Below are positions 1 through 64,000 of a stretch of DNA of 64,000 nucleotides, piece after piece. Where the stretch lies: assembly GCF_029714325.1 (NCBI RefSeq), contig NZ_CP121666.1:5208001-5272000 (forward strand), given 5' to 3'. A program made the position numbers and the translations under genes. The stretch comes from Bradyrhizobium sp. CB1717. Lineage in GTDB: Bacteria > Pseudomonadota > Alphaproteobacteria > Rhizobiales > Xanthobacteraceae. The first letter of the stretch is position 1. Each line of letters starts with the position of its first letter. Under the pieces are notes generated by a model. That model was given only the letters and a program-made list of their open reading frames with translations, made no database searches and was not told the origin of the DNA.

Positions 1-126
1 AGTATCGAGGCCAGCCCCGACCAGCGCCTCGATGAAGGCGATGCGGGCCTCGACGCTGACGGGCGTCTTCTCGTTCTGGAGGCCGTCGCGCGGCCCCATC
101 TCGATGATGCGGACCTGGTCGCTCAT
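1..126 (-). CDS. liuE: Hydroxymethylglutaryl-CoA lyase, N-terminal fragment
   Basis: This is the first 42 codons of a minus-strand gene that runs off the left end of the window. The start ATG is at 124-126. The peptide carries the motif MGPRDGLQNE near residues 9-18. That is the family signature of HMG-CoA lyase, where the Arg and Asp of RDGLQ act in catalysis and divalent metal binding. The enzyme splits HMG-CoA into acetoacetate and acetyl-CoA, the last step of leucine breakdown. It begins one base after the stop of the carboxylase alpha subunit at 128, so the genes are almost certainly cotranscribed and translationally coupled. Most of the protein is outside the window. Confidence 0.85.
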   Translation of the reverse strand, partial: MSDQVRIIEMGPRDGLQNEKTPVSVEARIAFIEALVGAGLDT

Positions 127-127
127 G

Positions 128-2131
<2,004 letters not shown>

Positions 2132-2135
2132 CGCA

Positions 2136-3740
2136 TCACATCCTGAACAGGCCGAATTTCGTCGGCTCGATCGGCGCGTTCGACGCCGCCGAGAGGCCAA
2201 GCCCGAGCACCAGGCGCGTGTCGGCCGGGTCGATCACGCCGTCGTCCCAGAGGCGCGCGGTCGCGTAGTACGGATGCCCCTGGCTCTCATATTGCGCGCG
2301 GATGGGCTCGCGGAATTTATCTTCCTCTTCTTTCGACCAGCTATCGCCCTTGGCCTCGATATTGTCGCGGCGGACCTGGCTCAGCACCATCGAGGCCTGC
2401 TCGCCGCCCATCACCGAGATGCGCGCATTCGGCCACATCCAGAGGAAGCGCGGCGAATAGGCGCGGCCGCACATGCCGTAATTGCCGGCGCCGTAGGAGC
2501 CGCCGATCACGACGGTGAATTTCGGCACCGAGGCGGTGGCAACCGCCGTCACCAGCTTGGCGCCATCGCGCGCGATGCCGCCGGCCTCGTATTTCTTGCC
2601 GACCATGAAGCCGGTGATGTTCTGCAGGAACACCAGCGGAATGCCACGCTGGCAGCACAGCTCGATGAAATGCGCGCCCTTCAGCGAGCTCTCGCTGAAC
2701 AGGATGCCGTTGTTGGCGATGATGCCGACCGGGTAGCCCCAGATATGGGCGAAGCCGCACACCAGCGTCGTGCCGTAAAGCTTCTTGAACTCGTCGAACT
2801 CGGAGCCGTCCACGACACGCGCGATGATGTCGCGCACGTCGAACGGTTTTCTGCCGTCGACCGGCACCACGCCGTAGATCTCCTCTGCCGCAAACAGCGG
2901 ATCGCGCGGCTTATGCATGTTGAGATTCGGCCGCACCGACGGTTTCAGCGTGCCGACGATGCGCCGGGCGATCCCGATCGCATGGGCATCGTTCTGGGCG
3001 TAGTGATCGGTCACGCCCGATTGCCGCGAATGCACGTCGGCGCCGCCAAGCTCCTCGGCGCTCACCACCTCGCCGGTCGCCGCCTTCACCAGCGGCGGGC
3101 CGCCGAGGAAGATGGTGCCCTGGTTGCGCACGATGATGCTTTCGTCCGACATCGCCGGCACATAGGCCCCGCCCGCGGTGCAGGAGCCCATCACGATGGC
3201 GATCTGCGGAATGCCCTGTGAGGACATCTGCGCCTGGTTGTAGAAGATGCGGCCGAAATGGCGCTCGTCCGGAAAGATCTCGTCCTGCAGCGGCAGGAAG
3301 GCGCCACCGGAATCCACCATGTAGACGCAAGGAAGATTGTTCTGCCGCGCGATGTCCTGCGCGCGCAGATGCTTCTTCACGGTCATCGGATAATAGGTGC
3401 CGCCCTTGATGGTGGCGTCATTGGCGACGATCACGCATTCGCGGCCCGAGATGCGCCCGACGCCGGTGACGACGCTCGCCGAATGCACGTCGCCGCTATA
3501 GAGGCCGTAGGCCGCGAGCGGCGACAGCTCCAGGAACGAGGTGCCGGGATCGACCAGGAGGTCGACGCGTTCGCGTGCCAGCATCTTGCCGCGCGCGGTG
3601 TGGCGGTTGCGCGAGGCCTCGCCGCCGCCGCCGGCGACCTGGCTGAGCTTTTCGCGCAGGTCCGCGACGAGCGTGCGCATGGCCTCGGCGTTGCGCGCAA
3701 AGTCCGACGAAGAAGGATCGATGCTGGAATGGAGCGGCAT
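2136..3740 (-). CDS. liuB: Methylcrotonyl-CoA carboxylase beta subunit
   Basis: At 534 residues this is the usual size for the carboxyltransferase beta subunit of methylcrotonyl-CoA carboxylase. It has the two crotonase-fold carboxyltransferase halves, with landmarks [34 protein letters not shown] and [22 protein letters not shown] segments. It transfers carboxyl from biotin on the alpha subunit to 3-methylcrotonyl-CoA, giving 3-methylglutaconyl-CoA. It sits directly upstream of the alpha subunit with a four-base gap and 80 bases downstream of ivd. The order ivd, beta, alpha, lyase matches known liu operons, though no separate methylglutaconyl-CoA hydratase gene is visible between them. Confidence 0.92.
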
Positions 3741-3820
3741 GCAAGTCCCGCGTGCTGGTGATGTCTAAGGGGCCGCGGACAGGTTGGCCCAGTTCCGCGG
3801 CAATTCCAATTGGAAGGAGC

Positions 3821-4993
3821 TTACGCGGTCTCGGCCATCAGCTCGCGGCCGATCAGCATGCGGCGCACCTCGGATGTCCCGGCGCCGATCTCGTAGAGTT
3901 TTGCGTCGCGCCAGAGACGACCCACAGGGAATTCGCTGGTGTAGCCGACCCCGCCGAGCGCCTGGATCGCCTCGCCCGCCATCCAGGTCGCCTTCTCCGC
4001 GGAATAGAGGATCGCCGCGGCCGCGTCCTTGCGCAAGCTGCGGGCGTGATCGGCGCGGTCGCAGGCGCGCCCGACCGCGTAGACATAGGCGCGCGTAGCC
4101 TGCCAGGTCGCATACATGTCGGCGAGCTTGCCCTGCATCAGCTGGAAGTCGCCGATCGGCTGGCCGAACTGCTTGCGCTCGTGCATGTAGGGCACGACGG
4201 CGTCCATGCAGGCCGCCATGATCCCAAGCGGGCCGCCCGACAGCACCGCGCGCTCATAGTCGAGGCCGGACATCAGCACCTTGACGCCCTCGCCCAGCTT
4301 GCCGAGCACGTTCTCCTCCGGCACCTCGCACTCGTCGAAGAACAGCGGATAGGTATTGGAGCCGCGCATGCCGAGCTTGTCGAGATGCTGGCCGTGGGTG
4401 AAGCCCTTAAAACCCTTTTCGATCAGGAAGGCGGTCATGCCGCGCGGGCCGGCCTCCGGATCGGTCTTGGCGTAGACCACCAGCACGTCGGCATCGCCGC
4501 CATTGGTGATCCACATCTTGGAGCCGTTGAGGACGTAGCGGTCGCCGCGCTTGTCGGCGCGCAGCTTCATCGAGACCACGTCGGAGCCGGCGCCAGGCTC
4601 GGACATCGCGAGCGCGCCGACATATTCGCCGGAGATCAGCTTGGGCAGGTAGCGCTGGCGCTGGGCGTCGTTGCCGTTGCGGCGGATCTGGTTGACGCAG
4701 AGGTTGGAGTGGGCACCGTAGGACAGCCCCACAGCCGCGGACCCGCGCGAAATCTCCTCCATGGCGACGATATGGGCGAGATAGCCCATGTTCGAGCCGC
4801 CATATTGCTCCGGCGCGGTCATGCCGAGCAGGCCGAGGTCACCGAGGCGTTTCCACAGGTCCGCCGGGAACAGATTGGCCTTCTCGATGTCGGCGGCGCG
4901 CGGGGTGATCTCCGCCTCCACGAAGGCGCGGAGCGTGTCGCGCAACATGCCGATGTCTTCGCCCAGATCGAAATCGATGCTCGGGATGTTCAA
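3821..4993 (-). CDS. ivd: Isovaleryl-CoA dehydrogenase
   Basis: This is a 390-residue acyl-CoA dehydrogenase. The segment [16 protein letters not shown] places a glutamate at about residue 247. Isovaleryl-CoA dehydrogenases carry the catalytic base in this position, whereas most other family members use a C-terminal glutamate. The C-terminal site here reads [12 protein letters not shown], without that glutamate, which supports the assignment. FAD-binding motifs include [12 protein letters not shown] and WITNGGDAD. The enzyme oxidises isovaleryl-CoA to 3-methylcrotonyl-CoA and passes electrons to ETF. It is the first gene of the minus-strand operon. The ATG at 4991-4993 has a GGAGGAA ribosome site upstream. 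Confidence 0.93.
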
Positions 4994-5102
4994 GGCGATT
5001 CCTCCGTAATTTGAGACCGAACCTAGCGGGGACCGGGCCCTTCTGCAGTCGAAAAGGTTGCATTTTCCGCCAAACTTGGCGAGGATTTCCGAGAGAAATC
5101 CG

Positions 5103-6131
5103 ATGCCTTTCCAAGCCGCAACCGCGATCCCGCGCCGCGCCGTGACCCCCGCCGCCTTTGTCCGCGGCGTGGTGGCCGCCTATGCGCGCTACGGACTGGA
5201 CCCCGCTGAGGCGCTGCAGCGGGGTCAAATAGCGCCAGACCTTGTCAATTCTCCGGATGGGCGGGTCACGGCCGTCCAGTTCGAGGCCCTCGCCGGCCAC
5301 GCCATGCGCGAGCTCGACGACGAGGCGCTCGGCTGGTTCTCGCGCCGGCTGCCATGGGGCACCTACGGCATGCTGTGCCGCGCCTCGATCACGGCGCCGA
5401 CGCTGGAGGTCGCGCTCAAGCGCTGGTGCCGGCATCACCGCCTGCTCACCGAGGACGTGCTGCTCGATCTCGAGGTCGGCGAAGAGACCGCAATCGTGTC
5501 GATCCGCGAGCAGCGCGACCTCGGAGCCTTTCGCGAATTCTGCCTCGTCACCTTGCTCCGCTACGTGCTCGGCTTCTCCTGCTGGGCGGTGGATTCCAGG
5601 ATCGCGCTCCGCACCGCCGAGTTTCCGTTTCCCGAGCCCGGCCACGTCTCCGTCTATCCGACCATCTTCTCGCGGACCATCCGCTTCGACGCGGCCCATG
5701 CCCGCATCGTCTTCGACAAGCACTATCTTTCGCTGCCGCTGACCCGCAGCGCCGCCGATCTCGACAACATGCTGAAGGGCGCGCTCAGGCTGACCGTGCT
5801 GCCCTATCGGCGCGACCGGCTGCTGGTCGAGCGCGTCCGCCGCGTGCTGCGCAATGCGCGCGGACGGGTCCTCGGCGCCGAGGACGTCGCGAGCGAGCTC
5901 GCGCTCTCCACCCGCACCATGCATCGCCGCCTGCGCGAGGAAGCGACCTCGCTGCGCGATCTCAAGGAAGAAGCAAAGTTCGAGCTCGCCAAGCAGGAGC
6001 TGATGCGCGGCCGCGCGCCGATCAAGCGGATCGCGGAGATCGCCGGCTTCCGCAACGAGAAGAGTTTTTCGCGGGCCTTTCGGACCTGGACCGGCACCTC
6101 CCCGCGCGAGTTTCGCGGCAGATATCGCTGA
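5103..6131 (+). CDS. AraC-family regulator next to the leucine-degradation operon
   Basis: The 342-residue protein has an N-terminal arabinose-binding-like domain of the ArgR/OruR class (roughly residues 20-210) and a C-terminal AraC double helix-turn-helix. The second helix region reads [32 protein letters not shown]. An upstream in-frame ATG at 5058 is possible. The ATG at 5103, preceded by GAGAG, gives the family-typical start. It diverges from ivd with only about 110 bases between them, so it probably controls the operon in response to an acyl-CoA intermediate or leucine. That regulatory role is inferred from position. Confidence 0.8.
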
Positions 6132-6162
6132 GGCGCCCCGTTACCTGCTTGTCATAAACCAA

Positions 6163-6190
6163 CGGCCCCCGAGATCACTCTCGGAGGCCG
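6163..6190. terminator. Hairpin between converging genes
   Basis: A 12-base inverted repeat with one mismatch (arms 6163-6174 and 6179-6190, four-base loop) lies between the AraC gene ending at 6131 and the oppositely oriented exported-protein gene ending at 6223. On the minus strand it is followed by a weakly T-rich GTTGGTTTATG, so it may work as a terminator in both directions. There is no clear U-tract on the plus strand. Confidence 0.5.
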
Positions 6191-6222
6191 CAATGTCCTG
6201 GATCAGGTCTTGAATTCAGGCC

Positions 6223-6510
6223 TTAGTTCTGCGCGCCCGAGCGAACCTTGGGCTGCTTCGTCTGCTTCGGCTGGAAAGCGAGCGCGTCGTTGCTGGTCTT
6301 CGAACCGCCGGCCTGCGAGCACGAACCGCCGATACCGCCAGCAGCCTGCCGGCAGGCTTCCATCGTCGGATAGCCGCAGCCGTGCGCGGCCTGGGCGCCG
6401 TTGGTGATGCAGTAATCGTCGGCCTTCGCAGCCGGCGCCGACAGAACAAGAAACGCAGACGCAAACAGCGTCGCAGCGGAAGCCGCGAACGTCTTCGAGA
6501 TCGATGTCAT
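6223..6510 (-). CDS. Exported DUF3551-family small protein
   Basis: The protein has 95 residues with a signal peptide (Thr/Ser/Ala-rich, cleavage near SAPAAKA-DDY). The mature part is cysteine-containing: YCITNGAQAAHGCGYPTMEACRQ followed by GGIGGSCSQ. The spacing of Cys residues and the CGYPTxxxC pattern fit DUF3551, a family abundant in Bradyrhizobium and of unknown function. The ATG at 6508-6510 was chosen because a strong AGGAAAAG ribosome site precedes it and it opens the signal peptide. The frame remains open further upstream. Confidence 0.75.
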   Translation of the reverse strand: MTSISKTFAASAATLFASAFLVLSAPAAKADDYCITNGAQAAHGCGYPTMEACRQAAGGIGGSCSQAGGSKTSNDALAFQPKQTKQPKVRSGAQN

Positions 6511-6729
6511 ATTGTCTTTTCCTGCTTCAGGGTCCCACAAAAGAGTCCTCGGCATGCGACGCAGGCTGAGGGTCACACCCTTGCATCTAGGCGGCGCACG
6601 AGAACCGACAATCACGATCCAGCGCATTGCAGGACTTCGCAAATCACATGTCACAGTTAGGTGAGTTAATCATGTATAATACTTCGGCTTTTGTGAAATC
6701 GCTGACCGATGAAATAGAGATCGAATCCG

Positions 6730-7218
6730 CTAGCTCGCCGGCACCGCCGCCTCTTGCAGCGGCAGCGGCACGTCCTTGGCGACGCCCAGCACCGGAAAGC
6801 TGCGGACGTTCTTGACGTCGGGCATGGCCGCGAAATGCAGCAGCTGCTGGCGCATGCTCTCGACGCTCGGCGCGACGCATTTGAGGAGATAGTCGGTGTC
6901 GCCCGAGATCCGCCAGCACTGCTGGATCCGCGGGATCGCGGCGATCGAGCTCTCGAACGCCTCCAGCACCGGCTGGGCCTGGCTGCCGAGCTGGATCGAG
7001 ACGAACGACACCACCTCGTAGCCGAGCAGCCGCTCGTCGATGACAGCGCGCACCGCCCGGATCACACCGCGGCTGAACAGCGATTTCAGCCGGCGCAGGC
7101 AGTTCGGCGCGGAGACGCCGACACGCAGCGCCAGCTCGTTGTTGCGAACCCGCCCGTCCTGCTGCAGCTCGGAAAGTATCTTCAGGTCGACGCCGTCGAG
7201 CTGGTCACGCCCCGCCAT
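6730..7218 (-). CDS. Lrp/AsnC-family transcriptional regulator
   Basis: The 162-residue protein begins with an AsnC-type winged helix: LDGVDLKILSELQQDGRVRNNELALRVGVSAPNCLRRLKSL. An RAM (ligand-binding) domain follows from about residue 75, ending in DVKNVRSFPVLGVAKD. Members bind amino acids and regulate amino-acid metabolism genes. The ATG at 7216-7218 follows GAGGTGGGGG. Two upstream starts at 7233 and 7284 have no good ribosome site. No amino-acid gene lies beside it, so the target is unknown. The segment between it and the next gene carries a palindromic repeat. Confidence 0.85.
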   Translation of the reverse strand: MAGRDQLDGVDLKILSELQQDGRVRNNELALRVGVSAPNCLRRLKSLFSRGVIRAVRAVIDERLLGYEVVSFVSIQLGSQAQPVLEAFESSIAAIPRIQQCWRISGDTDYLLKCVAPSVESMRQQLLHFAAMPDVKNVRSFPVLGVAKDVPLPLQEAAVPAS

Positions 7219-7339
7219 CCCCCACCTCGCCATGGTCGTGTCATGCGCGGCAGCGAAGCACGGGGCGGATTTGGTGCCAACCACCTTAAGCGTCGCCGCG
7301 GCCGGAAAAGCGTGGCGGGAAGCTTACCTCCGGCCATCC

Positions 7340-7441
7340 TTCGAGACGCCCGCCTCCGGCGAGCCCTCAGGATGAGGTCACGCTTCGCGGCAAGATATCA
7401 GACCCTCATGGTGAGGAGCCCGCCAAAGCGGGCGTCTCGAA
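7340..7441. repeat. Interspersed palindromic repeat with 14-base inverted ends
   Basis: The element starts TTCGAGACGCCCGC (7340-7353) and ends with the exact inverse GCGGGCGTCTCGAA (7428-7441). Between them lies CCTCAGGATGAGG and its looser counterpart CCTCATGGTGAGG. The pattern resembles short palindromic repeats scattered between genes in Bradyrhizobium. It lies downstream of an NDUFS4-like gene and upstream of lrp, with no coding capacity. Confidence 0.6.
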
Positions 7442-7564
7442 CTATGCAGGCCAGGCTCATGCGGTCCCAAGAACGCAGATACCCGGGCCTTCGCCTCGCG
7501 AAAGGGGCTTCGGCCCCGCAGGAGGGACGGGCCCGGGCTTGACGGAACGAGAGGGTGCCGCCCC

Positions 7565-7870
7565 TCAATGCGTCCAGGGCTCGCCGCGGCGGAACGAGAA
7601 ATTGTCGGCATAGGCGACCGGCCGGCGGATCGAATCCTGGGGCTCGATGACCTGGTAGGCGATGCCCTTGCGCTCGCAATAGGCGACCGCCTCTTCCTTG
7701 CTGTCGAAGCGCAGGGTGATCTGCTGCTTCATGTCGCCCGACGAGGTCCAGCCCATCAGCGGCTCGACCGAGCGCGGCTGCTCCGGCTCGTAGTCGAGCT
7801 GCCATTCCTTCGTCTTGGACCGGCCGGATTGCATCGCGTTCTTGGCGGGCTTGAAAATGCGTGCGGTCAT
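7565..7870 (-). CDS. Complex I NDUFS4-like accessory subunit
   Basis: At 101 residues this fits the ETC complex I subunit conserved region, the bacterial counterpart of the mitochondrial 18-kDa NDUFS4 subunit. It starts MTARIFKPAKNAMQSG and contains WQLDYEPEQPRSVEPLMGWTSSGDMKQQ and a C-terminal FSFRRGEPWTH, all typical of the family. It helps assemble or stabilise the NADH:quinone oxidoreductase on the cytoplasmic side. In alphaproteobacteria this gene usually stands alone, away from the nuo operon, as here. Confidence 0.85.
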   Translation of the reverse strand: MTARIFKPAKNAMQSGRSKTKEWQLDYEPEQPRSVEPLMGWTSSGDMKQQITLRFDSKEEAVAYCERKGIAYQVIEPQDSIRRPVAYADNFSFRRGEPWTH

Positions 7871-8123
7871 GGGTGGTCCGGGCCTCGTCTTTTCGTTCGA
7901 TTTCGCTGCGTCAGGGTGGCAGTTGGTGGAAACCTCAGGGATAGTATAGAGACACCGATCGGGAACTGATTGGTGATTCCGGCCCCCCGGTAACCCTCTC
8001 CGACGGTATAGTCATTATGCTGCACCGTGACAATTGCGTACCCGCCTTCCGCGCCGGGATCCCGCCCGGCGGCACTGCCTCGCTGACGCCCGCGTATCCG
8101 TCCCCTCCGAAAGCTCCCGTCGC

Positions 8124-9296
8124 ATGGCCTTCCTGAACATCAACGCCACGCTGCCCGAGAAAGGCCGTGACCTCCGGCTCGACCTGTTTCGCGGCGTCGC
8201 CAACTGGGCGATCTTCCTCGACCACATCCCCGACAACGTGGTGAACTGGATCACCACGCGTAACTACGGCTTTTCCGACGCCGCCGACCTGTTCGTCTTC
8301 ATCTCCGGCTACACCGCCTCCTTCGTCTATGCGCGGATGATGCTGGACCGCGGCTTCATCGTCGGCGCCACCCGGCTCACCAAGCGGGTCTGGCAGCTCT
8401 ACGTCGCCCACATCATCCTGTTCGTGATCTACATCGCCTCGATCTCTTATCTCGCGCTGCGCTTCGGCGATTCCGATATGATCAACGAGTTCAACGTCGC
8501 CGGCCTCGTCGACAATGCGACCGAGACGCTGCGCCAGGGCCTGTTTCTGCGCTTCAAGCCGCTCAATCTCGACGTGCTGCCGCTCTATATCGTGCTGATG
8601 GGCCTGTTCCCGCCGGTGCTGTGGTTCATGCTGCGCAAGCCCGATCTGACGATGGCGCTGTCGATCGTGCTGTGGCTCGCCGCGCGTCATTTCGGCTGGA
8701 ATTTGACGGCCTATCCGGCCGGCCAGTGGTACTTCAACCCCTATTGCTGGCAGGTGCTGTTCGTGTTCGGCGCCTGGTGCTCGATGGGCGGCGCGCGGCG
8801 CTCGATGACGCTGATCAATTCGCCGATCACGCTGTGGCTCTGCCTCGGCTATCTCCTGTTCGCGCTGGTCATGACCATGGCCGGCCGCTTCCCCACCTTC
8901 GGCGGCATGTTCCCGGAATGGCTGTTCTCGGCCTTCAACCCCAACGACAAGACCAACCTTGCGCCCTACCGCTTCCTGCATTTCGTCGTGATCGTGATCC
9001 TGGTGATCCGCTTCGTGCCGAAGGACTGGCCGGGCCTGGAATGGAAGGTGTTCGACCCGCTGATCGTGTGCGGCCAGCAGTCGCTGGCGGTGTTCTGCGT
9101 CGGCGTGTTCCTGTCCTTCGTCGGCCATTTCGAACTGTCGATGAGCTCGGGCTCGCTGTTCGCGCAGCTCTTCGTCAGCATCGCCGGCATCGCGATCATG
9201 ACGACCGTGGCCTATTACATCTCGTGGTCGAAGAAGCAGGACAAGCCGCTGAAGCCGCCGCCGGCCAAGCCGGCAGCAGAGGCGAAGGCCGCCTGA
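8124..9296 (+). CDS. opgC: OpgC-family membrane acyltransferase
   Basis: The 390-residue polytopic protein starts with RDLRLDLFRGVANWAIFLDHIPDNVVNW, the OpgC signature of the acyltransferase-3 superfamily. About ten hydrophobic segments and a Pro/Lys/Ala-rich cytoplasmic tail follow. OpgC proteins add succinyl groups to osmoregulated periplasmic glucans in proteobacteria. The substrate here is inferred from the family. The frame opens at 8034, but the ATG at 8124 matches the family N-terminus. The preceding 30 codons look non-coding. Confidence 0.85.
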   Translation: MAFLNINATLPEKGRDLRLDLFRGVANWAIFLDHIPDNVVNWITTRNYGFSDAADLFVFISGYTASFVYARMMLDRGFIVGATRLTKRVWQLYVAHIILFVIYIASISYLALRFGDSDMINEFNVAGLVDNATETLRQGLFLRFKPLNLDVLPLYIVLMGLFPPVLWFMLRKPDLTMALSIVLWLAARHFGWNLTAYPAGQWYFNPYCWQVLFVFGAWCSMGGARRSMTLINSPITLWLCLGYLLFALVMTMAGRFPTFGGMFPEWLFSAFNPNDKTNLAPYRFLHFVVIVILVIRFVPKDWPGLEWKVFDPLIVCGQQSLAVFCVGVFLSFVGHFELSMSSGSLFAQLFVSIAGIAIMTTVAYYISWSKKQDKPLKPPPAKPAAEAKAA

Positions 9297-9308
9297 GAGA
9301 GGCGGCAG

Positions 9309-9503
9309 CTACGCCGCCTCTTCGCCGTCGAACTCGGTGAATTTCTTGTAGATCCAGTCGCGGCCGTCGTGCCGGCGCCAGACCTTGCCGTAGACGAGCT
9401 GCCCGTTGATCGAGCGGCGTGGCATGATCACGGTCCAGAGATGCCAGATTTCGGTCCAGCTCGACTGCTTGCTGACGGTTTTGAAGTTGCGATCGAAAGA
9501 CAT
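9309..9503 (-). CDS. Small conserved-looking hypothetical protein
   Basis: This is a 64-residue basic, tryptophan-rich soluble protein (WTEIWHLW, WRRHDGRDWIYKKF) with an acidic C-terminal tail. No recognised domain. It converges on opgC with a 12-base gap. Codon choice is like its neighbours, and the composition looks like a real protein, not a shadow of another gene. The function is unknown. Confidence 0.6.
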   Translation of the reverse strand: MSFDRNFKTVSKQSSWTEIWHLWTVIMPRRSINGQLVYGKVWRRHDGRDWIYKKFTEFDGEEAA

Positions 9504-9809
9504 GACGCAGAACTCACAGGATACGCGCGCCGCGACGAACTGTGATCTTGTGTGAGCACGGATTTCAGGCAGCCCATCGCGAGCCGGGACCGATCTGATA
9601 ACGCCCCTTGAGGCGGCCGCAACAACCGCTCGCCCTTAACCTAACCGATCAACCTTACCTGCCACGGACGGATGGCCGGAGTGGTTGAAAGCCGGCGCCG
9701 GCTTTTCTAGAATGCGGACGATTTGAGATGAGCGCGCCGTTTTGGACGCGTGGCGATTTTGAACTGACATTGCATTTTGAAAAATGACTTGCTGGCTGGG
9801 GCGATCGCA
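9504..9809. other. Intergenic, with a tRNA-Ser-like 5' fragment
   Basis: No convincing gene lies here. Positions 9667-9693 read like the first 27 bases of a tRNA-Ser (acceptor 5' arm and D-arm, with one inserted G in GGCCGGAGTGG), but the anticodon stem and the 3' half do not follow. It therefore looks like a degraded tRNA copy or coincidence, not a functional tRNA. Confidence 0.4.
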
Positions 9810-9968
9810 ATGAACTTGCAGTGTGCATGTCTGCGCCTGGCGGTGCGATCGATGCCGCCTGCCCCGCTGCTCCGGACATCGGTTCAGGAGCCGCCCAAGC
9901 CCGCCAACGACAATCAGATGGTCTGGCCATTCGTGCCGTTTCCGCCCGGCTGGCACGCGTCGAGCTGA
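9810..9968 (+). CDS. Possible small protein with PANDN motif
   Basis: A 52-residue frame opens at ATG 9810 after a GGGG stretch. Its C-terminal half is PPKPANDNQMVWPFVPFPPGW. The PANDN-x-WPF-PFPPGW ending resembles small uncharacterised rhizobial proteins I have seen, but I cannot confirm a family. An upstream start at 9777 is also possible. No neighbouring gene suggests a role. Confidence 0.4.
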   Translation: MNLQCACLRLAVRSMPPAPLLRTSVQEPPKPANDNQMVWPFVPFPPGWHASS

Positions 9969-10270
9969 TCGCGTTGGGTCTGAAAAGCGCAACGCCGCGC
10001 AAGCGGAATATCATCGCTTGGCGGCGTCCGTTTAGGCATTGGGCGCTGAAATCCCCAACACTGATTTGTCTGTGGCGACAAGCCAAAGGTTCGATGAATC
10101 TTTGCTAATTCTGCGCCCCATGGCCCTCGCCAATGCCTTGAAAAATCGCGCGGAAGTCGTGCGATGCGGACAATGACCGCCAAGGCTTTGGCCAGCTTCG
10201 GACATGCCGCTCGCGCGCGATTGAGGACACCATCAGGATGCCGCCTGCCCTGCGTCGGCGATCAACCTGG
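9969..10270. other. Intergenic with an 18-base repeat
   Basis: No gene is supported. Positions 10040-10057 (TGGGCGCTGAAATCCCCA) are the exact reverse complement of 16488-16505, and a shorter copy occurs at 16603-16617. The rest shows no coding bias or clear hairpin with a T-tract. Confidence 0.5.
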
Positions 10271-10666
10271 CTAGACCGCAGCGCTGGCGCTGGACGCGCT
10301 GGCGGATGCAATCTGGGGATTGGCGCCGAGTGCGCCTTGGGCGTTGTAGGTCTGCCCGGCCTGACCGCTTTGACCGGCTTGCGAGCTCGCGGACGTCTCG
10401 ACCTCCGTCGTGCCGTCGGAATAGGTGATCGTGGTGGTGGTGACTCCGTCGATGGTGATCGAGACCTCGCTGACGATGGTCTTGGCCGAGCTGCCACCGC
10501 CTCCCGATTCCGAGCTTCCGCCCGCCGATTGCGACGAGGATGTCGCCGACGTCGATGACGTCGAACTCGACGAAGCCGCCGATGTCGAAGATGCCGCGGA
10601 GGACGACGCCGTAGCGGTCGACGGCGTCGCCGTCACCGCCGCGCTGGCCGATGCAATGATCGACAT
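10271..10666 (-). CDS. Low-complexity Ser/Ala/Thr-rich protein
   Basis: This is a 131-residue protein dominated by Ser, Ala, Thr and Gly. It has a central ordered-looking segment KTIVSEVSITIDGVTTTTITYSDGTT, which may form beta strands. There is no signal peptide or membrane segment. The ATG at 10664-10666 is preceded by AGGATGAGG, a strong ribosome site that decides the start over a much longer open frame. The function is unknown. Confidence 0.6.
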   Translation of the reverse strand: MSIIASASAAVTATPSTATASSSAASSTSAASSSSTSSTSATSSSQSAGGSSESGGGGSSAKTIVSEVSITIDGVTTTTITYSDGTTEVETSASSQAGQSGQAGQTYNAQGALGANPQIASASASSASAAV

Positions 10667-10937
10667 GAAGACCTCATCCTGGGGAGCCTCGGGCGCAACG
10701 CCGGTTGCGTAGCCACCCTTCTGCTTCAACGCGGCGGGCGGGCGAAGCAGGCGCTGGAGGCGTGAAAAATTCGGCGCCGCGGACATTTTCCCGCCCCGAC
10801 CGCAGCAACCAAACGCCGCCCTGCGCGTTGCAGCTTCTTCCCACCTGTCCGGGAGATCTGCGCGGCTGCGATCAACGCGCGCCCTCATGGATGGATAGTC
10901 ATCTCGTCTCACGTCCGTGTGAGCTGGAGCGCGGCCG

Positions 10938-11159
10938 GTGAATTTCTTCGACCGAGCAGAGACCAATGAAGAGAAGGCCGCAAGGCAAGGGGGCGCAGTG
11001 AGCCAGATCGATACGACCGAGAAACTCTCCGAGGCACCGGAGAGCGGAAGCTCACTGTTCGCGCTCTGTGGCCTCGGCATCGCGGGGATCGTCATGCTGG
11101 GCTGGATCGGCACCCTCGCCTGGATTGCCTGGCGGCTCGTCGATTGGCTGCTGTTCTGA
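10938..11159 (+). CDS. Small single-span membrane protein
   Basis: The predicted peptide has up to 73 residues, with a charged N-terminus and one strong transmembrane helix (ALCGLGIAGIVMLGWIGTLAWIAW) near the end. The first start is GTG at 10938. A second GTG at 10998 sits behind AAGGGGG and would give a 53-residue protein with the same membrane segment. No family was recognised. Confidence 0.55.
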   Translation: MNFFDRAETNEEKAARQGGAVSQIDTTEKLSEAPESGSSLFALCGLGIAGIVMLGWIGTLAWIAWRLVDWLLF

Positions 11160-11211
11160 AGAGACGCTAGCGGGCCGTCAGGCCCTCGCTTCGAGGCATC
11201 GACACCGGGAC

Positions 11212-11288
11212 TGGTCGGGGCAGCTGGATTCGAACCAACGACCTGCAGTACCCAAAACTGCCGCGCTACCAGGCTGCGCTATACCCCG
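11212..11288 (-). tRNA. tRNA-Pro (TGG anticodon)
   Basis: The minus strand folds into a full cloverleaf. The seven-base acceptor stem pairs CGGGGTA with TGCCCCG. The D-arm contains AGCCTGGTAGCGC. The anticodon arm is GCAGT-TTTGGGT-ACTGC with anticodon TGG, and the T-arm contains GGTTCGAATCC. The CCA end is encoded (11212-11214). It lies between a small membrane-protein gene and the DUF192 gene. Confidence 0.95.
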
Positions 11289-11384
11289 AATGTCCGGCGA
11301 GCCCCGTCGATACACGCTTCCAAAGGCGTCAGCAAGCTTACAAACCGGCGCCAGCAAGGCTGGCAACGCCCCTCTTGGGCGACC

Positions 11385-11867
11385 CTATTTGCTGCCGAAC
11401 AGCGGGTGGCCGACACGGTCGCCGGGGCGGATGCCGTATTTCTGCGCCGTTCCCGCCACCACCTCCAGAACCGCCCGGGCGGGGCCCCGGGACGAGATGA
11501 TCTTGGTCGACAAGGGCTCGGTGTTTTCTGCGATGCGCAGGATGCGGCCGTCGGCTCGGATGAAGATCATGTCGAGCGAGACATAAGTGTTCTTCATCCA
11601 CATCGAGATTTCCTGCTCGGGATTGAAGTCGAACAGCATGCCTTTGCCGTCGGCCAGCTCCTTGCGGTACATCAGGCCGGTTTGCTTCTCCTCCTCGGTC
11701 GTCGCCATCTCCACCGAGAACACCTGCACGCCGTTCTTGGTGACGATCTCGAGCGGCTGGAAGCTGGCGGCGCGGACCGGTGCGCTTGCGGCGGCAAAGG
11801 TGGCGACGAGGATGGCGACCAGCCAGCCCCTCGCAATGGACCAGACGGCCTTTCGATCAAAGTTCAT
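11385..11867 (-). CDS. Exported DUF192 protein
   Basis: The protein has 160 residues with an N-terminal signal peptide (about residues 1-33, ending APVRAA). A DUF192 domain follows with the hallmark QTGLMYRKELADGKGMLFDF, SMWMKNTYVSLDMIFI and VLEVVAGTAQKYGIRPGDRV. The family is widespread, periplasmic in many proteobacteria, and has no assigned activity. Length and motifs are complete. Confidence 0.85.
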   Translation of the reverse strand: MNFDRKAVWSIARGWLVAILVATFAAASAPVRAASFQPLEIVTKNGVQVFSVEMATTEEEKQTGLMYRKELADGKGMLFDFNPEQEISMWMKNTYVSLDMIFIRADGRILRIAENTEPLSTKIISSRGPARAVLEVVAGTAQKYGIRPGDRVGHPLFGSK

Positions 11868-11984
11868 GGGATGGTACTCGAGGCGGGTGAGACTGAACCA
11901 GTCCTTACGCGGCGACCATCACAAAAGCCAGAGGCGCGCTGGCCAGCCAGCGCGCCTCTGCTCACGATTGCGGGAACTGGCGCC

Positions 11985-12674
11985 TTAGTGCGACTGCAGG
12001 CCCGGCGATCCGGTCTCGGGATGGATCTCGGCCGCCATCATGCCCTTGGAGCCGGGCCCGAAGCGGACCAGCACATACTGGCCGGGGCGCAATTCGGTCA
12101 TGCCGAAGCGGCGCAGTGTCTCCATGTGCACGAAGATGTCGGGCGTGCCCTCGCCACAGGTCAGGAAGCCGAAGCCGCGCAGCCGGTTGAACCATTTGAC
12201 CTGGGCCCGCTCCAACCCGCTGGTCGGCGTGACCGTGACGTGGGTGCGCGGCGGCAGCATCTGCGCCGGATGGATCGCGGTCGACTCGTCCATCGAGACG
12301 ACGCGGAATGCCTGGTAGCCCTTGGCGCGCTGGATGCACTCCACGACGATGCGTGCGCCCTCATAGGCGGTCTGGAAGCCGTCGCGCCTAAGCACGGTAA
12401 CGTGCAGGAGGACGTCGGGCCAGCCATTGTCGGGAACGATGAAGCCGTAGCCTTTGGAGGCGTCGAACCATTTGATGACGCCGGTCACCTCGACGAGGTT
12501 GGCGCTGGCCTCGCCCAATCCGGTGAAGGGACTGAGCGCTGTGTCGCGGCCAGCGCCGCCATGCTCGCCCGGCGTCAACCGCCCCGGCAAAGTGCCCTGC
12601 CCGGGAACTCCAAGCTTCTTGGACTCAAATCCGTCCGACGACCCCATAACCCCGGACCCCACACTGCCATGCAA
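11985..12674 (-). CDS. Tandem cold-shock-domain protein
   Basis: At 229 residues it carries two cold-shock domains in one chain. The first starts VTGVIKWFDASKGYGFIVPD, with DVLLHVTVL as RNP2. The second starts ERAQVKWFNRLRGFGFLTC, with DIFVHMETLRRFG. A low-complexity N-terminal tail of about 50 residues precedes them. Such proteins bind single-stranded nucleic acids and are common in alphaproteobacteria. The second domain begins QVKWFN, a better RNP1 match than the first. Confidence 0.87.
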   Translation of the reverse strand: MHGSVGSGVMGSSDGFESKKLGVPGQGTLPGRLTPGEHGGAGRDTALSPFTGLGEASANLVEVTGVIKWFDASKGYGFIVPDNGWPDVLLHVTVLRRDGFQTAYEGARIVVECIQRAKGYQAFRVVSMDESTAIHPAQMLPPRTHVTVTPTSGLERAQVKWFNRLRGFGFLTCGEGTPDIFVHMETLRRFGMTELRPGQYVLVRFGPGSKGMMAAEIHPETGSPGLQSH

Positions 12675-12845
12675 CCCGCCACATTGGCGGCGCTCGAATC
12701 ACGCGTCTTAAGAGAATGTTCTCAATTCGACGCGACGCGAATCTTTCGACTCAAAAGATAACACTCCCGGTTGCGACGCATAGACAAAAAAGAGATTCGC
12801 CGGGACCTATGAACAGCTTGCACAGCCGCGAATCAAACTAACGCC

Positions 12846-13607
12846 TCAATTACCGACGAAGGGCCCGAGGGTTTCGCCGATGTCGTGGCGGATGACGAGA
12901 TCGGCGATGTCGTCCTGCTCTGTCGGCTCGCGATTGATGATCACCAAACGTGCACCGGAGTTCTTCGCCATCATCGGAAAGCCGGCCGCCGGCCATACGA
13001 CGAGCGAGGAACCGATCGCGATGAAGAGGTCGCAATGCTGCGACAGCTCGGTTGCGCGCTGCATTTCATCCTCAGGCATCAGCTGGCCGAACGAGATCGT
13101 GGCCGTCTTCACCGGGTCGTCACACACGGTACAGTTGGGTGCGGCGCCGTCTTCGTCGAATCGTCGCTTCACCCAGTCGAGCTGATAGGACTGCCCACAT
13201 CCGATGCAGCGCGCATAGGTGGTATTTCCGTGGAGCTCAATCACGTGCTCGCTGGCGAAACCCGAGGCCTGGTGCAGATTGTCGATGTTCTGGGTGATGA
13301 TCGCGGGAACCTTGCCGGCGCGGTAGAGCGATGCCAGCGCGCGATGGCCGCGGCCGGGCTTGGCCGCCGCAAAAACCTCCTCCATCGCGAAGCGGCGGCG
13401 CCAGGATTCGTCGCGCGCCGACTGGCTGGCGACAAACTCGCCGAACTCGATCGGGCGGTAGCGCGTCCAAATTCCACCCGGCGAGCGGAAGTCTGGGATA
13501 CCGCATTCGGTCGAGATGCCGGCTCCGGTGAACGGCACGATGGTCCTCGCTTCGGCGATCATGTCGCCGAGCCGTTCGACGCCGCTGCGAAGATCTGATG
13601 CGATCAT
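12846..13607 (-). CDS. cobB: Sir2-family NAD-dependent protein deacylase
   Basis: The protein has 253 residues. The NAD-binding motif is FTGAGISTECGIPDFRSPGG (about residues 26-45), followed by TQNIDNLHQASG. The catalytic histidine is in ELHGN (about H126). The zinc site CIGC...CTVC has four cysteines near residues 134, 137, 159 and 162. It removes acyl groups from lysines while consuming NAD. ATG 13607 is preferred over 13634 because an AGGATGG site lies just ahead of it. It stands alone. Confidence 0.9.
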   Translation of the reverse strand: MIASDLRSGVERLGDMIAEARTIVPFTGAGISTECGIPDFRSPGGIWTRYRPIEFGEFVASQSARDESWRRRFAMEEVFAAAKPGRGHRALASLYRAGKVPAIITQNIDNLHQASGFASEHVIELHGNTTYARCIGCGQSYQLDWVKRRFDEDGAAPNCTVCDDPVKTATISFGQLMPEDEMQRATELSQHCDLFIAIGSSLVVWPAAGFPMMAKNSGARLVIINREPTEQDDIADLVIRHDIGETLGPFVGN

Positions 13608-13991
13608 GGGCCAGCCATCCTGACTTTCGTGCATGGCTCTATAGCATGCCCCGCGCCGGACGTTGCCGTCGTCTCGTCAGGCGCGCCCTGCCCTGCTGCA
13701 GATTCGGCGCGCGTCAGGCTGCCGTTCGCTAGCTGCGTCGCAACCAAGCGACAAGATTGCTGACGCTCTTATCCACGGCGAACAAAACGCGCGGAGAGAC
13801 GTGCGCTCGGCAATTTTTTTCCGCCCGTCGCTTATCACAATCCTGCAATGCCGCCTCCCCATTGACGCCCCAATCAGAAGCGCCAATGCATATGTGAATG
13901 CGACTCACCGCGCGATGCGGCGGCAGCGCGTGAGTCCGCATGTAGACAGAGTCCCGTAGACAAAGTCCAAGTGCGAACAGAGGGGATGGAC
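13608..13991. other. Intergenic with one long hairpin
   Basis: No gene is supported. Positions 13898-13941 form an inverted repeat: ATGC-GACTCAC-c-GCGC pairs with GCGC-GTGAGTC-c-GCAT around a 12-base loop, ending 50 bases before the next start codon. No T-tract follows, so it is not an obvious terminator. Confidence 0.45.
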
Positions 13992-14156
13992 ATGACCGAA
14001 GACGAACAACGCAAGATCCGCGAACGCGAAGAGATCGCCGCCCGTGTCGCCGCCTTCCGTGCCACCCAGGAGAAGTTCAAGCGCGAACGCGAAGAGTATT
14101 TCGTGTCGACGCTCGAGAATGCCCGCAAGGTGGAACGGCCCTCGCTCTGGCCGTAA
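13992..14156 (+). CDS. Small charged coiled-coil-like protein
   Basis: This is a 54-residue, strongly charged protein (MTEDEQRKIREREEIAARVA...) predicted to be mostly helical. It ends in RPSLWP. The ATG at 13992 is chosen because AGAGGGG lies at the right distance. ATG 13986 is too close to it. A strong terminator follows 24 bases downstream. I have no functional assignment. Confidence 0.65.
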   Translation: MTEDEQRKIREREEIAARVAAFRATQEKFKREREEYFVSTLENARKVERPSLWP

Positions 14157-14180
14157 GACACGTCTGATCAATACGCATGA

Positions 14181-14211
14181 AAAAAAGCCCGGAGCATCGC
14201 TCCGGGCTTTT
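14181..14211. terminator. Bidirectional intrinsic terminator
   Basis: A perfect nine-base stem (GCCCGGAGC with GCTCCGGGC, loop ATC) is flanked by AAAAAA on the left and TTTT on the right. It can therefore end transcripts of the plus-strand 54-residue gene and of the converging minus-strand gene ending at 14227. Confidence 0.9.
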
Positions 14212-14226
14212 CGCGTTATTGAACCT

Positions 14227-14511
14227 TTACCAGTGGCGATAGTAGTGGCGCCGGTAGTACGGTCCGCCGTCATAGGCGTACGGGCCCGGTCCGTAATAAT
14301 AGCCCGGCCCGTCATAGTAGCCGTAGCCCGGACCGTAATAGCCGTACGGATGCGACGCGGCGACCGCGCCCGCGGTGATCGCGCCGGCGGCAAGGCCGAA
14401 TGCGAGGCCCGGCCCGATGCCGCGTCCGCGCGCCTCGGCAGGCGCAGGCGCCGCGACCGCGGTCACGCCGACGGCTGCGACGGTGGCGAGAACTGCCAGT
14501 GTCTTCTTCAT
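14227..14511 (-). CDS. Exported Gly/Tyr-rich small protein
   Basis: The protein has 94 residues: a signal peptide (MKKTLAVLATVAAVGVTAVA, cleavage after AEA), a short hydrophobic Gly/Ala stretch, then a repetitive Gly-Tyr-Pro tail (YGYYGPGYGYYDGPGYYYG) ending in Tyr/His/Arg. Similar tails occur in many rhizobial envelope proteins of unknown function. The start at 14509-14511 follows GGAGGAGACC. Confidence 0.7.
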   Translation of the reverse strand: MKKTLAVLATVAAVGVTAVAAPAPAEARGRGIGPGLAFGLAAGAITAGAVAASHPYGYYGPGYGYYDGPGYYYGPGPYAYDGGPYYRRHYYRHW

Positions 14512-14682
14512 GGTCTCCTCCTTCGCAACAGGGGACACAACGCGGGCCGCCTGCGATGGTTGCGCGCGCGGCGGAACCGAGGGCTGTCAAAAAAATGGCG
14601 GCGAAGGCGGAACGAAATCTCTTCATCGGTATTAAATCTGCAAGTGCAGAGCCTCCGCTATCCGGTAGAGGCAAAAGCACGG

Positions 14683-14721
14683 AAGCCCCGTCAGTATCCT
14701 CCGCGATGCTGGCGGGGTTTT
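14683..14721 (+). terminator. Probable intrinsic terminator
   Basis: AAGCCCCGTCAG (14683-14694) pairs with CTGGCGGGG (14709-14717) and is followed by TTTT. No upstream plus-strand gene is annotated before it since 14156, so it may end an unannotated small transcript starting within 14540-14680. That region also contains a GCCTC/GAGGC hairpin at 14651-14672. Confidence 0.55.
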
Positions 14722-14790
14722 CAGTTCCACGGGAGCAAATGGCAGCAGACGCTAATTGCTGCCAGCGGGGCGGATACCAGGGAGGAAAGA

Positions 14791-15021
14791 TTGCCCATAT
14801 CCGCTTTGCTGGCCCGCATCCGCAGGCTCGTTCCCAAATCCGATGATCAGCACTACGAACAGATCGTGCGCAATTTCGGTGTCGGCGCGCTGCGCCCGCC
14901 GCCGACGCCGATGAGCGACGGCGAGCTCGCGCGGGCCATCGCCGAGTTCCTCAAGGACCAGCCCTCATCCGAATCTGTCGCGGCCCTCGGCCGGCGGCTC
15001 GACCCCACATCCCGGCTCTAA
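14791..15021 (+). CDS. Hypothetical 76-residue protein, TTG start
   Basis: The start is TTG at 14791, supported by a GGGAGGAAAGA ribosome site immediately upstream. The longer open frame to the left lacks protein-like composition. The protein is soluble, basic at the N-terminus (LLARIRRLVPKSDDQHYEQIVRNFG) and acidic in the middle. No domain was recognised. Confidence 0.6.
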   Translation: MPISALLARIRRLVPKSDDQHYEQIVRNFGVGALRPPPTPMSDGELARAIAEFLKDQPSSESVAALGRRLDPTSRL

Positions 15022-15098
15022 CCGGGATTTTTTCGCCGGCGCGGAACAAGTGGCCCTCGCGCACGTTGAGGTTGTCTTCACGAAAAGCGAGGCCCGAC

Positions 15099-15224
15099 AT
15101 GCCCGCCTGGCTCGAAGTTCTGCTCAACCTGTCCGGCTTCGCCGGCTTCGTGGCGCTTGCGACCCGCGGCGCTTCGTGCGGCGATGCGCAAGCGACCGAC
15201 CCGAGCCGCACCGACGAGCGCTAA
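15099..15224 (+). CDS. 41-residue hypothetical peptide
   Basis: The short frame MPAWLEVLLNLSGFAGFVALATRG...DER begins at ATG 15099 with a GAGG site seven bases ahead. It has one hydrophobic helix followed by a polar tail. Its stop overlaps the stop of the converging 65-residue gene by four bases. It is probably a small membrane protein, but proof of translation is lacking. Confidence 0.5.
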   Translation: MPAWLEVLLNLSGFAGFVALATRGASCGDAQATDPSRTDER

Positions 15225-15418
15225 TTGGCGCGCGGCGCCTGGCCCGCCGTGCGCACCAGCCTGTCGGCCTTGACCGCGAGGCGGATGTCCTCGGCTTGCG
15301 GCCGCAGCGAGAAGCTGATCACCACGAAAGCGAGGCAGAACAGCGAGCCGACGATGGCGACCCGCCGGTAGGTGTGCCGATCGCCTTGATAAAAGGACGG
15401 TTCTGAAAAAGGCGTCAT
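15221..15418 (-). CDS. Small membrane protein
   Basis: The 65-residue protein has one transmembrane helix (VAIVGSLFCLAFVVISFSL), a polar N-terminus (SFYQGDRHTYRR) and a basic C-terminal tail (VKADRLVRTAGQ). The composition is protein-like and similar small proteins occur in rhizobia as far as I recall. The function is unknown. Confidence 0.65.
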   Translation of the reverse strand: MTPFSEPSFYQGDRHTYRRVAIVGSLFCLAFVVISFSLRPQAEDIRLAVKADRLVRTAGQAPRAN

Positions 15419-15654
15419 GACGTCGATCTTGGAGTCGATCTTGGAAAAGTTGCTTCTTGGCGAAGCCGTTTCTTGCTTGTCTTTCCGAGATATCTACTCC
15501 AGTGCGCGGCGATCGCAACGCGATTGGGCTTTTAACCTAACCGAATAGGGTTATCGGCTTGCGCGCAAGCTTTCGTTAGGAAATCGCGCCGGCGCCGTTG
15601 CACTGCGGGCTCGTTGGTGATCGACCTGCATTCGCCGTCCGGCTTTGTTCCAGA

Positions 15655-15695
15655 TTCGACTCCACTTCGTTCTCGAAGAACGAATCGGAATCGAA
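15655..15695. repeat. Hairpin repeat, copy 1
   Basis: Inner arms TTCGTTCT and AGAACGAA surround CGA. Outer arms TTCGACTCC and GGAATCGAA pair with one mismatch across a two-base internal loop. The same structure recurs about 195 bases downstream. Confidence 0.7.
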
Positions 15696-15851
15696 GAAAC
15701 CGGCGCGGAGCAACCCTTAACAAGAGATGTGGATCGTGCGCGCGAATGGCCGGTCATCGCGACCCGAGCGCGTTCGCCGCGCCACATGCAGCACCGATGA
15801 ACGGTCTCGGCATTCGCATCGGCTTCGGGCAACCGCGACTTGTTCTGCATC

Positions 15852-15888
15852 CGACTCCATTTCGTTCTCGAAGAACGAATCGGAGTCG
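15852..15888. repeat. Hairpin repeat, copy 2
   Basis: The inner arms (TTCGTTCT/AGAACGAA, loop CGA) are identical to copy 1. Outer arms CGACTCC and GGAGTCG pair perfectly. Where copy 1 has a mismatch, copy 2 has a paired base, which suggests the fold is maintained. Confidence 0.7.
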
Positions 15889-16233
15889 AGAAAATCAGCG
15901 CGCAACGTTTCCTAACGATCGATGAAGTTGCGCGGCGCGGCTGCATCGGCGCCAGATGACTTCGGCGGCACGAATGTCGAGACGACCGCGAACACGATGA
16001 TGATCTCGCGGCAGGGTTCGCATCGAAAGCTGTTGGCCGAGCTCGCCGTCATCGGCCTGGCGCATCGCGGGCATGTCATGTTGCGCGAACGCTGGTGCAG
16101 AATGATGGTTCCTAAGCGACCGGCGAGAGCAGAGCCAAGCGCAACGCCCGCGCCTCGGCGATATCAGATCAAGCACGCGCCACGAGAACGCGAGCGCGCC
16201 TGCCGGATGTCGTCGATGTCGGCCGAACGTCCT

Positions 16234-16371
16234 TCAGGCCGCTCGCTTGCTTTTGCCCTTCTCGGAAAAGCATTCGAGGATCTGGATGCGGAGCTCTTCC
16301 GCAGCGGGGCCTTCGACCTTCCTGAGTTCGTTCCAGAGCCGGATCACTTCGCGCTGTTTTTCGACGGTCAT
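16234..16371 (-). CDS. 45-residue helical protein
   Basis: This short minus-strand gene reads MTVEKQREVIRLWNELRKV...LECFSEKGKSKRAA. The ATG at 16369-16371 follows a perfect GGAGGTGA ribosome site. The peptide is amphipathic and helical, with a basic C-terminus. The strong ribosome site and clean composition make it a likely real gene of unknown function. Confidence 0.65.
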   Translation of the reverse strand: MTVEKQREVIRLWNELRKVEGPAAEELRIQILECFSEKGKSKRAA

Positions 16372-16487
16372 GAGTCACCTCCAAGTGACTCAACTAGAAC
16401 AAACAGAGAACATAATGTCCAGCCCTCGTGCGCAATTTCCGCGCAATTCTCTTGAACCTTCCAGGCGCTGCGCAGACTCATGAAGGC

Positions 16488-16617
16488 TGGGGATTTCAGC
16501 GCCCAGTCAACAACGCAGCGCCGCCTGACGAACATACTCCGTCACCGCGGCGCTGTTGCTTTTTGGATTTTCAACCTTAAGTTCGAGGTATGACTGACGG
16601 CCAGGCGCTGAAATCCC
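16488..16617. repeat. Inverted repeat pair around a hairpin
   Basis: The left end reads TGGGGATTTCAGCGCC and the right end GGCGCTGAAATCCCA. Each is followed inward by AGTCA or TGACTG, which can pair. The left end also matches 10040-10057 exactly on the opposite strand. The arrangement looks like the ends of a small mobile or repeat element. Confidence 0.5.
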
Positions 16618-16637
16618 AACGCCGTCAGTTTGGAAAG

Positions 16638-16669
16638 CCCCGCGCGCATCGCGCGGGGTTTTTCTTTTT
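16638..16669 (+). terminator. Strong intrinsic terminator
   Basis: Stem CCCCGCGCG/CGCGCGGGG with loop CAT is followed by TTTTTCTTTTT. It lies just upstream of the zinc-ribbon-like frame at 16681, so it ends something to its left that I cannot identify as a protein gene. Confidence 0.9.
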
Positions 16670-16680
16670 CGGAGCGGGCA

Positions 16681-16887
16681 ATGATTTGCGACTTCTGCGA
16701 GCGGAAGATCCCGATCGGCCTCGCCGCCGGCCCCTATTGCGGCAAGCCTCAAAACGCCCTCGGCGGGCCGGCCGGCACGTGCGTGGGTGATCCTCGCGCT
16801 CGCCGGGCTGTTCGCGATCGCAGTCGCCGAGCACGATCTCTTCGTCAGACCGTGAACCTTTGGCAGGCTGGCGCGTCTAACTATTAG
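16681..16887 (+). pseudogene. Zinc-ribbon-like small protein, probably frameshifted
   Basis: The frame starts MICDFCERKIPIGL with a CxxC pair and further cysteines at about residues 20 and 34, after a GGAGCGGGC ribosome site. After residue 33 the frame becomes arginine-rich and unlikely. In another frame the same DNA reads RAWVILALAGLFAIAVAEH and stops at 16855. That would be a sensible membrane helix following a zinc ribbon. A single-base change around 16775-16785 would join the two. It could also be an intact 68-residue protein. Confidence 0.4.
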
Positions 16888-16914
16888 AAGCTTCCCCCAG
16901 GCTTCCCCCACCAG

Positions 16915-16943
16915 AAAGCCCCGCTTCCCCCAGGCGGGGTTTT
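16915..16943 (+). terminator. Intrinsic terminator
   Basis: Stem CCCCGC (16919-16924) pairs with GCGGGG (16934-16939), preceded by AAAG and followed by TTTT. Three copies of GCTTCCCCCA begin at 16890, 16901 and 16923, the last inside the loop. Confidence 0.6.
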
Positions 16944-16993
16944 CGCTTTCTATGGACGGCGCGAGGCCGGCCTGCGCTTCAAATCAAAAAGCG

Positions 16994-17028
16994 AAAGCCC
17001 CGTTCCGAATCCATCGGAACGGGGCTTT
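16994..17028. terminator. Intrinsic terminator after the HU gene
   Basis: A perfect 15-base inverted repeat (AAAGCCCCGTTCCGA with its complement, five-base loop) ends in TTT on both strands. It lies 30 bases past the stop of the minus-strand HU gene. Confidence 0.88.
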
Positions 17029-17058
17029 GGGCACGCAAAGCGGCGCGCGAGCGCCGGA

Positions 17059-17355
17059 TCAGACGGCGTCCTTGGCCACCTTCAGCGGCGAGGCCTTGAC
17101 CGACTTGCTCGCCGGCTTGGCCGCAAACTGCATCGGCTCCTTGGTGAAGGGATTGACGCCCATCCGCGCTTCGGTCGCCGGCTTGTTCACGACCGACATC
17201 TTCACGAAACCGGGAATAACGAACTCGCCGGACTCGTTGAGCTCCTTGTAGCCGACGGTGGCCATGTACTCGATGACCGACTTCACGTCGTTCTTCGAGA
17301 GCTGCGTGCCCTCGGCAATCGCATCGATCAACTGAGTCTTGGTCATCTTCGCCAT
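17059..17355 (-). CDS. hup: HU-family DNA-binding protein
   Basis: The protein has 98 residues. The N-terminal helical part TKTQLIDAIAEGTQLSKNDVKSVIEYM is followed by the DNA-binding arm GFVKMSVVNKPATEARMGVNPFTKEPM. A basic 20-residue tail (KPASKSVKASPLKVAK) is longer than in classical HU. It is a nucleoid-associated dimer that bends DNA. The arm reads GVNPFTKEP where classical HU has RNPQTGEE. The start at 17353-17355 follows AAGGA. Confidence 0.88.
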   Translation of the reverse strand: MAKMTKTQLIDAIAEGTQLSKNDVKSVIEYMATVGYKELNESGEFVIPGFVKMSVVNKPATEARMGVNPFTKEPMQFAAKPASKSVKASPLKVAKDAV

Positions 17356-17507
17356 GTCTGGAATCCTTCTGAATTGGGTGGGCGTGAGCGTTGAGGTCAC
17401 TCTGCCGGGCACATGACAAAACCGCGCAGCGCGCTTCGTGGTCATGCCGGCGGTCAGGAAGTCACCGGGCTTAGAACCTATCGAGCCCGAAAACGCAAGC
17501 CGCAGTT

Positions 17508-18317
17508 TCACGTGAATCCCGTCACTTTTTGCTCGCGGGCGACGCTGTTGATATACGCCGCCGGCGGCTTGCCAAGCGCCTTCCTGAACATCGTGATGAA
17601 GGCCGTGACCGATTCATAGCCGAGCGCGGCCGAGACCTGCTGCACGCTCGCGCCCGCGGCGAGCTCGCGGATCGCGACGATCAGATGCAGTTGCTGGCGC
17701 CAGCGTCCGAAGGTCAGCCCGGTCTCCTTCGCCACGAGACGCGCAAGGCTGCTCTCGCTGAGCGCGAGCTGGCCCGCCCATTGCGCCAGCGTGCGACGGT
17801 CTGCGGGATTGTCCGCGAGCGCAGCGGCGATCCGCTTCAAGCGCGGCTCGTCGGAGAGCGGCAGATGCAGCTGCTGCACCGGCATGCGCGGCAGCTCGCC
17901 GAGCAGCACGCCGATCAGGCGCTCCCGCCTCGCCTCGTCATGCTGCGCGCCGTCAGACAACTCAATGATCAACTCGCGCAGCAAGGGCGAGATCGAAATG
18001 GTGCAGCAGCGGTCCGGCAGATCGACCAGCTCCGGCTCGACATACACGAAGAACAGCCGCGCATTCGCCGTGGCACGATTGCTGTGCGCCATGCCGCCCG
18101 GAATCCAGACCGCGCAATGCGGCGGCACCATCCACAGGCCATCAGAAACGCGGCAGGTCACGCCGCCGCCAAACGAGACCACCAGCTGCCCCTTGCGATG
18201 GCTGTGATCGGGCACCTCGCCTTTGGTCCCGTCCGCATCGACGCGCACGGCAATCACCGGCGCGGACCGGTCGTCCACATCGAGGTCGAGCCAGGGATAA
18301 CGAAGCGGCTGTCGCAT
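17508..18317 (-). CDS. AraC-family regulator, cupin N-domain
   Basis: The 269-residue protein has an N-terminal AraC-type cupin sensor (HSHRKGQLVVSFGG, WMVPPHCAVWIPGGMAHSN) and a C-terminal AraC helix-turn-helix (SESSLARLVAKETGLTFGRWRQQLHL, ALGYESVTAFITMFRKALGKPPAAY). The ATG at 18315-18317 opens at the start of homology. The frame extends further upstream into the intergenic space. It diverges from the carboxylesterase, with 96 bases between starts, and probably regulates it. Confidence 0.85.
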   Translation of the reverse strand: MRQPLRYPWLDLDVDDRSAPVIAVRVDADGTKGEVPDHSHRKGQLVVSFGGGVTCRVSDGLWMVPPHCAVWIPGGMAHSNRATANARLFFVYVEPELVDLPDRCCTISISPLLRELIIELSDGAQHDEARRERLIGVLLGELPRMPVQQLHLPLSDEPRLKRIAAALADNPADRRTLAQWAGQLALSESSLARLVAKETGLTFGRWRQQLHLIVAIRELAAGASVQQVSAALGYESVTAFITMFRKALGKPPAAYINSVAREQKVTGFT

Positions 18318-18413
18318 CTTTGACTGTTTTTGACGATCAGTTGCGATAATACGCAAATTCATCCAATGGGAAAATCGATAAATCCAAGGTCGCCCCGAAC
18401 AGGAGATGCGACC

Positions 18414-19961
18414 GTGCCCGCCCTCACCGTCCCCAAAGCCGCCGAACTGGGCGCGCTCGTTCGCACTCAGGCCGGTCATGTGCGTGGCCGGGAGCGCGAC
18501 GCAAACGGCGTGCTGGCGTTCAAGGGCATCCCCTACGCCGCCCCGCCGGTTGGGCCGCTGCGCTGGCGCGCACCGCAGCCGCCGTCACCCTGGCAGGGTG
18601 TGCGCGATGCGCTCACCTTCGGCGCGGGATGTCTCTCCTCGCTCGAGAATGATCCTCGCCCCGGCCCGCGCAGCGAGGACTGCCTCACGCTCAATGTCTG
18701 GACCGCTGCGACAGAGGTGGACGAGAAGCAGCCGGTGATGGTGTGGATCCACGGTGGCGGCTTTCAATTCGGCTCCTCGGCCAACCCCGCCACCGACGGC
18801 CGCCTGTTGGCGGCCAAAGGCGTCGTCATCGTCAGCTTCAACTATCGCCTCGGCGTCCTCGGCTTCCTCGCCCATCCCGATCTCGATGCAGAAGCGCCAT
18901 CAGGCAATTGCGGCCTGCAGGATCAGCTCGCGGCGCTGCGCTGGGTGAAGGCCAATATCGCGGCGTTCGGCGGCGATCCTGACAACGTCACCCTGTTCGG
19001 CGAATCCGCCGGCGCCATGGCCGTCGGAATCCTGATGGCCTCGCCGCTCGCCCATGGCCTCTTCCACAAAGCCATCGGCCAGAGCGGCGCGTTCTGGGAT
19101 GGCCGCCATGGCCCGTTGCAAAGTTTCGACGAAGCCCGCGCACGCGGCCTCGCCTTCACGCGCCGGCAAGCCGACGCATCGATCGCAGCCTTGCGTACCC
19201 TGCCCGCCGATCAGTTGATGGCCGCCGCGCCCTGGAGTTTTGCGCGCGACCACGTCGCCGATGCCTTCTCACCGAGCATTGATCGCCACGTGATACCGGA
19301 TGTGCCCGCGCGACGCTTCCTGCACGGCGAACAGATGCACATCCCGCTGCTGGCCGGCTGGAACGGCGCGGAGGAATTCCCGTTCATGGCGCGATCTCTC
19401 CCTGCGCAATCCGCGCAAGCCTTTCGCGCTGCTGCCGAAGCGATGTTCGGCAGGGCCCGCCTTGCGGATTTTCTAAGGCTTTATCCTGCCGACACCGACG
19501 CCGAGGCCAAGTCGTCCGCCGCCGCGCTCACGGGCGACATGGTGATCGGCGAGCAATGCTGGCAATGGCTGCGGCTGCATCGCGCAAGCCGTGCGCCGAC
19601 CTACGGCTACCACTTCAATTACACCTCGCCCTACACGCCGATCGCCTCGCATGTCACCGAGATCCCCTTCATGTTCGGCACGCTGACACCGCAGCAGATC
19701 GTCGGCAGCACGGCGCCGCCGGCCGAGTCCGACTTGGCGCTGTCGCAGACGATGATGAGCTATTGGGTGAATTTTGCCGCACGCGGCAATCCCAACGGGC
19801 CCGGACTGCCGGCCTGGCCCGCCTATGATGAGACCGAAATCGTGCAGATCCTGGGCATGACGATCGAGCCCGGCTCTAATCCGCAAGCCGATCGCTTCGC
19901 CTTCCTCGGCAGTTTCAGGGAGAACGGCGCGCTTCCGATGCGCTGGCGGGAGATCGCATGA
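18414..19961 (+). CDS. Type-B carboxylesterase
   Basis: The 515-residue alpha/beta hydrolase belongs to the carboxylesterase/cholinesterase family. It has an N-terminal FKGIPYAAPPVGPLRW, an oxyanion-hole VWIHGGGFQFGS and a nucleophile elbow TLFGESAGAMAVG. A late histidine follows, probably the one in YGYHFNYTSPYTPIASHVTEIPF. The start is GTG at 18414 behind AGGAG; the frame is open further upstream without a better site. There is no signal peptide. The substrate is unknown. The divergent AraC gene is the likely regulator. Confidence 0.88.
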   Translation: MPALTVPKAAELGALVRTQAGHVRGRERDANGVLAFKGIPYAAPPVGPLRWRAPQPPSPWQGVRDALTFGAGCLSSLENDPRPGPRSEDCLTLNVWTAATEVDEKQPVMVWIHGGGFQFGSSANPATDGRLLAAKGVVIVSFNYRLGVLGFLAHPDLDAEAPSGNCGLQDQLAALRWVKANIAAFGGDPDNVTLFGESAGAMAVGILMASPLAHGLFHKAIGQSGAFWDGRHGPLQSFDEARARGLAFTRRQADASIAALRTLPADQLMAAAPWSFARDHVADAFSPSIDRHVIPDVPARRFLHGEQMHIPLLAGWNGAEEFPFMARSLPAQSAQAFRAAAEAMFGRARLADFLRLYPADTDAEAKSSAAALTGDMVIGEQCWQWLRLHRASRAPTYGYHFNYTSPYTPIASHVTEIPFMFGTLTPQQIVGSTAPPAESDLALSQTMMSYWVNFAARGNPNGPGLPAWPAYDETEIVQILGMTIEPGSNPQADRFAFLGSFRENGALPMRWREIA

Positions 19962-20049
19962 AACTTGTGATGAGAGGCGTGTTGTTGAGACTTCAGTAAC
20001 CCAACGCATCCAAGATTCATTAGGTATCGTTGCGTTGGAGTACCCCACA

Positions 20050-20352
20050 GTGCTGGATTTTGATGAGCTGCGTGAACTCGCAGCCGATGTTCGCGTTTTT
20101 GTCGATGTCGCCGAGGACAAGGCCGAGGCGCTGAGAGCCGTGATTGCGGCCTATGACGTGGTGCTGGCGATCTTCCCCTCCGCGGAAGGCATGGGCCTGC
20201 ACGTGATCAAGGGCAAGGAGATCCTGGACAGGATCGCGACATCGCGGACCCATGCGATCTACAGCCACACGGCCATCGCGGTTCCCGATCTCGAGCATGC
20301 GAAAGCGCTCAAATACCTGACGACCCCCGTCGCGCAACGGATGGCCGCGTAG
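20050..20352 (+). CDS. Hypothetical 100-residue protein
   Basis: The start is GTG at 20050 with GGAG nine bases upstream; a TTG at 20035 would overlap that site. The protein is acidic and soluble with alternating helix and strand character (VLDFDELRELAADVRVFVDVAED...AYDVVLAIFPSAEGMGLHVIKGKEIL). No family was recognised. It may be STAS- or MarR-independent regulatory in nature, but that is not supported by any motif. Confidence 0.6.
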   Translation: MLDFDELRELAADVRVFVDVAEDKAEALRAVIAAYDVVLAIFPSAEGMGLHVIKGKEILDRIATSRTHAIYSHTAIAVPDLEHAKALKYLTTPVAQRMAA

Positions 20353-20475
20353 CTGCGGCGCGTCCTACCGCGCGGGCGCGCGCAGCGTTCGAGGCAGAAC
20401 TGAGAATGAGTTCGCGAGACCGCCGCTCGATGCGGCGGTCGGCGGCCTCGCATGGTGTGGAGGCAGTTCGAACGA

Positions 20476-20811
20476 TCAGCTGCCGGGCGCGCTGTAGGAC
20501 GAGCGCAACTTGGCTGCATTCTGCCGCACCTGCTTGATCTCGTCCTGCGTGAACAGGCGCGTCAGCTTCACGTTCTGCAAGGTGCCCGCGGTGACCGTGA
20601 GGCCGGAGATCGCCGGCGCCGCGCTGGGATCAGGGACGTCGAAGATCACGAGAACGCCGGGGCCGTCGGCCGCGACGCTGTACATCGAGACCAGCTTTCC
20701 GCCGGCCGCCTCGATCAGCTTCCGCGCCGCTTCCTGGCGATCGGTCGCGGGATTTTCCAAAATGGCATTGAGAGAGCGCGGCGTGTATTGCCCTGTAAGA
20801 CAGAAATGCAT
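20476..20811 (-). CDS. GYD-domain protein
   Basis: At 111 residues it matches the GYD family: MHFCLTGQYTPRSLNAILENPATDRQEAARKLIEAAGGKLVSMYSVAADGPGVLVIFDVPD. Function is unknown, though the ferredoxin-like fold is shared with small stress-related proteins. It is complete and stands alone. Confidence 0.8.
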   Translation of the reverse strand: MHFCLTGQYTPRSLNAILENPATDRQEAARKLIEAAGGKLVSMYSVAADGPGVLVIFDVPDPSAAPAISGLTVTAGTLQNVKLTRLFTQDEIKQVRQNAAKLRSSYSAPGS

Positions 20812-21122
20812 GTGGCTTACTCCGTTCTGAAATGAAGACGCGCATCGTGACGAGCTGATCGTCGCGACGCTGGGCTAAAATAGATGGAGTACATTGCCCG
20901 CCGTGGGCATAAACGCCGCCAGGTACTGACGAGGTTTCGGCACACCTCGTTGGCGGCTCGCAGGGAACATACCTCAGCGAGCCGGCGTGTGAAAGGCGGT
21001 TTCGAAGGTCGCCCCAAAATGGTGTCCACAAACCTCCCGAAGAATTTCTTCCGCTTGAAGGTCCCGTTAGGAACGCGGCCTCCGTATTCCCGTTGGCCAA
21101 CACAACCAACCAGGAGTTCGAG
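20812..21122. other. Intergenic, no supported feature
   Basis: Open frames here are shadows without ribosome sites. I see no strong hairpin or repeat. The promoter of the exported protein starting at 21123 must lie in its right part. Confidence 0.5.
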
Positions 21123-21395
21123 ATGAAGAAGATCCTCATTGCCGCCGCGGCCGTCGGCCTGATGTGCGGCTCCGCCCTCGCCCAGACCCAGACCGGCCCC
21201 GCCCCGCAGTCCGACAACATGCAGAAGCCCGGCATGACCAAGACGCACAAGGGCTCGACCAGCACGGGCACGACGGGGATGAGCCGCGACCGCATGGGCG
21301 GTAGCGGAATGGTGCGGCCCGACGCATCGGGCCAGGGCGGCTCCGGCCCCGGCAGCGACCAGGGCGGCACCAAGACACGCAGCAACATGAGGTAA
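21123..21395 (+). CDS. Exported Gly/Ser/Thr-rich small protein
   Basis: The protein has 90 residues with a clear signal peptide (MKKILIAAAAVGLMCGSALAQ). A hydrophilic, probably disordered mature part follows, rich in Gly, Ser, Thr and Met (GSTSTGTTGMSRDRMGGSGM). The ATG at 21123 follows AGGAG. It resembles the exported protein at 33415-33669 in general layout. Function is unknown. Confidence 0.7.
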   Translation: MKKILIAAAAVGLMCGSALAQTQTGPAPQSDNMQKPGMTKTHKGSTSTGTTGMSRDRMGGSGMVRPDASGQGGSGPGSDQGGTKTRSNMR

Positions 21396-21566
21396 GCCGA
21401 AATTCCTGTACGGCTTGCTTCGCGGCCGCGTCGCTCCCCACAAGGCGGCGCGGCCATTGTCAATTTGCGCGCACTGTCGCCGCGTCGATCCCATCATGAT
21501 CACGCCAGGCCCGACTGGCAGAAGGCTCCGGCTGTTGTATGGTCGGATGTTTCTCGCGAGGGGCTG

Positions 21567-22061
21567 ATGAAGATTGCCATTGTTGTCGCCGGCTTGATCG
21601 TTGTTGCCATTGCCGCCCTCGTGGCGATTCAGCCGGACTTTCTGAAGCCCGCATCGCTGGCCAATGTGAAGAAGTCCGACATCCTCGGCTTCTCGCCCGG
21701 GATGACATCCGAGGAGACCAGCAAGGTCATCACGCAACGCCGCTACCGCTGCCGCCAGCTTCGCGACACCTACACCCTCGAATGCGCAGTCGATGGCGCC
21801 AAGGTCACGATCGACAGCGACGCAGTTGACGCCAGGCATCCGATCTGGCGCGTCCATGCGGAGCTGACCAATCCGGGGCCGCAAGACGCCGCCGTCAAAT
21901 CGATCTCCGACCAGTTCAACGCCCAGCCAACGAAGGACGCCCGCGAGGGTTGGATATGGATCGTCGGCCGCGGTTTGAGGCTGAGCTACGACGGCGCCGC
22001 CTTGACGCTCGTGGACGAGGCCGAGGAGGCCCGGCGCGGCAAGGACGGATCAAGGCGCTAG
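21567..22061 (+). CDS. Membrane-anchored or exported hypothetical protein
   Basis: The 164-residue protein has one N-terminal hydrophobic segment (IAIVVAGLIVVAIAALVAI), followed by a soluble domain with a CRQLRDTYTLEC cysteine pair. It ends with a charged tail. The start ATG at 21567 follows GAGGGGCTG. No domain was recognised. It is monocistronic, with converging genes downstream. Confidence 0.65.
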   Translation: MKIAIVVAGLIVVAIAALVAIQPDFLKPASLANVKKSDILGFSPGMTSEETSKVITQRRYRCRQLRDTYTLECAVDGAKVTIDSDAVDARHPIWRVHAELTNPGPQDAAVKSISDQFNAQPTKDAREGWIWIVGRGLRLSYDGAALTLVDEAEEARRGKDGSRR

Positions 22062-22102
22062 AGCATGATCCGGAATGATGCCACGAAATCCGCCGGGCTA
22101 TT

Positions 22103-22360
22103 TCACTCCCGCATGTCCCTGGTCGCGAAGTGACATCCAAACGCCACCATGGCCAGCGTGAACGACGCGCCGAGCAGGATTTGGAGAGCCCATTCCATCC
22201 CCTCGCTCACATACCTGACGTCGTGCCGGTGCGCGTAACGCTCGGGATGAGCCGCATCAGGCGCTTGAGGGGAGCTCGTCAGAAGCACAAGCCACGCGAC
22301 GGTGCCGCAAAGGGCGGCAACCCGCGCCACCTTCCCGAGCCTCTGAAGCCAGCGCTTCAT
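22103..22360 (-). CDS. Small two-span membrane protein, third gene of an operon
   Basis: The 85-residue protein has two hydrophobic helices (AALCGTVAWLVLLTSS and ALQILLGASFTLAMVAFGC) separated by a His/Arg/Asp-rich loop (HPERYAHRHDVRYVSEGM). The start ATG at 22358-22360 overlaps the stop of the gene before it in an ATGA arrangement. No family was recognised. Confidence 0.65.
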   Translation of the reverse strand: MKRWLQRLGKVARVAALCGTVAWLVLLTSSPQAPDAAHPERYAHRHDVRYVSEGMEWALQILLGASFTLAMVAFGCHFATRDMRE

Positions 22361-22620
22361 GCCTCCCTCAGCACCTTTACAGCGCTGAGAATGGCGAAAG
22401 CACCGAAGCCATAGGCGAGCGCATTCACGAGCCAGGAAATGGCGATGCCGACGAAGGTCGGTCCCCCGATCGCGCCCCAGAAAAAGTACGCGACGGTGAT
22501 GCCAGGCCACTCCAGCGAAAGATAAGCGAAGTCGGTCAGCGGCTCGATGGCAAGGAGCACCCCCGAGACGAGCGCTCCGATGACCAGTGCGATGATGAGG
22601 TTCGTCTTCACGGAGGGCAT
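22357..22620 (-). CDS. Polytopic membrane protein, second gene of an operon
   Basis: The 87-residue protein has about three hydrophobic segments (LIIALVIGALVSGVLLAI, ITVAYFFWGAIGGPTFVGIAISW, YGFGAFAILSA). Its ATG at 22618-22620 overlaps the upstream stop by one base (TGATG order on the minus strand). Overlaps on both sides indicate translational coupling in a three-gene unit. Confidence 0.65.
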   Translation of the reverse strand: MPSVKTNLIIALVIGALVSGVLLAIEPLTDFAYLSLEWPGITVAYFFWGAIGGPTFVGIAISWLVNALAYGFGAFAILSAVKVLREA

Positions 22621-22820
22621 CAGAGACCCAGCAGCCCGGCGATAACAGGAATAATGAAATAGGCGGCGATCCCGAGCAGGCCGCCCACGACAAAGCGTGC
22701 AGCGCGGCCGTGAATCTTCGTGTCCAACCACGCACAAATGGCGACCACGGCCTGTCGCAGCCAGCTACCAATGAGGCTTCCGACGAGTTCGAACAGCAGT
22801 TCTGCAAAGAATGCGGCCAT
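22620..22820 (-). CDS. Small membrane protein, first gene of an operon
   Basis: The 66-residue protein has an N-terminal amphipathic segment (AAFFAELLFELVGSLIGSWLRQ) and a C-terminal hydrophobic hairpin (VVGGLLGIAAYFIIPVIAGLLGL). It leads a coupled set of three small membrane genes. The joint function is unknown. Confidence 0.6.
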   Translation of the reverse strand: MAAFFAELLFELVGSLIGSWLRQAVVAICAWLDTKIHGRAARFVVGGLLGIAAYFIIPVIAGLLGL

Positions 22821-23307
22821 GGCGTTTAGTCGCCCCCATCTTTGGCGGGGTTCAACTGCGCTGGCCTACCGCAGAGAGGATCGGCCCGCGCACTGGCTCG
22901 TCCGACCTTGCCCTGGTTCATCTCACGCACAGCCCGCTCGCTATCTTGGGGAACGGTTCTTTGCCGCTCCGTCAGAGCCTCATCATCGTCGCGCTCAGCG
23001 CCGAGTACGGCTGATGCGTTTGCAGATCAGATCCCGACTTCAGCTATTGTACCGTGTGGTAGGCGAATTCAGCCTCCGTGGCGCCGCGTGGCAGCCGATC
23101 TTCAGACTACATTAAGGTCACAGCGCTCGACTGCAGTCCAGTGCACACAACTCGTTCACACTAACTAGACGGCCGGTTCCGCGAGTTCGCTGCGTTCGCG
23201 GCGCGTTAGTGCACTGTCAATACAATTCGGCACGCGCAGAATGGCTCCCTAAGGTGCCTGCAAGCAAAGAGCGGCAATGAGCGGACTTCCGCAAGTGCAA
23301 CGCCTTA
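22821..23307. other. Intergenic with reduced GC and an inverted repeat
   Basis: No gene is supported. CAGTGCAC (23139-23146) and GTGCACTG (23209-23216) form an exact inverted pair, and CACTAAC/GTTAGTG lie just inside them. Base composition drops towards the neighbouring gene at 23308. Confidence 0.45.
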
Positions 23308-23889
23308 CTAAGCGCCAGTGTGCCAAGGCTTTGGAATCTTAACTCCCTCGAATTTGCCTCCAAGCAAGTACCGACCCGCGTTCGCAACGAATGAAATGAA
23401 TACATACGCCGCCGCCCAACTAGCGTAAGGGGACTGAATGTAAATCACATAGAACGAAATGAGTATCGATGCCACAAAACCGAAGCCTGTTAGCGAAAGC
23501 CTTCCTACCTGATCGGTGCGTCGAGCGATGATATCGGACGACTGGAGGCTGTGCTTAGCTTGAATTTCGATCAATTCCTTTTGGCGCTCCCACTCGGCCT
23601 GGCCGGCACGACTGAGTGTCTGCTGGTATCGAATGTTGAGGCGAACCGCGATTTGCTGAAATGTGTCGTAGATCTTGGTGCCGTCGTCCGGCAGCTCTTC
23701 AACAAACCGCGTAGCCAGCTCTTTGTAGCGATCCTTTACCCATACCTCCCATACCAAGCTGTCGGCGACCTGAGTAGGTCCGTAGATTTCTAAAACTTTG
23801 TCGCCGATGCCCACTTCTTCTACTAGCTGGGCTATCGAGAGTTCTTTTGAACTAGTCGGCTTCTTCACCTGCTCATTTGTATCCGCCAT
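23308..23889 (-). CDS. Hypothetical membrane protein, lower GC
   Basis: The 193-residue protein has a long charged cytoplasmic-looking N-terminal part (about residues 1-125; EVWVKDRYKELATRFVEELPDD) and two transmembrane helices near the C-terminus (LSLTGFGFVASILISFYVIYIQ and WAAAYVFISFVANAGRYLL). Codon use is visibly less GC-biased than in all neighbours, and both flanks are gene-poor. This suggests recent acquisition. No family was recognised. Confidence 0.65.
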   Translation of the reverse strand: MADTNEQVKKPTSSKELSIAQLVEEVGIGDKVLEIYGPTQVADSLVWEVWVKDRYKELATRFVEELPDDGTKIYDTFQQIAVRLNIRYQQTLSRAGQAEWERQKELIEIQAKHSLQSSDIIARRTDQVGRLSLTGFGFVASILISFYVIYIQSPYASWAAAYVFISFVANAGRYLLGGKFEGVKIPKPWHTGA

Positions 23890-24083
23890 TGCCCCTCCGG
23901 ATCACAACTTAAGGTAAGCACACTCGCCAAATCTAACGAGAAAGTAAAGCGCCGCCTTGCACTTCCGCGCACTAAGATAGCTTCGAGGGATCCCCTGCCC
24001 CTCCCTCCACTTTCCTGCTATCTCCTGTCCCCGCCGTCCCGGCCCAAAGCAAAACCCTCCGACTGTCAAAGGGAGCAACAACC

Positions 24084-24536
24084 ATGCGTTATCTCCACAC
24101 CATGCTGCGCGTGCGCAATCTCGATGTCGCGCTGAAGTTTTATCAGGATGCGCTGGGGCTGAAGGAGGTGCGGCGGATCGAGAACGACAAGGGGCGGTTC
24201 ACGCTGGTGTTCCTGTGCTCGTCGGACGATCTCGAGGCGCTGAAGAAGCAGCCCTCGAGCCGCGGCGCGCCGCTGGTCGAGCTCACCTACAATTGGGACG
24301 AGGAGAGTTACGGCGAGGACCGCTTCTTCGGCCATCTCGCCTATGAGGTCGACGACATCTACGCGACCTGCGAGAAGCTGCAGAAGGCCGGCGTCACCAT
24401 CAACCGTCCGCCGCGCGACGGCAACATGGCCTTCGTCCGTTCGCCGGACCTGCATTCGATCGAGCTGTTGCAGAAGGGCGAGCCGAAGCCGCCGCAGGAG
24501 CCGTGGCTGTCGATGCCGAACACCGGCCATTGGTAG
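24084..24536 (+). CDS. gloA: Lactoylglutathione lyase (glyoxalase I)
   Basis: The 150-residue protein is slightly longer than E. coli GloA. The four metal ligands can be placed at H5, E66, H84 and E127, within LHTMLRV, LVELTYNW, FFGHLAYEVD and LHSIELL. It converts the hemithioacetal of methylglyoxal and glutathione to S-lactoylglutathione. The start ATG at 24084 follows GGGAG. A 26-codon gene follows. Confidence 0.93.
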   Translation: MRYLHTMLRVRNLDVALKFYQDALGLKEVRRIENDKGRFTLVFLCSSDDLEALKKQPSSRGAPLVELTYNWDEESYGEDRFFGHLAYEVDDIYATCEKLQKAGVTINRPPRDGNMAFVRSPDLHSIELLQKGEPKPPQEPWLSMPNTGHW

Positions 24537-24619
24537 GGCTGATTGGTAGGGCCTAGCGTCAGGAACAAGCCCCTGCCCCCGGCGTTCACCCCAGGACAAT
24601 GCGACTGGAGGAGAACACG

Positions 24620-24700
24620 ATGGGACGCGGAATCTTGTTGTGGCTGCTGGGCGTGCCGATCCCGGTGATCATCCTGCTGTGGCTGTTCTTCGGCCACTGA
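24620..24700 (+). CDS. 26-residue membrane peptide
   Basis: This tiny gene encodes MGRGILLWLLGVPIPVIILLW and a short end (FFGH). It begins at ATG 24620 after a GGAGGAG site and ends just before a strong terminator. It is one hydrophobic helix. I recall near-identical small proteins annotated in other bacteria, but cannot name a family. It may share a transcript with gloA. Confidence 0.7.
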   Translation: MGRGILLWLLGVPIPVIILLWLFFGH

Positions 24701-24721
24701 CATCAGGGTCAGTTTGCGTTG

Positions 24722-24749
24722 AAAAGCTCCGCCCCGGGCGGAGCTTTTT
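24722..24749. terminator. Intrinsic terminator
   Basis: AAAAGCTCCGCC pairs with GGCGGAGCTTTT around a three-base loop and runs into TTTTT, ending the gloA/small-peptide transcript. Confidence 0.92.
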
Positions 24750-24814
24750 GCATGAGGGGCCCGGCGCAATCGCCGACGCTGGCGCGGCGAAATTCCGCTA
24801 TCAGGCGGCGGACG

Positions 24815-24900
24815 CGTAGCCCGGATGGAGCGCAGCGCAATCCGGGTCCGTTCGTGCGGCGAGACTGTCCCGGATTACGCTTCGCTCCATCCGGGCTACG
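24815..24900. repeat. CGTAGCCCGGATGGAGCG palindromic repeat, copy 1
   Basis: The left end CGTAGCCCGGATGGAGCG and the right end CGCTCCATCCGGGCTACG are exact inverses. AATCCGGG and CCCGGATT lie inside them. The second copy is at 42838-42922. The element sits between a terminator and the GST gene. Confidence 0.85.
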
Positions 24901-24929
24901 ACACCGGGATACGCCGCGGGAGACACTTC

Positions 24930-25568
24930 ATGCCTGACGCCAAGCTGACGATCTGGGGCCGCGCCAATTCGGTCAACGTGCAGAAGGTGCTGTGGTGCCT
25001 CACCGAGCTCGGCCTTTCCTACGAGCGCATCGACGCCGGCATGCAATACGGCAAGACCCGCGAGGCGGACTATCTCGCGATGAACCCGAATGCGCGGATC
25101 CCGACGCTGGTCGAGGGCGACTTCGTGCTGTGGGAGTCGAACTCGATCATGCGCTATCTCTGCCTCGCGCATGGACGCGGCACGCCGATCTATCCGGAGG
25201 CAGTGAGGCTTCGCGCCAGCGTCGACCGCTGGCTCGACTGGACGCTGTCGGCGGTGCAGCCGGTCGACCGCCCGGTGTTCTGGGGCATCGTGCGCACCGC
25301 GCCCGCCGAGCGCGACATGATCCAGGTGCAGCGCGATGCCGATGCCGCCGCCGAGGTCTGGGCGATCGCCGACAATCTGCTCGCCTCGCGCCGCTTCATG
25401 GAGGGCGACCAGTTCACGCTCGCCGACATCGCGATCGGCTCCTACGCGCGGCGCTGGCTCGGCGTCGAGGGCATCAGCCGCCCGGCCCAGCCGAACCTGA
25501 CGCGCTGGCTCGCCGAGCTCGGCAAACGAGGTGGATTTGCACAGTTCGTCGCACCGCCGATGTCATGA
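24930..25568 (+). CDS. Glutathione S-transferase
   Basis: The 212-residue protein has a thioredoxin-fold N-domain (LTIWGRANSVNVQKVLWCLTELGLSYE; NARIPTLVEGDFVLWESNSIMRYL, with the cis-Pro and Glu-Ser glutathione-binding pair) and an all-helical C-domain (FMEGDQFTLADIAIGSYARRW). It probably conjugates glutathione to electrophiles. The ATG at 24930 is chosen for the GGGAG site and fit to the family. The neighbour gloA is also glutathione-dependent. Confidence 0.9.
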   Translation: MPDAKLTIWGRANSVNVQKVLWCLTELGLSYERIDAGMQYGKTREADYLAMNPNARIPTLVEGDFVLWESNSIMRYLCLAHGRGTPIYPEAVRLRASVDRWLDWTLSAVQPVDRPVFWGIVRTAPAERDMIQVQRDADAAAEVWAIADNLLASRRFMEGDQFTLADIAIGSYARRWLGVEGISRPAQPNLTRWLAELGKRGGFAQFVAPPMS

Positions 25569-25654
25569 CGCGGCGGCGCGGCTTAAGGCGCGACGCGCGC
25601 ACGGGAAATCGCCGTTAGGCGGCAAACTTTCGCCGTCGCCGTCACGCTTGACGG

Positions 25655-25674
25655 CTACTGTGCATGGGGTTGTT
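25655..25674 (+). repeat. CTGTGCATGGGGTTGTT repeat, copy 1
   Basis: Twenty bases here (CTACTGTGCATGGGGTTGTT) match 47940-47959 exactly on the opposite strand. Both copies are intergenic and followed by a T-rich stretch. The unit may be a dispersed repeat with conserved right-hand part. Confidence 0.6.
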
Positions 25675-25702
25675 CTCGCACTTTTTATTTTGGCGCTCGC
25701 GA

Positions 25703-25864
25703 CTAGCGCCGCTCGACCAGCACCACGCAGATGATCAGCACGAGCGTGACGACCGCGGTGGCGAGCTTTGCCGTCCAGCTCAGGCCGCGGCCGACCCACC
25801 ACAGCAGCGCGCAGTACATCAGCACGGGGACGACGATATCGAGCCGCAAGAGATCCGGCGGCAT
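25703..25864 (-). CDS. 53-residue membrane protein
   Basis: The peptide has two hydrophobic helices (LDIVVPVLMYCALLWWVGRG and LATAVVTLVLIICVVLVE) and ends ERR. It starts five bases after the stop of the upstream exported-protein gene, so the two are probably cotranscribed. Function is unknown. Confidence 0.6.
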   Translation of the reverse strand: MPPDLLRLDIVVPVLMYCALLWWVGRGLSWTAKLATAVVTLVLIICVVLVERR

Positions 25865-25869
25865 CCGCG

Positions 25870-26115
25870 TCAGCGCCTGACCGCGGCGTCGACGCTGATC
25901 GCGCCGCCGATCTTCACGCAGGTGCCGGTCGCCTCGACCAGATGAAAGCCGGCGCCATACGATGCGCAGGCATTCGCCTTCGCAGTGCCGGCCGTGCCCT
26001 TCAACGGCAACGCCTTGCCCGCCCGCGGCGGCTCGGATGCCGGAAGCCGCAGCGCCTCGGCCCCGGCCGCGGACGTGATGAGCAACGTGATGAAGATGAG
26101 GAGCGGTGCACCCAT
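25870..26115 (-). CDS. Exported 81-residue protein resembling a porin N-terminus
   Basis: A signal peptide (MGAPLLIFITLLITSAAGAEA) precedes a short mature part ending ACASYGAGFHLVEATGTCVKIGGAISVDA. The last segment resembles the first beta strand of rhizobial porins, which have CxxYGxGFxxxPGTDTCIKIGG, with the two cysteines kept. The protein stops soon after, so it is either a truncated porin relic or a mini-protein reusing that module. The following gene is a small membrane protein. Confidence 0.6.
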   Translation of the reverse strand: MGAPLLIFITLLITSAAGAEALRLPASEPPRAGKALPLKGTAGTAKANACASYGAGFHLVEATGTCVKIGGAISVDAAVRR

Positions 26116-26169
26116 GCCGACCTTCTAGCCCGGACGGCTGCTGCGCGCCATCCGGCCGCGCGGGCGAGG

Positions 26170-26424
26170 TCAGATGAACCTGACGCCGGCCGACTTGCCG
26201 CGGCGCCAGATCACCTGGCAGCTCCGCCCGGTGCGGGCGTCGCGCGCGAAGGCCATCCGGATCACGCCCGGCAGCTGGCTCGCGTCCTCGTCCATCGTGA
26301 TCTTCGCGCCGGTGTCGGAGATGTCCTGGACCAGGCAATGCCGTGCCGCGAACCCGCCGTCGAGCGTGATCCAGGCATGCCGCGACAGCAGCTTGCGGGC
26401 TGCCCGCTTCTTGGGTTGTGGCAT
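26170..26424 (-). CDS. PilZ-domain protein
   Basis: The 84-residue protein consists of a single PilZ-type domain: an RxxxR-like N-terminus (KKRAARKLLSRHAWITLD), then VQDISDTGAKITMDED in the position of the DxSxxG motif, ending in CQVIWRRGKSAGVRF. PilZ domains bind cyclic di-GMP, though the arginine spacing here is imperfect, so binding is not assured. A second PilZ protein lies 1.2 kb away. Confidence 0.8.
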   Translation of the reverse strand: MPQPKKRAARKLLSRHAWITLDGGFAARHCLVQDISDTGAKITMDEDASQLPGVIRMAFARDARTGRSCQVIWRRGKSAGVRFI

Positions 26425-26650
26425 CGGCGAAAATTCTCCGCCTCCAGCGCTAGCTCAGGGAACCCTAAGAAACCGTTGAAATCGCCTCCGAATGCTGCAG
26501 GGGCGAGGCTATCCACCGGTTCCAAAAGACGTTCCCGAACGGCTTGCCCGCCGCCGCAAAGGCCACTATACGTTCGCCCGCTGCAAGCCGCCGGGCCCGA
26601 CTCGGACCGGTCGGCGGCCGTGCCGCCACAAGCGGCGGGGCCCTGCGTTT

Positions 26651-26725
26651 GCTCCCTTCGTCTATCGGTTAGGACGCCACCCTTTCACGGTGGAGAGAGC
26701 GGTTCGATTCCGCTAGGGAGCGCCA
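26651..26725 (+). tRNA. tRNA-Glu (TTC anticodon)
   Basis: The cloverleaf has acceptor stem GCTCCCT/AGGGAGC, a D-arm with ATCGGTTAGGAC, anticodon stem CCACC/GGTGG with loop CTTTCAC (anticodon TTC), and T-arm GCGGTTCGATTCCGC. CCA is encoded at 26723-26725. Confidence 0.95.
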
Positions 26726-26830
26726 CGCGCCGGGGCGGCGCGCGGACGCGGCCCGCGAATTTACCCCTCAGCAGTGAACCTCCCCGCCTCTGGCCTCCGA
26801 CCAATGCTCGATTGGAACCGGTGCAGGCCC

Positions 26831-27475
26831 ATGGAGCAGCCCAAATCCCCTTCGGACAGCCAGCGCGGCGTTGCCGCGCAGCCGCCGTCCTGGATGCACC
26901 GCGCCGTCCCCTACGCACCGGGCCGGCGCGCCAAAATGCTGGAGCACATGGCGCGCGCCAGATCGCTGCCGCAGCGCCAGGCCGCAGCGAAGCCATCGCG
27001 CACGAATGGCGTGGAGATCCTCAGCGACGTCATCGCCCACGTCACCCTGTTCGGCATCATCGCCTTCCTCTTCATGTCGCGTATTCCGCTCTACCTCGGC
27101 GCATTTCTGTTCCTGACCGACGGCGAACGGATCGAACGCATCCTCGCGGCGACCGGCATCCGGTTCGAGCCCGGTGCGATCGGGCCCGATATCGTCAAGG
27201 GCTTTGCATCCTGGTTTGGATGGTTCGCGCTGCTCGGTGCACTGAACGGCTCGGTCCCTGCCTTGGTCGCGCAATGGATGCCCCCGGCCGAGTCATGGTC
27301 CTTCTTCGCCGGCGTCGCTCTTCTGTTCGCCTGCCTCGAAGTGTTCGGGTCGTTTGCGATCCGGCACGCATTGGCGTGGCTCGGATTGGAGGACCGGTCG
27401 GATGGTCTGATCTGGACGACGATCAAATTCCTGATCGCCCTCGGTCTGCTGGCTCTGGTGGTGCTGTTCGGATAG
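26831..27475 (+). CDS. Hypothetical polytopic membrane protein
   Basis: The 214-residue protein has a basic, Pro-rich cytoplasmic N-terminus (about 65 residues, with PYAPGRRAKMLEHMARARSLPQRQAA). Four hydrophobic segments follow, including AHVTLFGIIAFLFMSRIPLYLG and FLIALGLLALVVLFG. An upstream ATG at 26774 would add 19 residues. No family was recognised. Confidence 0.65.
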   Translation: MEQPKSPSDSQRGVAAQPPSWMHRAVPYAPGRRAKMLEHMARARSLPQRQAAAKPSRTNGVEILSDVIAHVTLFGIIAFLFMSRIPLYLGAFLFLTDGERIERILAATGIRFEPGAIGPDIVKGFASWFGWFALLGALNGSVPALVAQWMPPAESWSFFAGVALLFACLEVFGSFAIRHALAWLGLEDRSDGLIWTTIKFLIALGLLALVVLFG

Positions 27476-27656
27476 GTGCCGCAGCCGCTGCTTCTGCCGC
27501 GCTCGGCAGTGACGATGTTGTGAGAGCATCATGGTGCACAACGCCCCGCGCATTTACCGGAAATTTACCCCCACTCCTGAGCGACGGTATCATTTGCTTA
27601 GAATTTGACGACTACCGTGGATTTACGGAAACACTCCGAAACCACGATTGGCCCTC

Positions 27657-28286
27657 ATGTCCGTCGCAGAGTTCCTCAGGCAGCGCGCAGTGGAAGTCAC
27701 GGTGAGCGGCAGCTACTCGCTGCCGCGCTGGTACGATTGCGAGGGCAAGCTGCGGACCTTCGCCTGCCGGACCAAGCGTGTCTCGCCGTTCCGCATGATC
27801 GTGGACGTGCCCGTCGTCGGCAAGGTCGGCGAGCGCGTGACCTCCTACTTCCAGGACTTCGGCGAATTCCAGTGCACCATCAGCGCGACGCTGAAGGCGG
27901 GCTTCCTGATGGAGCTCGAGATGACTCGAGCGCGGCGGGCGTGGATGTCGGAAAAGCTGACCTGGCTCGAGAAGAAGCAGAAGGACGCCAGCGTCCAGGA
28001 GCTGCGGCGTGACGCCCGCTTCGTTCCGCAGGTCTCGCATACACTGCTGACGCTCGCCGACGGCAGCATCCATCCCTGCTTCATCATCGACGTCTCCACG
28101 GCCGGCGTCGCCATATCCTGCGAGTACGATCCGCCGGTGGGAACCGCGCTTGCGGTCGGCGCCTGTGTCGGGCGCGTCATCCGCAAATTCGACGACGGCT
28201 TTGCGGTCAAGTTCGCCGAGAAGCAGTCGCGCGATGACCTCGTCCGCCTGATCGTGCGCGCGCCGCCCCTGGCGCAGTCAGCCTGA
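27657..28286 (+). CDS. PilZ-domain protein, two-domain
   Basis: The 209-residue protein has an N-terminal PilZ-like or YcgR-like portion (YDCEGKLRTFACRTKRVSPFRMIVDVP) and a C-terminal PilZ domain with RRDARFVPQ and VSTAGVAI (DVSTAG in the D/NxSxxG position). It likely reads cyclic di-GMP and acts on motility or envelope functions. The start is set at ATG 27657; a TTG at 27648 is an alternative. Neither has a strong ribosome site. Confidence 0.75.
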   Translation: MSVAEFLRQRAVEVTVSGSYSLPRWYDCEGKLRTFACRTKRVSPFRMIVDVPVVGKVGERVTSYFQDFGEFQCTISATLKAGFLMELEMTRARRAWMSEKLTWLEKKQKDASVQELRRDARFVPQVSHTLLTLADGSIHPCFIIDVSTAGVAISCEYDPPVGTALAVGACVGRVIRKFDDGFAVKFAEKQSRDDLVRLIVRAPPLAQSA

Positions 28287-28360
28287 TACCGGCGGGGCCG
28301 ATCTTAACTCTTTCTTAACTAACCGCTGGAGCCGAGAGCCCCTGCGCGATAGGGTGTGTC

Positions 28361-28398
28361 CCAATACGTCCGCAATCAGTGCGGGCCTTAAGTATTGG
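28361..28398 (+). promoter_or_regulatory. Hairpin in front of the desaturase gene
   Basis: CCAATAC (28361-28367) and GTATTGG (28392-28398) are an exact inverted pair, with CCGC/GCGG nested inside. The element ends 10 bases before the desaturase start codon, so it could be an operator or a structured leader covering the ribosome site. Confidence 0.45.
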
Positions 28399-28408
28399 AA
28401 CTCCTGGA

Positions 28409-29404
28409 ATGTCCATCGCCGAGGCCGCCCCGGCTGAAATCGCACAGACCGCCGTCACCGCCAAGCCACAGCTACCTCCCGGCGTCGTGACCGAGGGGCC
28501 GCTGGTCCAGGCCAAGCTGCGCGAGAGCTATCTCCTGCTCGGCATCCTCTATGTCGGCGCGGTCGCGGGCATCATCTGGGCCGTCACGCAGGGCGTCGGC
28601 AAGGTCGAGCTGTTTACGTTCGCCTGGATGTTCGCGCTGACGACATTCGGCATCGGCGCCGGCATGCACCGCCTGTTCGTGCATCGCAGCTTCCGCACCG
28701 GCCCGATCATGCGCGTCTTCTTCTGCGCGATTGCGCAGATGGCGGTGCAGGGCTCGATCGCCAAATGGGTCGCCAACCACCGTCGCCACCATCTCTATGC
28801 CGATGACGTCGGCGATCCCCACAGCCCGCAATTCGACGGCTTCGGCAATCGCTATGTCAGCGCGCTCAAGGGCTTCCTGCATGCCCAGGGCAGCTGGGTC
28901 TTCGACCAGGCAACCACCGACAACGAGTACTACGCCAAGGACATCCTTGCCGACCCCATCGCGATGTTCTTCGTGCGCACCCGCTGGGTCTGGTACGGGA
29001 TGTCGGCCGTCTTCATCCCCGGCGTGATCGGCTACACCTTCGGCGGCGTGCACAGCATGATCGGCTGCGTGCTGTTCTCCGGCCTGCTCCGCGCCTATCT
29101 GCTGATCCTCACCAGCCAGCTCACCGGCTCGGTCTGCCACGCCTACGGCTATCGCCGCTTCGAGGTCGACGACGCCTCGACCAACGAGTTCGTGACCACG
29201 ATCCTCACCTTCGGCGAGGGTCTGCACAACAACCATCACCGCTTCCCGCGGGACGCCTATATCTCGCACGCCTGGTGGGAGATCGATCTCAACGGCCTGA
29301 TCATCCTGGGCCTGGAAAAGATCGGCCTCGTCCACGACGTCTTCCACGCCTCGCACCGCCAGCTGGAGCGGGCCGAAGCGCAGGCGGCCTCGACGGCGCG
29401 CTGA
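28409..29404 (+). CDS. Acyl-CoA desaturase (membrane fatty acid desaturase)
   Basis: The 331-residue protein has the three histidine boxes of stearoyl-CoA-type desaturases: HRLFVH (87-92), HRRHH (124-128) and HNNHH (273-277). Four hydrophobic segments are arranged in pairs. It inserts a double bond into acyl chains using a di-iron centre and oxygen. The start ATG at 28409 fits the family N-terminus better than 28379. A hairpin precedes the gene. Confidence 0.92.
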   Translation: MSIAEAAPAEIAQTAVTAKPQLPPGVVTEGPLVQAKLRESYLLLGILYVGAVAGIIWAVTQGVGKVELFTFAWMFALTTFGIGAGMHRLFVHRSFRTGPIMRVFFCAIAQMAVQGSIAKWVANHRRHHLYADDVGDPHSPQFDGFGNRYVSALKGFLHAQGSWVFDQATTDNEYYAKDILADPIAMFFVRTRWVWYGMSAVFIPGVIGYTFGGVHSMIGCVLFSGLLRAYLLILTSQLTGSVCHAYGYRRFEVDDASTNEFVTTILTFGEGLHNNHHRFPRDAYISHAWWEIDLNGLIILGLEKIGLVHDVFHASHRQLERAEAQAASTAR

Positions 29405-29539
29405 CCGGCAGGCGGCGGCCGCGTTGCGGCCGTCTTGCCTCCGCATCGCCGCCCTATCGCGGCCCCATTGCGGGATCAGCTTTTGATGGTCCGTGCCGCA
29501 TGCCGGACGTCTTTTGCGGACTTGCGATCGGGGGACCGG

Positions 29540-29782
29540 ATGCCAGTCAACAAGATCACCTGGGACAGGGTCGGCCGGGTTACCGAGCCCGGCCGCTACA
29601 TGTACACGTTCGGCTGGCTCACCATTACCGCCGACGATCTCGAGATCTGGAAGCAATACCCGGACGCCGCATTCACGCTGCTCGGGCACCCTGCCGAGGC
29701 GGACTCGTTTGTCGGCGAGGAATTCCATCTCGGCGCCTTCGACATCGCCCCGCAAGAGCCGCCGCCGTTCACCACGCACTGA
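29540..29782 (+). CDS. Hypothetical 80-residue protein
   Basis: This small acidic, soluble protein (VNKITWDRVGRVTEPGRYMYTFGWLTITADDLEIWKQYP) begins at ATG 29540 after GGGGGACCGG. No domain was recognised, but the composition is clearly protein-like. It lies about 135 bases downstream of the desaturase on the same strand. Confidence 0.65.
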   Translation: MPVNKITWDRVGRVTEPGRYMYTFGWLTITADDLEIWKQYPDAAFTLLGHPAEADSFVGEEFHLGAFDIAPQEPPPFTTH

Positions 29783-29882
29783 AGCCGAGAACGCGGGCTC
29801 CAGGAAGTTTGCGAAGGGCCCGGCTTCACCCAGCGCAGGTCAATGCGGGAACGCATGGCATGCGCGTTGCTTAATCTGCGTC

Positions 29883-30038
29883 ATGATACACATCCCAGCC
29901 GTCGACCAGGCCTTCCTGCTGCTGCTCATCATCTTCTGCCTCGGCACGTGCCTCGTGCGCGCCTTCTGGGAATTGGAGCAGGCGCGGGCCCGCCGGATCG
30001 CTTCACCACGGCGCGGTCGCACGACGGAGCACGACTAG
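29883..30038 (+). CDS. 51-residue small membrane protein
   Basis: This is a single-helix protein (AFLLLLIIFCLGTCLVRAFWELEQARARR) with a basic tail. It starts at ATG 29883 without an obvious ribosome site, which lowers certainty. The longer open frame to the left lacks coding character. Confidence 0.5.
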   Translation: MIHIPAVDQAFLLLLIIFCLGTCLVRAFWELEQARARRIASPRRGRTTEHD

Positions 30039-30351
30039 GCCGTCCGCGCCGCCGTGCGCTCCCCCAGGCGGGCAATCCGGCTCGGGACAAGGACATCCAT
30101 CGCGAATCGAAGAAACCTGCGCACTTCCTTGATCTGATTTGCCAATTCGCACACCGCCGCAAGGCGGCCGCTATTGCCATTGATGACGAAGTGGCTTTGT
30201 CATGCAATTGATTGCGCTCGTATTCTACACATGGCGCCCCTGATGAACGTTTGCTGTCGCGCTCGTTAAGCGAGGCGACAGCCTACGCATGACACATGGT
30301 CGCATCGGTAGAAGTAGCTAAGCGGACCAAGGGAACCTATTTTCGGCGCCG
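30039..30351. other. Intergenic with a long hairpin
   Basis: GCTGTCGC-g-CTCG (30253-30265) pairs with CGAG-GCGACAGC (30271-30282) around TTAAG. No T-tract follows. The promoter of the PrsW-type gene should lie to its right. No gene is supported. Confidence 0.5.
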
Positions 30352-31392
30352 ATGTACCTGATTGAAGCGTTACCTACCGTCATCGGAACTGCCGCCATCG
30401 CCCCGGCGCTGCTGATGCTCTGGCTTGTCATTGCCGCCGAGGAACGCCCTGGCCCGCCGGCCCAGGTCTGGACCGCGTTCCTGCTCGGCGCAGCCAGCAT
30501 TTCCCTGCTGGGCCTCGCCCGCGCCCCCTTTGCCAAGATGGTTGCGGCCCCCGACAACCCCTGGGCGGCGCTGGCCATGCATTCGGTATTCGGGGTCGCA
30601 CTGCCGGAAGAAGCCGTGAAGGTGATCGCCATCGTGCTGGTCTCCTCGACCAAGCGGCGGACTTTCGCCAATCCGATGGACACGGTGGTGTATGGCGCCG
30701 CGGTCGGCCTCGGCTTCGCCGCCTACGAGAACCTCGCCTACCTCGTCCAGCATGCCGAGATGTGGCGCTCGCTGGCCGCCTTGCGCAGCGTGCTGACGGT
30801 GCCGTTCCACGGCGCGCTCGGCATCATCGCCGGGGCCTACCTGACCATCGCGCGGGCCGGCACGGCGCTGGGCGCGAACCGCCACCATCGCGACTGGGCC
30901 CGCCTGTCCAGCCGTCTCCTGATCTTTGCGGGCCCGCTCGCGCTGCATTCGGCCTTCGACTTTCCGCTGCTGACCTTGCAGCGAATGCCGGATCTCGATC
31001 CCACCGTGCGGATGTGGCTGGGCGGCGCGAGCCTCCTGATCGGCTTCAGCTCGATCGCCTTCGCCATTCGCCTGGTCCGGCGCGTCGCGCGCCATCACGC
31101 GCCGCGCACCGAGATCGCACGGGAGAGGCTCAGCCAATTGCGCCGGATGTGGGCGCTGCTTCTGGCCGGTGGCGGCGTCGGCTTCCTCGGCCTCGCCTTC
31201 GTGCTGACCTCGATCCATCACTGGCTGATCAACCCCGATCGCAATCTGACGCTGGCCCTGATCCCGATTGGCTTCGTCTCGATCCTGCTCGGCCTCGCGC
31301 TTCTGATCGTCACGATCGCGATCTACATTCTTGGCCGCAACCGCGTTCGTACCAGTGGCGAAGGTTTTTCATCTGCGCACGGCGGCGGTTGA
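30352..31392 (+). CDS. PrsW-family intramembrane protease
   Basis: The 346-residue membrane protein carries the PrsW motifs: the Glu-Glu pair in ALPEEAVKV, then YGAAVGLGFAAYENLAYL, FHGALGIIAGAYL and HSAFDF. About eight hydrophobic segments are present, with an extra C-terminal three-span extension. PrsW-type enzymes cleave membrane substrates such as anti-sigma factors. The substrate here is unknown. Confidence 0.82.
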   Translation: MYLIEALPTVIGTAAIAPALLMLWLVIAAEERPGPPAQVWTAFLLGAASISLLGLARAPFAKMVAAPDNPWAALAMHSVFGVALPEEAVKVIAIVLVSSTKRRTFANPMDTVVYGAAVGLGFAAYENLAYLVQHAEMWRSLAALRSVLTVPFHGALGIIAGAYLTIARAGTALGANRHHRDWARLSSRLLIFAGPLALHSAFDFPLLTLQRMPDLDPTVRMWLGGASLLIGFSSIAFAIRLVRRVARHHAPRTEIARERLSQLRRMWALLLAGGGVGFLGLAFVLTSIHHWLINPDRNLTLALIPIGFVSILLGLALLIVTIAIYILGRNRVRTSGEGFSSAHGGG

Positions 31393-31462
31393 CGCACGGG
31401 TTGGCGAGCGCGCTGCGCACGGGGTAGATTGGACGCATCGGTAGCCAATTTGGGGGTCACCC

Positions 31463-32041
31463 ATGCCATCGCCCGAGGATTTTTCACGGCTGCAATCCGC
31501 GATGAGCCAGGCGGTGAAAGCGCATTGGAGGGCCTTCCTGTTCGAAGGCATCCTGCTCGCCGTGCTCGGCATTGCCGCGCTGATCGTGCCGCCGCTCGCG
31601 AGCCTTGCGACCGCGATCTTTCTCGGCTGGGTGTTCTTGATCAGCGGCATCGGCGGCCTGATCGTGACTTATTGGGCGCGCAGCACGCCGGGCTTCTGGT
31701 GGTCACTGATCTCGGCTGCGCTGGCCTGCCTCGCCGGCATGCTGCTGCTGGCCCGTCCGATGCAGGCCGTGCTGACGTTGACCATCGTGCTCGGCGCCTA
31801 TTTCCTCGCCGAGGGCGTCGCCACAATCATGTACGCACTGGAGCACCGCCGCGAGCTCAACAGCCGCTGGTCGTGGCTCCTGATCTCGGGCCTCGTCGAC
31901 ATCGCGATCTCGTTCATGGTGATCACGGGGCTGCCTAGCTCGGCCGAATGGGCGATCGGCGTCCTCGTCGGTATCAACCTGCTGTTCGGGGGCGCCACCC
32001 TGATCGGCATGGCGCTGGCGGCACGCAACAGCAACACCTGA
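31463..32041 (+). CDS. HdeD-family (DUF308) membrane protein
   Basis: The 192-residue protein has six hydrophobic helices in the DUF308 repeat pattern (WRAFLFEGILLAVLGIAALIVPPLASLATAIFLGWVFLISGIGGL). HdeD is linked to acid resistance in E. coli. The role here is inferred from the family. The start ATG lies 70 bases after the protease gene, on the same strand. Confidence 0.85.
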   Translation: MPSPEDFSRLQSAMSQAVKAHWRAFLFEGILLAVLGIAALIVPPLASLATAIFLGWVFLISGIGGLIVTYWARSTPGFWWSLISAALACLAGMLLLARPMQAVLTLTIVLGAYFLAEGVATIMYALEHRRELNSRWSWLLISGLVDIAISFMVITGLPSSAEWAIGVLVGINLLFGGATLIGMALAARNSNT

Positions 32042-32099
32042 GGGCTCTCGTCGCCCGACAGGCCGATTGGGGGGTGACAAGGCGCCAACGGCACGCTAT

Positions 32100-32189
32100 A
32101 TGGCCTCCATGATCACCGTCGCCACCAGCTATTTTTGGTACTTTAGCTACGACAGCTTGCTGGCGGCAGGAGGATCGCGCTCAATCTAG
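32100..32189 (+). CDS. Aromatic-rich leader peptide of the DAHP synthase gene
   Basis: The 29-codon frame reads MASMITVATSYFWYFSYDSL, then ends LAAGGSRSI. Codons 11-17 are Tyr, Phe, Trp, Tyr, Phe, Ser, Tyr, so six of seven are aromatic. It lies about 85 bases upstream of a DAHP synthase gene, whose product starts synthesis of exactly these amino acids. The control codons fall in the loop of an RNA hairpin. A second ATG at 32109 is also in frame. The ribosome site is weak. Confidence 0.7.
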   Translation: MASMITVATSYFWYFSYDSLLAAGGSRSI

Positions 32190-32237
32190 AATATTGAAGC
32201 AAACGTCCGAACAGCCGCCAGACCTGGCGGCTTTTTT
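32122..32237 (+). promoter_or_regulatory. Candidate aromatic amino-acid attenuator
   Basis: Four segments make mutually exclusive hairpins. Segment 1 (32122-32129, CCACCAGC) pairs with segment 2 (32159-32166, GCTGGCGG) with one mismatch. Segment 2 (32160-32167) pairs over eight bases with segment 3 (32214-32221). Segment 3 (32214-32220) pairs with segment 4 (32225-32231), followed by TTTTTT, a terminator. The aromatic codons (32130-32150) lie inside the 1:2 loop. A ribosome stalled there would cover segment 1, free 2 to hold 3, and prevent termination. Confidence 0.75.
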
Positions 32238-32274
32238 ATTGGCCGGCAGGTTCTAGAACAGACAGGAGCCCGCC

Positions 32275-33360
32275 GTGCTGAGCACGACAGACGATCTTCG
32301 CATCCGCGAATTGAAGGAGCTGAGCACGCCCGATGAGGTGATGCGGGAAGTCCCGCGCACGCTCACGGCGACCCGTGTGGTCATGGCCGCGCGCAACGCC
32401 ATCCATGCCATCCTGACCGGCCAGGACGACCGCCTGCTGGTCGTGGTCGGGCCCTGCTCGGTGCACGATCCCAAGGCCGCGCTTGAATACGCCGAACGTC
32501 TCGCCGCCTTGCGCGAGGACCTCGCCGACCAGCTCGAGATCGTGATGCGGGTCTATTTCGAGAAGCCGCGCACCACCGTCGGCTGGAAGGGCCTGATCAA
32601 CGACCCCGATCTCGACGGCAGCTTCGACATCAACAAGGGCCTGCGGCTGGCGCGCAACGTGCTGTCGGCGGTGAACAATCTCGGCCTGCCCGCCGGCACC
32701 GAATTCCTGGATATGACGACGCCGCAATACATCGCCGACCTTGTGTCCTGGGCCGCGATCGGCGCGCGCACGACCGAGAGCCAGATCCATCGTGAGCTGG
32801 CCTCCGGCCTGTCCTGCCCGGTCGGATTCAAGAACGGCACCGACGGCAATGTGCGGATCGCGGCGGACGCGGTGAAGTCGGCTTCGCACCCGCATCATTT
32901 CATGGCCGTCACAAAACTCGGCCGCTCGGCGATCGCCTCGACCGCCGGAAACGAGGACTGCCACATCATCTTGCGCGGCGGCAGCAAGCCGAACTTTGAC
33001 GCGGCAAGCGTTGCGGCGGCCTGCAACGAGCTGGCGAAATCCGGTGTCGCGCCGCTGGTGATGGTGGATGCGAGCCACGCCAATTCGAGCAAGAAGCCCG
33101 AGAACCAGCCGCTGGTGATGGCGGACATCGCCGGCCAGATCTCCGGCGGCGAGAACCGCATCATGGGCGTGATGATCGAGAGCAATCTCGTCGCCGGCCG
33201 CCAGGACGTGGTTCCGGGCAAGCCGCTCACCTACGGCCAGAGCATTACGGATGGCTGTATCGATTGGGCGACCACCGCAACCGTGCTCGAGCAGCTTGCT
33301 GACGCGGTCGAGATCCGCCGCAACACCCAACGCGCGGGACTGCACGAGCGGTCGGCCTGA
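32275..33360 (+). CDS. aroG: Class I DAHP synthase
   Basis: The 361-residue enzyme is of the AroF/AroG/AroH type, with VVVGPCSVHDP, YFEKPRTTVGWKGLINDP, GTEFLDMTTPQYIADLVSWAAIGARTTESQ and CPVGFKNGTDGN. It condenses phosphoenolpyruvate and erythrose 4-phosphate to DAHP, the first step of the shikimate pathway, and needs a divalent metal. The start is GTG at 32275 behind AGGAG. It is preceded by the leader peptide and attenuator, so expression probably follows supply of charged Tyr, Phe or Trp tRNA. Confidence 0.95.
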   Translation: MLSTTDDLRIRELKELSTPDEVMREVPRTLTATRVVMAARNAIHAILTGQDDRLLVVVGPCSVHDPKAALEYAERLAALREDLADQLEIVMRVYFEKPRTTVGWKGLINDPDLDGSFDINKGLRLARNVLSAVNNLGLPAGTEFLDMTTPQYIADLVSWAAIGARTTESQIHRELASGLSCPVGFKNGTDGNVRIAADAVKSASHPHHFMAVTKLGRSAIASTAGNEDCHIILRGGSKPNFDAASVAAACNELAKSGVAPLVMVDASHANSSKKPENQPLVMADIAGQISGGENRIMGVMIESNLVAGRQDVVPGKPLTYGQSITDGCIDWATTATVLEQLADAVEIRRNTQRAGLHERSA

Positions 33361-33414
33361 GGTAAGGCCAATGCGGGCGGGGCGATGCTGTTCGCGCCCT
33401 GCCCGCTATTGCGA

Positions 33415-33669
33415 TCAACAGCCGCGGCAGATGCTCTTGATCTTCTTGTCGAGCAGAGCGTCTTCCTTGTTCACGGGATTGTTCGGATCGCTCAGGTTCT
33501 TCTCGCTCGGCACATCACTGGCGCGCGGCTGGCGATGACCGACAGGGGCCGGCAACACCGATCCGGAGGACGCGCCGCTTGAGGTCGATCCCTTGGAGCC
33601 GCCGGTCTGTGCAACCGCCGTGCCGCCGAGCAAGACCACGAGCGATGCTGCCAGCATGATCTTCTTCAT
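33415..33669 (-). CDS. Exported hypothetical protein
   Basis: The 84-residue protein has a signal peptide (MKKIMLAASLVVLLGGTAVAQ), a Gly/Ser-rich linker, and a charged C-terminus with two cysteines (KKIKSICRGC). The ATG at 33667-33669 follows AAGGAC. It converges on aroG with a 54-base gap. No family was recognised. Confidence 0.65.
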   Translation of the reverse strand: MKKIMLAASLVVLLGGTAVAQTGGSKGSTSSGASSGSVLPAPVGHRQPRASDVPSEKNLSDPNNPVNKEDALLDKKIKSICRGC

Positions 33670-33712
33670 GTCCTTATCCTCCGTTCTCAACGGGCGCTCC
33701 CACCATCACCGC

Positions 33713-34807
33713 TCAGGTCTCGGGCGGATACAGATGAACCTCGCCGCAATAATCGACGATACGATAACGTGTTTCGGCCTCCGCATCACGTGCGTCGGGT
33801 GCGGTATTTTGTGCCGCCAACACGTAATTCGGCCCGACCGGCGACTTGCCGGCGCCGCCGGGAATATCGATGACATAGTCAGGCTGACACAGTCCTGACA
33901 CCCGCCCGCGCAGCTGCCGCATCAATTCCTGCCCCTCCGCGAGCGTCGTTCGCAGATGCGCTGTGCCCGGCGCCAGATCGCCGTGATGCAGATAATAGGG
34001 CTTGATCCGGCATTCGACGAAAGCTCGCATCAAATCCGACAAAGCGGCCACATTGTCGTTGACGCCGCGCAAGAGCACGGACTGGCTGATCATGGGAATT
34101 CCGGCATCGACGAGCCGTCCGCAGGCAGCGCGGGCACCTTCCGTGAGCTCGCGCGCATGATTGGCATGCAGGGCAACCCAGGTCGTCGCGCCGGGAACCT
34201 TCAGCGCGGCGACCATCTCGTCGCTGATGCGCGCGGGATCGGCGACCGGCACGCGGGTGTGAAGGCGGATGATCTTGACGTGATCGATTGCAGCGAGATC
34301 GGCCATGATCTCGCTCATGCGACGCGGCGACAGCATCAAGGGATCGCCGCCGGTCAGGATCACTTCCCAGATCTCGCTATGCGCGCGGATATAGTCGATC
34401 GCCGCACGATACGCGTCTTCCGACAGCGCATTCTCCTTGCCGGGCCCAACCATCTCGCGGCGGAAGCAGAACCGACAATAGACCGCGCAGACGTGAACCA
34501 GCTTGAACAGCACGCGATCGGGATAGCGATGCACGATGCCGGGAACCGGCGAATGCGGGTGATCGCCGATCGGATCGGCGTTCTCCCCGGGTCGCATCTC
34601 CAGTTCCGCGGCGGTCGGAACGAATTGCCGCGCGATGGGATCGTCGGGATCGGAGGTGTCGATCAGCTCCACCAGCGCCGGCGTGATCGCAACCGCATAG
34701 CGCGCGGCGACGCGCTCGAGCGCGGGCAGCGCCGCGGCGGGAGCAAGCTGCTCGGCCACGAACTCGGCTGGCTCGCGCAGGGTGCGTGCAAGGTTGGTCT
34801 TCGTCAT
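33713..34807 (-). CDS. epmB: EF-P beta-lysylation protein EpmB (lysine 2,3-aminomutase family)
   Basis: The 364-residue radical SAM enzyme has the cluster motif CAVYCRFC (Cys about 107, 111 and 114) and the PLP-lysine segment GGAGKSPVGPNY. It converts (S)-alpha-lysine to (R)-beta-lysine for attachment to EF-P. Length matches EpmB rather than the longer KamA of lysine fermentation. Its start overlaps the epmA stop by four bases, and the two face the efp gene, which confirms the role. Confidence 0.92.
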   Translation of the reverse strand: MTKTNLARTLREPAEFVAEQLAPAAALPALERVAARYAVAITPALVELIDTSDPDDPIARQFVPTAAELEMRPGENADPIGDHPHSPVPGIVHRYPDRVLFKLVHVCAVYCRFCFRREMVGPGKENALSEDAYRAAIDYIRAHSEIWEVILTGGDPLMLSPRRMSEIMADLAAIDHVKIIRLHTRVPVADPARISDEMVAALKVPGATTWVALHANHARELTEGARAACGRLVDAGIPMISQSVLLRGVNDNVAALSDLMRAFVECRIKPYYLHHGDLAPGTAHLRTTLAEGQELMRQLRGRVSGLCQPDYVIDIPGGAGKSPVGPNYVLAAQNTAPDARDAEAETRYRIVDYCGEVHLYPPET

Positions 34808-35856
34808 GTCTCACCCGCAGGCGGCGTCCACACCACCTGATCAATCCGTGTTGCGCCGCTCGCCAGCATCACCAGCCGATCGAAGCCGAGTGCGACACCG
34901 CTGGCTTCGGGCATCTCGGCGACTGCGGCGAGAAAGTCCTCGTCGAGCGGATAGGCCTCGCCGTAACGGCGCTGCTTCTCGGCCATCGAGTCCGTGAAGC
35001 GGCGGCGCTGCTCCTCGGCGTCGGTCAGCTCGCCAAAACCGTTGGCGAGCTCGACGCCGCAGGCATAGACCTCGAACCGCTCGGCGACCCTGGGATCGTC
35101 CGCCTTCACCCGCGCCAGCGCCGCCTCTGGAGATGGGTATTCGAACAGGATGGTCAAACACCCCTGCCCCAGATGGGGCTCGACGTGCTCGACCAGGACC
35201 TTGCTGAAGATGTCCGACCAGGTGTCGTCCCCGGCGACGCGGACCTTGCCGCCGGCCATTTGGGCGAGCGCGGCACGATTACCCTCGCCGCCCGAGATTG
35301 TCGACAACAGATCGATGCCTGCGAACCGCGCGAAAGCAGCCGCGACCGTCAGAAGCTCCGGCTCGGCGAAGGGATCGGTGGTCCGGCCACGGAAGGAGAA
35401 CGTCCCGATGCCAGTCTCCTGCGCCGCCCGGGCGATGATGGCGACGGTATCGGCAATGATGGCGTCGTAGGGCTCGCCGGCCCGGTACCATTCCAGCATG
35501 GTAAATTCGGGCAGATGCAGGTCGCCGCGCTCGCGGTCGCGGAACACCCGGGCGAACTCGAAGATTCGGGGCTCTCCGGCCGCCAGCAGCTTCTTGCAGG
35601 CGAATTCGGGCGAGGTCCGCAAGTATCGGCTGGCCCGGCTGCCGTCGGGCCGCATGATCTCGGTCCGGGGGGCGTGCAGATGGGTCTCATTGCCCGGGGA
35701 AACCTGGAGGACCGAGGTTTCGACCTCGATAAACCCCTGTTCGGCGAAAAAGCCCCGTAGAGCCCCGGTTACGGCGCCCCTGGCCTGGAGGAACGGCCGC
35801 CGGTCGAGGTGCCGCAAGGGCGACCAGAACGGCGAGATCGGCTTGTCCCCAGCCAT
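34804..35856 (-). CDS. epmA: EF-P--(R)-beta-lysine ligase EpmA
   Basis: The 350-residue protein resembles the catalytic core of class II lysyl-tRNA synthetase without the anticodon domain: FFAEQGFIEVETSVLQVSPGNETHLHA, ASRYLRTSPEFACKKLLA, RVFRDRERGDLHLPEFTMLEWYRAG and ASGVALGFDRLVML. It activates beta-lysine and transfers it to EF-P. The four-base overlap with epmB indicates one transcript, divergent from efp. Confidence 0.93.
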   Translation of the reverse strand: MAGDKPISPFWSPLRHLDRRPFLQARGAVTGALRGFFAEQGFIEVETSVLQVSPGNETHLHAPRTEIMRPDGSRASRYLRTSPEFACKKLLAAGEPRIFEFARVFRDRERGDLHLPEFTMLEWYRAGEPYDAIIADTVAIIARAAQETGIGTFSFRGRTTDPFAEPELLTVAAAFARFAGIDLLSTISGGEGNRAALAQMAGGKVRVAGDDTWSDIFSKVLVEHVEPHLGQGCLTILFEYPSPEAALARVKADDPRVAERFEVYACGVELANGFGELTDAEEQRRRFTDSMAEKQRRYGEAYPLDEDFLAAVAEMPEASGVALGFDRLVMLASGATRIDQVVWTPPAGET

Positions 35857-36018
35857 TAACCGACCGCTCCGCAGGGCAGCAAAAAGCTGGCATCCAGCGG
35901 CAAAATCAGTATGTTGCGGCCCGAAACGGGCGCCGAGGTCTGATTTGAGGCCCCAAGTCCCCCATCAATTTGACCACGTCCTGGCCGCAGCCGGGCCAAG
36001 CAAGCAGGAAATACAGCT

Positions 36019-36585
36019 TTGAGAGTCATCGCCAGTTCTATTCGCAAGGGCAACGTGATCGAGCAAGACGGCAAGCTTTATGTCGTCGTGAGCGCCGAGA
36101 ACATCCATCCCGGCAAAGGCACCCCGGTCAGCCAGATCGAAATGCGCCGAATCTCGGACGGGGTAAAGATCTCCGAGCGCTACAAGACCACCGACCAGGT
36201 CGAAAAGGCCACGATCGAAGAGCGCAACTACACCTTCTTGTACGAAGATGGCGACGGCTTCCACTTCATGAACCCCGAGACCTACGACCAGCTCCAGGTC
36301 TCCAAGGACGTCGTCGGCGACGCGGCCGCCTATCTTCAGCCAGACATGACCGTCAAGCTGTCGACCCACGACGTCAACGTGGTGTCGATGGCGCTGCCGC
36401 AGCGCGTGACGCTGGAAGTGGTCGAAACCGAGCCCGTGACCAAGGGGCAGACCGCCTCCTCCTCCTACAAGCCCGCGGTGCTGTCCAACGGCGTGCGCAC
36501 CACCGTGCCGCCGCACATCTCGGTCGGCACCCGCATTGTGGTGATGACCGAAGACGGCTCCTACTCCGAGCGCGCCAAGGACTAA
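36019..36585 (+). CDS. efp: Elongation factor P
   Basis: The 188-residue protein has three domains: the KOW-like N-domain, the central OB fold and the C-terminal OB fold. The loop HPGKGTP holds the lysine (K33) that would be beta-lysylated, matching K34 in E. coli. It relieves ribosome stalling at polyproline. The start is TTG at 36019 with AGGAA upstream; the family N-terminus [12 protein letters not shown] starts exactly there. epmA and epmB lie divergently upstream. Confidence 0.95.
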
Positions 36586-36610
36586 GCCAGCAATCGAGGG
36601 TCGGAACAGA

Positions 36611-38233
36611 GTGCCGCCGGGGGGCGAGACAGTGGTTTGGAAGAGTTTCCGCTTCGTCTCGCTCCTTTTGGCGTCGCTGTCGCTCCTCGTTGCCGCTCCG
36701 CTGGCGGCGGAAGAGTTCCGCAGTCCCTCACTCACGGCCCTGCGCGTCGATTGGCGCGCAGCGCTGGATCAGCTTCGCGCCGAGATCAACAGCCATCCCC
36801 AGGTTGCCGGCGATTTCATCTTCGTGCCCCGCCGCTCGGTGCCGCGCTACGATCCGCGTGCAACGCCGGCCCTGGTGCAGCTCAACGGGGTCTCCTCGCA
36901 ATTCTTCACCGGCATTGCCCGCAGCGCCGTTCCCGTGCTGCTGCCGTTCGACGCTGGCGCCTATCTCGAGGCCCGGCGCAGTGGCGCGCCGTCGAGCCTG
37001 TCGCTGTCGCGTTACCAGGCCGACTTCAATCCCGTCGACATGTTCGATGCCGGTCCCGCTGGTTACAGCGCGACCTTTTCGCTCGAGCCTGGCGCCGGCG
37101 ACGGCATGCCCTCGCGTGTGTTCGCAAGACCTGTCGAGGTGCAGATCACCGGCTCGGCGCTGCTCTACGACATCGCCGATCCCACCGGCGGCAAGGGCGA
37201 GCCGGTCAAGCCGCTCGCGGCAACCTATCCGGACCTGCGCCGGTTCATCCGCGAAGGTTACGTCCGCTACGCCTTCACGCGCTTCGGCGTCGCCTATGTG
37301 GTGTCGATCCAGTGCCTCGACAGCGTCGCAAAGCCGAGGCGCCTTGCCTGCAGGGAAGCCTATCCGGTTGCCGAGCGCTTCCTGAAGGCGCTGCGCATCG
37401 CCGGCGGCCAGCGCATGCGGCCGCCGACGGATGTAGCGTCCAACGTTCTCGATCGCCCCGCGGCACGCTCACCCGATTTCAGCTATCGTCCGAGCGGCGA
37501 CATCATTCCCAACACCGGCTATCGCAACAAGACCGGCCATCCCGACGTGATGGCCTATGCGCAGATCCGCTTTCCGCTGGAGAAGGCGCCCGCCTTCGTG
37601 CGCTCGCAGTCCTACGCCAGGCGAGACAAGAGCGAAGGCCTGACCGCCTATCCCTGGCGCGACAATTTCTGCGAATCCCGCAGCTTCGAAGTCTGGCAAT
37701 GCGCCGGCGGTTACGGCCATCAGGGCGAGGACATCCGTGCCGCCGAATGCCCGCCGCCCGGCGAAGGCCGCGAACCCTGCGATCGCAAGCAGCGCGCCGT
37801 CGTCGCGGTGCGCGACGCCGTCGTCATCCGTTCCTCCAAGGACCAGGCCGCGACGCTTCAGGTCAACAGCCGGACCGAGCACATCCGCTTCCGCTACATG
37901 CACATGAATCCGCAGGCGATGAATGCCGATGGCGTCCTCAACGGCCGCCTCGTCGCCGAGGGCGAGAAGATCGGCGTGGTCTCGAACTATCTCGACCATC
38001 CCGCCGGCACGTCGATGCATCTGCATTTTGACGTCCAGGTGTTCACCCGCGACGGCTGGATCTGGGTCAGCCCCTACGTCACGCTAGTGTCCGCCTATGA
38101 GCGCCTGATCCGCGCCCGCGGCCGCGAGATCGGCCCGGAGATCGCCGTCACGACCCAGCCGGTGGCCCATACGCTGCCGGAGGACGTGATCAAGCCGGAC
38201 CTGCGCGAGGGATCCAGCAGCGAGGAGAATTGA
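36611..38233 (+). CDS. Exported peptidase M23-like protein
   Basis: The 540-residue protein has a signal peptide (SFRFVSLLLASLSLLVAAPLAAE) and a long N-terminal region without named domain. A C-terminal LytM/M23-like domain contains GHQGEDIRAAECP (HxxxD zinc ligand pattern) and SMHLHFDVQVF (HxH). It may cut or bind peptidoglycan cross-links. The start is taken at GTG 36611; GTG 36632 behind GGGGGGCGAG is equally plausible. It is 25 bases from efp, so partial cotranscription is possible. Confidence 0.75.
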   Translation: MPPGGETVVWKSFRFVSLLLASLSLLVAAPLAAEEFRSPSLTALRVDWRAALDQLRAEINSHPQVAGDFIFVPRRSVPRYDPRATPALVQLNGVSSQFFTGIARSAVPVLLPFDAGAYLEARRSGAPSSLSLSRYQADFNPVDMFDAGPAGYSATFSLEPGAGDGMPSRVFARPVEVQITGSALLYDIADPTGGKGEPVKPLAATYPDLRRFIREGYVRYAFTRFGVAYVVSIQCLDSVAKPRRLACREAYPVAERFLKALRIAGGQRMRPPTDVASNVLDRPAARSPDFSYRPSGDIIPNTGYRNKTGHPDVMAYAQIRFPLEKAPAFVRSQSYARRDKSEGLTAYPWRDNFCESRSFEVWQCAGGYGHQGEDIRAAECPPPGEGREPCDRKQRAVVAVRDAVVIRSSKDQAATLQVNSRTEHIRFRYMHMNPQAMNADGVLNGRLVAEGEKIGVVSNYLDHPAGTSMHLHFDVQVFTRDGWIWVSPYVTLVSAYERLIRARGREIGPEIAVTTQPVAHTLPEDVIKPDLREGSSSEEN

Positions 38234-38311
38234 CGGCTCGCTCGTTCTAATGCCGTGCATGAGCGCGTTGTCGCGCACACTCCCGGCTCGAACGAAGAAG
38301 GAATTGCATTG

Positions 38312-39298
38312 ATGAGTGTCGGACTGCTCGGTCTTCTCGACGACATCGCGGCGATTGCCAAGGTCGCCGCAGGCTCGCTCGACGATGTGGCGAGCCAGGC
38401 TGCCAAAGCTGGCATAAAGGCGGCAGGCGTGGTCATCGACGACGCGGCCGTTACGCCGAACTACGTCATCGGTTTTGCCTCCAAGCGCGAACTGCCGATC
38501 GTCGGCAAGATTGCAGTTGGATCGCTGCGCAATAAATTGCTCATTCTCCTGCCCGTTGCGCTGCTGCTCGGTTATTTCCTTCCCGCCGCGGTCACGCCGC
38601 TGCTCATGCTCGGCGGAGCCTTTCTCTGCTACGAGGGTGCCGAGAAAGTGCTCGAAGCGGTGATGCCGCATCATGCGCGCGAGCACGAAGCTCAGCTCCA
38701 GCCGATCGCGCTGAATGCCAAGTCGGTCGAGGACGAGAAGGTCGCGAGCGCCATCAAGACGGATTTCATTCTGTCGGCAGAGATCATGGCGATCACGCTG
38801 GCCGCCCTCCCGGCGGGTAGCATCTGGACGCAGGCGCTGGTGCTGGCGCTGGTCGGCTTCTGTATCACTGCCGGAGTCTATGGCGTGGTCGCTCTGATCG
38901 TGAAGGCGGACGATGTCGGCTTGGCCCTTGCGCGCTATGACGGCGCCTCAGTCGTTGGCGGCGCGATCCGCTTGCTTGGACGCAGCCTCGTCCGAGGCAT
39001 GCCAACCTTCCTGACAGTGCTGAGCACCATCGGCACCGCCGCCATGATCTGGGTCGGCGGCGGCATCATCTTGCATGGCATCGAGAAATATGGACCGCCC
39101 GCGATCGGCCGCACGGTCCATGCCGCAACCGAGACTGCCGCACACGTCCTGCCATCCGTTGCCGGCATCATCGAATGGTCGGTCGAGGCAGCCATCTCAG
39201 GCGCACTTGGTCTGCTCGTCGGCGCGGTTGCGATTCCGGCCGTCGAATACGGTCTCTCACCGGCGTGGAAACGGTTGAGGCTATTGCAGGCGGCCTGA
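38312..39298 (+). CDS. DUF808 (YedI-like) membrane protein
   Basis: The 328-residue protein starts MSVGLLGLLDDIAAIAKVAA, typical of DUF808. It has about six to eight membrane spans including LLILLPVALLLGYFLPAAVTPLLMLGGAFLCYEG and FLTVLSTIGTAAMIWVGGGI. It has no known function. ATG 38312 is chosen over 38255 because of AAGGA and the family N-terminus. Confidence 0.88.
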   Translation: MSVGLLGLLDDIAAIAKVAAGSLDDVASQAAKAGIKAAGVVIDDAAVTPNYVIGFASKRELPIVGKIAVGSLRNKLLILLPVALLLGYFLPAAVTPLLMLGGAFLCYEGAEKVLEAVMPHHAREHEAQLQPIALNAKSVEDEKVASAIKTDFILSAEIMAITLAALPAGSIWTQALVLALVGFCITAGVYGVVALIVKADDVGLALARYDGASVVGGAIRLLGRSLVRGMPTFLTVLSTIGTAAMIWVGGGIILHGIEKYGPPAIGRTVHAATETAAHVLPSVAGIIEWSVEAAISGALGLLVGAVAIPAVEYGLSPAWKRLRLLQAA

Positions 39299-39339
39299 AG
39301 GGACCGAAGCCGCGAGCCGCGCTCCATCCCGGCTCCATA

Positions 39340-39843
39340 TCACTCCAAAAGCGTCGTGAGCTCCGCACCCTCGTCCGCAACGAAGACCGCGATCAACTCC
39401 GCCGGCTCCGTGGCGCTCGCGTTCGCCGATACGAGATGCGTCGATCCCGGCGGCTCGAAGAAGGACTGGCCGACACCAAACGTCTCGACCGGGCCGCCGC
39501 CGAGCTGGGAGCGGATCTCGCCCTTGGTGATGTAGGCGGTCACCGAGCCGGCGTGGCGATGCGGCCGCGAAAATCCACCGGGACCATAGAAGACGCGCAC
39601 GATGGTGACGCGCTTGCCCGGCACGTTCGGCAGTGCGTAGGAGCCGATCGGCTCGACCTTGTCGAGCGGCGAGCTCTCGGCCGCAGTGGCGCAAAGCGGC
39701 GCCAGCGCGCCGGAGACCGTGTCGATCGTCAGCGGCAGCGCCTTGCCGATCGCGAACGCGCAGGCGAGCCCTGCGACGACCGCGAGCGTCGCCGAACGTG
39801 ACGGCGTCGGACGTTGCACAGCTGAAAAGCTCATGGCTGTCAT
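39340..39843 (-). CDS. Exported or anchored cupin protein
   Basis: The 167-residue protein has an N-terminal hydrophobic segment (TLAVVAGLACAFAIGKALP) and one cupin domain: VFYGPGGFSRPHRHAGSVTAYITKGEI, then QSFFEPPGSTHLVSANAS. The His-x-His pair and later His suggest a metal site. It shares clear motifs with the cupin at 60514-60936. It runs in tandem with an AhpD-like gene (20-base gap). Confidence 0.82.
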   Translation of the reverse strand: MTAMSFSAVQRPTPSRSATLAVVAGLACAFAIGKALPLTIDTVSGALAPLCATAAESSPLDKVEPIGSYALPNVPGKRVTIVRVFYGPGGFSRPHRHAGSVTAYITKGEIRSQLGGGPVETFGVGQSFFEPPGSTHLVSANASATEPAELIAVFVADEGAELTTLLE

Positions 39844-39863
39844 CGTGATCTCCCTTATCTCCG

Positions 39864-40343
39864 TCAGGACGCAGCGGTGGCCGCTGCGGCCGGCCGCTTC
39901 GCAGGCGTCCAGCGGAACGCTGCGCCAAAACGGTTCCAGACATTGATCGATGCGACCGCCGAGGTCAGGTACGTCAGCTCCGCCTCGGAGAATTCGCCAG
40001 ACGCTTCCGTGTAGACCTCCTCGCTGACGCCATCGGGCAGACAGGTCAGCGCCTCGGCCCAGGCCAGGGCCGCCCGCTCGCGTGCGGAAAAGATCGGTGC
40101 CTCGCGCCAGACCGCGACCAGATGGAGCTTGTCGACGGGCACACCGATGCGCTCCGACAGCAGGACATGATGCTGCACGCAGAAGGCGCAGCCGTTGATC
40201 TGCGAGGCGCGCAGCTTGACCAGCTCGAGCAGCTGCTTGTCGAGGCCCGCCTTGGCCGCCAGCTGGCCCAGCGCCAGCACCAGATCATACGCGTCCGGCG
40301 CGATCCGCTTGAAATCCTCGTATTCGCTGCGGGCGTGTGACAT
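39864..40343 (-). CDS. AhpD/carboxymuconolactone decarboxylase-family protein
   Basis: The 159-residue protein has the AhpD-type motif NGCAFCVQHH, a CxxC with following histidine, in a helical fold. Such proteins act as alkylhydroperoxidases or thiol peroxidases. It is the first gene of a pair with the cupin and is divergent from a MarR regulator whose operator lies between them. Confidence 0.88.
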   Translation of the reverse strand: MSHARSEYEDFKRIAPDAYDLVLALGQLAAKAGLDKQLLELVKLRASQINGCAFCVQHHVLLSERIGVPVDKLHLVAVWREAPIFSARERAALAWAEALTCLPDGVSEEVYTEASGEFSEAELTYLTSAVASINVWNRFGAAFRWTPAKRPAAAATAAS

Positions 40344-40382
40344 TGCCGTGCACCTCGTGTTATTGTAAGAGCACTGATACTG

Positions 40383-40398
40383 TATAAGAGCCCTTATA
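40383..40398. promoter_or_regulatory. Candidate MarR operator on the marR start codon
   Basis: TATAAG-AGCC-CTTATA is an exact inverted repeat whose last base is the first base of the marR ATG. A related TAAGAGC is found 22 bases to the left. It sits in the only gap between two divergent genes, as expected for an autoregulated MarR site. Confidence 0.55.
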
Positions 40399-40928
40399 TG
40401 TTACGCAAGACCTCCGGCATCACAAGATCGAAAACCTCGCGGAAGACGCCGGCGCCCGCCGATGACGGCGTGGTGCGCGTGCCCGCTCCCGGCGAAGGCA
40501 AGCGCGGCGAAGACGGCTATCTCGGCTATCTCTTGCGTCAGGCACACGCCGCGGTTCGCCTGACGATGGAACGGACGCTCGCCGATCTCGGCGTGACGTC
40601 GCCGCAATTCGCGGTGCTGACGATGCTGAACGCCTATCCGGGCCTGTCGGGCGCGGATGTCGCCCGCCTCACCTTCCTGACGCCGCAGACCGTCGGCGTC
40701 ATCATCCGCAATCTCGAGCGTGACGGCGCGATTGTGATGACGCCCCATCCGGTCCATGGCCGCATCCAGCAATGGACGCTGACGCCGCGCGGGGCGACGC
40801 TGTTGAAGGCCTGCAGGGAGCGGGTGATCGCGCTGGAGAAGCGTCTTGCCCGGACTCTGGATGCCAAGGCGGAAACCGCGGTCCGGCGCTGGCTTGCCGG
40901 CATCGCGGCCGATTTGCAGCAGGACTAG
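40398..40928 (+). CDS. MarR-family transcriptional regulator
   Basis: The 176-residue protein has a basic N-terminal extension (about 40 residues) and then a MarR winged helix: VTSPQFAVLTMLNAYPGLSGADVARLTFLTPQTVGVIIRNLERDGAIVMTPHPVHGRIQQWTLTPRG. The family usually represses divergent genes and responds to oxidants or phenolics. There are no cysteines in the domain, so a thiol switch is unlikely. It diverges from the AhpD-like/cupin pair. Confidence 0.88.
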   Translation: MLRKTSGITRSKTSRKTPAPADDGVVRVPAPGEGKRGEDGYLGYLLRQAHAAVRLTMERTLADLGVTSPQFAVLTMLNAYPGLSGADVARLTFLTPQTVGVIIRNLERDGAIVMTPHPVHGRIQQWTLTPRGATLLKACRERVIALEKRLARTLDAKAETAVRRWLAGIAADLQQD

Positions 40929-40934
40929 GCGGGC

Positions 40935-41117
40935 CTAGTCGCCGCCGCCTCCGTCGCCGCATTCCCCGCCGCCATTGAAATCCGGGAGATTGCCGGCGGC
41001 GCCATCGCCTTGAATGCCGCGGCCAAAGTTCTCGGCGATGATCATCAGGATCACGACGAACAAGCCGGCGCCGAAGGGCCAGGGATTGGCACGGATGATA
41101 TCGAACAGCTCCCGCAT
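40935..41117 (-). CDS. Small membrane protein with Gly/Asp-rich tail
   Basis: The 60-residue protein has one hydrophobic helix (FGAGLFVVILMIIAENFG) followed by a Gly/Asp-rich end (GGGECGDGGGGD). It starts at ATG 41115-41117; the TTG at 41168 is less likely. It ends seven bases after the converging marR stop. No family was recognised. Confidence 0.55.
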   Translation of the reverse strand: MRELFDIIRANPWPFGAGLFVVILMIIAENFGRGIQGDGAAGNLPDFNGGGECGDGGGGD

Positions 41118-41201
41118 GCGCGCATCTTGCTGGACAAGAGCGAACCGACCGTAAAGCGCCAGACTCAAATTTGGGGATATGCAGGCTTGCGGAAGGGCGG
41201 C

Positions 41202-41453
41202 CTATCCACCCTTCAACGATTTCTTAACTTCGCCGTCCGGCCAGCTCTCGCCTGCGGCGATCACGCGGACCCGGGTTTGGTCCGCAGCATTCACCAGCAC
41301 ATGCGAACTCAACCGGTCGCCGCTCGGCTCCAGATGCAGATCGGTCTCAGGCTTCCAGCTCAGCGTGGTCGCGAGGTCGCCGGGGAAGATCTGCCATTGC
41401 GATCCGTCGTCGAGTTCGACGACATGACTTTCCGCATGCGCGCGTATCTTCAT
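41202..41453 (-). CDS. Hypothetical 83-residue beta-rich protein
   Basis: This small soluble protein reads SHVVELDDGSQWQIFPGDLATTLSWKPETDLHLEP and appears to be beta-rich. The start at ATG 41451-41453 is backed by GAGGTGGG. The open frame upstream is not protein-like. No family or partner was recognised. Confidence 0.6.
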   Translation of the reverse strand: MKIRAHAESHVVELDDGSQWQIFPGDLATTLSWKPETDLHLEPSGDRLSSHVLVNAADQTRVRVIAAGESWPDGEVKKSLKGG

Positions 41454-41600
41454 CCCACCTCGAATACTTCGATGAACAGACCATGTTCTGGAGGGAATGC
41501 AGCAGTGCGACAGTTTGTTCCGGTGAACCCCGGCCGTCGCCTGGTCTTCGTGCTCCAGGAACCGTCCCACAGACACCCTGTTTCCCGCTAGAATGGGTCC

Positions 41601-42830
41601 ATGAAACAAGCTGATTCCTCGCCCCCTCATACCCGCCGGGCCCTGCTCCAGTCGACGCTCGGTGCAGCCGCTTTGCTGGCGCTGCCGACGCGCGTCCTCG
41701 CCGCGCCTGCCGGCTTCGACGAATGGCGCGAGTCATTCCGCGCACGGGCGCTGGCCAAGGGCATCTCGGCTGCGACCTGGCAGCGCGCGATGGCGCGGGT
41801 CGAGCCCGACATGAGCGTGTTCAAGCAGATGCGTAACCAGCCCGAGTTCCACGAGCAGGTCTGGCAATACATCAATCGCCGCGTATCGGACTGGCGCATC
41901 ATCAACGGCAAGATCGCGCTGAAGAACAACGAGGCGCTGCTCGCACGCATCGAGCGAGATTTCGGCGTCGAGCGCGGCACGCTGCTGGCGCTGTGGGGCG
42001 TCGAGTCCGCCTATGGCGATCCCCTGGTGCAGCAGAACCACATGACGCCGGTATTTCCCTCGCTCGCCGCGCTCGCCTGGAACGAGCCGCGCCGCAAGGC
42101 CTATTGGGAGACCGAGCTGATCAATGCGCTCCGCATCGTCGACAAGGGCTGGAGCACGCCGGAGGAGATGAAGGGCTCCTGGGCCGGCGCGATGGGGCAT
42201 TCGCAATGGATGCCAGAGGTCTGGCTCAATGTCGGCATCGACTATGACGGCGACGGCAAGGTCTCACCGTTCGGCAAGCCCGACGATGCGCTGGGCTCGA
42301 CCGCAAAATATCTCGTCAATCGCGGCAAGTGGCATCGGGGCGAGCATTGGGGTTACGAAGTGCGCGCATCCGGCGAGATGAGCGGCAGCCGGACCTACGC
42401 AGCCTGGGCATCAGCGGGCGTCACCCGCGCCGATGGTCAGCCGTTTCCGCAGCCGAATGCCTCCGCGCAGATGTGGACGCCGGTTGCGGGCGGGCCGACC
42501 TTCCTGCTGGGGCCGAACTTCTATTCGGTGAAAAGCTACAATCCCTCGATGAACTATGCGCTGGCGATCTGCCATCTCGGCGACCGCTGCCTCGGCGCGC
42601 CGCCCTTCATCCAGCCCTTCCCCGGCTCCGAGCGCGCGCTGACGCTCGCGGAGGTGCAGGAGATGCAGACACGCCTGACCAAGGCCGGTTTCGACACCGG
42701 CGGCACCGACGGCCGCGTCGGCAACGATACGATGAAGGCGATCAAGGATTTTCAGCAGCGCGCAGGGATCACGCCGGCCGACGGCTATGGCGGGCTGAAG
42801 GTGCTGGCGAAGCTGCGGCAGGGATCATAG
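41601..42830 (+). CDS. mltB: Lytic murein transglycosylase (MltB-like) with PG-binding domain
   Basis: The 409-residue protein has a twin-arginine-like signal region (TRRALLQSTLGAAALLALP), an MltB-type catalytic domain with the catalytic glutamate in LWGVESAYGDP and AMGHSQWMPE, and a C-terminal peptidoglycan-binding domain (LTLAEVQEMQTRLTKAGFDTGGTDGRVGNDTMKAIKDFQQ). It cleaves glycan strands to 1,6-anhydro products in the periplasm. It is complete and monocistronic. Confidence 0.92.
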   Translation: MKQADSSPPHTRRALLQSTLGAAALLALPTRVLAAPAGFDEWRESFRARALAKGISAATWQRAMARVEPDMSVFKQMRNQPEFHEQVWQYINRRVSDWRIINGKIALKNNEALLARIERDFGVERGTLLALWGVESAYGDPLVQQNHMTPVFPSLAALAWNEPRRKAYWETELINALRIVDKGWSTPEEMKGSWAGAMGHSQWMPEVWLNVGIDYDGDGKVSPFGKPDDALGSTAKYLVNRGKWHRGEHWGYEVRASGEMSGSRTYAAWASAGVTRADGQPFPQPNASAQMWTPVAGGPTFLLGPNFYSVKSYNPSMNYALAICHLGDRCLGAPPFIQPFPGSERALTLAEVQEMQTRLTKAGFDTGGTDGRVGNDTMKAIKDFQQRAGITPADGYGGLKVLAKLRQGS

Positions 42831-42837
42831 CGCGAGC

Positions 42838-42922
42838 CGTAGCCCGGATGGAGCGAAGCGTAATCCGGGACGTTGCTTCCGCGGTTGCCGCCCCGGATTG
42901 CGCTTCGCTCCATCCGGGCTAC
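42838..42922. repeat. CGTAGCCCGGATGGAGCG palindromic repeat, copy 2
   Basis: The ends are the same inverted 17-18 bases as at 24815-24900 (CGTAGCCCGGATGGAGCG / CGCTCCATCCGGGCTAC). AATCCGGG and CCCGGATT lie inside, but the central part differs. It lies directly between two converging genes. Confidence 0.85.
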
Positions 42923-42931
42923 TTCCCATTA

Positions 42932-43729
42932 CTAATGCCTGTATTGCGGCTCTTCCGCGTCGAGCTGGCGCCGGATCGCGGCAAGATGCAGTCGCGCGGA
43001 TTCGGAATCGCCTTCGCGCATCTGCCTGTAGGTCTCTGCCGCAACGGCGGGATCGACCGGGAGCACTTTCCGCCCCGTCGACATGGCGAGCACCTGCACT
43101 TCCGCCGCGCGCTCGAGATAATAGAGATCGTCCCAGGCTTCCGCGATGGTCGGCGCCAGCACCATCACGCCGTGATGCTTCATGAAGACGATGTCGGCAT
43201 CGCCGACGGCGGAGGCGATACGCGCGCCTTCGCGGTTGTCGAGCGCGAGGCCGTTATAGTCGCGGTCGACCGCCGTGCGGCCATAGAATTTCAGCGCGGT
43301 CTGGCCGGCCCAGATCAGCGGATCGCCCTCGGTCATCGACAGCGCCGTGGCATAGGGCATGTGGGTGTGGAAGGCGACCTTGGCGCGCGGCAGCAGCCTG
43401 TGCATCTCGGCATGGATATAGAACGCGGTCGCCTCGGGCGCGCCTTCGCCGTCGAGGACATTGCCGTGGAAGTCGCAGATCAGGAGCTTTGACGCCGTCA
43501 GCTCGCGGAAGGCATAGCCGTAAGGATTGACCAGGAAGAGGTCGTCATGGCCCGGCACGACGGCCGAGAAGTGGTTGCAGACGCCCTCCTCAAAACCGTT
43601 GCGCGCGGCCATGCGGAAGCAGGCGGCGAGATCCTCGCGCGCGGTGCGGATCGCGTCGGTGGCAAGGTCCGGCCGGTTGGAGCGGAATGGCGCGGGTGTG
43701 GAAGAAGACGAATGAAGGCTGTGCGCCAT
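42932..43729 (-). CDS. Class II aldolase/adducin-family protein
   Basis: The 265-residue protein has the aldolase II metal site: AFHTHMPYATAL (HxH) and FMKHHGVMVL. The N-terminal part includes NGFEEGVCNHFSAVVPG, the typical N-H-x-S motif. Metal-dependent aldolases, dehydratases or decarboxylases share this fold; the substrate cannot be read from sequence. The ATG at 43727-43729 fits; an upstream frame is open to 43810. An SDR gene lies just upstream on the same strand. Confidence 0.85.
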   Translation of the reverse strand: MAHSLHSSSSTPAPFRSNRPDLATDAIRTAREDLAACFRMAARNGFEEGVCNHFSAVVPGHDDLFLVNPYGYAFRELTASKLLICDFHGNVLDGEGAPEATAFYIHAEMHRLLPRAKVAFHTHMPYATALSMTEGDPLIWAGQTALKFYGRTAVDRDYNGLALDNREGARIASAVGDADIVFMKHHGVMVLAPTIAEAWDDLYYLERAAEVQVLAMSTGRKVLPVDPAVAAETYRQMREGDSESARLHLAAIRRQLDAEEPQYRH

Positions 43730-43825
43730 GGCGAAGGACACCTTTGTCGGTCGAAAGCTCCCCGCGTTGTACAGGGGCTGCGCCTGCGCGTCAGCCCCTG
43801 CGACCGCCACCCTGCCCTGCGCCGC

Positions 43826-44635
43826 TCAGGCGCGCCGCGGCACGCCGCCCGCGTTCATGCCGCCGTCGATGACGAGCTCGCTGCCGGTGACGTAGCGTGA
43901 GGCATCGGAGGCTAGATACAGCACGCCGGAGGCAATCTCCGCGGCCTGGCCGGCGCGGCCCAATGGCGTGACGACCCGCGCGCGGTCCTCAGGATCGATC
44001 GGGGCGTTCTGGCCGGCGCCAGTCGCCCCGGTCGGGATCTTGCCCCAGATCGGCGTGTCGATGATGCCAGGATGGACGGAGTTGACGCGGATGCCGTCGC
44101 CGGCGGCCGCGCATTCCATCGCGATCGACTTGGCGAACAGCCGTACGCCGCCCTTGGTCAGCGAATAGGCCGAGAGGCCCGGCGAGCCGCGCAGGCCCGC
44201 GAGCGAGGACATCATGACGATCGAGCCGCCGCCGGTTCTGCGCATCAAGGGCAGGCAGTGCTTGACCGAGAGAAACACGCCATCGAGGTTGATCGCATTC
44301 TGCCTGCGCCAGTCGGAGAGCGTCATGTCGACGATCGACGGCACGGCGATGCCGATGCCGGCGTTGGAGACGAGCACGTCGAGCCGGCCGTAGCGCTTGG
44401 CGATCTCGGCGACGACCTCGACCCAGCGCTCCTCGCTGGTGACGTCCTGCTCCAGGAAGACCGCCTTGCCACCGGCTTTTGTAACGCGCTTGGCGAGCTC
44501 GGGGCCGCGCAGCTCGTCGATGTCAGTGATGACAACCGTCGCGCCCTCGCGCGCGAACAGCTCGACGATGGCCTCGCCAATGCCGGAAGCGCCGCCCGTC
44601 ACCAGCGCGACCTTGCCCTCAACCTGCCCTGCCAT
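43826..44635 (-). CDS. SDR-family oxidoreductase
   Basis: The 269-residue protein is a classical short-chain dehydrogenase: TGGASGIGEA (cofactor glycines), NAG motif VSNAGIGI, catalytic Ser in MMSSLAG, YSLTK (catalytic Tyr and Lys) and a C-terminal GSELVIDGGMNAG. An acidic residue after the second strand (TDIDEL) favours NAD. The start at 44633-44635 follows GGGAG. It precedes the class II aldolase gene at 97 bases and may act with it on a hydroxy-acid or sugar. Confidence 0.9.
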   Translation of the reverse strand: MAGQVEGKVALVTGGASGIGEAIVELFAREGATVVITDIDELRGPELAKRVTKAGGKAVFLEQDVTSEERWVEVVAEIAKRYGRLDVLVSNAGIGIAVPSIVDMTLSDWRRQNAINLDGVFLSVKHCLPLMRRTGGGSIVMMSSLAGLRGSPGLSAYSLTKGGVRLFAKSIAMECAAAGDGIRVNSVHPGIIDTPIWGKIPTGATGAGQNAPIDPEDRARVVTPLGRAGQAAEIASGVLYLASDASRYVTGSELVIDGGMNAGGVPRRA

Positions 44636-44700
44636 GTTCACTCCCTTTTTTGTTGTTTGAGCGGTCTAATTCTGACGCATCTTCTTATCGGGATCTTGCG

Positions 44701-46542
44701 TTATCTAATCACGGATGGCCCCTGGTCCGGTAGCGCGACGTCGACAACGCGAAACTGCACCCGCTCGGCGCCCTGGTAGCGATCGACCGACAATGATCCC
44801 GCGACATGCATCTGCTGGCCGCGATTGGCGAGCAGTGCATTGCCGAGCTTCTGGCCAACCGAGCGGAACGCGATGCCGTTGACGATGGCGCCGTCGCCCG
44901 ACTTGAAGCGCAGGCGCAGATGCGCCTGGCCGACCTCGTCGGCAAACACGAGCTGGTGCGCCGGCAGTGCCAGCACGGGCTCCGGATTGCCGCTGCCGAA
45001 GGGACCTGCGCGATTGAGTGTGGTCGCCAGCTCCGGCGTCACCGCACGCGCGGAGACCGCGCCGTCGATGTAGAGCTCGTTGACGTGGCGCGCCTCGGCG
45101 ACGTCCTGGGCCAGGGCGTTTTCGAGATAGGCGCGGAATTCGGCGAGCTTCTCTTTCCGCAGCGTCACGCCCGCGGCCATCGCGTGGCCGCCGCCCTTGA
45201 GCAGAATGCCATCGGCGACCGCCTGCCGTACCGCCTTGCCGAGATCGACGCCGGCGATCGAGCGGCCCGAGCCGGTGCCGATGCCGCCGGGCTCCAGCGC
45301 GATCGCGAAGGCCGGCCGCGAAAACTTCTCCTTCAGGCGCGAGGCAACGAGGCCGACCACGCCCGGATGCCAGCCTTCGGACGCCGTGACGATGACGCCG
45401 AGCTTGTCTTCCAACCCAATCGAAGCCAGCGCCTCGGCTTCGGCCTGGGCTTCCGCCGCCTGCTCGATAACGCGGCGCTCGCTGTTGAGACGGTCGAGCT
45501 CGGCCGCGATCCGCGCCGCCTCGACGCTGTCGCCCTCCAGCAATAGCCGCACGCCGAGATCGGCGCGGCCGATGCGGCCGCCGGCATTGACGCGCGGGCC
45601 CAGCATGAAGCCGAGATGCCAGGCCTCCGGCGGACCGTTGAGCCGCGCCACATCCATCAGCGCGGTATGGCCAATATGATCGCGGCGCCGCATCGCGATC
45701 AGACCCTTGGCGACGAAGGCGCGGTTGAGGCCGATCAGCGGCGCGACGTCGGCAACGGTGCCGAGCGCAACGTGATGCAGCATGCCGAGCAGGTCGGGCT
45801 CGGGCATTTCGGAATTCCAGAAGCCGCGCTGGCGCAGCTCGCGGTTGACCGCAACCAGCGTCACCAGCACGAGGCCGACAGCGGCGAGATGGCCAAGGCC
45901 CGAGAGATCATCGAGCCGGTTCGGATTGACCAGTGCGTCCACCTCCGGCAGCTCCGTGCCGGCCTGGTGATGGTCGATCACGACGACGGACATGCCGAGC
46001 CGTTTTGCCTCCGCAAGCGGCTCGATGCTGGTGGTGCCGCAATCCACGGTGACGAGCAGCGTCGCGCCCTTTGCCGCCAGCCCACGCACCGCTTCGACAT
46101 TGGGGCCATAGCCCTCAAAGATCCGGTCGGGAATGTGGATCAGCGGATCGAGCCCACAATGGCGCAGATGCCAGGCCAGCAGCGCCGACGAGGTCGCGCC
46201 GTCGACATCGTAGTCGCCGAAGATCGCGACCTTCTCGCCCCTCGCCGCGGCATCCGCGATGCGCTTGGCGGCGGCCTCCATTTCCGTGACCGTGAAGGGA
46301 TCCGGCAGCAGCTTGCGGATGGTCGGATCAAGGAAGTCGGCAACGGCGTCAATATCGACGCCGCGTCCCGCCAGCACCCGCGCCAGCAGCTCCGGCAGCT
46401 GGTGCCGTTGCACGATGGCGAGCGCCTGGGCCGCCCCGCGGGCGTCGAGCCGGTCGCGCCAGAGCTTGTCGGTGAGCGAGCGCGCGACGCCCAGGAACGC
46501 CTGGGGCGCTTCGACGGGCAAGGCTGTGGCAGGCGGCGTCAT
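44701..46542 (-). CDS. recJ: Single-stranded-DNA exonuclease RecJ
   Basis: The 613-residue protein has the DHH phosphoesterase core: FGDYDVDGATSSALL, VTVDCGTTS and VVVIDHHQAGTELP, then DHHA1 (GRVNAGGRIGRADLGV; KGGGHAMAAGVTL) and an OB fold. It degrades single-stranded DNA 5' to 3' in recombination and mismatch repair. ATG 46540-46542 is taken over the upstream frame to 46698 because of family fit. Size matches the family. Confidence 0.95.
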   Translation of the reverse strand: MTPPATALPVEAPQAFLGVARSLTDKLWRDRLDARGAAQALAIVQRHQLPELLARVLAGRGVDIDAVADFLDPTIRKLLPDPFTVTEMEAAAKRIADAAARGEKVAIFGDYDVDGATSSALLAWHLRHCGLDPLIHIPDRIFEGYGPNVEAVRGLAAKGATLLVTVDCGTTSIEPLAEAKRLGMSVVVIDHHQAGTELPEVDALVNPNRLDDLSGLGHLAAVGLVLVTLVAVNRELRQRGFWNSEMPEPDLLGMLHHVALGTVADVAPLIGLNRAFVAKGLIAMRRRDHIGHTALMDVARLNGPPEAWHLGFMLGPRVNAGGRIGRADLGVRLLLEGDSVEAARIAAELDRLNSERRVIEQAAEAQAEAEALASIGLEDKLGVIVTASEGWHPGVVGLVASRLKEKFSRPAFAIALEPGGIGTGSGRSIAGVDLGKAVRQAVADGILLKGGGHAMAAGVTLRKEKLAEFRAYLENALAQDVAEARHVNELYIDGAVSARAVTPELATTLNRAGPFGSGNPEPVLALPAHQLVFADEVGQAHLRLRFKSGDGAIVNGIAFRSVGQKLGNALLANRGQQMHVAGSLSVDRYQGAERVQFRVVDVALPDQGPSVIR

Positions 46543-46829
46543 GACGAGGCTATCGGTTGGGGAACTCGGATTCCGGGCGATCACGCTGGGCGGCCCGGGA
46601 CTGGCTTTAGAGGATTGGCCGGGAAACTCCGGCGATTTGCAACGGCCGGGCCGCACAAAGCGGTGGATGGCCGGCTGGCAGGCCGGAGTGACTATCATTT
46701 AGGCATTCCGCCGAACAGCAAATTAAGCAGGCGTTAGGCGGAATCCTCGAAAAAGAATCGTATTCGATCTGACGTGATTTTGTTCCGGGTTCATTGCAGA
46801 TCTGGCCTCATTGCCAAGGGAAGTCCCCG

Positions 46830-47906
46830 ATGTCTGCTGCGCTGGGTCTGAAAGCCAAGCCGATCGCTACCGAACTCACTGATGATGATTCCGACATCTC
46901 CGCGCTGATCAATCGCCTCACCGCGGAAGTGAACCAGATCGCGGTCGACAAGACCAAGGCGATCCAGCAGATCACCAACCAGATGAAGATGCTGGCGCTG
47001 AACGCGTTGATCGAAAGCTCGCGCGCCGGCGCGCAAGGCGCGGGCTTTGCGGTGGTGGCGCAGGAGGTGCGCGGCGTCGGCCAGCAGGTCGAGACCATCG
47101 CCCGCGAACTCGAGACGCAGTTGACGAAACGGACCGGCGACCTCGTCGCCTCGATCGACCGCATGAGCCAGCGCTCGCGCGGCGAGCGCATGGTGGACCT
47201 GTCGCTCAACGCGGTCGAGCTGATCGACCGCAACCTCTATGAGCGCACCTGCGACGTGCGCTGGTGGGCGACCGACTCCGCCGTGGTCGATTGCGCGGCC
47301 TCACCTGCGCCGGCAGCGGTCACCTATGCCTCGCAGCGCCTCGGCGTGATCCTGGGTGCCTACACGGTCTATCTCGACCTCTGGCTCTGCGACCTCGACG
47401 GCAACGTCATCGCCAACGGCCGCGCCGACCGCTTCCGCATCGTCGGCCAGAACGTCGCCCACACCAAATGGTTTCGCGAGGCGCGCACCTTGCGCTCCGG
47501 TGACGACTATGTCGCCGGCGACGTCGAGAACCAGGCGCTGCTCGGCAACGCGCAGGTTGCGACCTATTGCGCCAGCGTCCGCGCCGGCGGCCAGGCCAAC
47601 GGCGCGCCGGTCGGCGTGCTCGCCATCCATTTCGACTGGGAGCCGCAGGCTCGCGCCATCGTCCAGGGCGTCCGCGTCGGCGACATCGACAAGGCCCGCG
47701 TGCTGCTGGTCGACTCGAACCTCCGCGTCATCGCCGCCTCCGACGGCCAGGGCATTTTGAGCGAGCGCATCTCACTGTCGCTCAATGGCCAGCGCTCCGG
47801 CTTCTATCAGGACCGCTCGGGCGCGATGGTCGCCTTCCATGCGACGCCCGGCTACGAGACCTATCGGGGCCTCGGCTGGTACGGCGTGATCGTCTGCGGC
47901 GCGTAA
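46830..47906 (+). CDS. Soluble MCP-like protein, signalling hairpin first, sensor last
   Basis: The 358-residue protein has no membrane segment. Residues about 20-125 are a coiled coil holding the chemoreceptor hairpin tip NQMKMLALNALIESSRAGAQGAGFAVVAQEVRGVGQQ. The C-terminal half (about 140-358) looks like a Cache-type sensor fold, with LWLCDLDGNVIANGRADRF and VLLVDSNLRVIAASDGQGIL. Typical receptors put the sensor first. The coiled coil is much shorter than in standard receptors. The start ATG at 46830 follows AAGGGA. Confidence 0.75.
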   Translation: MSAALGLKAKPIATELTDDDSDISALINRLTAEVNQIAVDKTKAIQQITNQMKMLALNALIESSRAGAQGAGFAVVAQEVRGVGQQVETIARELETQLTKRTGDLVASIDRMSQRSRGERMVDLSLNAVELIDRNLYERTCDVRWWATDSAVVDCAASPAPAAVTYASQRLGVILGAYTVYLDLWLCDLDGNVIANGRADRFRIVGQNVAHTKWFREARTLRSGDDYVAGDVENQALLGNAQVATYCASVRAGGQANGAPVGVLAIHFDWEPQARAIVQGVRVGDIDKARVLLVDSNLRVIAASDGQGILSERISLSLNGQRSGFYQDRSGAMVAFHATPGYETYRGLGWYGVIVCGA

Positions 47907-47937
47907 GGCGTGAGCCGGCCGCTCCAATAAAACTACG

Positions 47938-47974
47938 AAAACAACCCCATGCACAGTAGGCCGAGGGTTGTTTT
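47938..47974. terminator. Terminator-like hairpin with embedded repeat
   Basis: AAAACAACCC (47938-47947) pairs with GGGTTGTTTT (47965-47974). T-rich DNA follows on the plus strand. The 20 bases 47940-47959 are the reverse complement of 25655-25674. It lies 30 bases past the MCP-like gene. Confidence 0.6.
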
Positions 47975-48120
47975 TGCTCGTGTTTTTCGTCCGTTGAAGC
48001 AGCTCTGACCAGCCCGTCCCTCGCCCCGGTCGGCTGGCGTCTTGATGCAAATCAACACGGGACTGCCGTCCGGCAAATGATGCTCGTGCAGACGGGCAAC
48101 CTTCCCGGACGAGCGACGTC

Positions 48121-49470
48121 ATGGACGAACTGTCGAAATTTGGCATTGATGCCGGCAGGCTGCCGATCTGGCTTCGCATCGTCGCGGTCGCGACGCTCGT
48201 CGTGCTCACGACCGGCGCGGGCGTGCTGGCGTATCGCTGGTACGCCCAGCCGGTCACGCTGTCGATTGCGGTGGGCTCGCTGGATGGCGACGCGCCCAAG
48301 ATCGTGTCTGCGCTTGCCAGCCGCCTTGTCGTGAACAAGGCGCCGGTGCGGCTCAAGGTGGTCGAGACCAGCGGCCCGCAGGAGTCGGCGACCGCCTTCT
48401 CGTCCGGCAAGACTGATCTCGCCGTGGTTCGCGGCGACGTCGGCGACCTGTCGCAGGCGCAAGCCATTGTCGTTCTCGCCGAGGCCGTGGCCATGCTCGT
48501 TGCGCCGCCCGGGTCGGCCATCGCGGATGTCGCCGGCCTGAAGCGCGCGACCGTAGGCGTTGTCGCTGCCGATACCAATCAGAGGATCGTCCATGTCCTC
48601 ATCAAATCCTATGATCTCGACCGCGCCAACGTCGTGTTCAAAAATCTTGCACTGGACGAGGTCCGCCGCGCCTTCGACAGCAAGGAGGTGCGTGCGGTGC
48701 TTTTCGTCATGCCGCTGAGCGAGAAATATCTGTCGCTGGTACGGGGGCTGTTCCCGCAGAACGCCAAGACCGCGCCGGTGCTGATCCCGATCGAGAACGC
48801 GGGAGCGATCGCGGAGAAAGAGCGCGCCTATGAAAGTTTCGACATTCCCAAGGGAACGTTGCGCGGATCGCCTCCAATCCCCGGCGATGACGTGACCACC
48901 TTGCGCGTGAACTACTATGTGGTCGGCAAGAAAGATCTCGATAACGATACGATCGCCGACCTCACGCAGGCTCTCACGGCTGCGCGCAGGGACATTTTGC
49001 CGGACTGGCCGATTCTTGCACAATTCAAGGCGCCCGATACCGATGCGGGCGCCTATCTCCCGGTTCATGCCGGCGCCGCGGAGTTCTACAACGGCAACCA
49101 GCAGTCCTTCCTCGACAAGTGGAGCAACGCGATTTTTCTGGCACCGATGGCCCTGGGCGCACTGGCGTCGGTCGGGGCCGCGCTCTGGCAATTTCTCAGG
49201 TCCGGCGAAGCCAGGCCGCGTCAGCCGGCACTCGACGCACTCTATGCGCTGGGCAGCAAGATACGGCGCTCGCAAAACGAGGCGGAACTTTCGGAGATCG
49301 AAAACCAGATCGACAACGTGCTCCGCGCACAGCGCGCGAAGTCCGATGGGGATGAAAGCACGCTGGATGCGGCCACGCTGAACGTGGCGGCGCACCGCCT
49401 CGAAAACCTCATCCATGACCGTAAGGCCGCGCTGAACGCCGGCCATTCGCAATCAACGCCCCCCGCCTAG
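48121..49470 (+). CDS. TAXI-family solute-binding protein, membrane anchored
   Basis: The 449-residue protein has an N-terminal hydrophobic anchor (IVAVATLVVLTTGAGVLAY), a TRAP-type TAXI binding domain (about residues 45-320) and a second hydrophobic segment (AIFLAPMALGALASVGAALWQF), then a C-terminal coiled coil (SEIENQIDNVLRAQRA). No TRAP permease gene lies beside it, so it may be a sensor or orphan binding protein. The ribosome site is weak. Confidence 0.78.
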   Translation: MDELSKFGIDAGRLPIWLRIVAVATLVVLTTGAGVLAYRWYAQPVTLSIAVGSLDGDAPKIVSALASRLVVNKAPVRLKVVETSGPQESATAFSSGKTDLAVVRGDVGDLSQAQAIVVLAEAVAMLVAPPGSAIADVAGLKRATVGVVAADTNQRIVHVLIKSYDLDRANVVFKNLALDEVRRAFDSKEVRAVLFVMPLSEKYLSLVRGLFPQNAKTAPVLIPIENAGAIAEKERAYESFDIPKGTLRGSPPIPGDDVTTLRVNYYVVGKKDLDNDTIADLTQALTAARRDILPDWPILAQFKAPDTDAGAYLPVHAGAAEFYNGNQQSFLDKWSNAIFLAPMALGALASVGAALWQFLRSGEARPRQPALDALYALGSKIRRSQNEAELSEIENQIDNVLRAQRAKSDGDESTLDAATLNVAAHRLENLIHDRKAALNAGHSQSTPPA

Positions 49471-49517
49471 AGCCAATCGCAAGTCTAGGCCTGAGGCTCC
49501 CGATCACGATCAACGCA

Positions 49518-50516
49518 TCACATCGTGCTCGCAACGAACACGACCGGTGTGCCTTTCGTGACGCTGCCAGCGACACGTTCGGCGTCCCAATTGGTGAGGC
49601 GAACGCAGCCGTGGGATTCCGCCTTGGAGATCTTGTCCGGCGAAGGCGTACCGTGAATGCCGTAGCCTTCGGCAGACAAATTGATCCACACCGTCCCAAC
49701 CGGATTGTTCGGACCGGGCTTGATGGTGAAGGGCTTGCGGGACCGGACGCCCTTGAAGCGATAAGCGGGATTGTAGCGATAGAACGGATTTCTGTTGACC
49801 TCGGTAATCTTGAGCGTGCCTGAGGGCGACGGCTTGTCCTCGCTTCCCACGGTCGCCGGATAGAATCCCATCAGCGCATTCGACTTGTCGAACAGCTTGA
49901 CGGTCTGCCTGACCTTGTCGATCTCGACCCGGTCGGCCCTGGCAGGCGCCCCCTCGCCTGCGCTCGCGGTGTCAACGACGACGATGCTGTCGCCGGCCCG
50001 GTCGAAACGGCGGCCGGGGTTGAGCGCCGCCAGGAGCTGCTCGCTCATGTGGAATTTCTCGGCGAGAGCCTCGCGCGGACTGATGTAGCCGAGCTTCGGG
50101 ATGTCCTTCATGTCCTCCATCTTCGAGGGCAGCTTGTTCAGGAAAGGACCCGCCACGTCCTGCTCCGTGATGGCATAGGTCAGCGTGATCGGCCGGTCAT
50201 CCGCCCGCAGCGCTTTCCAGATCTCCTCTGTCGGGGTGTCCGAACCCGGCAATTGCCGGGCTTCCGCATAGGCGCGCAGCGCCTTCTTCGCGTTTTCGCC
50301 GAACCTGCCGTCGATCTCGCCGGGCGAGAAATGCGCCCGGTCCAGGAGAACCTGCAGCCGTATGCCCGCCGGGGTCGGCTTGTTGTTCGAGAGCGTCTTC
50401 TTCGATGGCTCGGCGGAATTGATGGCGTCCGCGGTCATCTCGGCGGCGAACGCCGGCAACGTCGCCAGGGCGAAGACAAGAAAGATGCAGATCTGCCCCG
50501 TTTTCGTCAGCGACAT
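49518..50516 (-). CDS. L,D-transpeptidase (YkuD)
   Basis: The 332-residue exported protein has a signal peptide (ICIFLVFALATLPAFAA), a PG-binding-like region (LQVLLDRAHFSPGEIDGRFGENAKKALRAYAEA), a central LysM-like part and a C-terminal YkuD domain. Its active site is HGTPSPDKISKAESHGCVRLTNWD, with catalytic Cys in SHGC. It forms 3-3 cross-links or attaches proteins to peptidoglycan. Length is usual for rhizobial members. Confidence 0.92.
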   Translation of the reverse strand: MSLTKTGQICIFLVFALATLPAFAAEMTADAINSAEPSKKTLSNNKPTPAGIRLQVLLDRAHFSPGEIDGRFGENAKKALRAYAEARQLPGSDTPTEEIWKALRADDRPITLTYAITEQDVAGPFLNKLPSKMEDMKDIPKLGYISPREALAEKFHMSEQLLAALNPGRRFDRAGDSIVVVDTASAGEGAPARADRVEIDKVRQTVKLFDKSNALMGFYPATVGSEDKPSPSGTLKITEVNRNPFYRYNPAYRFKGVRSRKPFTIKPGPNNPVGTVWINLSAEGYGIHGTPSPDKISKAESHGCVRLTNWDAERVAGSVTKGTPVVFVASTM

Positions 50517-50785
50517 CGCCGCCTCCCTTTCACGTCTTCGATGATTGCGTAGCCGGAAACGGACGCGAAGCTTGCCTCCGGAAATTGCCTCGCCCGCTCG
50601 GCGCCGGCGTGGAGCTTCGGAGGGGCGCTTTCGGCGAGGGGTGCGAGCTGAGCGATGCGCATGAGAGCCGCTATACCGCTGAGCGAAGGATCAGCACGAT
50701 GGCTGCGGACAGAAGGTTCGAAATCGCAAGCAACGTCCAGCCCGGCCTCGCGCTTGCCCCCGCCAGGCGCCACGCAAGGCTCTCA

Positions 50786-50990
50786 ATGAGCCTCAACAAT
50801 CGTCATCGGAAAGCCGCTCGAGATAGGCGAGCCCGAAGCCTGCAAGGTCCTGGGCATCACCGTTACTCTCACGCGCTTCCCGCCTCCCTTGCAGATGACG
50901 CTCGAGGAGACAGCGACGGCCATCCGCAGCATCGACATCGCGATGCCGGGCGCGGTACACGCACCATGCGGTATCAACCGCTGTTCGTAG
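50786..50990 (+). pseudogene. Possible frameshifted small gene
   Basis: ATG 50786 with AAGG seven bases ahead opens MSLN, and from about 50799 another frame continues IVIGKPLEIGEPEACKVLGI...MPGAVHAPCGINRCS up to TAG 50988-50990. Third positions are strongly GC-rich in the second part, like real genes here. One base lost or gained near 50797 would make a product of about 68 residues. It could be a real sequence difference or an assembly error. The surrounding 50517-51143 otherwise contains no gene. Confidence 0.35.
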
Positions 50991-51143
50991 CGGGCCGTCG
51001 TCGACCATGTTCCCAGCTCCGAGGTGGAGATGTTCATGGAACGCCAACTCGTCACGGCGGCGGAAGTTTCCAGTATTTCCCGAAAGTCTAATTCTCACCG
51101 TAAGGCGAGCGCAGTCAGCACGCGCTCCCTTGGTGCGTGCAAA

Positions 51144-52142
51144 TCAGCAGCGCACAGCCATCTCCGCCGCGAGCAGCAATGCGGCGCGGCTGGCGCCGAT
51201 CGAGGCGATGCCTTGTCCCGCAATGTCGTAAGCGGTGCCGTGCGCGGGCGTGCAGATCGGGAAAGGAAAGCCCCCGAGCAGGGTCACGCCGCGATCGAAC
51301 CCCATCAGCTTCATCGCGATCTGGCCCTGGTCGTGATACATCGTCAGCACCGCATCGAAGGCGCCGCCCTTGGCGCGCAGGAATACGGTGTCGGCCGGAA
51401 ACGGCCCCTCGGCGGCAATGCCCTCCGCCTGCCCGGCCGCGACCACGGGCGCAATCACGTCGATCTCCTCGCGGCCAAAATTGCCCCCGTCCCCGGCATG
51501 CGGGTTGAGACCGGCGACCGCAATGCGTGGCCGGGCGAAGCCAGCGTTGCGCATGCAGGCATCGGTCAGCCTGAGCGCCCGATGGATGCGTTCGCTGGAC
51601 AGGTTCGCGGCGACGTCCCTCAGCGGGATGTGGGAGGTGACGCGCGCGTTCCAGAGCCGGTCGAGCACGTTGAATTCGCTCGCCGGGGTCTTGAGACCGA
51701 CCACCTCGGCCGAGAATGCGATCTCGTCGTCATACTCGGCGCGGGCAAGTCGCATCGCCTGCTTGTTGAAGGGGGTGAAGCAGACGGCATCGACACGGCC
51801 GTCGCGGCCGAGTTCGAGCGCGTGCCGATAGTTGGTCAGCGCGAATTTTCCGCCGGCAAGGGTCGCGGTCTTCGGCTCGACGTCTTTGGGATCGAGGTGG
51901 CGAAGATCGACAAACAGCGCATCGCCCTGCGCCGCGCGAAGGTCAGTCCCCTTCTCCGTCATGGTCAACTCCGGCTTGACGCTCGCAACACGTGCGCCTT
52001 CGTCGAAGATGCGGCGATCGCCGATCACGACGAGGCGGCAGCGTGCACGGATCTCGTCCTGCGCCACCAGCTTCGCCGTCAGCTCCGGGCTGATGCCCGC
52101 GGGATCTCCCATCGCCAGTGCAACGAGCGGCTTTGCGGTCAT
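51144..52142 (-). CDS. PdxA-family dehydrogenase
   Basis: The 332-residue protein belongs to the 4-hydroxythreonine-4-phosphate dehydrogenase family. Three metal-binding histidines are in VTSHIPLRDV, GLNPHAGDGG and MYHDQGQI. MGDPAGISPE is at the N-terminus. Such paralogues outside pdx loci often act on other phosphorylated or hydroxy acids (the PdxA2 type). It overlaps the TctA gene by four bases, so it is last in the transport operon. A vitamin B6 role is less likely. Confidence 0.85.
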   Translation of the reverse strand: MTAKPLVALAMGDPAGISPELTAKLVAQDEIRARCRLVVIGDRRIFDEGARVASVKPELTMTEKGTDLRAAQGDALFVDLRHLDPKDVEPKTATLAGGKFALTNYRHALELGRDGRVDAVCFTPFNKQAMRLARAEYDDEIAFSAEVVGLKTPASEFNVLDRLWNARVTSHIPLRDVAANLSSERIHRALRLTDACMRNAGFARPRIAVAGLNPHAGDGGNFGREEIDVIAPVVAAGQAEGIAAEGPFPADTVFLRAKGGAFDAVLTMYHDQGQIAMKLMGFDRGVTLLGGFPFPICTPAHGTAYDIAGQGIASIGASRAALLLAAEMAVRC

Positions 52143-53677
52143 ATGATCACCTTCTCCTGAACTGTCGTCTCGTTGGCGGATGGCGCGGGCTTGCGCAGCA
52201 GGCGCGCGAGTTGCAACGCGAGCGGAAGCAGCAGCAAGGCGATCCCGCCCACGATCAGGCACGTCACCAGCTTGTTTGCGAAGAAGATGCCCAGCGATCC
52301 CTTCGAGAGCAGCATCGACTGGCGGAACGCATCCTCGGCCTTGTCGCCGATCACGATCGCGAGCACGAGCGGCGCCAGCGGATAGAACAGCTTCTTGAAG
52401 AGATAGCCGACGATGCCGAATCCGAGCATCATGACGACATCGAGATAGGAGTTCGACACCGAATAGGCGCCGACGACGCAGATGATCACGATCAGCGGCG
52501 CGATGACCACGAAGGGAATCCGCATCAGGGCTGCGAAGACCGGGACGGTCAGCAGCACCAGCGCGACGGCAACGATGTTGCCGACATACATCGAGGCGAT
52601 CAGGCCCCACACGAAATCCTTCTGGTCCACGAACAGCATCGGCCCGGGATTGAGGCCCCAGATCATCAGCCCGCCCATCATGACGGCGGCGGTGGCGGAG
52701 CCGGGAATGCCGAGCGAGAGCATCGGCAGAAGGGCGCTGGTGCCGGCGGCATGATCGGCCGTCTCCGGCGAGATGATGCCTTCGACCTCGCCGGTGCCGA
52801 AATGCCGGCCCCGGCGGGAGAAGCGGCGGGCGATGCCATAGCTCATGAAGGAGGCCGCGGTCGGGCCGCCCGGCGTGATCCCCATCCAGCAGCCGATCGC
52901 GGCGCTGCGCAGCAGTGCAACGCTGTGCCTCGGCAGGCGGCCGACGGCGCGAAACACCTCGCGCCAATCGATCTTCGAGGACACGGCGCGGGCATGAAAT
53001 TCCTCCTCGACCGCGACCAGGAGCTCGCCGATGCCGAACAGGCCCATGACAGCGACGACGAAGTTCACCCCCTTCACCAGCTCGTCGACACCCATGGTGA
53101 GGCGGACGCTGCCGGAGACGGTGTCGATGCCGATGGCGGCGATGGCAAAGCCGATCGCGAGCACCACGACGGTCTTGATCGGGGCCGCACCGCCCATGCC
53201 GACGAAGCTGGCAAAGGCCAGGAAATAGACGGCAAAATACTCCGGCGGCCCGAAGGCGAGCGCGACCTGCGCCACCCAGGATGCGAGGAAGGTGATCAGG
53301 ATGACGCCGATCAGCGCGCCGAACGCCGCCGAGCCGAAGGCGGTGGCGAGTGCCGTGGTCGGCCGGCCGTCGCGCGCCATCGGATAGCCGTCGAAGGTGG
53401 TCGCGACAGAGGACGGCTCGCCCGGAATGTTGAAGAGGATAGAGGTGACGGAGCCGCCGAACAGCGCGCCCCAATACATGCTGGAGAGCAGGATGATCGC
53501 CGAGACCGGCTGCATGCCGAAGGTCAGCGGCAAGAGCAGCGACACGCCGTTCGGTGCGCCCAGCCCCGGAAGCACGCCGACGAGAATGCCGAGCAGCACG
53601 CCGACCGCCATCAGCACCAGATGCGGCACCGTCACCGCGATGGTGAAACCGTGCAGGAGCTCCTGGAGATTGTCCAC
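52139..53677 (-). CDS. tctA: Tripartite tricarboxylate transporter permease TctA
   Basis: The 512-residue protein has the TctA family signature (GVLPGLGAPNGVSLLLPLTFGM and LGIPGSATAAVMMGGLMIWGLNPGP) and about 11-12 membrane spans. The start is GTG at 53675-53677 behind GGGAGG; the longer upstream frame overlaps tctB and is not coding. With TctB and TctC it imports carboxylates across the inner membrane using a sodium or proton gradient. Confidence 0.93.
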   Translation of the reverse strand: MDNLQELLHGFTIAVTVPHLVLMAVGVLLGILVGVLPGLGAPNGVSLLLPLTFGMQPVSAIILLSSMYWGALFGGSVTSILFNIPGEPSSVATTFDGYPMARDGRPTTALATAFGSAAFGALIGVILITFLASWVAQVALAFGPPEYFAVYFLAFASFVGMGGAAPIKTVVVLAIGFAIAAIGIDTVSGSVRLTMGVDELVKGVNFVVAVMGLFGIGELLVAVEEEFHARAVSSKIDWREVFRAVGRLPRHSVALLRSAAIGCWMGITPGGPTAASFMSYGIARRFSRRGRHFGTGEVEGIISPETADHAAGTSALLPMLSLGIPGSATAAVMMGGLMIWGLNPGPMLFVDQKDFVWGLIASMYVGNIVAVALVLLTVPVFAALMRIPFVVIAPLIVIICVVGAYSVSNSYLDVVMMLGFGIVGYLFKKLFYPLAPLVLAIVIGDKAEDAFRQSMLLSKGSLGIFFANKLVTCLIVGGIALLLLPLALQLARLLRKPAPSANETTVQEKVII

Positions 53678-53688
53678 CGGCCTCCCCC

Positions 53689-54171
53689 TCAGAATCCGAG
53701 CGCGGCGGCGAGCGCGCCGTGCGGCAGGCTGACCTGGAACATGCGCTCGAACACGACGTAGAGCGCGAGCGCCGTGGCTGCCGCCATGGCGAGCGCACGC
53801 GGCACGGACTGGTGACGGGGAATCGCCAGCACTGCGAAGACGTAGCCCGCCGAGGCGAGATACATGCCGAGCAGCGGGATCGCGGCGACGAAGACCGCGG
53901 CCGGCACGAACAGGCTCGCGAGGCGGCGCAGCTCGAGCGGAGTGATGGCGATGGGCACATTGGCGAGCGAGGCAGCCGGCCACACGCCCCTCACCAGATT
54001 GTAGAGGCTCCCGAGCACGACGATGGTCCCGGTCAGGAACGGGAACGTGCCGGCGTCCACGCCCGCGCTCGACCAGCCGATGCCGTTGTCGAGGCTGGAG
54101 ACGACGACGGCCACACCGAAGCTGCCGGTGAGGATAGCGGTCGCAAGCTCAAGCGCGCGGCGTGAGATCAT
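53689..54171 (-). CDS. tctB: Tripartite tricarboxylate transporter small subunit TctB
   Basis: The 160-residue protein has four membrane spans in the TctB arrangement (LATAILTGSFGVAVVVSSL; GTFPFLTGTIVVLGSLYNL; LFVPAAVFVAAIPLLGMYLASAGYVFAVLAI; ALAMAAATALALYVVFERMF). It lies 11 bases ahead of tctA. It completes the transporter with TctC. The gap between tctC and tctB holds a repeat. Confidence 0.9.
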   Translation of the reverse strand: MISRRALELATAILTGSFGVAVVVSSLDNGIGWSSAGVDAGTFPFLTGTIVVLGSLYNLVRGVWPAASLANVPIAITPLELRRLASLFVPAAVFVAAIPLLGMYLASAGYVFAVLAIPRHQSVPRALAMAAATALALYVVFERMFQVSLPHGALAAALGF

Positions 54172-54233
54172 GGAGGGCTCCAGTCGGGTGGCGTGCCAGG
54201 TGCTGTCGTGCTCGAGGCACGCGCTCTCCCAGG

Positions 54234-54366
54234 CGTCGTCCCGGCGAAGGCCGGGGACCCATAACCCCAGGGAGGAGTTTGACGGGGACTGGAAGCCATA
54301 TCGGTACGACGACTGCCGCTCCTCGACAGATCACGCGGTATGGGTCCCGGCCTTCGCCAGGACGAC
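54234..54366. repeat. Palindromic repeat inside the tct operon
   Basis: The left part GTCGTCCCGGCGAAGGCCGG with GGACCCAT and the right part ATGGGTCCCGGCCTTCGCC with GGACGAC are nearly exact inverses. It fills the space between tctC and tctB, so it must be transcribed within the operon. Confidence 0.75.
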
Positions 54367-54424
54367 GGCGGTGTGTGGGGCGCGGTCCTACCCGATCGGT
54401 CCCAGTCGTTGCACCCGACCCGCC

Positions 54425-55417
54425 TCACTTGACCAGCCAGCCCTGCTCGCCTGCGACCTGCTTGACGTGCTCGAGGTCCTCCTTGATGAACTTGTCAAAC
54501 TCGGCGCCGGTCAGGAAGGTGTCAACCTGGGAGGTCTTCTCGATGTAGTCCTTCCACTCCGGCGTCGCCTGTACCTTTTTCATGAGGTCGACATAGAACG
54601 CGGCCTGGTCCGGCGTGACCTTGCCGGGCAGCCACACGGTGCGCGGCTGCTCGTATTGCTTGATGTCGAGGCCCTGCTCGACGCAGGTCGGGACATCGCT
54701 CCAGCCTTCGCTCGCGGTGACCTTGGGCCCTTGCGGCAACCGCTGGGGGCTGAACACGCAAAGCGGGCGCTGCGTGCCGCCGCGCCATTGGCCGATGCTT
54801 TCGCTGGGATTGTTGACGTGGGAATCGAGATGGCCGCCGGCGAGCTGCACGGCGGTCTCGGCGCCGCTCTTGAAGGGGATGTAGGTCAGCTTGACCTTGC
54901 CCGCCTTCTCGATCATGCGGGTCAGCACCTCGTCGGTGTCCTTGGACTGCGCACCACCCATCCTGAATTCGCCCGCCGCGGCCGCCTTCAGATAGTCGCC
55001 CGCGTTCTTGTAGGGCGCGTCCTGCTTGACCCAGAGCAGGAACTCGTCCTGCGCCATCGCCGCGATCGGGGTGAGATCGGTGTAGTTGAAGGCGACCTTG
55101 GAGACGAGCGGCTGCTGCCAGGCATTCGACGTGCCGAAGATGACCTTGTAGGGATCGCCCGCCGAGGCCTTGCCGTAGACATAGCCTTCGGCGCCGCTAC
55201 CGCCGCCCTTGTTGACGACGACGATCGGCTGCTCCGTCAGCTTGTGCTTGGTGATGATGTTCTGCACCGCGCGGGCGAGATTGTCGGTGCCGCCGCCGGG
55301 GCCGGCGGTGGCGACGAACTCGATCGGCTTTTGCGGTTGCCAGGCGGCGAGCGCCGGCATGGTGCCGGCGAGCACGGTTGCAGCCGCGGAGAGCAGAAAT
55401 GTTGACGTCCGACCCAT
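54425..55417 (-). CDS. tctC: Tripartite tricarboxylate transporter binding protein TctC
   Basis: The 330-residue periplasmic binding protein of the Bug family has a signal peptide (TSTFLLSAAATVLAGTMPALAA) and the KPIEFVATAGPGGGTDNLAR motif that binds the ligand carboxylate. It is the third gene after the hydratase and CoA-transferase. It delivers an unknown carboxylate to TctAB. Confidence 0.92.
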   Translation of the reverse strand: MGRTSTFLLSAAATVLAGTMPALAAWQPQKPIEFVATAGPGGGTDNLARAVQNIITKHKLTEQPIVVVNKGGGSGAEGYVYGKASAGDPYKVIFGTSNAWQQPLVSKVAFNYTDLTPIAAMAQDEFLLWVKQDAPYKNAGDYLKAAAAGEFRMGGAQSKDTDEVLTRMIEKAGKVKLTYIPFKSGAETAVQLAGGHLDSHVNNPSESIGQWRGGTQRPLCVFSPQRLPQGPKVTASEGWSDVPTCVEQGLDIKQYEQPRTVWLPGKVTPDQAAFYVDLMKKVQATPEWKDYIEKTSQVDTFLTGAEFDKFIKEDLEHVKQVAGEQGWLVK

Positions 55418-55468
55418 GATTTCCTCCAGCTGATTTTTGTCTTTTGTTCTTGTCGTATCGACGTCCGG

Positions 55469-56722
55469 TCAGGCGACGCGTTCCTCGCGTCTTTCCAGGG
55501 CCGAAACGATTGCGCCCTCTTTTTCGAGCGCTTCGATTTGTGTCTGGTCGAACCCGTATTCAGCCAGCACTTCGCGCGTATGCTCACCATAGACCGGCGC
55601 GCCGGACAGCACTTTGCCTGGGGTCTCCGAAAACTTGACGGGAAGCCCGATCGTCTTCACCGGGCCGAGCGTGGAGTGATCGACCTCGACGACCATCTCG
55701 CGCGCCAGCGTCTGCGGATCGCCGAGCGCCTCCAGCATGTCGTGCACGGGGCCGCACGGCACGCCCTTCTCGTCCAGCACCGCGAGCCAATGCGCCCGCG
55801 ACCTGGTGCGGAAGCGCTCGCTCAGGACCGCTTCGAGCTCCTTCAGGTTCGCCATGCGGTCGGAACCGTTGACGAAGCGCGGATCGGCGGCAAGCTCGCT
55901 CGCGCCCAGAGCTTCCAGCATCAAGAGCCAGTGCTTCTTGTTGGCGCCGCCGACCACGAGCCAGCCGTCCGAGGCTTCGAAGGCCTGATACGGCGCGTTG
56001 AGCGGATGGGCCGAGCCCATCGCGCGCGGCGCGGTGCCCGCGGCGAGCGCAATGGTCGACTGCCAATAGGTCTGCACCAGCGCGGCCTCGTAGAGCGAGG
56101 TCTCGACCCACTGCCCTTCGCCGGTCTTGAGGCGATGGGTGTAGGCGGCCAAAATGCCCATGCTCGCGAGCAGACCGGCGGTGATGTCGGACAGCGGCGG
56201 GCCGCATTTGACGGGCGGGCCATCCGGGCGCTCGCCGGTAAAGCTCATGATGCCGCTCATCGCCTGCGCGACGAGGTCAAATCCCCTGCGGTGCTTGTAG
56301 GGGCCGGTGCGGCCGAAGCCGGACAGCGAGCAATAGATCAGCTTTGGATACTGCTTGTGCAGGTCCTCGTAGCCGAAGCCGAGGCGCTCCATGGCGCCCG
56401 GTGCAAAATTCTCGACCAGCACGTCGGCATCCGCGATCAGCCGGCGCAGCACCTGTTTGCCGCCGTCGGTCTTGAGATCCAGCACGATGCCGCGCTTGTT
56501 GCGGTTCATCATCAGGAAGGACGCCGCCTCCTCGCCGATCTTCGGCGGCACCGAATGACGGGTGTCATCGCCGCTCGGCGATTTCTCGATCTTGATGACG
56601 TCGGCGCCCATGTCGGCGAGCATCAGGGTGCAGGTCGGCCCCGCCATGACATGGGTGAGATCGACGACCTTGAGGCCGGCGAGCGGCCCCGAACGGCGAG
56701 AGGTGGATTGCGAACTTTGCAT
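55469..56722 (-). CDS. Family III CoA-transferase (CaiB/BaiF)
   Basis: The 417-residue protein has the family III fold: LAGLKVVDLTHVMAGPTCTLMLADMGADVIKIE and the catalytic Asp in GFDLVAQAMSG. It moves CoA between acids, activating the imported substrate. ATG at 56720-56722 has AGGA nine bases upstream. It lies ten bases from the hydratase gene and ahead of tctC. Confidence 0.92.
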   Translation of the reverse strand: MQSSQSTSRRSGPLAGLKVVDLTHVMAGPTCTLMLADMGADVIKIEKSPSGDDTRHSVPPKIGEEAASFLMMNRNKRGIVLDLKTDGGKQVLRRLIADADVLVENFAPGAMERLGFGYEDLHKQYPKLIYCSLSGFGRTGPYKHRRGFDLVAQAMSGIMSFTGERPDGPPVKCGPPLSDITAGLLASMGILAAYTHRLKTGEGQWVETSLYEAALVQTYWQSTIALAAGTAPRAMGSAHPLNAPYQAFEASDGWLVVGGANKKHWLLMLEALGASELAADPRFVNGSDRMANLKELEAVLSERFRTRSRAHWLAVLDEKGVPCGPVHDMLEALGDPQTLAREMVVEVDHSTLGPVKTIGLPVKFSETPGKVLSGAPVYGEHTREVLAEYGFDQTQIEALEKEGAIVSALERREERVA

Positions 56723-56732
56723 CGGGGGCGTC

Positions 56733-57527
56733 CTATTGCCCGCGCCATTGCGGCGCGCGCTTGTTGAGGAAAGCATCGAGCCCTTCGCGAAAGTCCTGGC
56801 TCGTGTAGCACATCAGGATGAGGTCTTCGCCCTCTTCCGCCGTCAGCCGCCTTTGCAGGCGGGCGACCGCCTGCTTGGTCGCATTCAGCGTCAGTGGCGC
56901 ATGGCTGGCGAGCAGCCGGGCGACCTCCTCAGTGCGCCTGTCGAGCGCTGCGATGTCGTCGACGACCTCGCCGAGCAGTCCGACGCTCGCGGCCTCCGCA
57001 GCGTCGACCAGGCGCGCGGTGAAGATGAGATCCTTGACACGGGCGGCACCGATCAGCGCGGTGAGACGGCTGACATTGGACATCGACAGGCAATTGCCGA
57101 GCGTCCGGGCGATTGGGAATCCGATTTTTGCGGTTTTGGTGCCGATGCGGAGGTCGCAGGCCGCGGCGATGCCGGCGCCGCCGCCGGTGCAGAAGCCGTT
57201 GATCGCGGCGATGGTCGGCACCCGGCATCGCTCGAGCGTCGTGAGCACACGATCGATCCGGTTCTCGTAGTCGATCGCGTCCTGCGGCGTCCTGAATTCG
57301 CGGAACTGGTTGATGTCAGTGCCTGAGGCGAAGGCTTTGTCGCCAGCCCCGCGCAGCACCAGCACCTTGATCGATTGATCGCCGTCGGCCTCCTCGCAGA
57401 TCGCCGCGAGGCGCTCGTACATGGCGAAAGTAAAGGCGTTGCGCGCCTGCGGGCGGTTGAAGGTGATCCGCCCGATGCCGTCGTTGCATTCAAAAACGAG
57501 GTCGTCCGCCTCCGCAGCCAGGTCCAT
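56733..57527 (-). CDS. Enoyl-CoA hydratase/isomerase
   Basis: The 264-residue crotonase-fold protein has NRPQARNAFTFAMYERLA, an oxyanion hole GAGDKAFASGTDINQF and AAINGFCTGGGAGIAAACDLRIGT. It acts on an acyl-CoA, probably the product of the neighbouring CoA-transferase. It is the first gene of the minus-strand operon and diverges from the GntR regulator. The exact substrate is unknown. Confidence 0.9.
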   Translation of the reverse strand: MDLAAEADDLVFECNDGIGRITFNRPQARNAFTFAMYERLAAICEEADGDQSIKVLVLRGAGDKAFASGTDINQFREFRTPQDAIDYENRIDRVLTTLERCRVPTIAAINGFCTGGGAGIAAACDLRIGTKTAKIGFPIARTLGNCLSMSNVSRLTALIGAARVKDLIFTARLVDAAEAASVGLLGEVVDDIAALDRRTEEVARLLASHAPLTLNATKQAVARLQRRLTAEEGEDLILMCYTSQDFREGLDAFLNKRAPQWRGQ

Positions 57528-57562
57528 TTCCTCACGTCCTCTTGTTTTTTACATTTTTGAAT

Positions 57563-57573
57563 GCAAAATTTGC
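57563..57573. promoter_or_regulatory. Candidate GntR operator 1
   Basis: GCAAAATTTGC is a symmetric 11-base site in the 119-base gap between the GntR gene and the operon it faces. Confidence 0.45.
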
Positions 57574-57617
57574 GATTAGCAAGCCGGAACTTCCAAATTT
57601 TCACGCTTTCCGGGATT

Positions 57618-57629
57618 TTTGAATTCAAA
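57618..57629. promoter_or_regulatory. Candidate GntR operator 2
   Basis: TTTGAATTCAAA is a perfect 12-base palindrome, 18 bases before the GntR start codon. Together with the site at 57563 it would let one regulator control both directions. Confidence 0.5.
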
Positions 57630-57646
57630 CTGGAGTCACACGTCCC

Positions 57647-58312
57647 ATGCTTCACGAGGAGGTCGTCGGCCGCATCCGCGCCATCCTGCTCGACGGTGAG
57701 ATCCCACCGGGCGCGCGGATTCCCGAGCGCGAGCTGTGCGAGCGGCTCGAGATCTCGCGCACGCCGCTGCGCGAGGCGCTCAAGGTGCTCGCCGCCGAAG
57801 GCCTCGTGCAGCTCCTGCCCCATCGCGGCTCGCGCGCGGCAAAGCTGACCGACAAGGACATGCGCGACCTGTTCGAGGTCTGCCAGGGCCTCGAAGCGCT
57901 CGCCGGCGAGCTCGCCTGCGAGCGCATCAGCGACGCCGAGATCGGCGCGATCGCCGCCGCGCATGACGAGATGGTGCGGCATTATCGCGAGGGCGATCTG
58001 ATCCAGTACTATCGCGGCAACCGCGCCATTCACGAGGCCATCGTCACCGCGGCCGGCAATCCCGTCCTCGCGGGGCTCTATGCCTCCGTGACCGCGCGCA
58101 TCCGCCGCGCGCGCTACGTCACGCCGATGACGCCGCAGCGCTGGGCGCTCGCCGTGAAGGAGCACGAGGCGATCGTGAACGCGCTGCAGCGGCGCGACGG
58201 CGCCGGCCTCTCCCACATCCTGCGTGCGCATCTGCGCCACAAGCGCGAGGAGGTCTTGCAGGCCGGCTTTGCCGAGACGGAGGCAAGCGACCTTACGCTG
58301 AGAATTGCGTGA
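57647..58312 (+). CDS. GntR-family regulator, FCD type
   Basis: The 221-residue protein has a GntR winged helix (GEIPPGARIPERELCERLEISRTPLREALKVLAAEGLVQLLPHRG) and an all-helical FCD effector domain. Residues that could hold a metal or carboxylate include those in NRAIHEAIV and KEHEAIVNAL. It likely represses the divergent hydratase/CoA-transferase/tct operon and responds to its substrate. Two palindromes lie in the gap. Confidence 0.9.
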   Translation: MLHEEVVGRIRAILLDGEIPPGARIPERELCERLEISRTPLREALKVLAAEGLVQLLPHRGSRAAKLTDKDMRDLFEVCQGLEALAGELACERISDAEIGAIAAAHDEMVRHYREGDLIQYYRGNRAIHEAIVTAAGNPVLAGLYASVTARIRRARYVTPMTPQRWALAVKEHEAIVNALQRRDGAGLSHILRAHLRHKREEVLQAGFAETEASDLTLRIA

Positions 58313-58505
58313 GAGTCCTGTAAGGAAGATTCAGAGAACACAATCGCGACACAATCATTGATTGTTTCTTACTCTCCCCGCCATCGTCGCCAATCCGTTT
58401 CCTCTTGCGAGCCTGTCTGAACCGGCGCAGCATCCAACTGCCGGCCCAAGGCCGTACATCACGCGCGACCAATCGCGCGGTTCAAAACAGAAAATGGAGG
58501 AACGA

Positions 58506-59477
58506 ATGACACTTGATGTCTCACGTCGGTCCCTGCTCGCGCTCGGTGCCGGCCTCGGTGCCAGTGCGCTTCTTGGCAGCAGTGCGATGGCACGCGCGCC
58601 CAAGCTCGGCACCCAGACGCCCTACTGGCACCGCTTCATTCTCGGCGATGCCGAAGTGACCGTCGTATCCGACGGACCGCTGCCGCTCGGCGATCCCTCC
58701 GGCACCTTCACCGGCGTTCCCAAGGAAGAGGTGAAGAAGATGCTGGCGGACAATTTCCTGTCGCCCGACAACGTCGTGCTGGAGCAGAACTCACCGATCG
58801 TGAACACCGGCGACAAGCTGATCCTGTTCGACACCGGCATGGGCTCATCCAAGATGTTCGGCGCCACAACTGGCCGGCAGCAGAAGAGCATGATGGAGGC
58901 AGGCATCAAGCCGGAGGATATCGATGCGGTGGTCTGCTCGCACGCGCATATCGACCATATCGGCGGCATCGTGGATGCCAACAACAAGCCGCTGTTCCCG
59001 AACGCACAGATCTACATCTCCCAGACCGATTTCGACTTCTGGACCGACGAAGGCAAGATGGGCAGCGCGGCCAAGGATTTTGTCGTGCATGCCCGCAAGA
59101 ACCTGCTGCCGGTCCGCGATCGCATCGTGTTCTTCAAAGACGGCCAGGAATTCTTGCCCGGCGTGCAGGCGATCGCGGCGCCCGGTCACACCGTCGGCCA
59201 CACCATCTTCATGGTTTCGTCAGCCGGCAAGTCGTTCGCCTTCCTCGGCGACCTCTCGCACCATTCGGTGCTGCTGCTGGAGCGGCCGCGCATGGAGTTC
59301 TCCTACGACACCGATCCGAAGCAGGCGGCAGAGTCGCGCGTGAAACTGCTGACCATGCTGGCGGCCAACAAGACGCCGGTGATGTCCTATCACTTCGCCT
59401 GGCCGGGCTATGGCCATGTCGCCAAGGCCGGTGACGGATTCCACTATTATCCCGAGCCGATGCAGATGACGTTGTAG
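58506..59477 (+). CDS. Exported metallo-beta-lactamase-fold hydrolase
   Basis: The 323-residue protein starts with a twin-arginine-type signal (SRRSLLALGAGLGASALLG). It then has the MBL fold, with VVCSHAHIDHIGGIV (HxHxDH), AAPGHTVGHTIFM and FLGDLSHH as zinc ligands. Members include quorum-quenching lactonases and other hydrolases; the substrate is unknown. ATG 58506 follows GGAGGAACGA; the frame upstream to 58362 is not coding. The gap after it to 59727 holds no gene. Confidence 0.87.
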   Translation: MTLDVSRRSLLALGAGLGASALLGSSAMARAPKLGTQTPYWHRFILGDAEVTVVSDGPLPLGDPSGTFTGVPKEEVKKMLADNFLSPDNVVLEQNSPIVNTGDKLILFDTGMGSSKMFGATTGRQQKSMMEAGIKPEDIDAVVCSHAHIDHIGGIVDANNKPLFPNAQIYISQTDFDFWTDEGKMGSAAKDFVVHARKNLLPVRDRIVFFKDGQEFLPGVQAIAAPGHTVGHTIFMVSSAGKSFAFLGDLSHHSVLLLERPRMEFSYDTDPKQAAESRVKLLTMLAANKTPVMSYHFAWPGYGHVAKAGDGFHYYPEPMQMTL

Positions 59478-59727
59478 CCGGTGCCATCAAGCCCAGGGTC
59501 GCGCATGTGCGGCCCGGGCACGTTATCGGATCCGCGCGCGCGACGGAGGGGAATGATCCCTGACCAATTCCTGTCCCCGCTCTCTGGAGCATTTTTCGGC
59601 AAGGCAGGCCCGTTCCAGGCAAGAGCCCGCCGCATTGCTCGGATAAGATTCTGCCCGCATCATTCATCGTCGCGAGAGCGTAACGCCCCCCGCGCACTCG
59701 CGTTCGAAAATGCCGAGGAGACATGCC

Positions 59728-60471
59728 ATGAAGATCGTCGTGATCGGCGGTACCGGTTTGATCGGATCCAAGCTTGTGGCGAAGCTGAAGCAGCAGGGCC
59801 ACGAGGCCGTAGCCGCCTCGCCGAAGTCGGGCGTGAATGCCGTCACCGGCGAAGGTCTCGCTGCCGTGCTCGCCGGCGCGGACGTCGTGGTTGACGTCGC
59901 CAACGCGCCGTCCTGGGAGCCTGCTGCCGTACTCGAATTCTTCCAGCGATCGAGCAAGAACCTCGCGACGACGGAGGCCACAGCGGGCGTCAAGCATCAC
60001 GTCGCGCTGTCGATCGTGGGAACGGATCGCTCGCCTGAAATCGCCTATTTCCGGGCCAAGCTCGCGCAGGAAACCATCGTCAAGGCATCGTCGGTCCCCT
60101 ACTCGATCGTGCGCGCCACGCAATTCTTCGAATTCCTCGGCGCCATCGCCGAGACGGGTGCGGCTGAGGGGCGGGTCGTCGTGCCATCGGCGGCGTTTCA
60201 GCCGATCGCATCCGACGACGTGGTCGCTTGTCTCGCGGAGGTCGCGACGGGGCAGCCGCTCAACGGCACCATCGATATCGCGGGACCCGAAAAGGCGCCC
60301 TTCAACGAGTTCGTCGCGCGCCGTCTGAAGGCGGCCGGCGACAGCCGTCCCGTCGTGGGAGACGCCAAGGCCGGATATTACGGCTCCCCCATCGAGGACA
60401 CTTCGCTGGTCCCGCTCGGCGAGGCCAGGCTCGGGACAACGCCGCTCGCGGCATGGCTGGCGACAGTCTGA
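59728..60471 (+). CDS. NmrA-like NAD(P)-binding protein
   Basis: The 247-residue protein is an atypical SDR of the NmrA type. MKIVVIGGTGLIGSKLVAKL is the nucleotide-binding motif; HHVALSIVGTDRSPEIAYFRAKLAQE follows. It lacks the catalytic Tyr-x-x-x-Lys of classical SDRs at the usual place. It probably senses redox state or reduces a small molecule. ATG 59728 with GAGGAG is favoured. The exported cupin follows 42 bases later. Confidence 0.85.
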   Translation: MKIVVIGGTGLIGSKLVAKLKQQGHEAVAASPKSGVNAVTGEGLAAVLAGADVVVDVANAPSWEPAAVLEFFQRSSKNLATTEATAGVKHHVALSIVGTDRSPEIAYFRAKLAQETIVKASSVPYSIVRATQFFEFLGAIAETGAAEGRVVVPSAAFQPIASDDVVACLAEVATGQPLNGTIDIAGPEKAPFNEFVARRLKAAGDSRPVVGDAKAGYYGSPIEDTSLVPLGEARLGTTPLAAWLATV

Positions 60472-60513
60472 GGACCCTCGCGTCACTGCAACCTTGGCAA
60501 TGAAGGACATCCC

Positions 60514-60936
60514 ATGCGCAGACTGTTGATCGCGACGGCGGCGTGCGCCGTCGTCTTCCTTCCGGCACAGGCCGCCGAGACGCAGCCTGCAGCGAAATCG
60601 GCCAAGGTGAGCGTGGTGTTCGACCATGCCCTGCCGAATGTTCCGGGCAAGAGCATGAAGGGCGTGCTGGTCGAATATGGTCCCGGAGGCTTCTCACCGG
60701 CCCACATCCACGCGCGCTCCGCGTTCATCTATGCGACGGTGCTGGAGGGAGCGATCCGAAGCCAGGTCAATGACGAGCCCGCAAAAGTCTATCAGAAGGG
60801 CGAGAACTTTTTCGAGAAGCCCGGCGATCGCCACGCCGTCAGCTCCAACGCCAGCGACACCGAGCCTGCGAAGCTGCTGGCCGTGTTCGTGGTGGACACG
60901 GCCGATACCGAGCTGACGACGCCGATCGCGAAGTAG
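60514..60936 (+). CDS. Exported cupin protein
   Basis: The 140-residue protein has a signal peptide (MRRLLIATAACAVVFLPAQAA) and one cupin: VEYGPGGFSPAHIHARSAFIYATVLEGAIRS and NFFEKPGDRHAVSSNAS. The metal-ligand pattern HxH plus later His is kept. It matches the cupin at 39340-39843 in NVPGK, YGPGGFS, IRSQ, FFE-PG and ELTT. It is probably cotranscribed with the NmrA-like gene. Confidence 0.85.
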   Translation: MRRLLIATAACAVVFLPAQAAETQPAAKSAKVSVVFDHALPNVPGKSMKGVLVEYGPGGFSPAHIHARSAFIYATVLEGAIRSQVNDEPAKVYQKGENFFEKPGDRHAVSSNASDTEPAKLLAVFVVDTADTELTTPIAK

Positions 60937-60942
60937 CGCGCA

Positions 60943-63900
60943 CTATTCCGCGGGCTCCGCAGCGGCGACGGGATTTGCGGCGGCATCCGTCCGCTTGCCC
61001 GGAAATATCCTGCGGACCAGCACGAACAGCGCGGGCACGAAGAAGATGCCGAGCACGGTTGCCGCGATCATGCCGCCGGCAACGCCGATGCCGACCGCGT
61101 TCTGGCTGGCCGAGCCGGCCCCCGTCGCCACCGCCAGCGGCAGCACGCCGAGGATGAAGGCGAGCGATGTCATCAGGATCGGGCGCAGGCGCTGGCGCGC
61201 GGCGTGCAGCGTCGCCTCGACCAGGCTGCGGCCGGCCGCGATCTGCTCCAGCGCGAATTCGATGATCAGGATCGCGTTCTTGGAGGCGAGACCGATCGTG
61301 GTCAAAAGGCCGACCTGGAAATAGACGTCGTTGGCTTGGCCGAACAGCGTCGCTCCCGCCAGCGCGCCGAGCACGCCGATCGGCACCGTCAGTATCACCG
61401 CGAACGGAACCGACCAGCTCTCGTAGAGCGCGGCAAGGCTGAGGAAGACGATCAGCAGCGAGATCGAATAGAGATACAGCGTCTGGCTGCCGGTCAGCCG
61501 CTCCTGGAACGACAGACCGGTCCATTCGTGGCCGTAGCCCTTGGGCAGCTTGGCCATCTGCTCCTCCACCGCCTGCATCGCGACGCCCGAACTGATGCCC
61601 TGCCCGGCCTGGCCCTGCAGCTCGACGGCGGCAACGCCGTTGTAGCGCTCGAGGCGCGGCGAGCCAAAACTCCAGCGGTTGGTCGCCAGTGCCGAGAACG
61701 GTACCATGGAGCCCGAGGCATTGCGGACGTACCAGCGGCCGATGTCGCTGGTATCCATGCGGAACGGCGCGTCGCTCTGCACATAGACCTGCTTGACGCG
61801 GCCCCGGTCGATGAAGTCGTTGACATAGGCGCCGCCCCACGCCGCCGACAGCGTGGTGTTGAGGTCGCTCAGGCTGACGCCGAGCGCGGTGGCCTTGGCC
61901 TGGTCAACGTCGAGGTTGAATTGCGGCGTATCGTCCTGCCCGTTCGGCCGCGCTTGCGCGACGCGCGGGTCCGCCGCGAGCTGGCCGAGCAGCTGGTTGC
62001 GCGCCTGGATCAGCGCCTCGTGACCATTGCCGCCGGTGTCCTGGAGATAGAGATCGAAACCGCCGGCATTGCCGAAGCCAGGGATCGACGGCGGCAGCAC
62101 CGCGAACACCATGGCGTCGCGGATCTTCATGAACGCGCCCATGGCGCGGCCGACCACGGCCTGCGCCGAGGTCGCAGGACTCTTGCGGTCGTCGAACGGT
62201 TTCAGGCTGACGAAGGCGAGGCCGACATTCTGGCCCTGCCCGGCAAAGCTGAAACCGCTGACCGCGAACACGCCCTCCACCGCATCCTTCTCGTTATCGA
62301 GATATTGATGCTCGACCTGCTTGATCACGTCGAGCGTGCGCACCGAGGTCGCGCCGACCGGAAGCTGGATCAGGGTCATGATCGTGCCCTGATCCTCCTC
62401 GGGCAGGAACGAGCTCGGCAGCCGCTGAAACAGGACGACCATGCCGGCGACGATCGCGACGAAGGCGATGATCACGCCGGCGATGCGCCTGATCGCGGCG
62501 CCTGCGGTGCGCTGATACCCGTCCGCCATGCGGTCGAAGCCGCGGTTGAACAGGCCGAAGAAGCCGGCTTGCGTGCCGTGATGCTTCGGCGGCTTCAGGA
62601 TGGTCGCGCACAAAGCCGGCGTCAGCACCAGCGCCACCAGCACCGAAAGCAGCATCGCCGTGACGATGGTCAGCGCGAACTGCCGGTAGATGATGCCGAC
62701 CGAGCCGTTGAAGAACGCCATCGGGATGAACACCGCCGAAAGCACGACGCCGATCCCGACCAGCGCGCCGGTGATCTCGCGCATGGACTTCTCCGTCGCC
62801 TCGCGCGGAGAGAGATGCTCCTCGACCATGACGCGCTCGACATTCTCGACCACGACGATGGCATCGTCGACCAGGAGGCCGATCGCCAGCACCATCGCGA
62901 ACATCGTCAGCGTGTTGATGGAATACCCCGCGAGCGAGAGCACGCCGAACGTGCCGAGAAGCACCACCGGCACCGCGATGGTCGGAATGATGGTGGCGCG
63001 CCAGCTTTGCAGGAACACGAACATCACGACGAAGACGAGCGCGATCGCCTCGAACAGCGTGTGGATCACCTTTTCGATCGACAGCTTGACGAAGGGCGTG
63101 GTGTCGTAGGGATAGACGACGCGGAGCCCCTCCGGCATGGTGGCGCTGAGCTGGGCCACGCGCGCCTTCACCGCTTCCGAGGTCGCGACCGCATTGGCGC
63201 CGGTCGCAAGGCTGATGCCCATGCCGGCGGCCGGCTTGCCGTTGTAGCGCGCGGCGGAATCGTAGGACTTCGAGCCAAGCTCGACGCGCGCGACGTCGCC
63301 GATGCGCACCGTCTGGCCGGACGAGGCGGTCCTCAGGATGATGTCCTTGAACTGCTCGACCGTCTGCAGGCGGCTCTGCGAGGTGATGGTGGCATTGAGC
63401 TGCTGGCCGCCGACCGATGGAAGGCCGCCGAGCTGGCCGGCCGTGACCTGGGTGTTCTGGGTCTGGATCGCGGCGATGACATCGCCCGGCATCAGATTGT
63501 ACTTCGTCAGCTTGTCCGGATCGAGCCAGATGCGCATGGCGTATTCGGCACCGAACAGCGTCACCTGGCCGACGCCAGCGACGCGGCTGATGGGATCATT
63601 GATCGACGACGCCACGTAATCGGAGATGTCGCTGGCGGCGAGCCTTCCATCCTCGGAGACGAAGCCGAGCACCATCAAAAAGCTCGCCGACGATTTCACC
63701 ACCTTGATGCCCTGCTGCTGCACGACTTGCGGCAGCAAGGGGGTTGCGAGCTGGAGCTTGTTCTGCACCTGCACCTGGGCGATATCGGCGTCCGCCTCGT
63801 TGGTGAAGGTCAGTGAGATCTGCACCTGGCCGGTCGAGGTGCTCGACGACGACATGTATTGGAGATAGTCGAGGCCCGTCATGTTCTGCTCGATGACCTT

Positions 63901-64000
63901 GGTCACCGAGTTCTCGGCGGTCTCCGCGTTGGCTCCGGGATAGGTCGCCGTGATCGTGACCACGGTCGGCGCGATCTGCGGATATTGTGCGATCGGCAGC
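60943..64000 (-). CDS. RND multidrug efflux permease, N-terminus cut off
   Basis: At least 1,019 codons are present of an HAE1-type inner membrane pump. The remainder continues to the right of the window, where the frame reads [13 protein letters not shown] without a start. Landmarks are the TM4 aspartate pair in [16 protein letters not shown] (proton relay) and the funnel loops, ending [16 protein letters not shown]. It exports drugs or lipids with a membrane fusion protein and outer membrane factor, expected to the right. The stop at 60943 lies seven bases from the converging cupin stop. Confidence 0.92.

Follow-up and report, generated by a model that had tools for sequence, protein, structure and literature searches.

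A predicted attenuator with Phe, Tyr and Trp codons upstream of the class I DAHP synthase gene aroG in Bradyrhizobium

Can one short codon run report the shortage of any of three aromatic amino acids to the entry of the shikimate pathway? The question is raised by the region upstream of aroG in Bradyrhizobium sp. CB1717, analyzed here within a 64,000-nt stretch of DNA (the window) that lies in one 9.23 Mb contig (5208001-5272000). Directly before aroG, an aromatic leader, a terminator and a competing antiterminator were confirmed to be real. It is highly probable that these elements form a ribosome-mediated transcription attenuator of aroG, acting at the shikimate entry as an OR gate that responds to a lack of Phe, Tyr or Trp. 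This interpretation, already put forward in a sequence-only reading of the locus, is supported by the anatomy of the region, by conservation of the aromatic codons in all 71 usable loci of the genus, by covariation of the antiterminator (2:3) and terminator (3:4) stems, and by the computed switching of the window RNA. The features expected of such a system were found together: an ORF of predicted translation with a conserved run of end-product codons, an intrinsic terminator, and a 2:3 pairing that excludes it.

The aroG locus and its leader

The aroG gene (32275..33360, plus strand) starts with GTG and encodes a 361-aa DAHP synthase of class I (AroFGH type), as judged by TIGR00034 (531.9 bits, cut-off 173.2); against the narrower AroG model NF006723 the product reached 554.3 bits, just under the cut-off of 568. 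AGGAG at 32264..32268 on the same strand is its likely Shine-Dalgarno site. This is the sole class I DAHP synthase match in the genome, and one class II enzyme is encoded elsewhere; at the class II DAHP synthase locus (L041), no short ORF with at least three F/Y/W residues was detected in about 600 nt upstream. Among the matches listed (best 80 of 591), the five nearest named aroG loci all belong to Bradyrhizobium, with 94-98% protein identity. The neighborhood of aroG also contains genes for EF-P modification at 33713-34807 (minus strand), 34804-35856 (minus) and 36019-36585 (plus); the products of this cluster are a lysine 2,3-aminomutase-like protein (TIGR03822; the EpmB model scored under its cut-off), EpmA (TIGR00462) and elongation factor P (TIGR00038).

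The leader ORF (MITVATSYFWYFSYDSLLAAGGSRSI, followed by a stop) runs from the ATG at 32109 to 32189 on the plus strand and comprises 26 codons. Its codons 8-14, at 32130..32150 on the same strand, spell Tyr-Phe-Trp-Tyr-Phe-Ser-Tyr, so that the aromatic run reported before the class I DAHP synthase is indeed present. No other seven-residue stretch with at least six F/Y/W exists in any of the six reading frames of the 64 kb window, and 20 dinucleotide shuffles of the window contained none. The sequence-only reading had proposed a 29-codon leader from the ATG at 32100 to the TAG at 32189, in which the run occupies codons 11-17. The ORF and the run can be read directly, but the start codon is most likely the ATG at 32109: an in-frame ATG at exactly -9 (corresponding to 32100) is kept in only 5 of 69 distinct upstream sequences of the genus and falls inside a putative -10 box, and 32100 was rejected as the leader start.

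The putative promoter was recognized by its conservation in the genus. It consists of a -35 element GTGACA (32074..32079) and a -10 element TATATG (32097..32102), both on the plus strand, the latter overlapping the first ATG. TGACA precedes the leader in all 69 distinct genus sequences, 29-32 nt before the leader ATG in 68 of them, and the first four positions of the -10 box are T in 69, A in 69, T in 65 and A in 64. A simple promoter scan, which applies its own rule, returned no promoter in 31700-33700. The conserved elements fit GTGACA-N17-TATATG and a transcript start at or next to A32109; the leader ORF would thus begin at or very near the 5' end of the transcript, and its mRNA is probably leaderless.

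Four RNA segments were delineated on the plus strand. Segment 1 (32122..32129), defined by the computed fold and part of a longer 1:2 fold, pairs with segment 2 (32159..32167), a near copy of segment 4 (32225..32232), the 3' arm of the terminator. Segment 3 (32213..32221) is common to antiterminator and terminator, and the U run TTTTTT lies at 32232..32237. Antiterminator 2:3 joins 32160-32167 with 32214-32221 by Watson-Crick pairs at all eight positions; terminator 3:4 (32213-32220 with 32225-32232) has eight pairs and a 4-nt loop, GACC, before the TTTTTT, and was independently found by a terminator scan. Both pairings and the U run thus lie where they had been placed before. The pairing 1:2 (32122-32129 with 32159-32166), also proposed earlier, folds in the window with seven of eight pairs and one A-C mismatch, but showed no covariation in a wide alignment. 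Pairing of GGAT (32172-32175) with GTCC (32205-32208) would extend the antiterminator and seemed regular on visual inspection; it gave no gain over shuffles, with none of 37 representatives at p <= 0.05, and was rejected.

Conservation, covariation and distribution

Class I aroG loci were collected by genome searches, from GTDB contigs (best 80 of 591 confirmed matches) and from fetched stretches, which yielded 150 usable upstream regions, many from close relatives; L072 and L128, where the contig end lay too near the gene, were left out. A leader was scored as an ATG-started ORF of 10-70 codons within 330 nt, with at least four F/Y/W in eight residues. By this rule 134 of the 150 regions have a leader, whereas the reverse strands gave 3 of 150 and dinucleotide shuffles 44 of 1500; with at least six F/Y/W in eight, the counts were 111 of 150, 0 and 1 of 1500. 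The 16 regions lacking such a leader include those of Photobacterium, Enterovibrio, Pantoea, Chitinimonas, Thauera and Methylotenera. All 71 usable loci of the genus Bradyrhizobium carry a leader with Phe, Tyr and Trp codons; they represent 69 distinct upstream stretches. The loci collected are not all independent; L019 and L042, for example, appear to be the same contig. Outside the genus, leaders were present at 63 of 79 loci, nearly all proteobacterial, and 42 of the 63 contain all three aromatic residues. A simple finder placed an intrinsic terminator at 130 of the 134 leader loci and none at L056, L066, L088 and L096; a looser pattern located it for L056 and L088 in the alignment described below, and none for L066. 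Candidate aroG leaders are much more widespread than is visible from the window alone.

Covariation was assessed in an alignment of 61 leader sequences (A1) against 500 shuffles, which do not remove relatedness. In terminator 3:4, 97.7% of cells are paired and 32 show both-side changes; the corresponding values for antiterminator 2:3 are 86.2% and 23. For both stems, neither the covariation score nor the percentage paired was matched in any of the 500 shuffles. Pairs with a both-side change numbered three for 3:4 (5 of 500 shuffles as high) and five for 2:3 (2 of 500), and further pair types were matched in 30 and 12 of 500 shuffles, respectively. Slid controls were paired in 15-63% (3:4) and 17-53% (2:3) of cells. 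The signal is concentrated, with 26 of the 32 both-side cells of 3:4 coming from one pair, and 12 of the 23 of 2:3 from a pair that does not form in 30 of the 61 sequences. The covariation expected of the stems thus holds for 2:3 and 3:4 but not for 1:2, for which none was found in A1 (57.9% paired cells, a level reached by 452 of 500 shuffles). In per-sequence duplex tests against shuffles (p <= 0.05), 2:3 was favored in 25 of 37 representatives and 1:2 in nine (L001, L131, L049, L050, L009, L051, L054, L082, L111), the Bradyrhizobium and Mesorhizobium representatives being among the nine.

The core of segment 2 was located in 128 of the 134 leaders; codon phase 1 accounts for 117 of these, phase 0 for eight and phase 2 for three. 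Its bases encode another peptide in three Devosia-type loci (L051, L052, L054), L011 and L061. Since the core is read in different codon phases, it is the nucleotides, i.e., the RNA, that are kept rather than a peptide tail.

In the Xanthomonas group (L077, L081, L084, L095), the leader stop codon is part of a small but stable hairpin (CTGAAG-GAAA-CTTCAG or a variant of it) within the antiterminator loop. A stop-codon hairpin reached z <= -2 in eight of 50 loci (L006, L008, L048, L050, L077, L081, L084, L103), with a value of -1.0 in the window. In the Xanthomonas group it might be a pause or spacing element.

To survey the phylum, a covariance model of A1 (R1; eight pairs, largely a sequence model) was searched against 398 genomes with strict filters and eight candidates scored per genome. 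The window, one of the 61 model sequences, matched at 32109-32239 with 103.2 bits, and the next best match in its own genome had an E of 0.015. The search returned 51 matches at E <= 1e-5, of which 48 precede a class I DAHP synthase gene: all of the first 30, and 18 of the next 21. The other three stand before pheA (two) and pheS (one), as named by NCBIfam; both pheA and pheST are described as attenuator targets in PMC11802643. Of eight further matches, only the one at E 1.1e-5 precedes a class I DAHP synthase gene; the remaining seven, at E 4.6e-5 to 2e-4, stand elsewhere. Class I DAHP synthases were detected in 225 of the 398 genomes; in all 23 alphaproteobacterial genomes among them, and in 25 of the 202 others, the gene is preceded by an R1 match (E <= 1e-5), while at this threshold none was found there in the remaining 177 non-alphaproteobacterial genomes.

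Within the genus sample, a class I aroG match was obtained in 227 of 242 genomes (eight candidates scored per genome). Ten of the 15 genomes that gave no match are listed as at least 99% complete, which makes loss or replacement of aroG likely in some of them. In the family sample, class I aroG was found in 11 of 119 genomes and four of 47 genera. This patchy occurrence, with the leader attached where examined, suggests that gene and leader may have been transferred together. A rapid phylogeny of 105 DAHP synthases, rooted at the midpoint, with SH-aLRT as its only support measure and with several long branches, groups the enzymes of Alphaproteobacteria with those of Xanthomonas, Stenotrophomonas, Dyella and Rhodanobacter in a single set of 38 rows (98*). 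Leader presence requires six changes on this tree; the corresponding count of three for the alphaproteobacterial label is unreliable, as L080 (Rhodopila, an alphaproteobacterium) was scored as 'other'.

Differently built aroG leaders, e.g., MQARSAFYFYFWFSVPGGREAIA, were observed in one family outside Alphaproteobacteria (L201-L206, L208, L210-L212, L215), the DAHP synthases of which are divergent (58-62% identity); they possibly represent a separate leader subtype. L207 has a Phe-rich leader in front of a gene, incomplete at the stretch end, for a chorismate mutase/prephenate dehydratase-like product that continues into a B. subtilis-type DAHP synthase domain. PMC1173090 notes a comparable fusion in Shewanella, one part of which is a pseudogene.

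Predicted switching and alternative explanations

The transcription start, leader translation, ribosome stalling and response to amino acid supply are the parts of the attenuator reading that we infer. Transcription would start at or beside the ATG at 32109, and the 26-codon leader would be translated, probably as a leaderless message. If the charged tRNA for Phe, Tyr or Trp runs low, the ribosome would stall on codons 8-14 and cover segment 1; segment 2, left free, would pair with the emerging segment 3, and RNA polymerase would read into aroG. When all three tRNAs are charged, the ribosome would pass over segment 2 towards the stop codon, allowing 3:4 to pair and transcription to terminate at the U run. 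Termination would also be expected with no ribosome at all, through the 1:2 fold together with 3:4. As any single aromatic shortage should suffice, the leader would apply OR logic to entry into the shikimate pathway.

Switching was computed by folding only the RNA downstream of the ribosome, with the ribosome assumed to cover 12 nt counted from the A site. For the window RNA without a ribosome, the equilibrium probability of 3:4 was 0.94. With the ribosome on aromatic codons 8-12 or 14, the probability of 2:3 rose to 0.93-0.99, and it was 0.80 on the Ser codon 13. From codon 15 onward the probability of 3:4 was 1.0, which puts the downstream switching boundary right after the last aromatic codon. 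With the ribosome on codons 2-7, 2:3 also reached 0.80-0.99; the folding model has no upstream boundary, so specificity must come from the position at which the ribosome stalls.

Pairing was also computed for 55 distinct leaders of the genus, L123, L129, L130 and L132 being left out because the fixed motif was not located. Terminator 3:4 exceeded a probability of 0.5 without a ribosome in all 55, and 2:3 did so with the ribosome at the Trp codon in 36. Across a wider set of 51 loci, which includes the window and omits L086 (where the finder chose a poor hairpin), full switching was seen in six; elsewhere the terminator was mostly favored at equilibrium. Full equilibrium switching was accordingly rejected as a general property, and according to the folding model the antiterminator outside the fully switching loci would mostly require that 2:3 forms before segment 4 is made. 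At that stage, 2:3 was formed in all 55 genus RNAs with a stalled ribosome and in 38 of the same 55 without one, the window RNA among the 38. Because 2:3 is already present in these free RNAs, 1:2 alone would not pre-empt it, and timing must matter; in this model, termination is probably allowed by a moving ribosome that masks segment 2 rather than by 1:2 alone.

The identity of the effective inputs leaves room for a narrower version of the mechanism, in which attenuation takes place but the cell responds to just one or two of the aromatic amino acids, the remaining codons being inert because their tRNA never becomes limiting. This version would fit the 21 of 63 leaders outside the genus that have no Trp in the run, including those of the Massilia/Rugamonas/Janthinobacterium group. 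We consider it possible but rather unlikely: Trp, Phe and Tyr are all kept in 71 of 71 loci of the genus, and a stall at each aromatic codon is predicted by the folding model to antiterminate.

An action mainly in trans, with the terminated leader RNA (about 129 nt) or the peptide working in the manner of rnTrpL/peTrpL and attenuation of aroG being secondary, has a precedent in S. meliloti trpL, and a conserved role of the peptide in B. japonicum is reported in PMC7298713. In the aroG leaders, though, the peptide tail follows the RNA segment, the nucleotides of which are kept across different reading frames, and the element adjoins a class I DAHP synthase gene in 48 of the 51 strong R1 matches; no result of the present analysis suggests a trans role, and we judge the trans explanation improbable.

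It is still less probable that a protein or a metabolite binds the leader (a riboswitch or TRAP-like system) and switches the same hairpins. Such a system would agree with the two mutually exclusive folds computed for the window leader RNA; the conserved part, though, is an aromatic codon run with interchanging members (YF, FY, YY or NF before WYF). Rfam 15 at the gathering threshold detected no leader family in the window, where it reported two tRNAs only, and had no match in 20 related loci. Weak matches in the window to Phe_leader (19.7 bits), RNAI (19) and BjrC1505 (15.7 and 13.7 bits, both strands) scored far under the cut-offs and were put down to chance.

Finally, the hairpin could merely terminate an upstream hdeD-like ORF (NCBIfam 64.2, model cut-off 189), which ends at 32041, 171 nt before it, with the small ORF being unrelated, but this is scarcely credible given the conserved promoter-like element in between (69 of 69 genus sequences), the recurrence of the leader before aroG across many lineages and the covariation of segment 2 with segment 3.

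Comparison with known attenuators

The attenuator reading places the aroG leader in the same mechanism class as the rhizobial trpL of trpE(G), the S. meliloti RNA of which (rnTrpL) is described in PMC7298713 as starting at the ATG. Unlike the aroG leader, trpL as presented there has Trp codons only and controls the Trp branch instead of the pathway entry. The genome of strain CB1717 also contains a trpE(G)-like gene preceded by a Trp-only leader, read by eye as MSIAVRPARLWWRTS (L156:1083-1130, near contig position 2265482), which is close to the B. japonicum peTrpL sequence given in PMC7298713. The pheL and pheM leaders (Rfam Phe_leader) likewise combine a Phe-rich leader with a terminator, and R1 detects two pheA leaders and one pheS leader; they differ in their target genes, and the window scores 19.7 bits against the Phe_leader cut-off of 55. 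The ilv leaders, which sense Leu, Val and Ile, resemble the aroG leader in carrying codons for several end products in one leader, but belong to the branched-chain pathway.

In E. coli, the DAHP synthase isoenzymes are controlled by repressors, according to PMC11802643 and PMC5343134, and the latter states that TyrR and TrpR are confined to gammaproteobacterial groups. The chances seem to us evenly balanced that the aroG leaders constitute an undescribed, Proteobacteria-wide attenuator family, traveling with class I aroG as a self-contained cassette, acting as a three-input OR gate much of which lies outside the TyrR/TrpR groups, and having its inputs edited by codon swaps. None of the Massilia/Rugamonas/Janthinobacterium leaders examined, for instance, has a Trp codon in the run. 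Attenuation of aroG would let a single cis element adjust the first committed aromatic step in Bradyrhizobium, Mesorhizobium and relatives of Burkholderia and Xanthomonas; the aroG leader would also be a portable sensor of aromatic starvation and a candidate new RNA family. It becomes testable whether three amino acids are read by one codon run with OR logic, and whether inputs are edited by codon swapping.

The sequence-only reading knew of no DAHP synthase attenuator sensing all three aromatic amino acids. No three-aromatic leader attenuator before a proteobacterial class I aroG was found in searches of an open-access full-text library, but attenuation of DAHP synthase genes itself has precedents; we put the chance that a proteobacterial aroG leader was mentioned earlier, in Vitreschak 2004, Neshat 2014 or the Merino database, at near one in four. 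Putative attenuators from the Merino database precede aroAIalpha_Y-tyrA in two Vibrio species (PMC1173090, Table 7); as with aroG, a predicted attenuator stands before a class I alpha DAHP synthase gene, which there forms an operon with tyrA. An older attenuation hypothesis for E. coli aroF is cited in PMC8632094. The same paper describes the uORFC-13-1 motif, a computational candidate that shares with the aroG leader a uORF and a terminator before a DAHP synthase gene (aroF); it has Phe codon(s) and an extra substructure and is reported there from Acholeplasma and environmental sequences only (24 representatives). A further likeness is to the C. glutamicum aroR leader before aroF, an aromatic leader peptide (Phe-Tyr-Phe) upstream of a DAHP synthase gene with ribosome-mediated attenuation, which is predicted here; in C. 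glutamicum it responds to Phe and not to Tyr (PMC11802643, on Neshat et al. 2014). Compared by that description, the aroG leader differs in belonging to a distant phylum and in having a Trp codon, as do all 71 loci of the genus. DAHP synthase attenuation as such is thus already known in Corynebacterium, and the unusual feature of the aroG leader would be its three aromatic inputs at the entry of the pathway.
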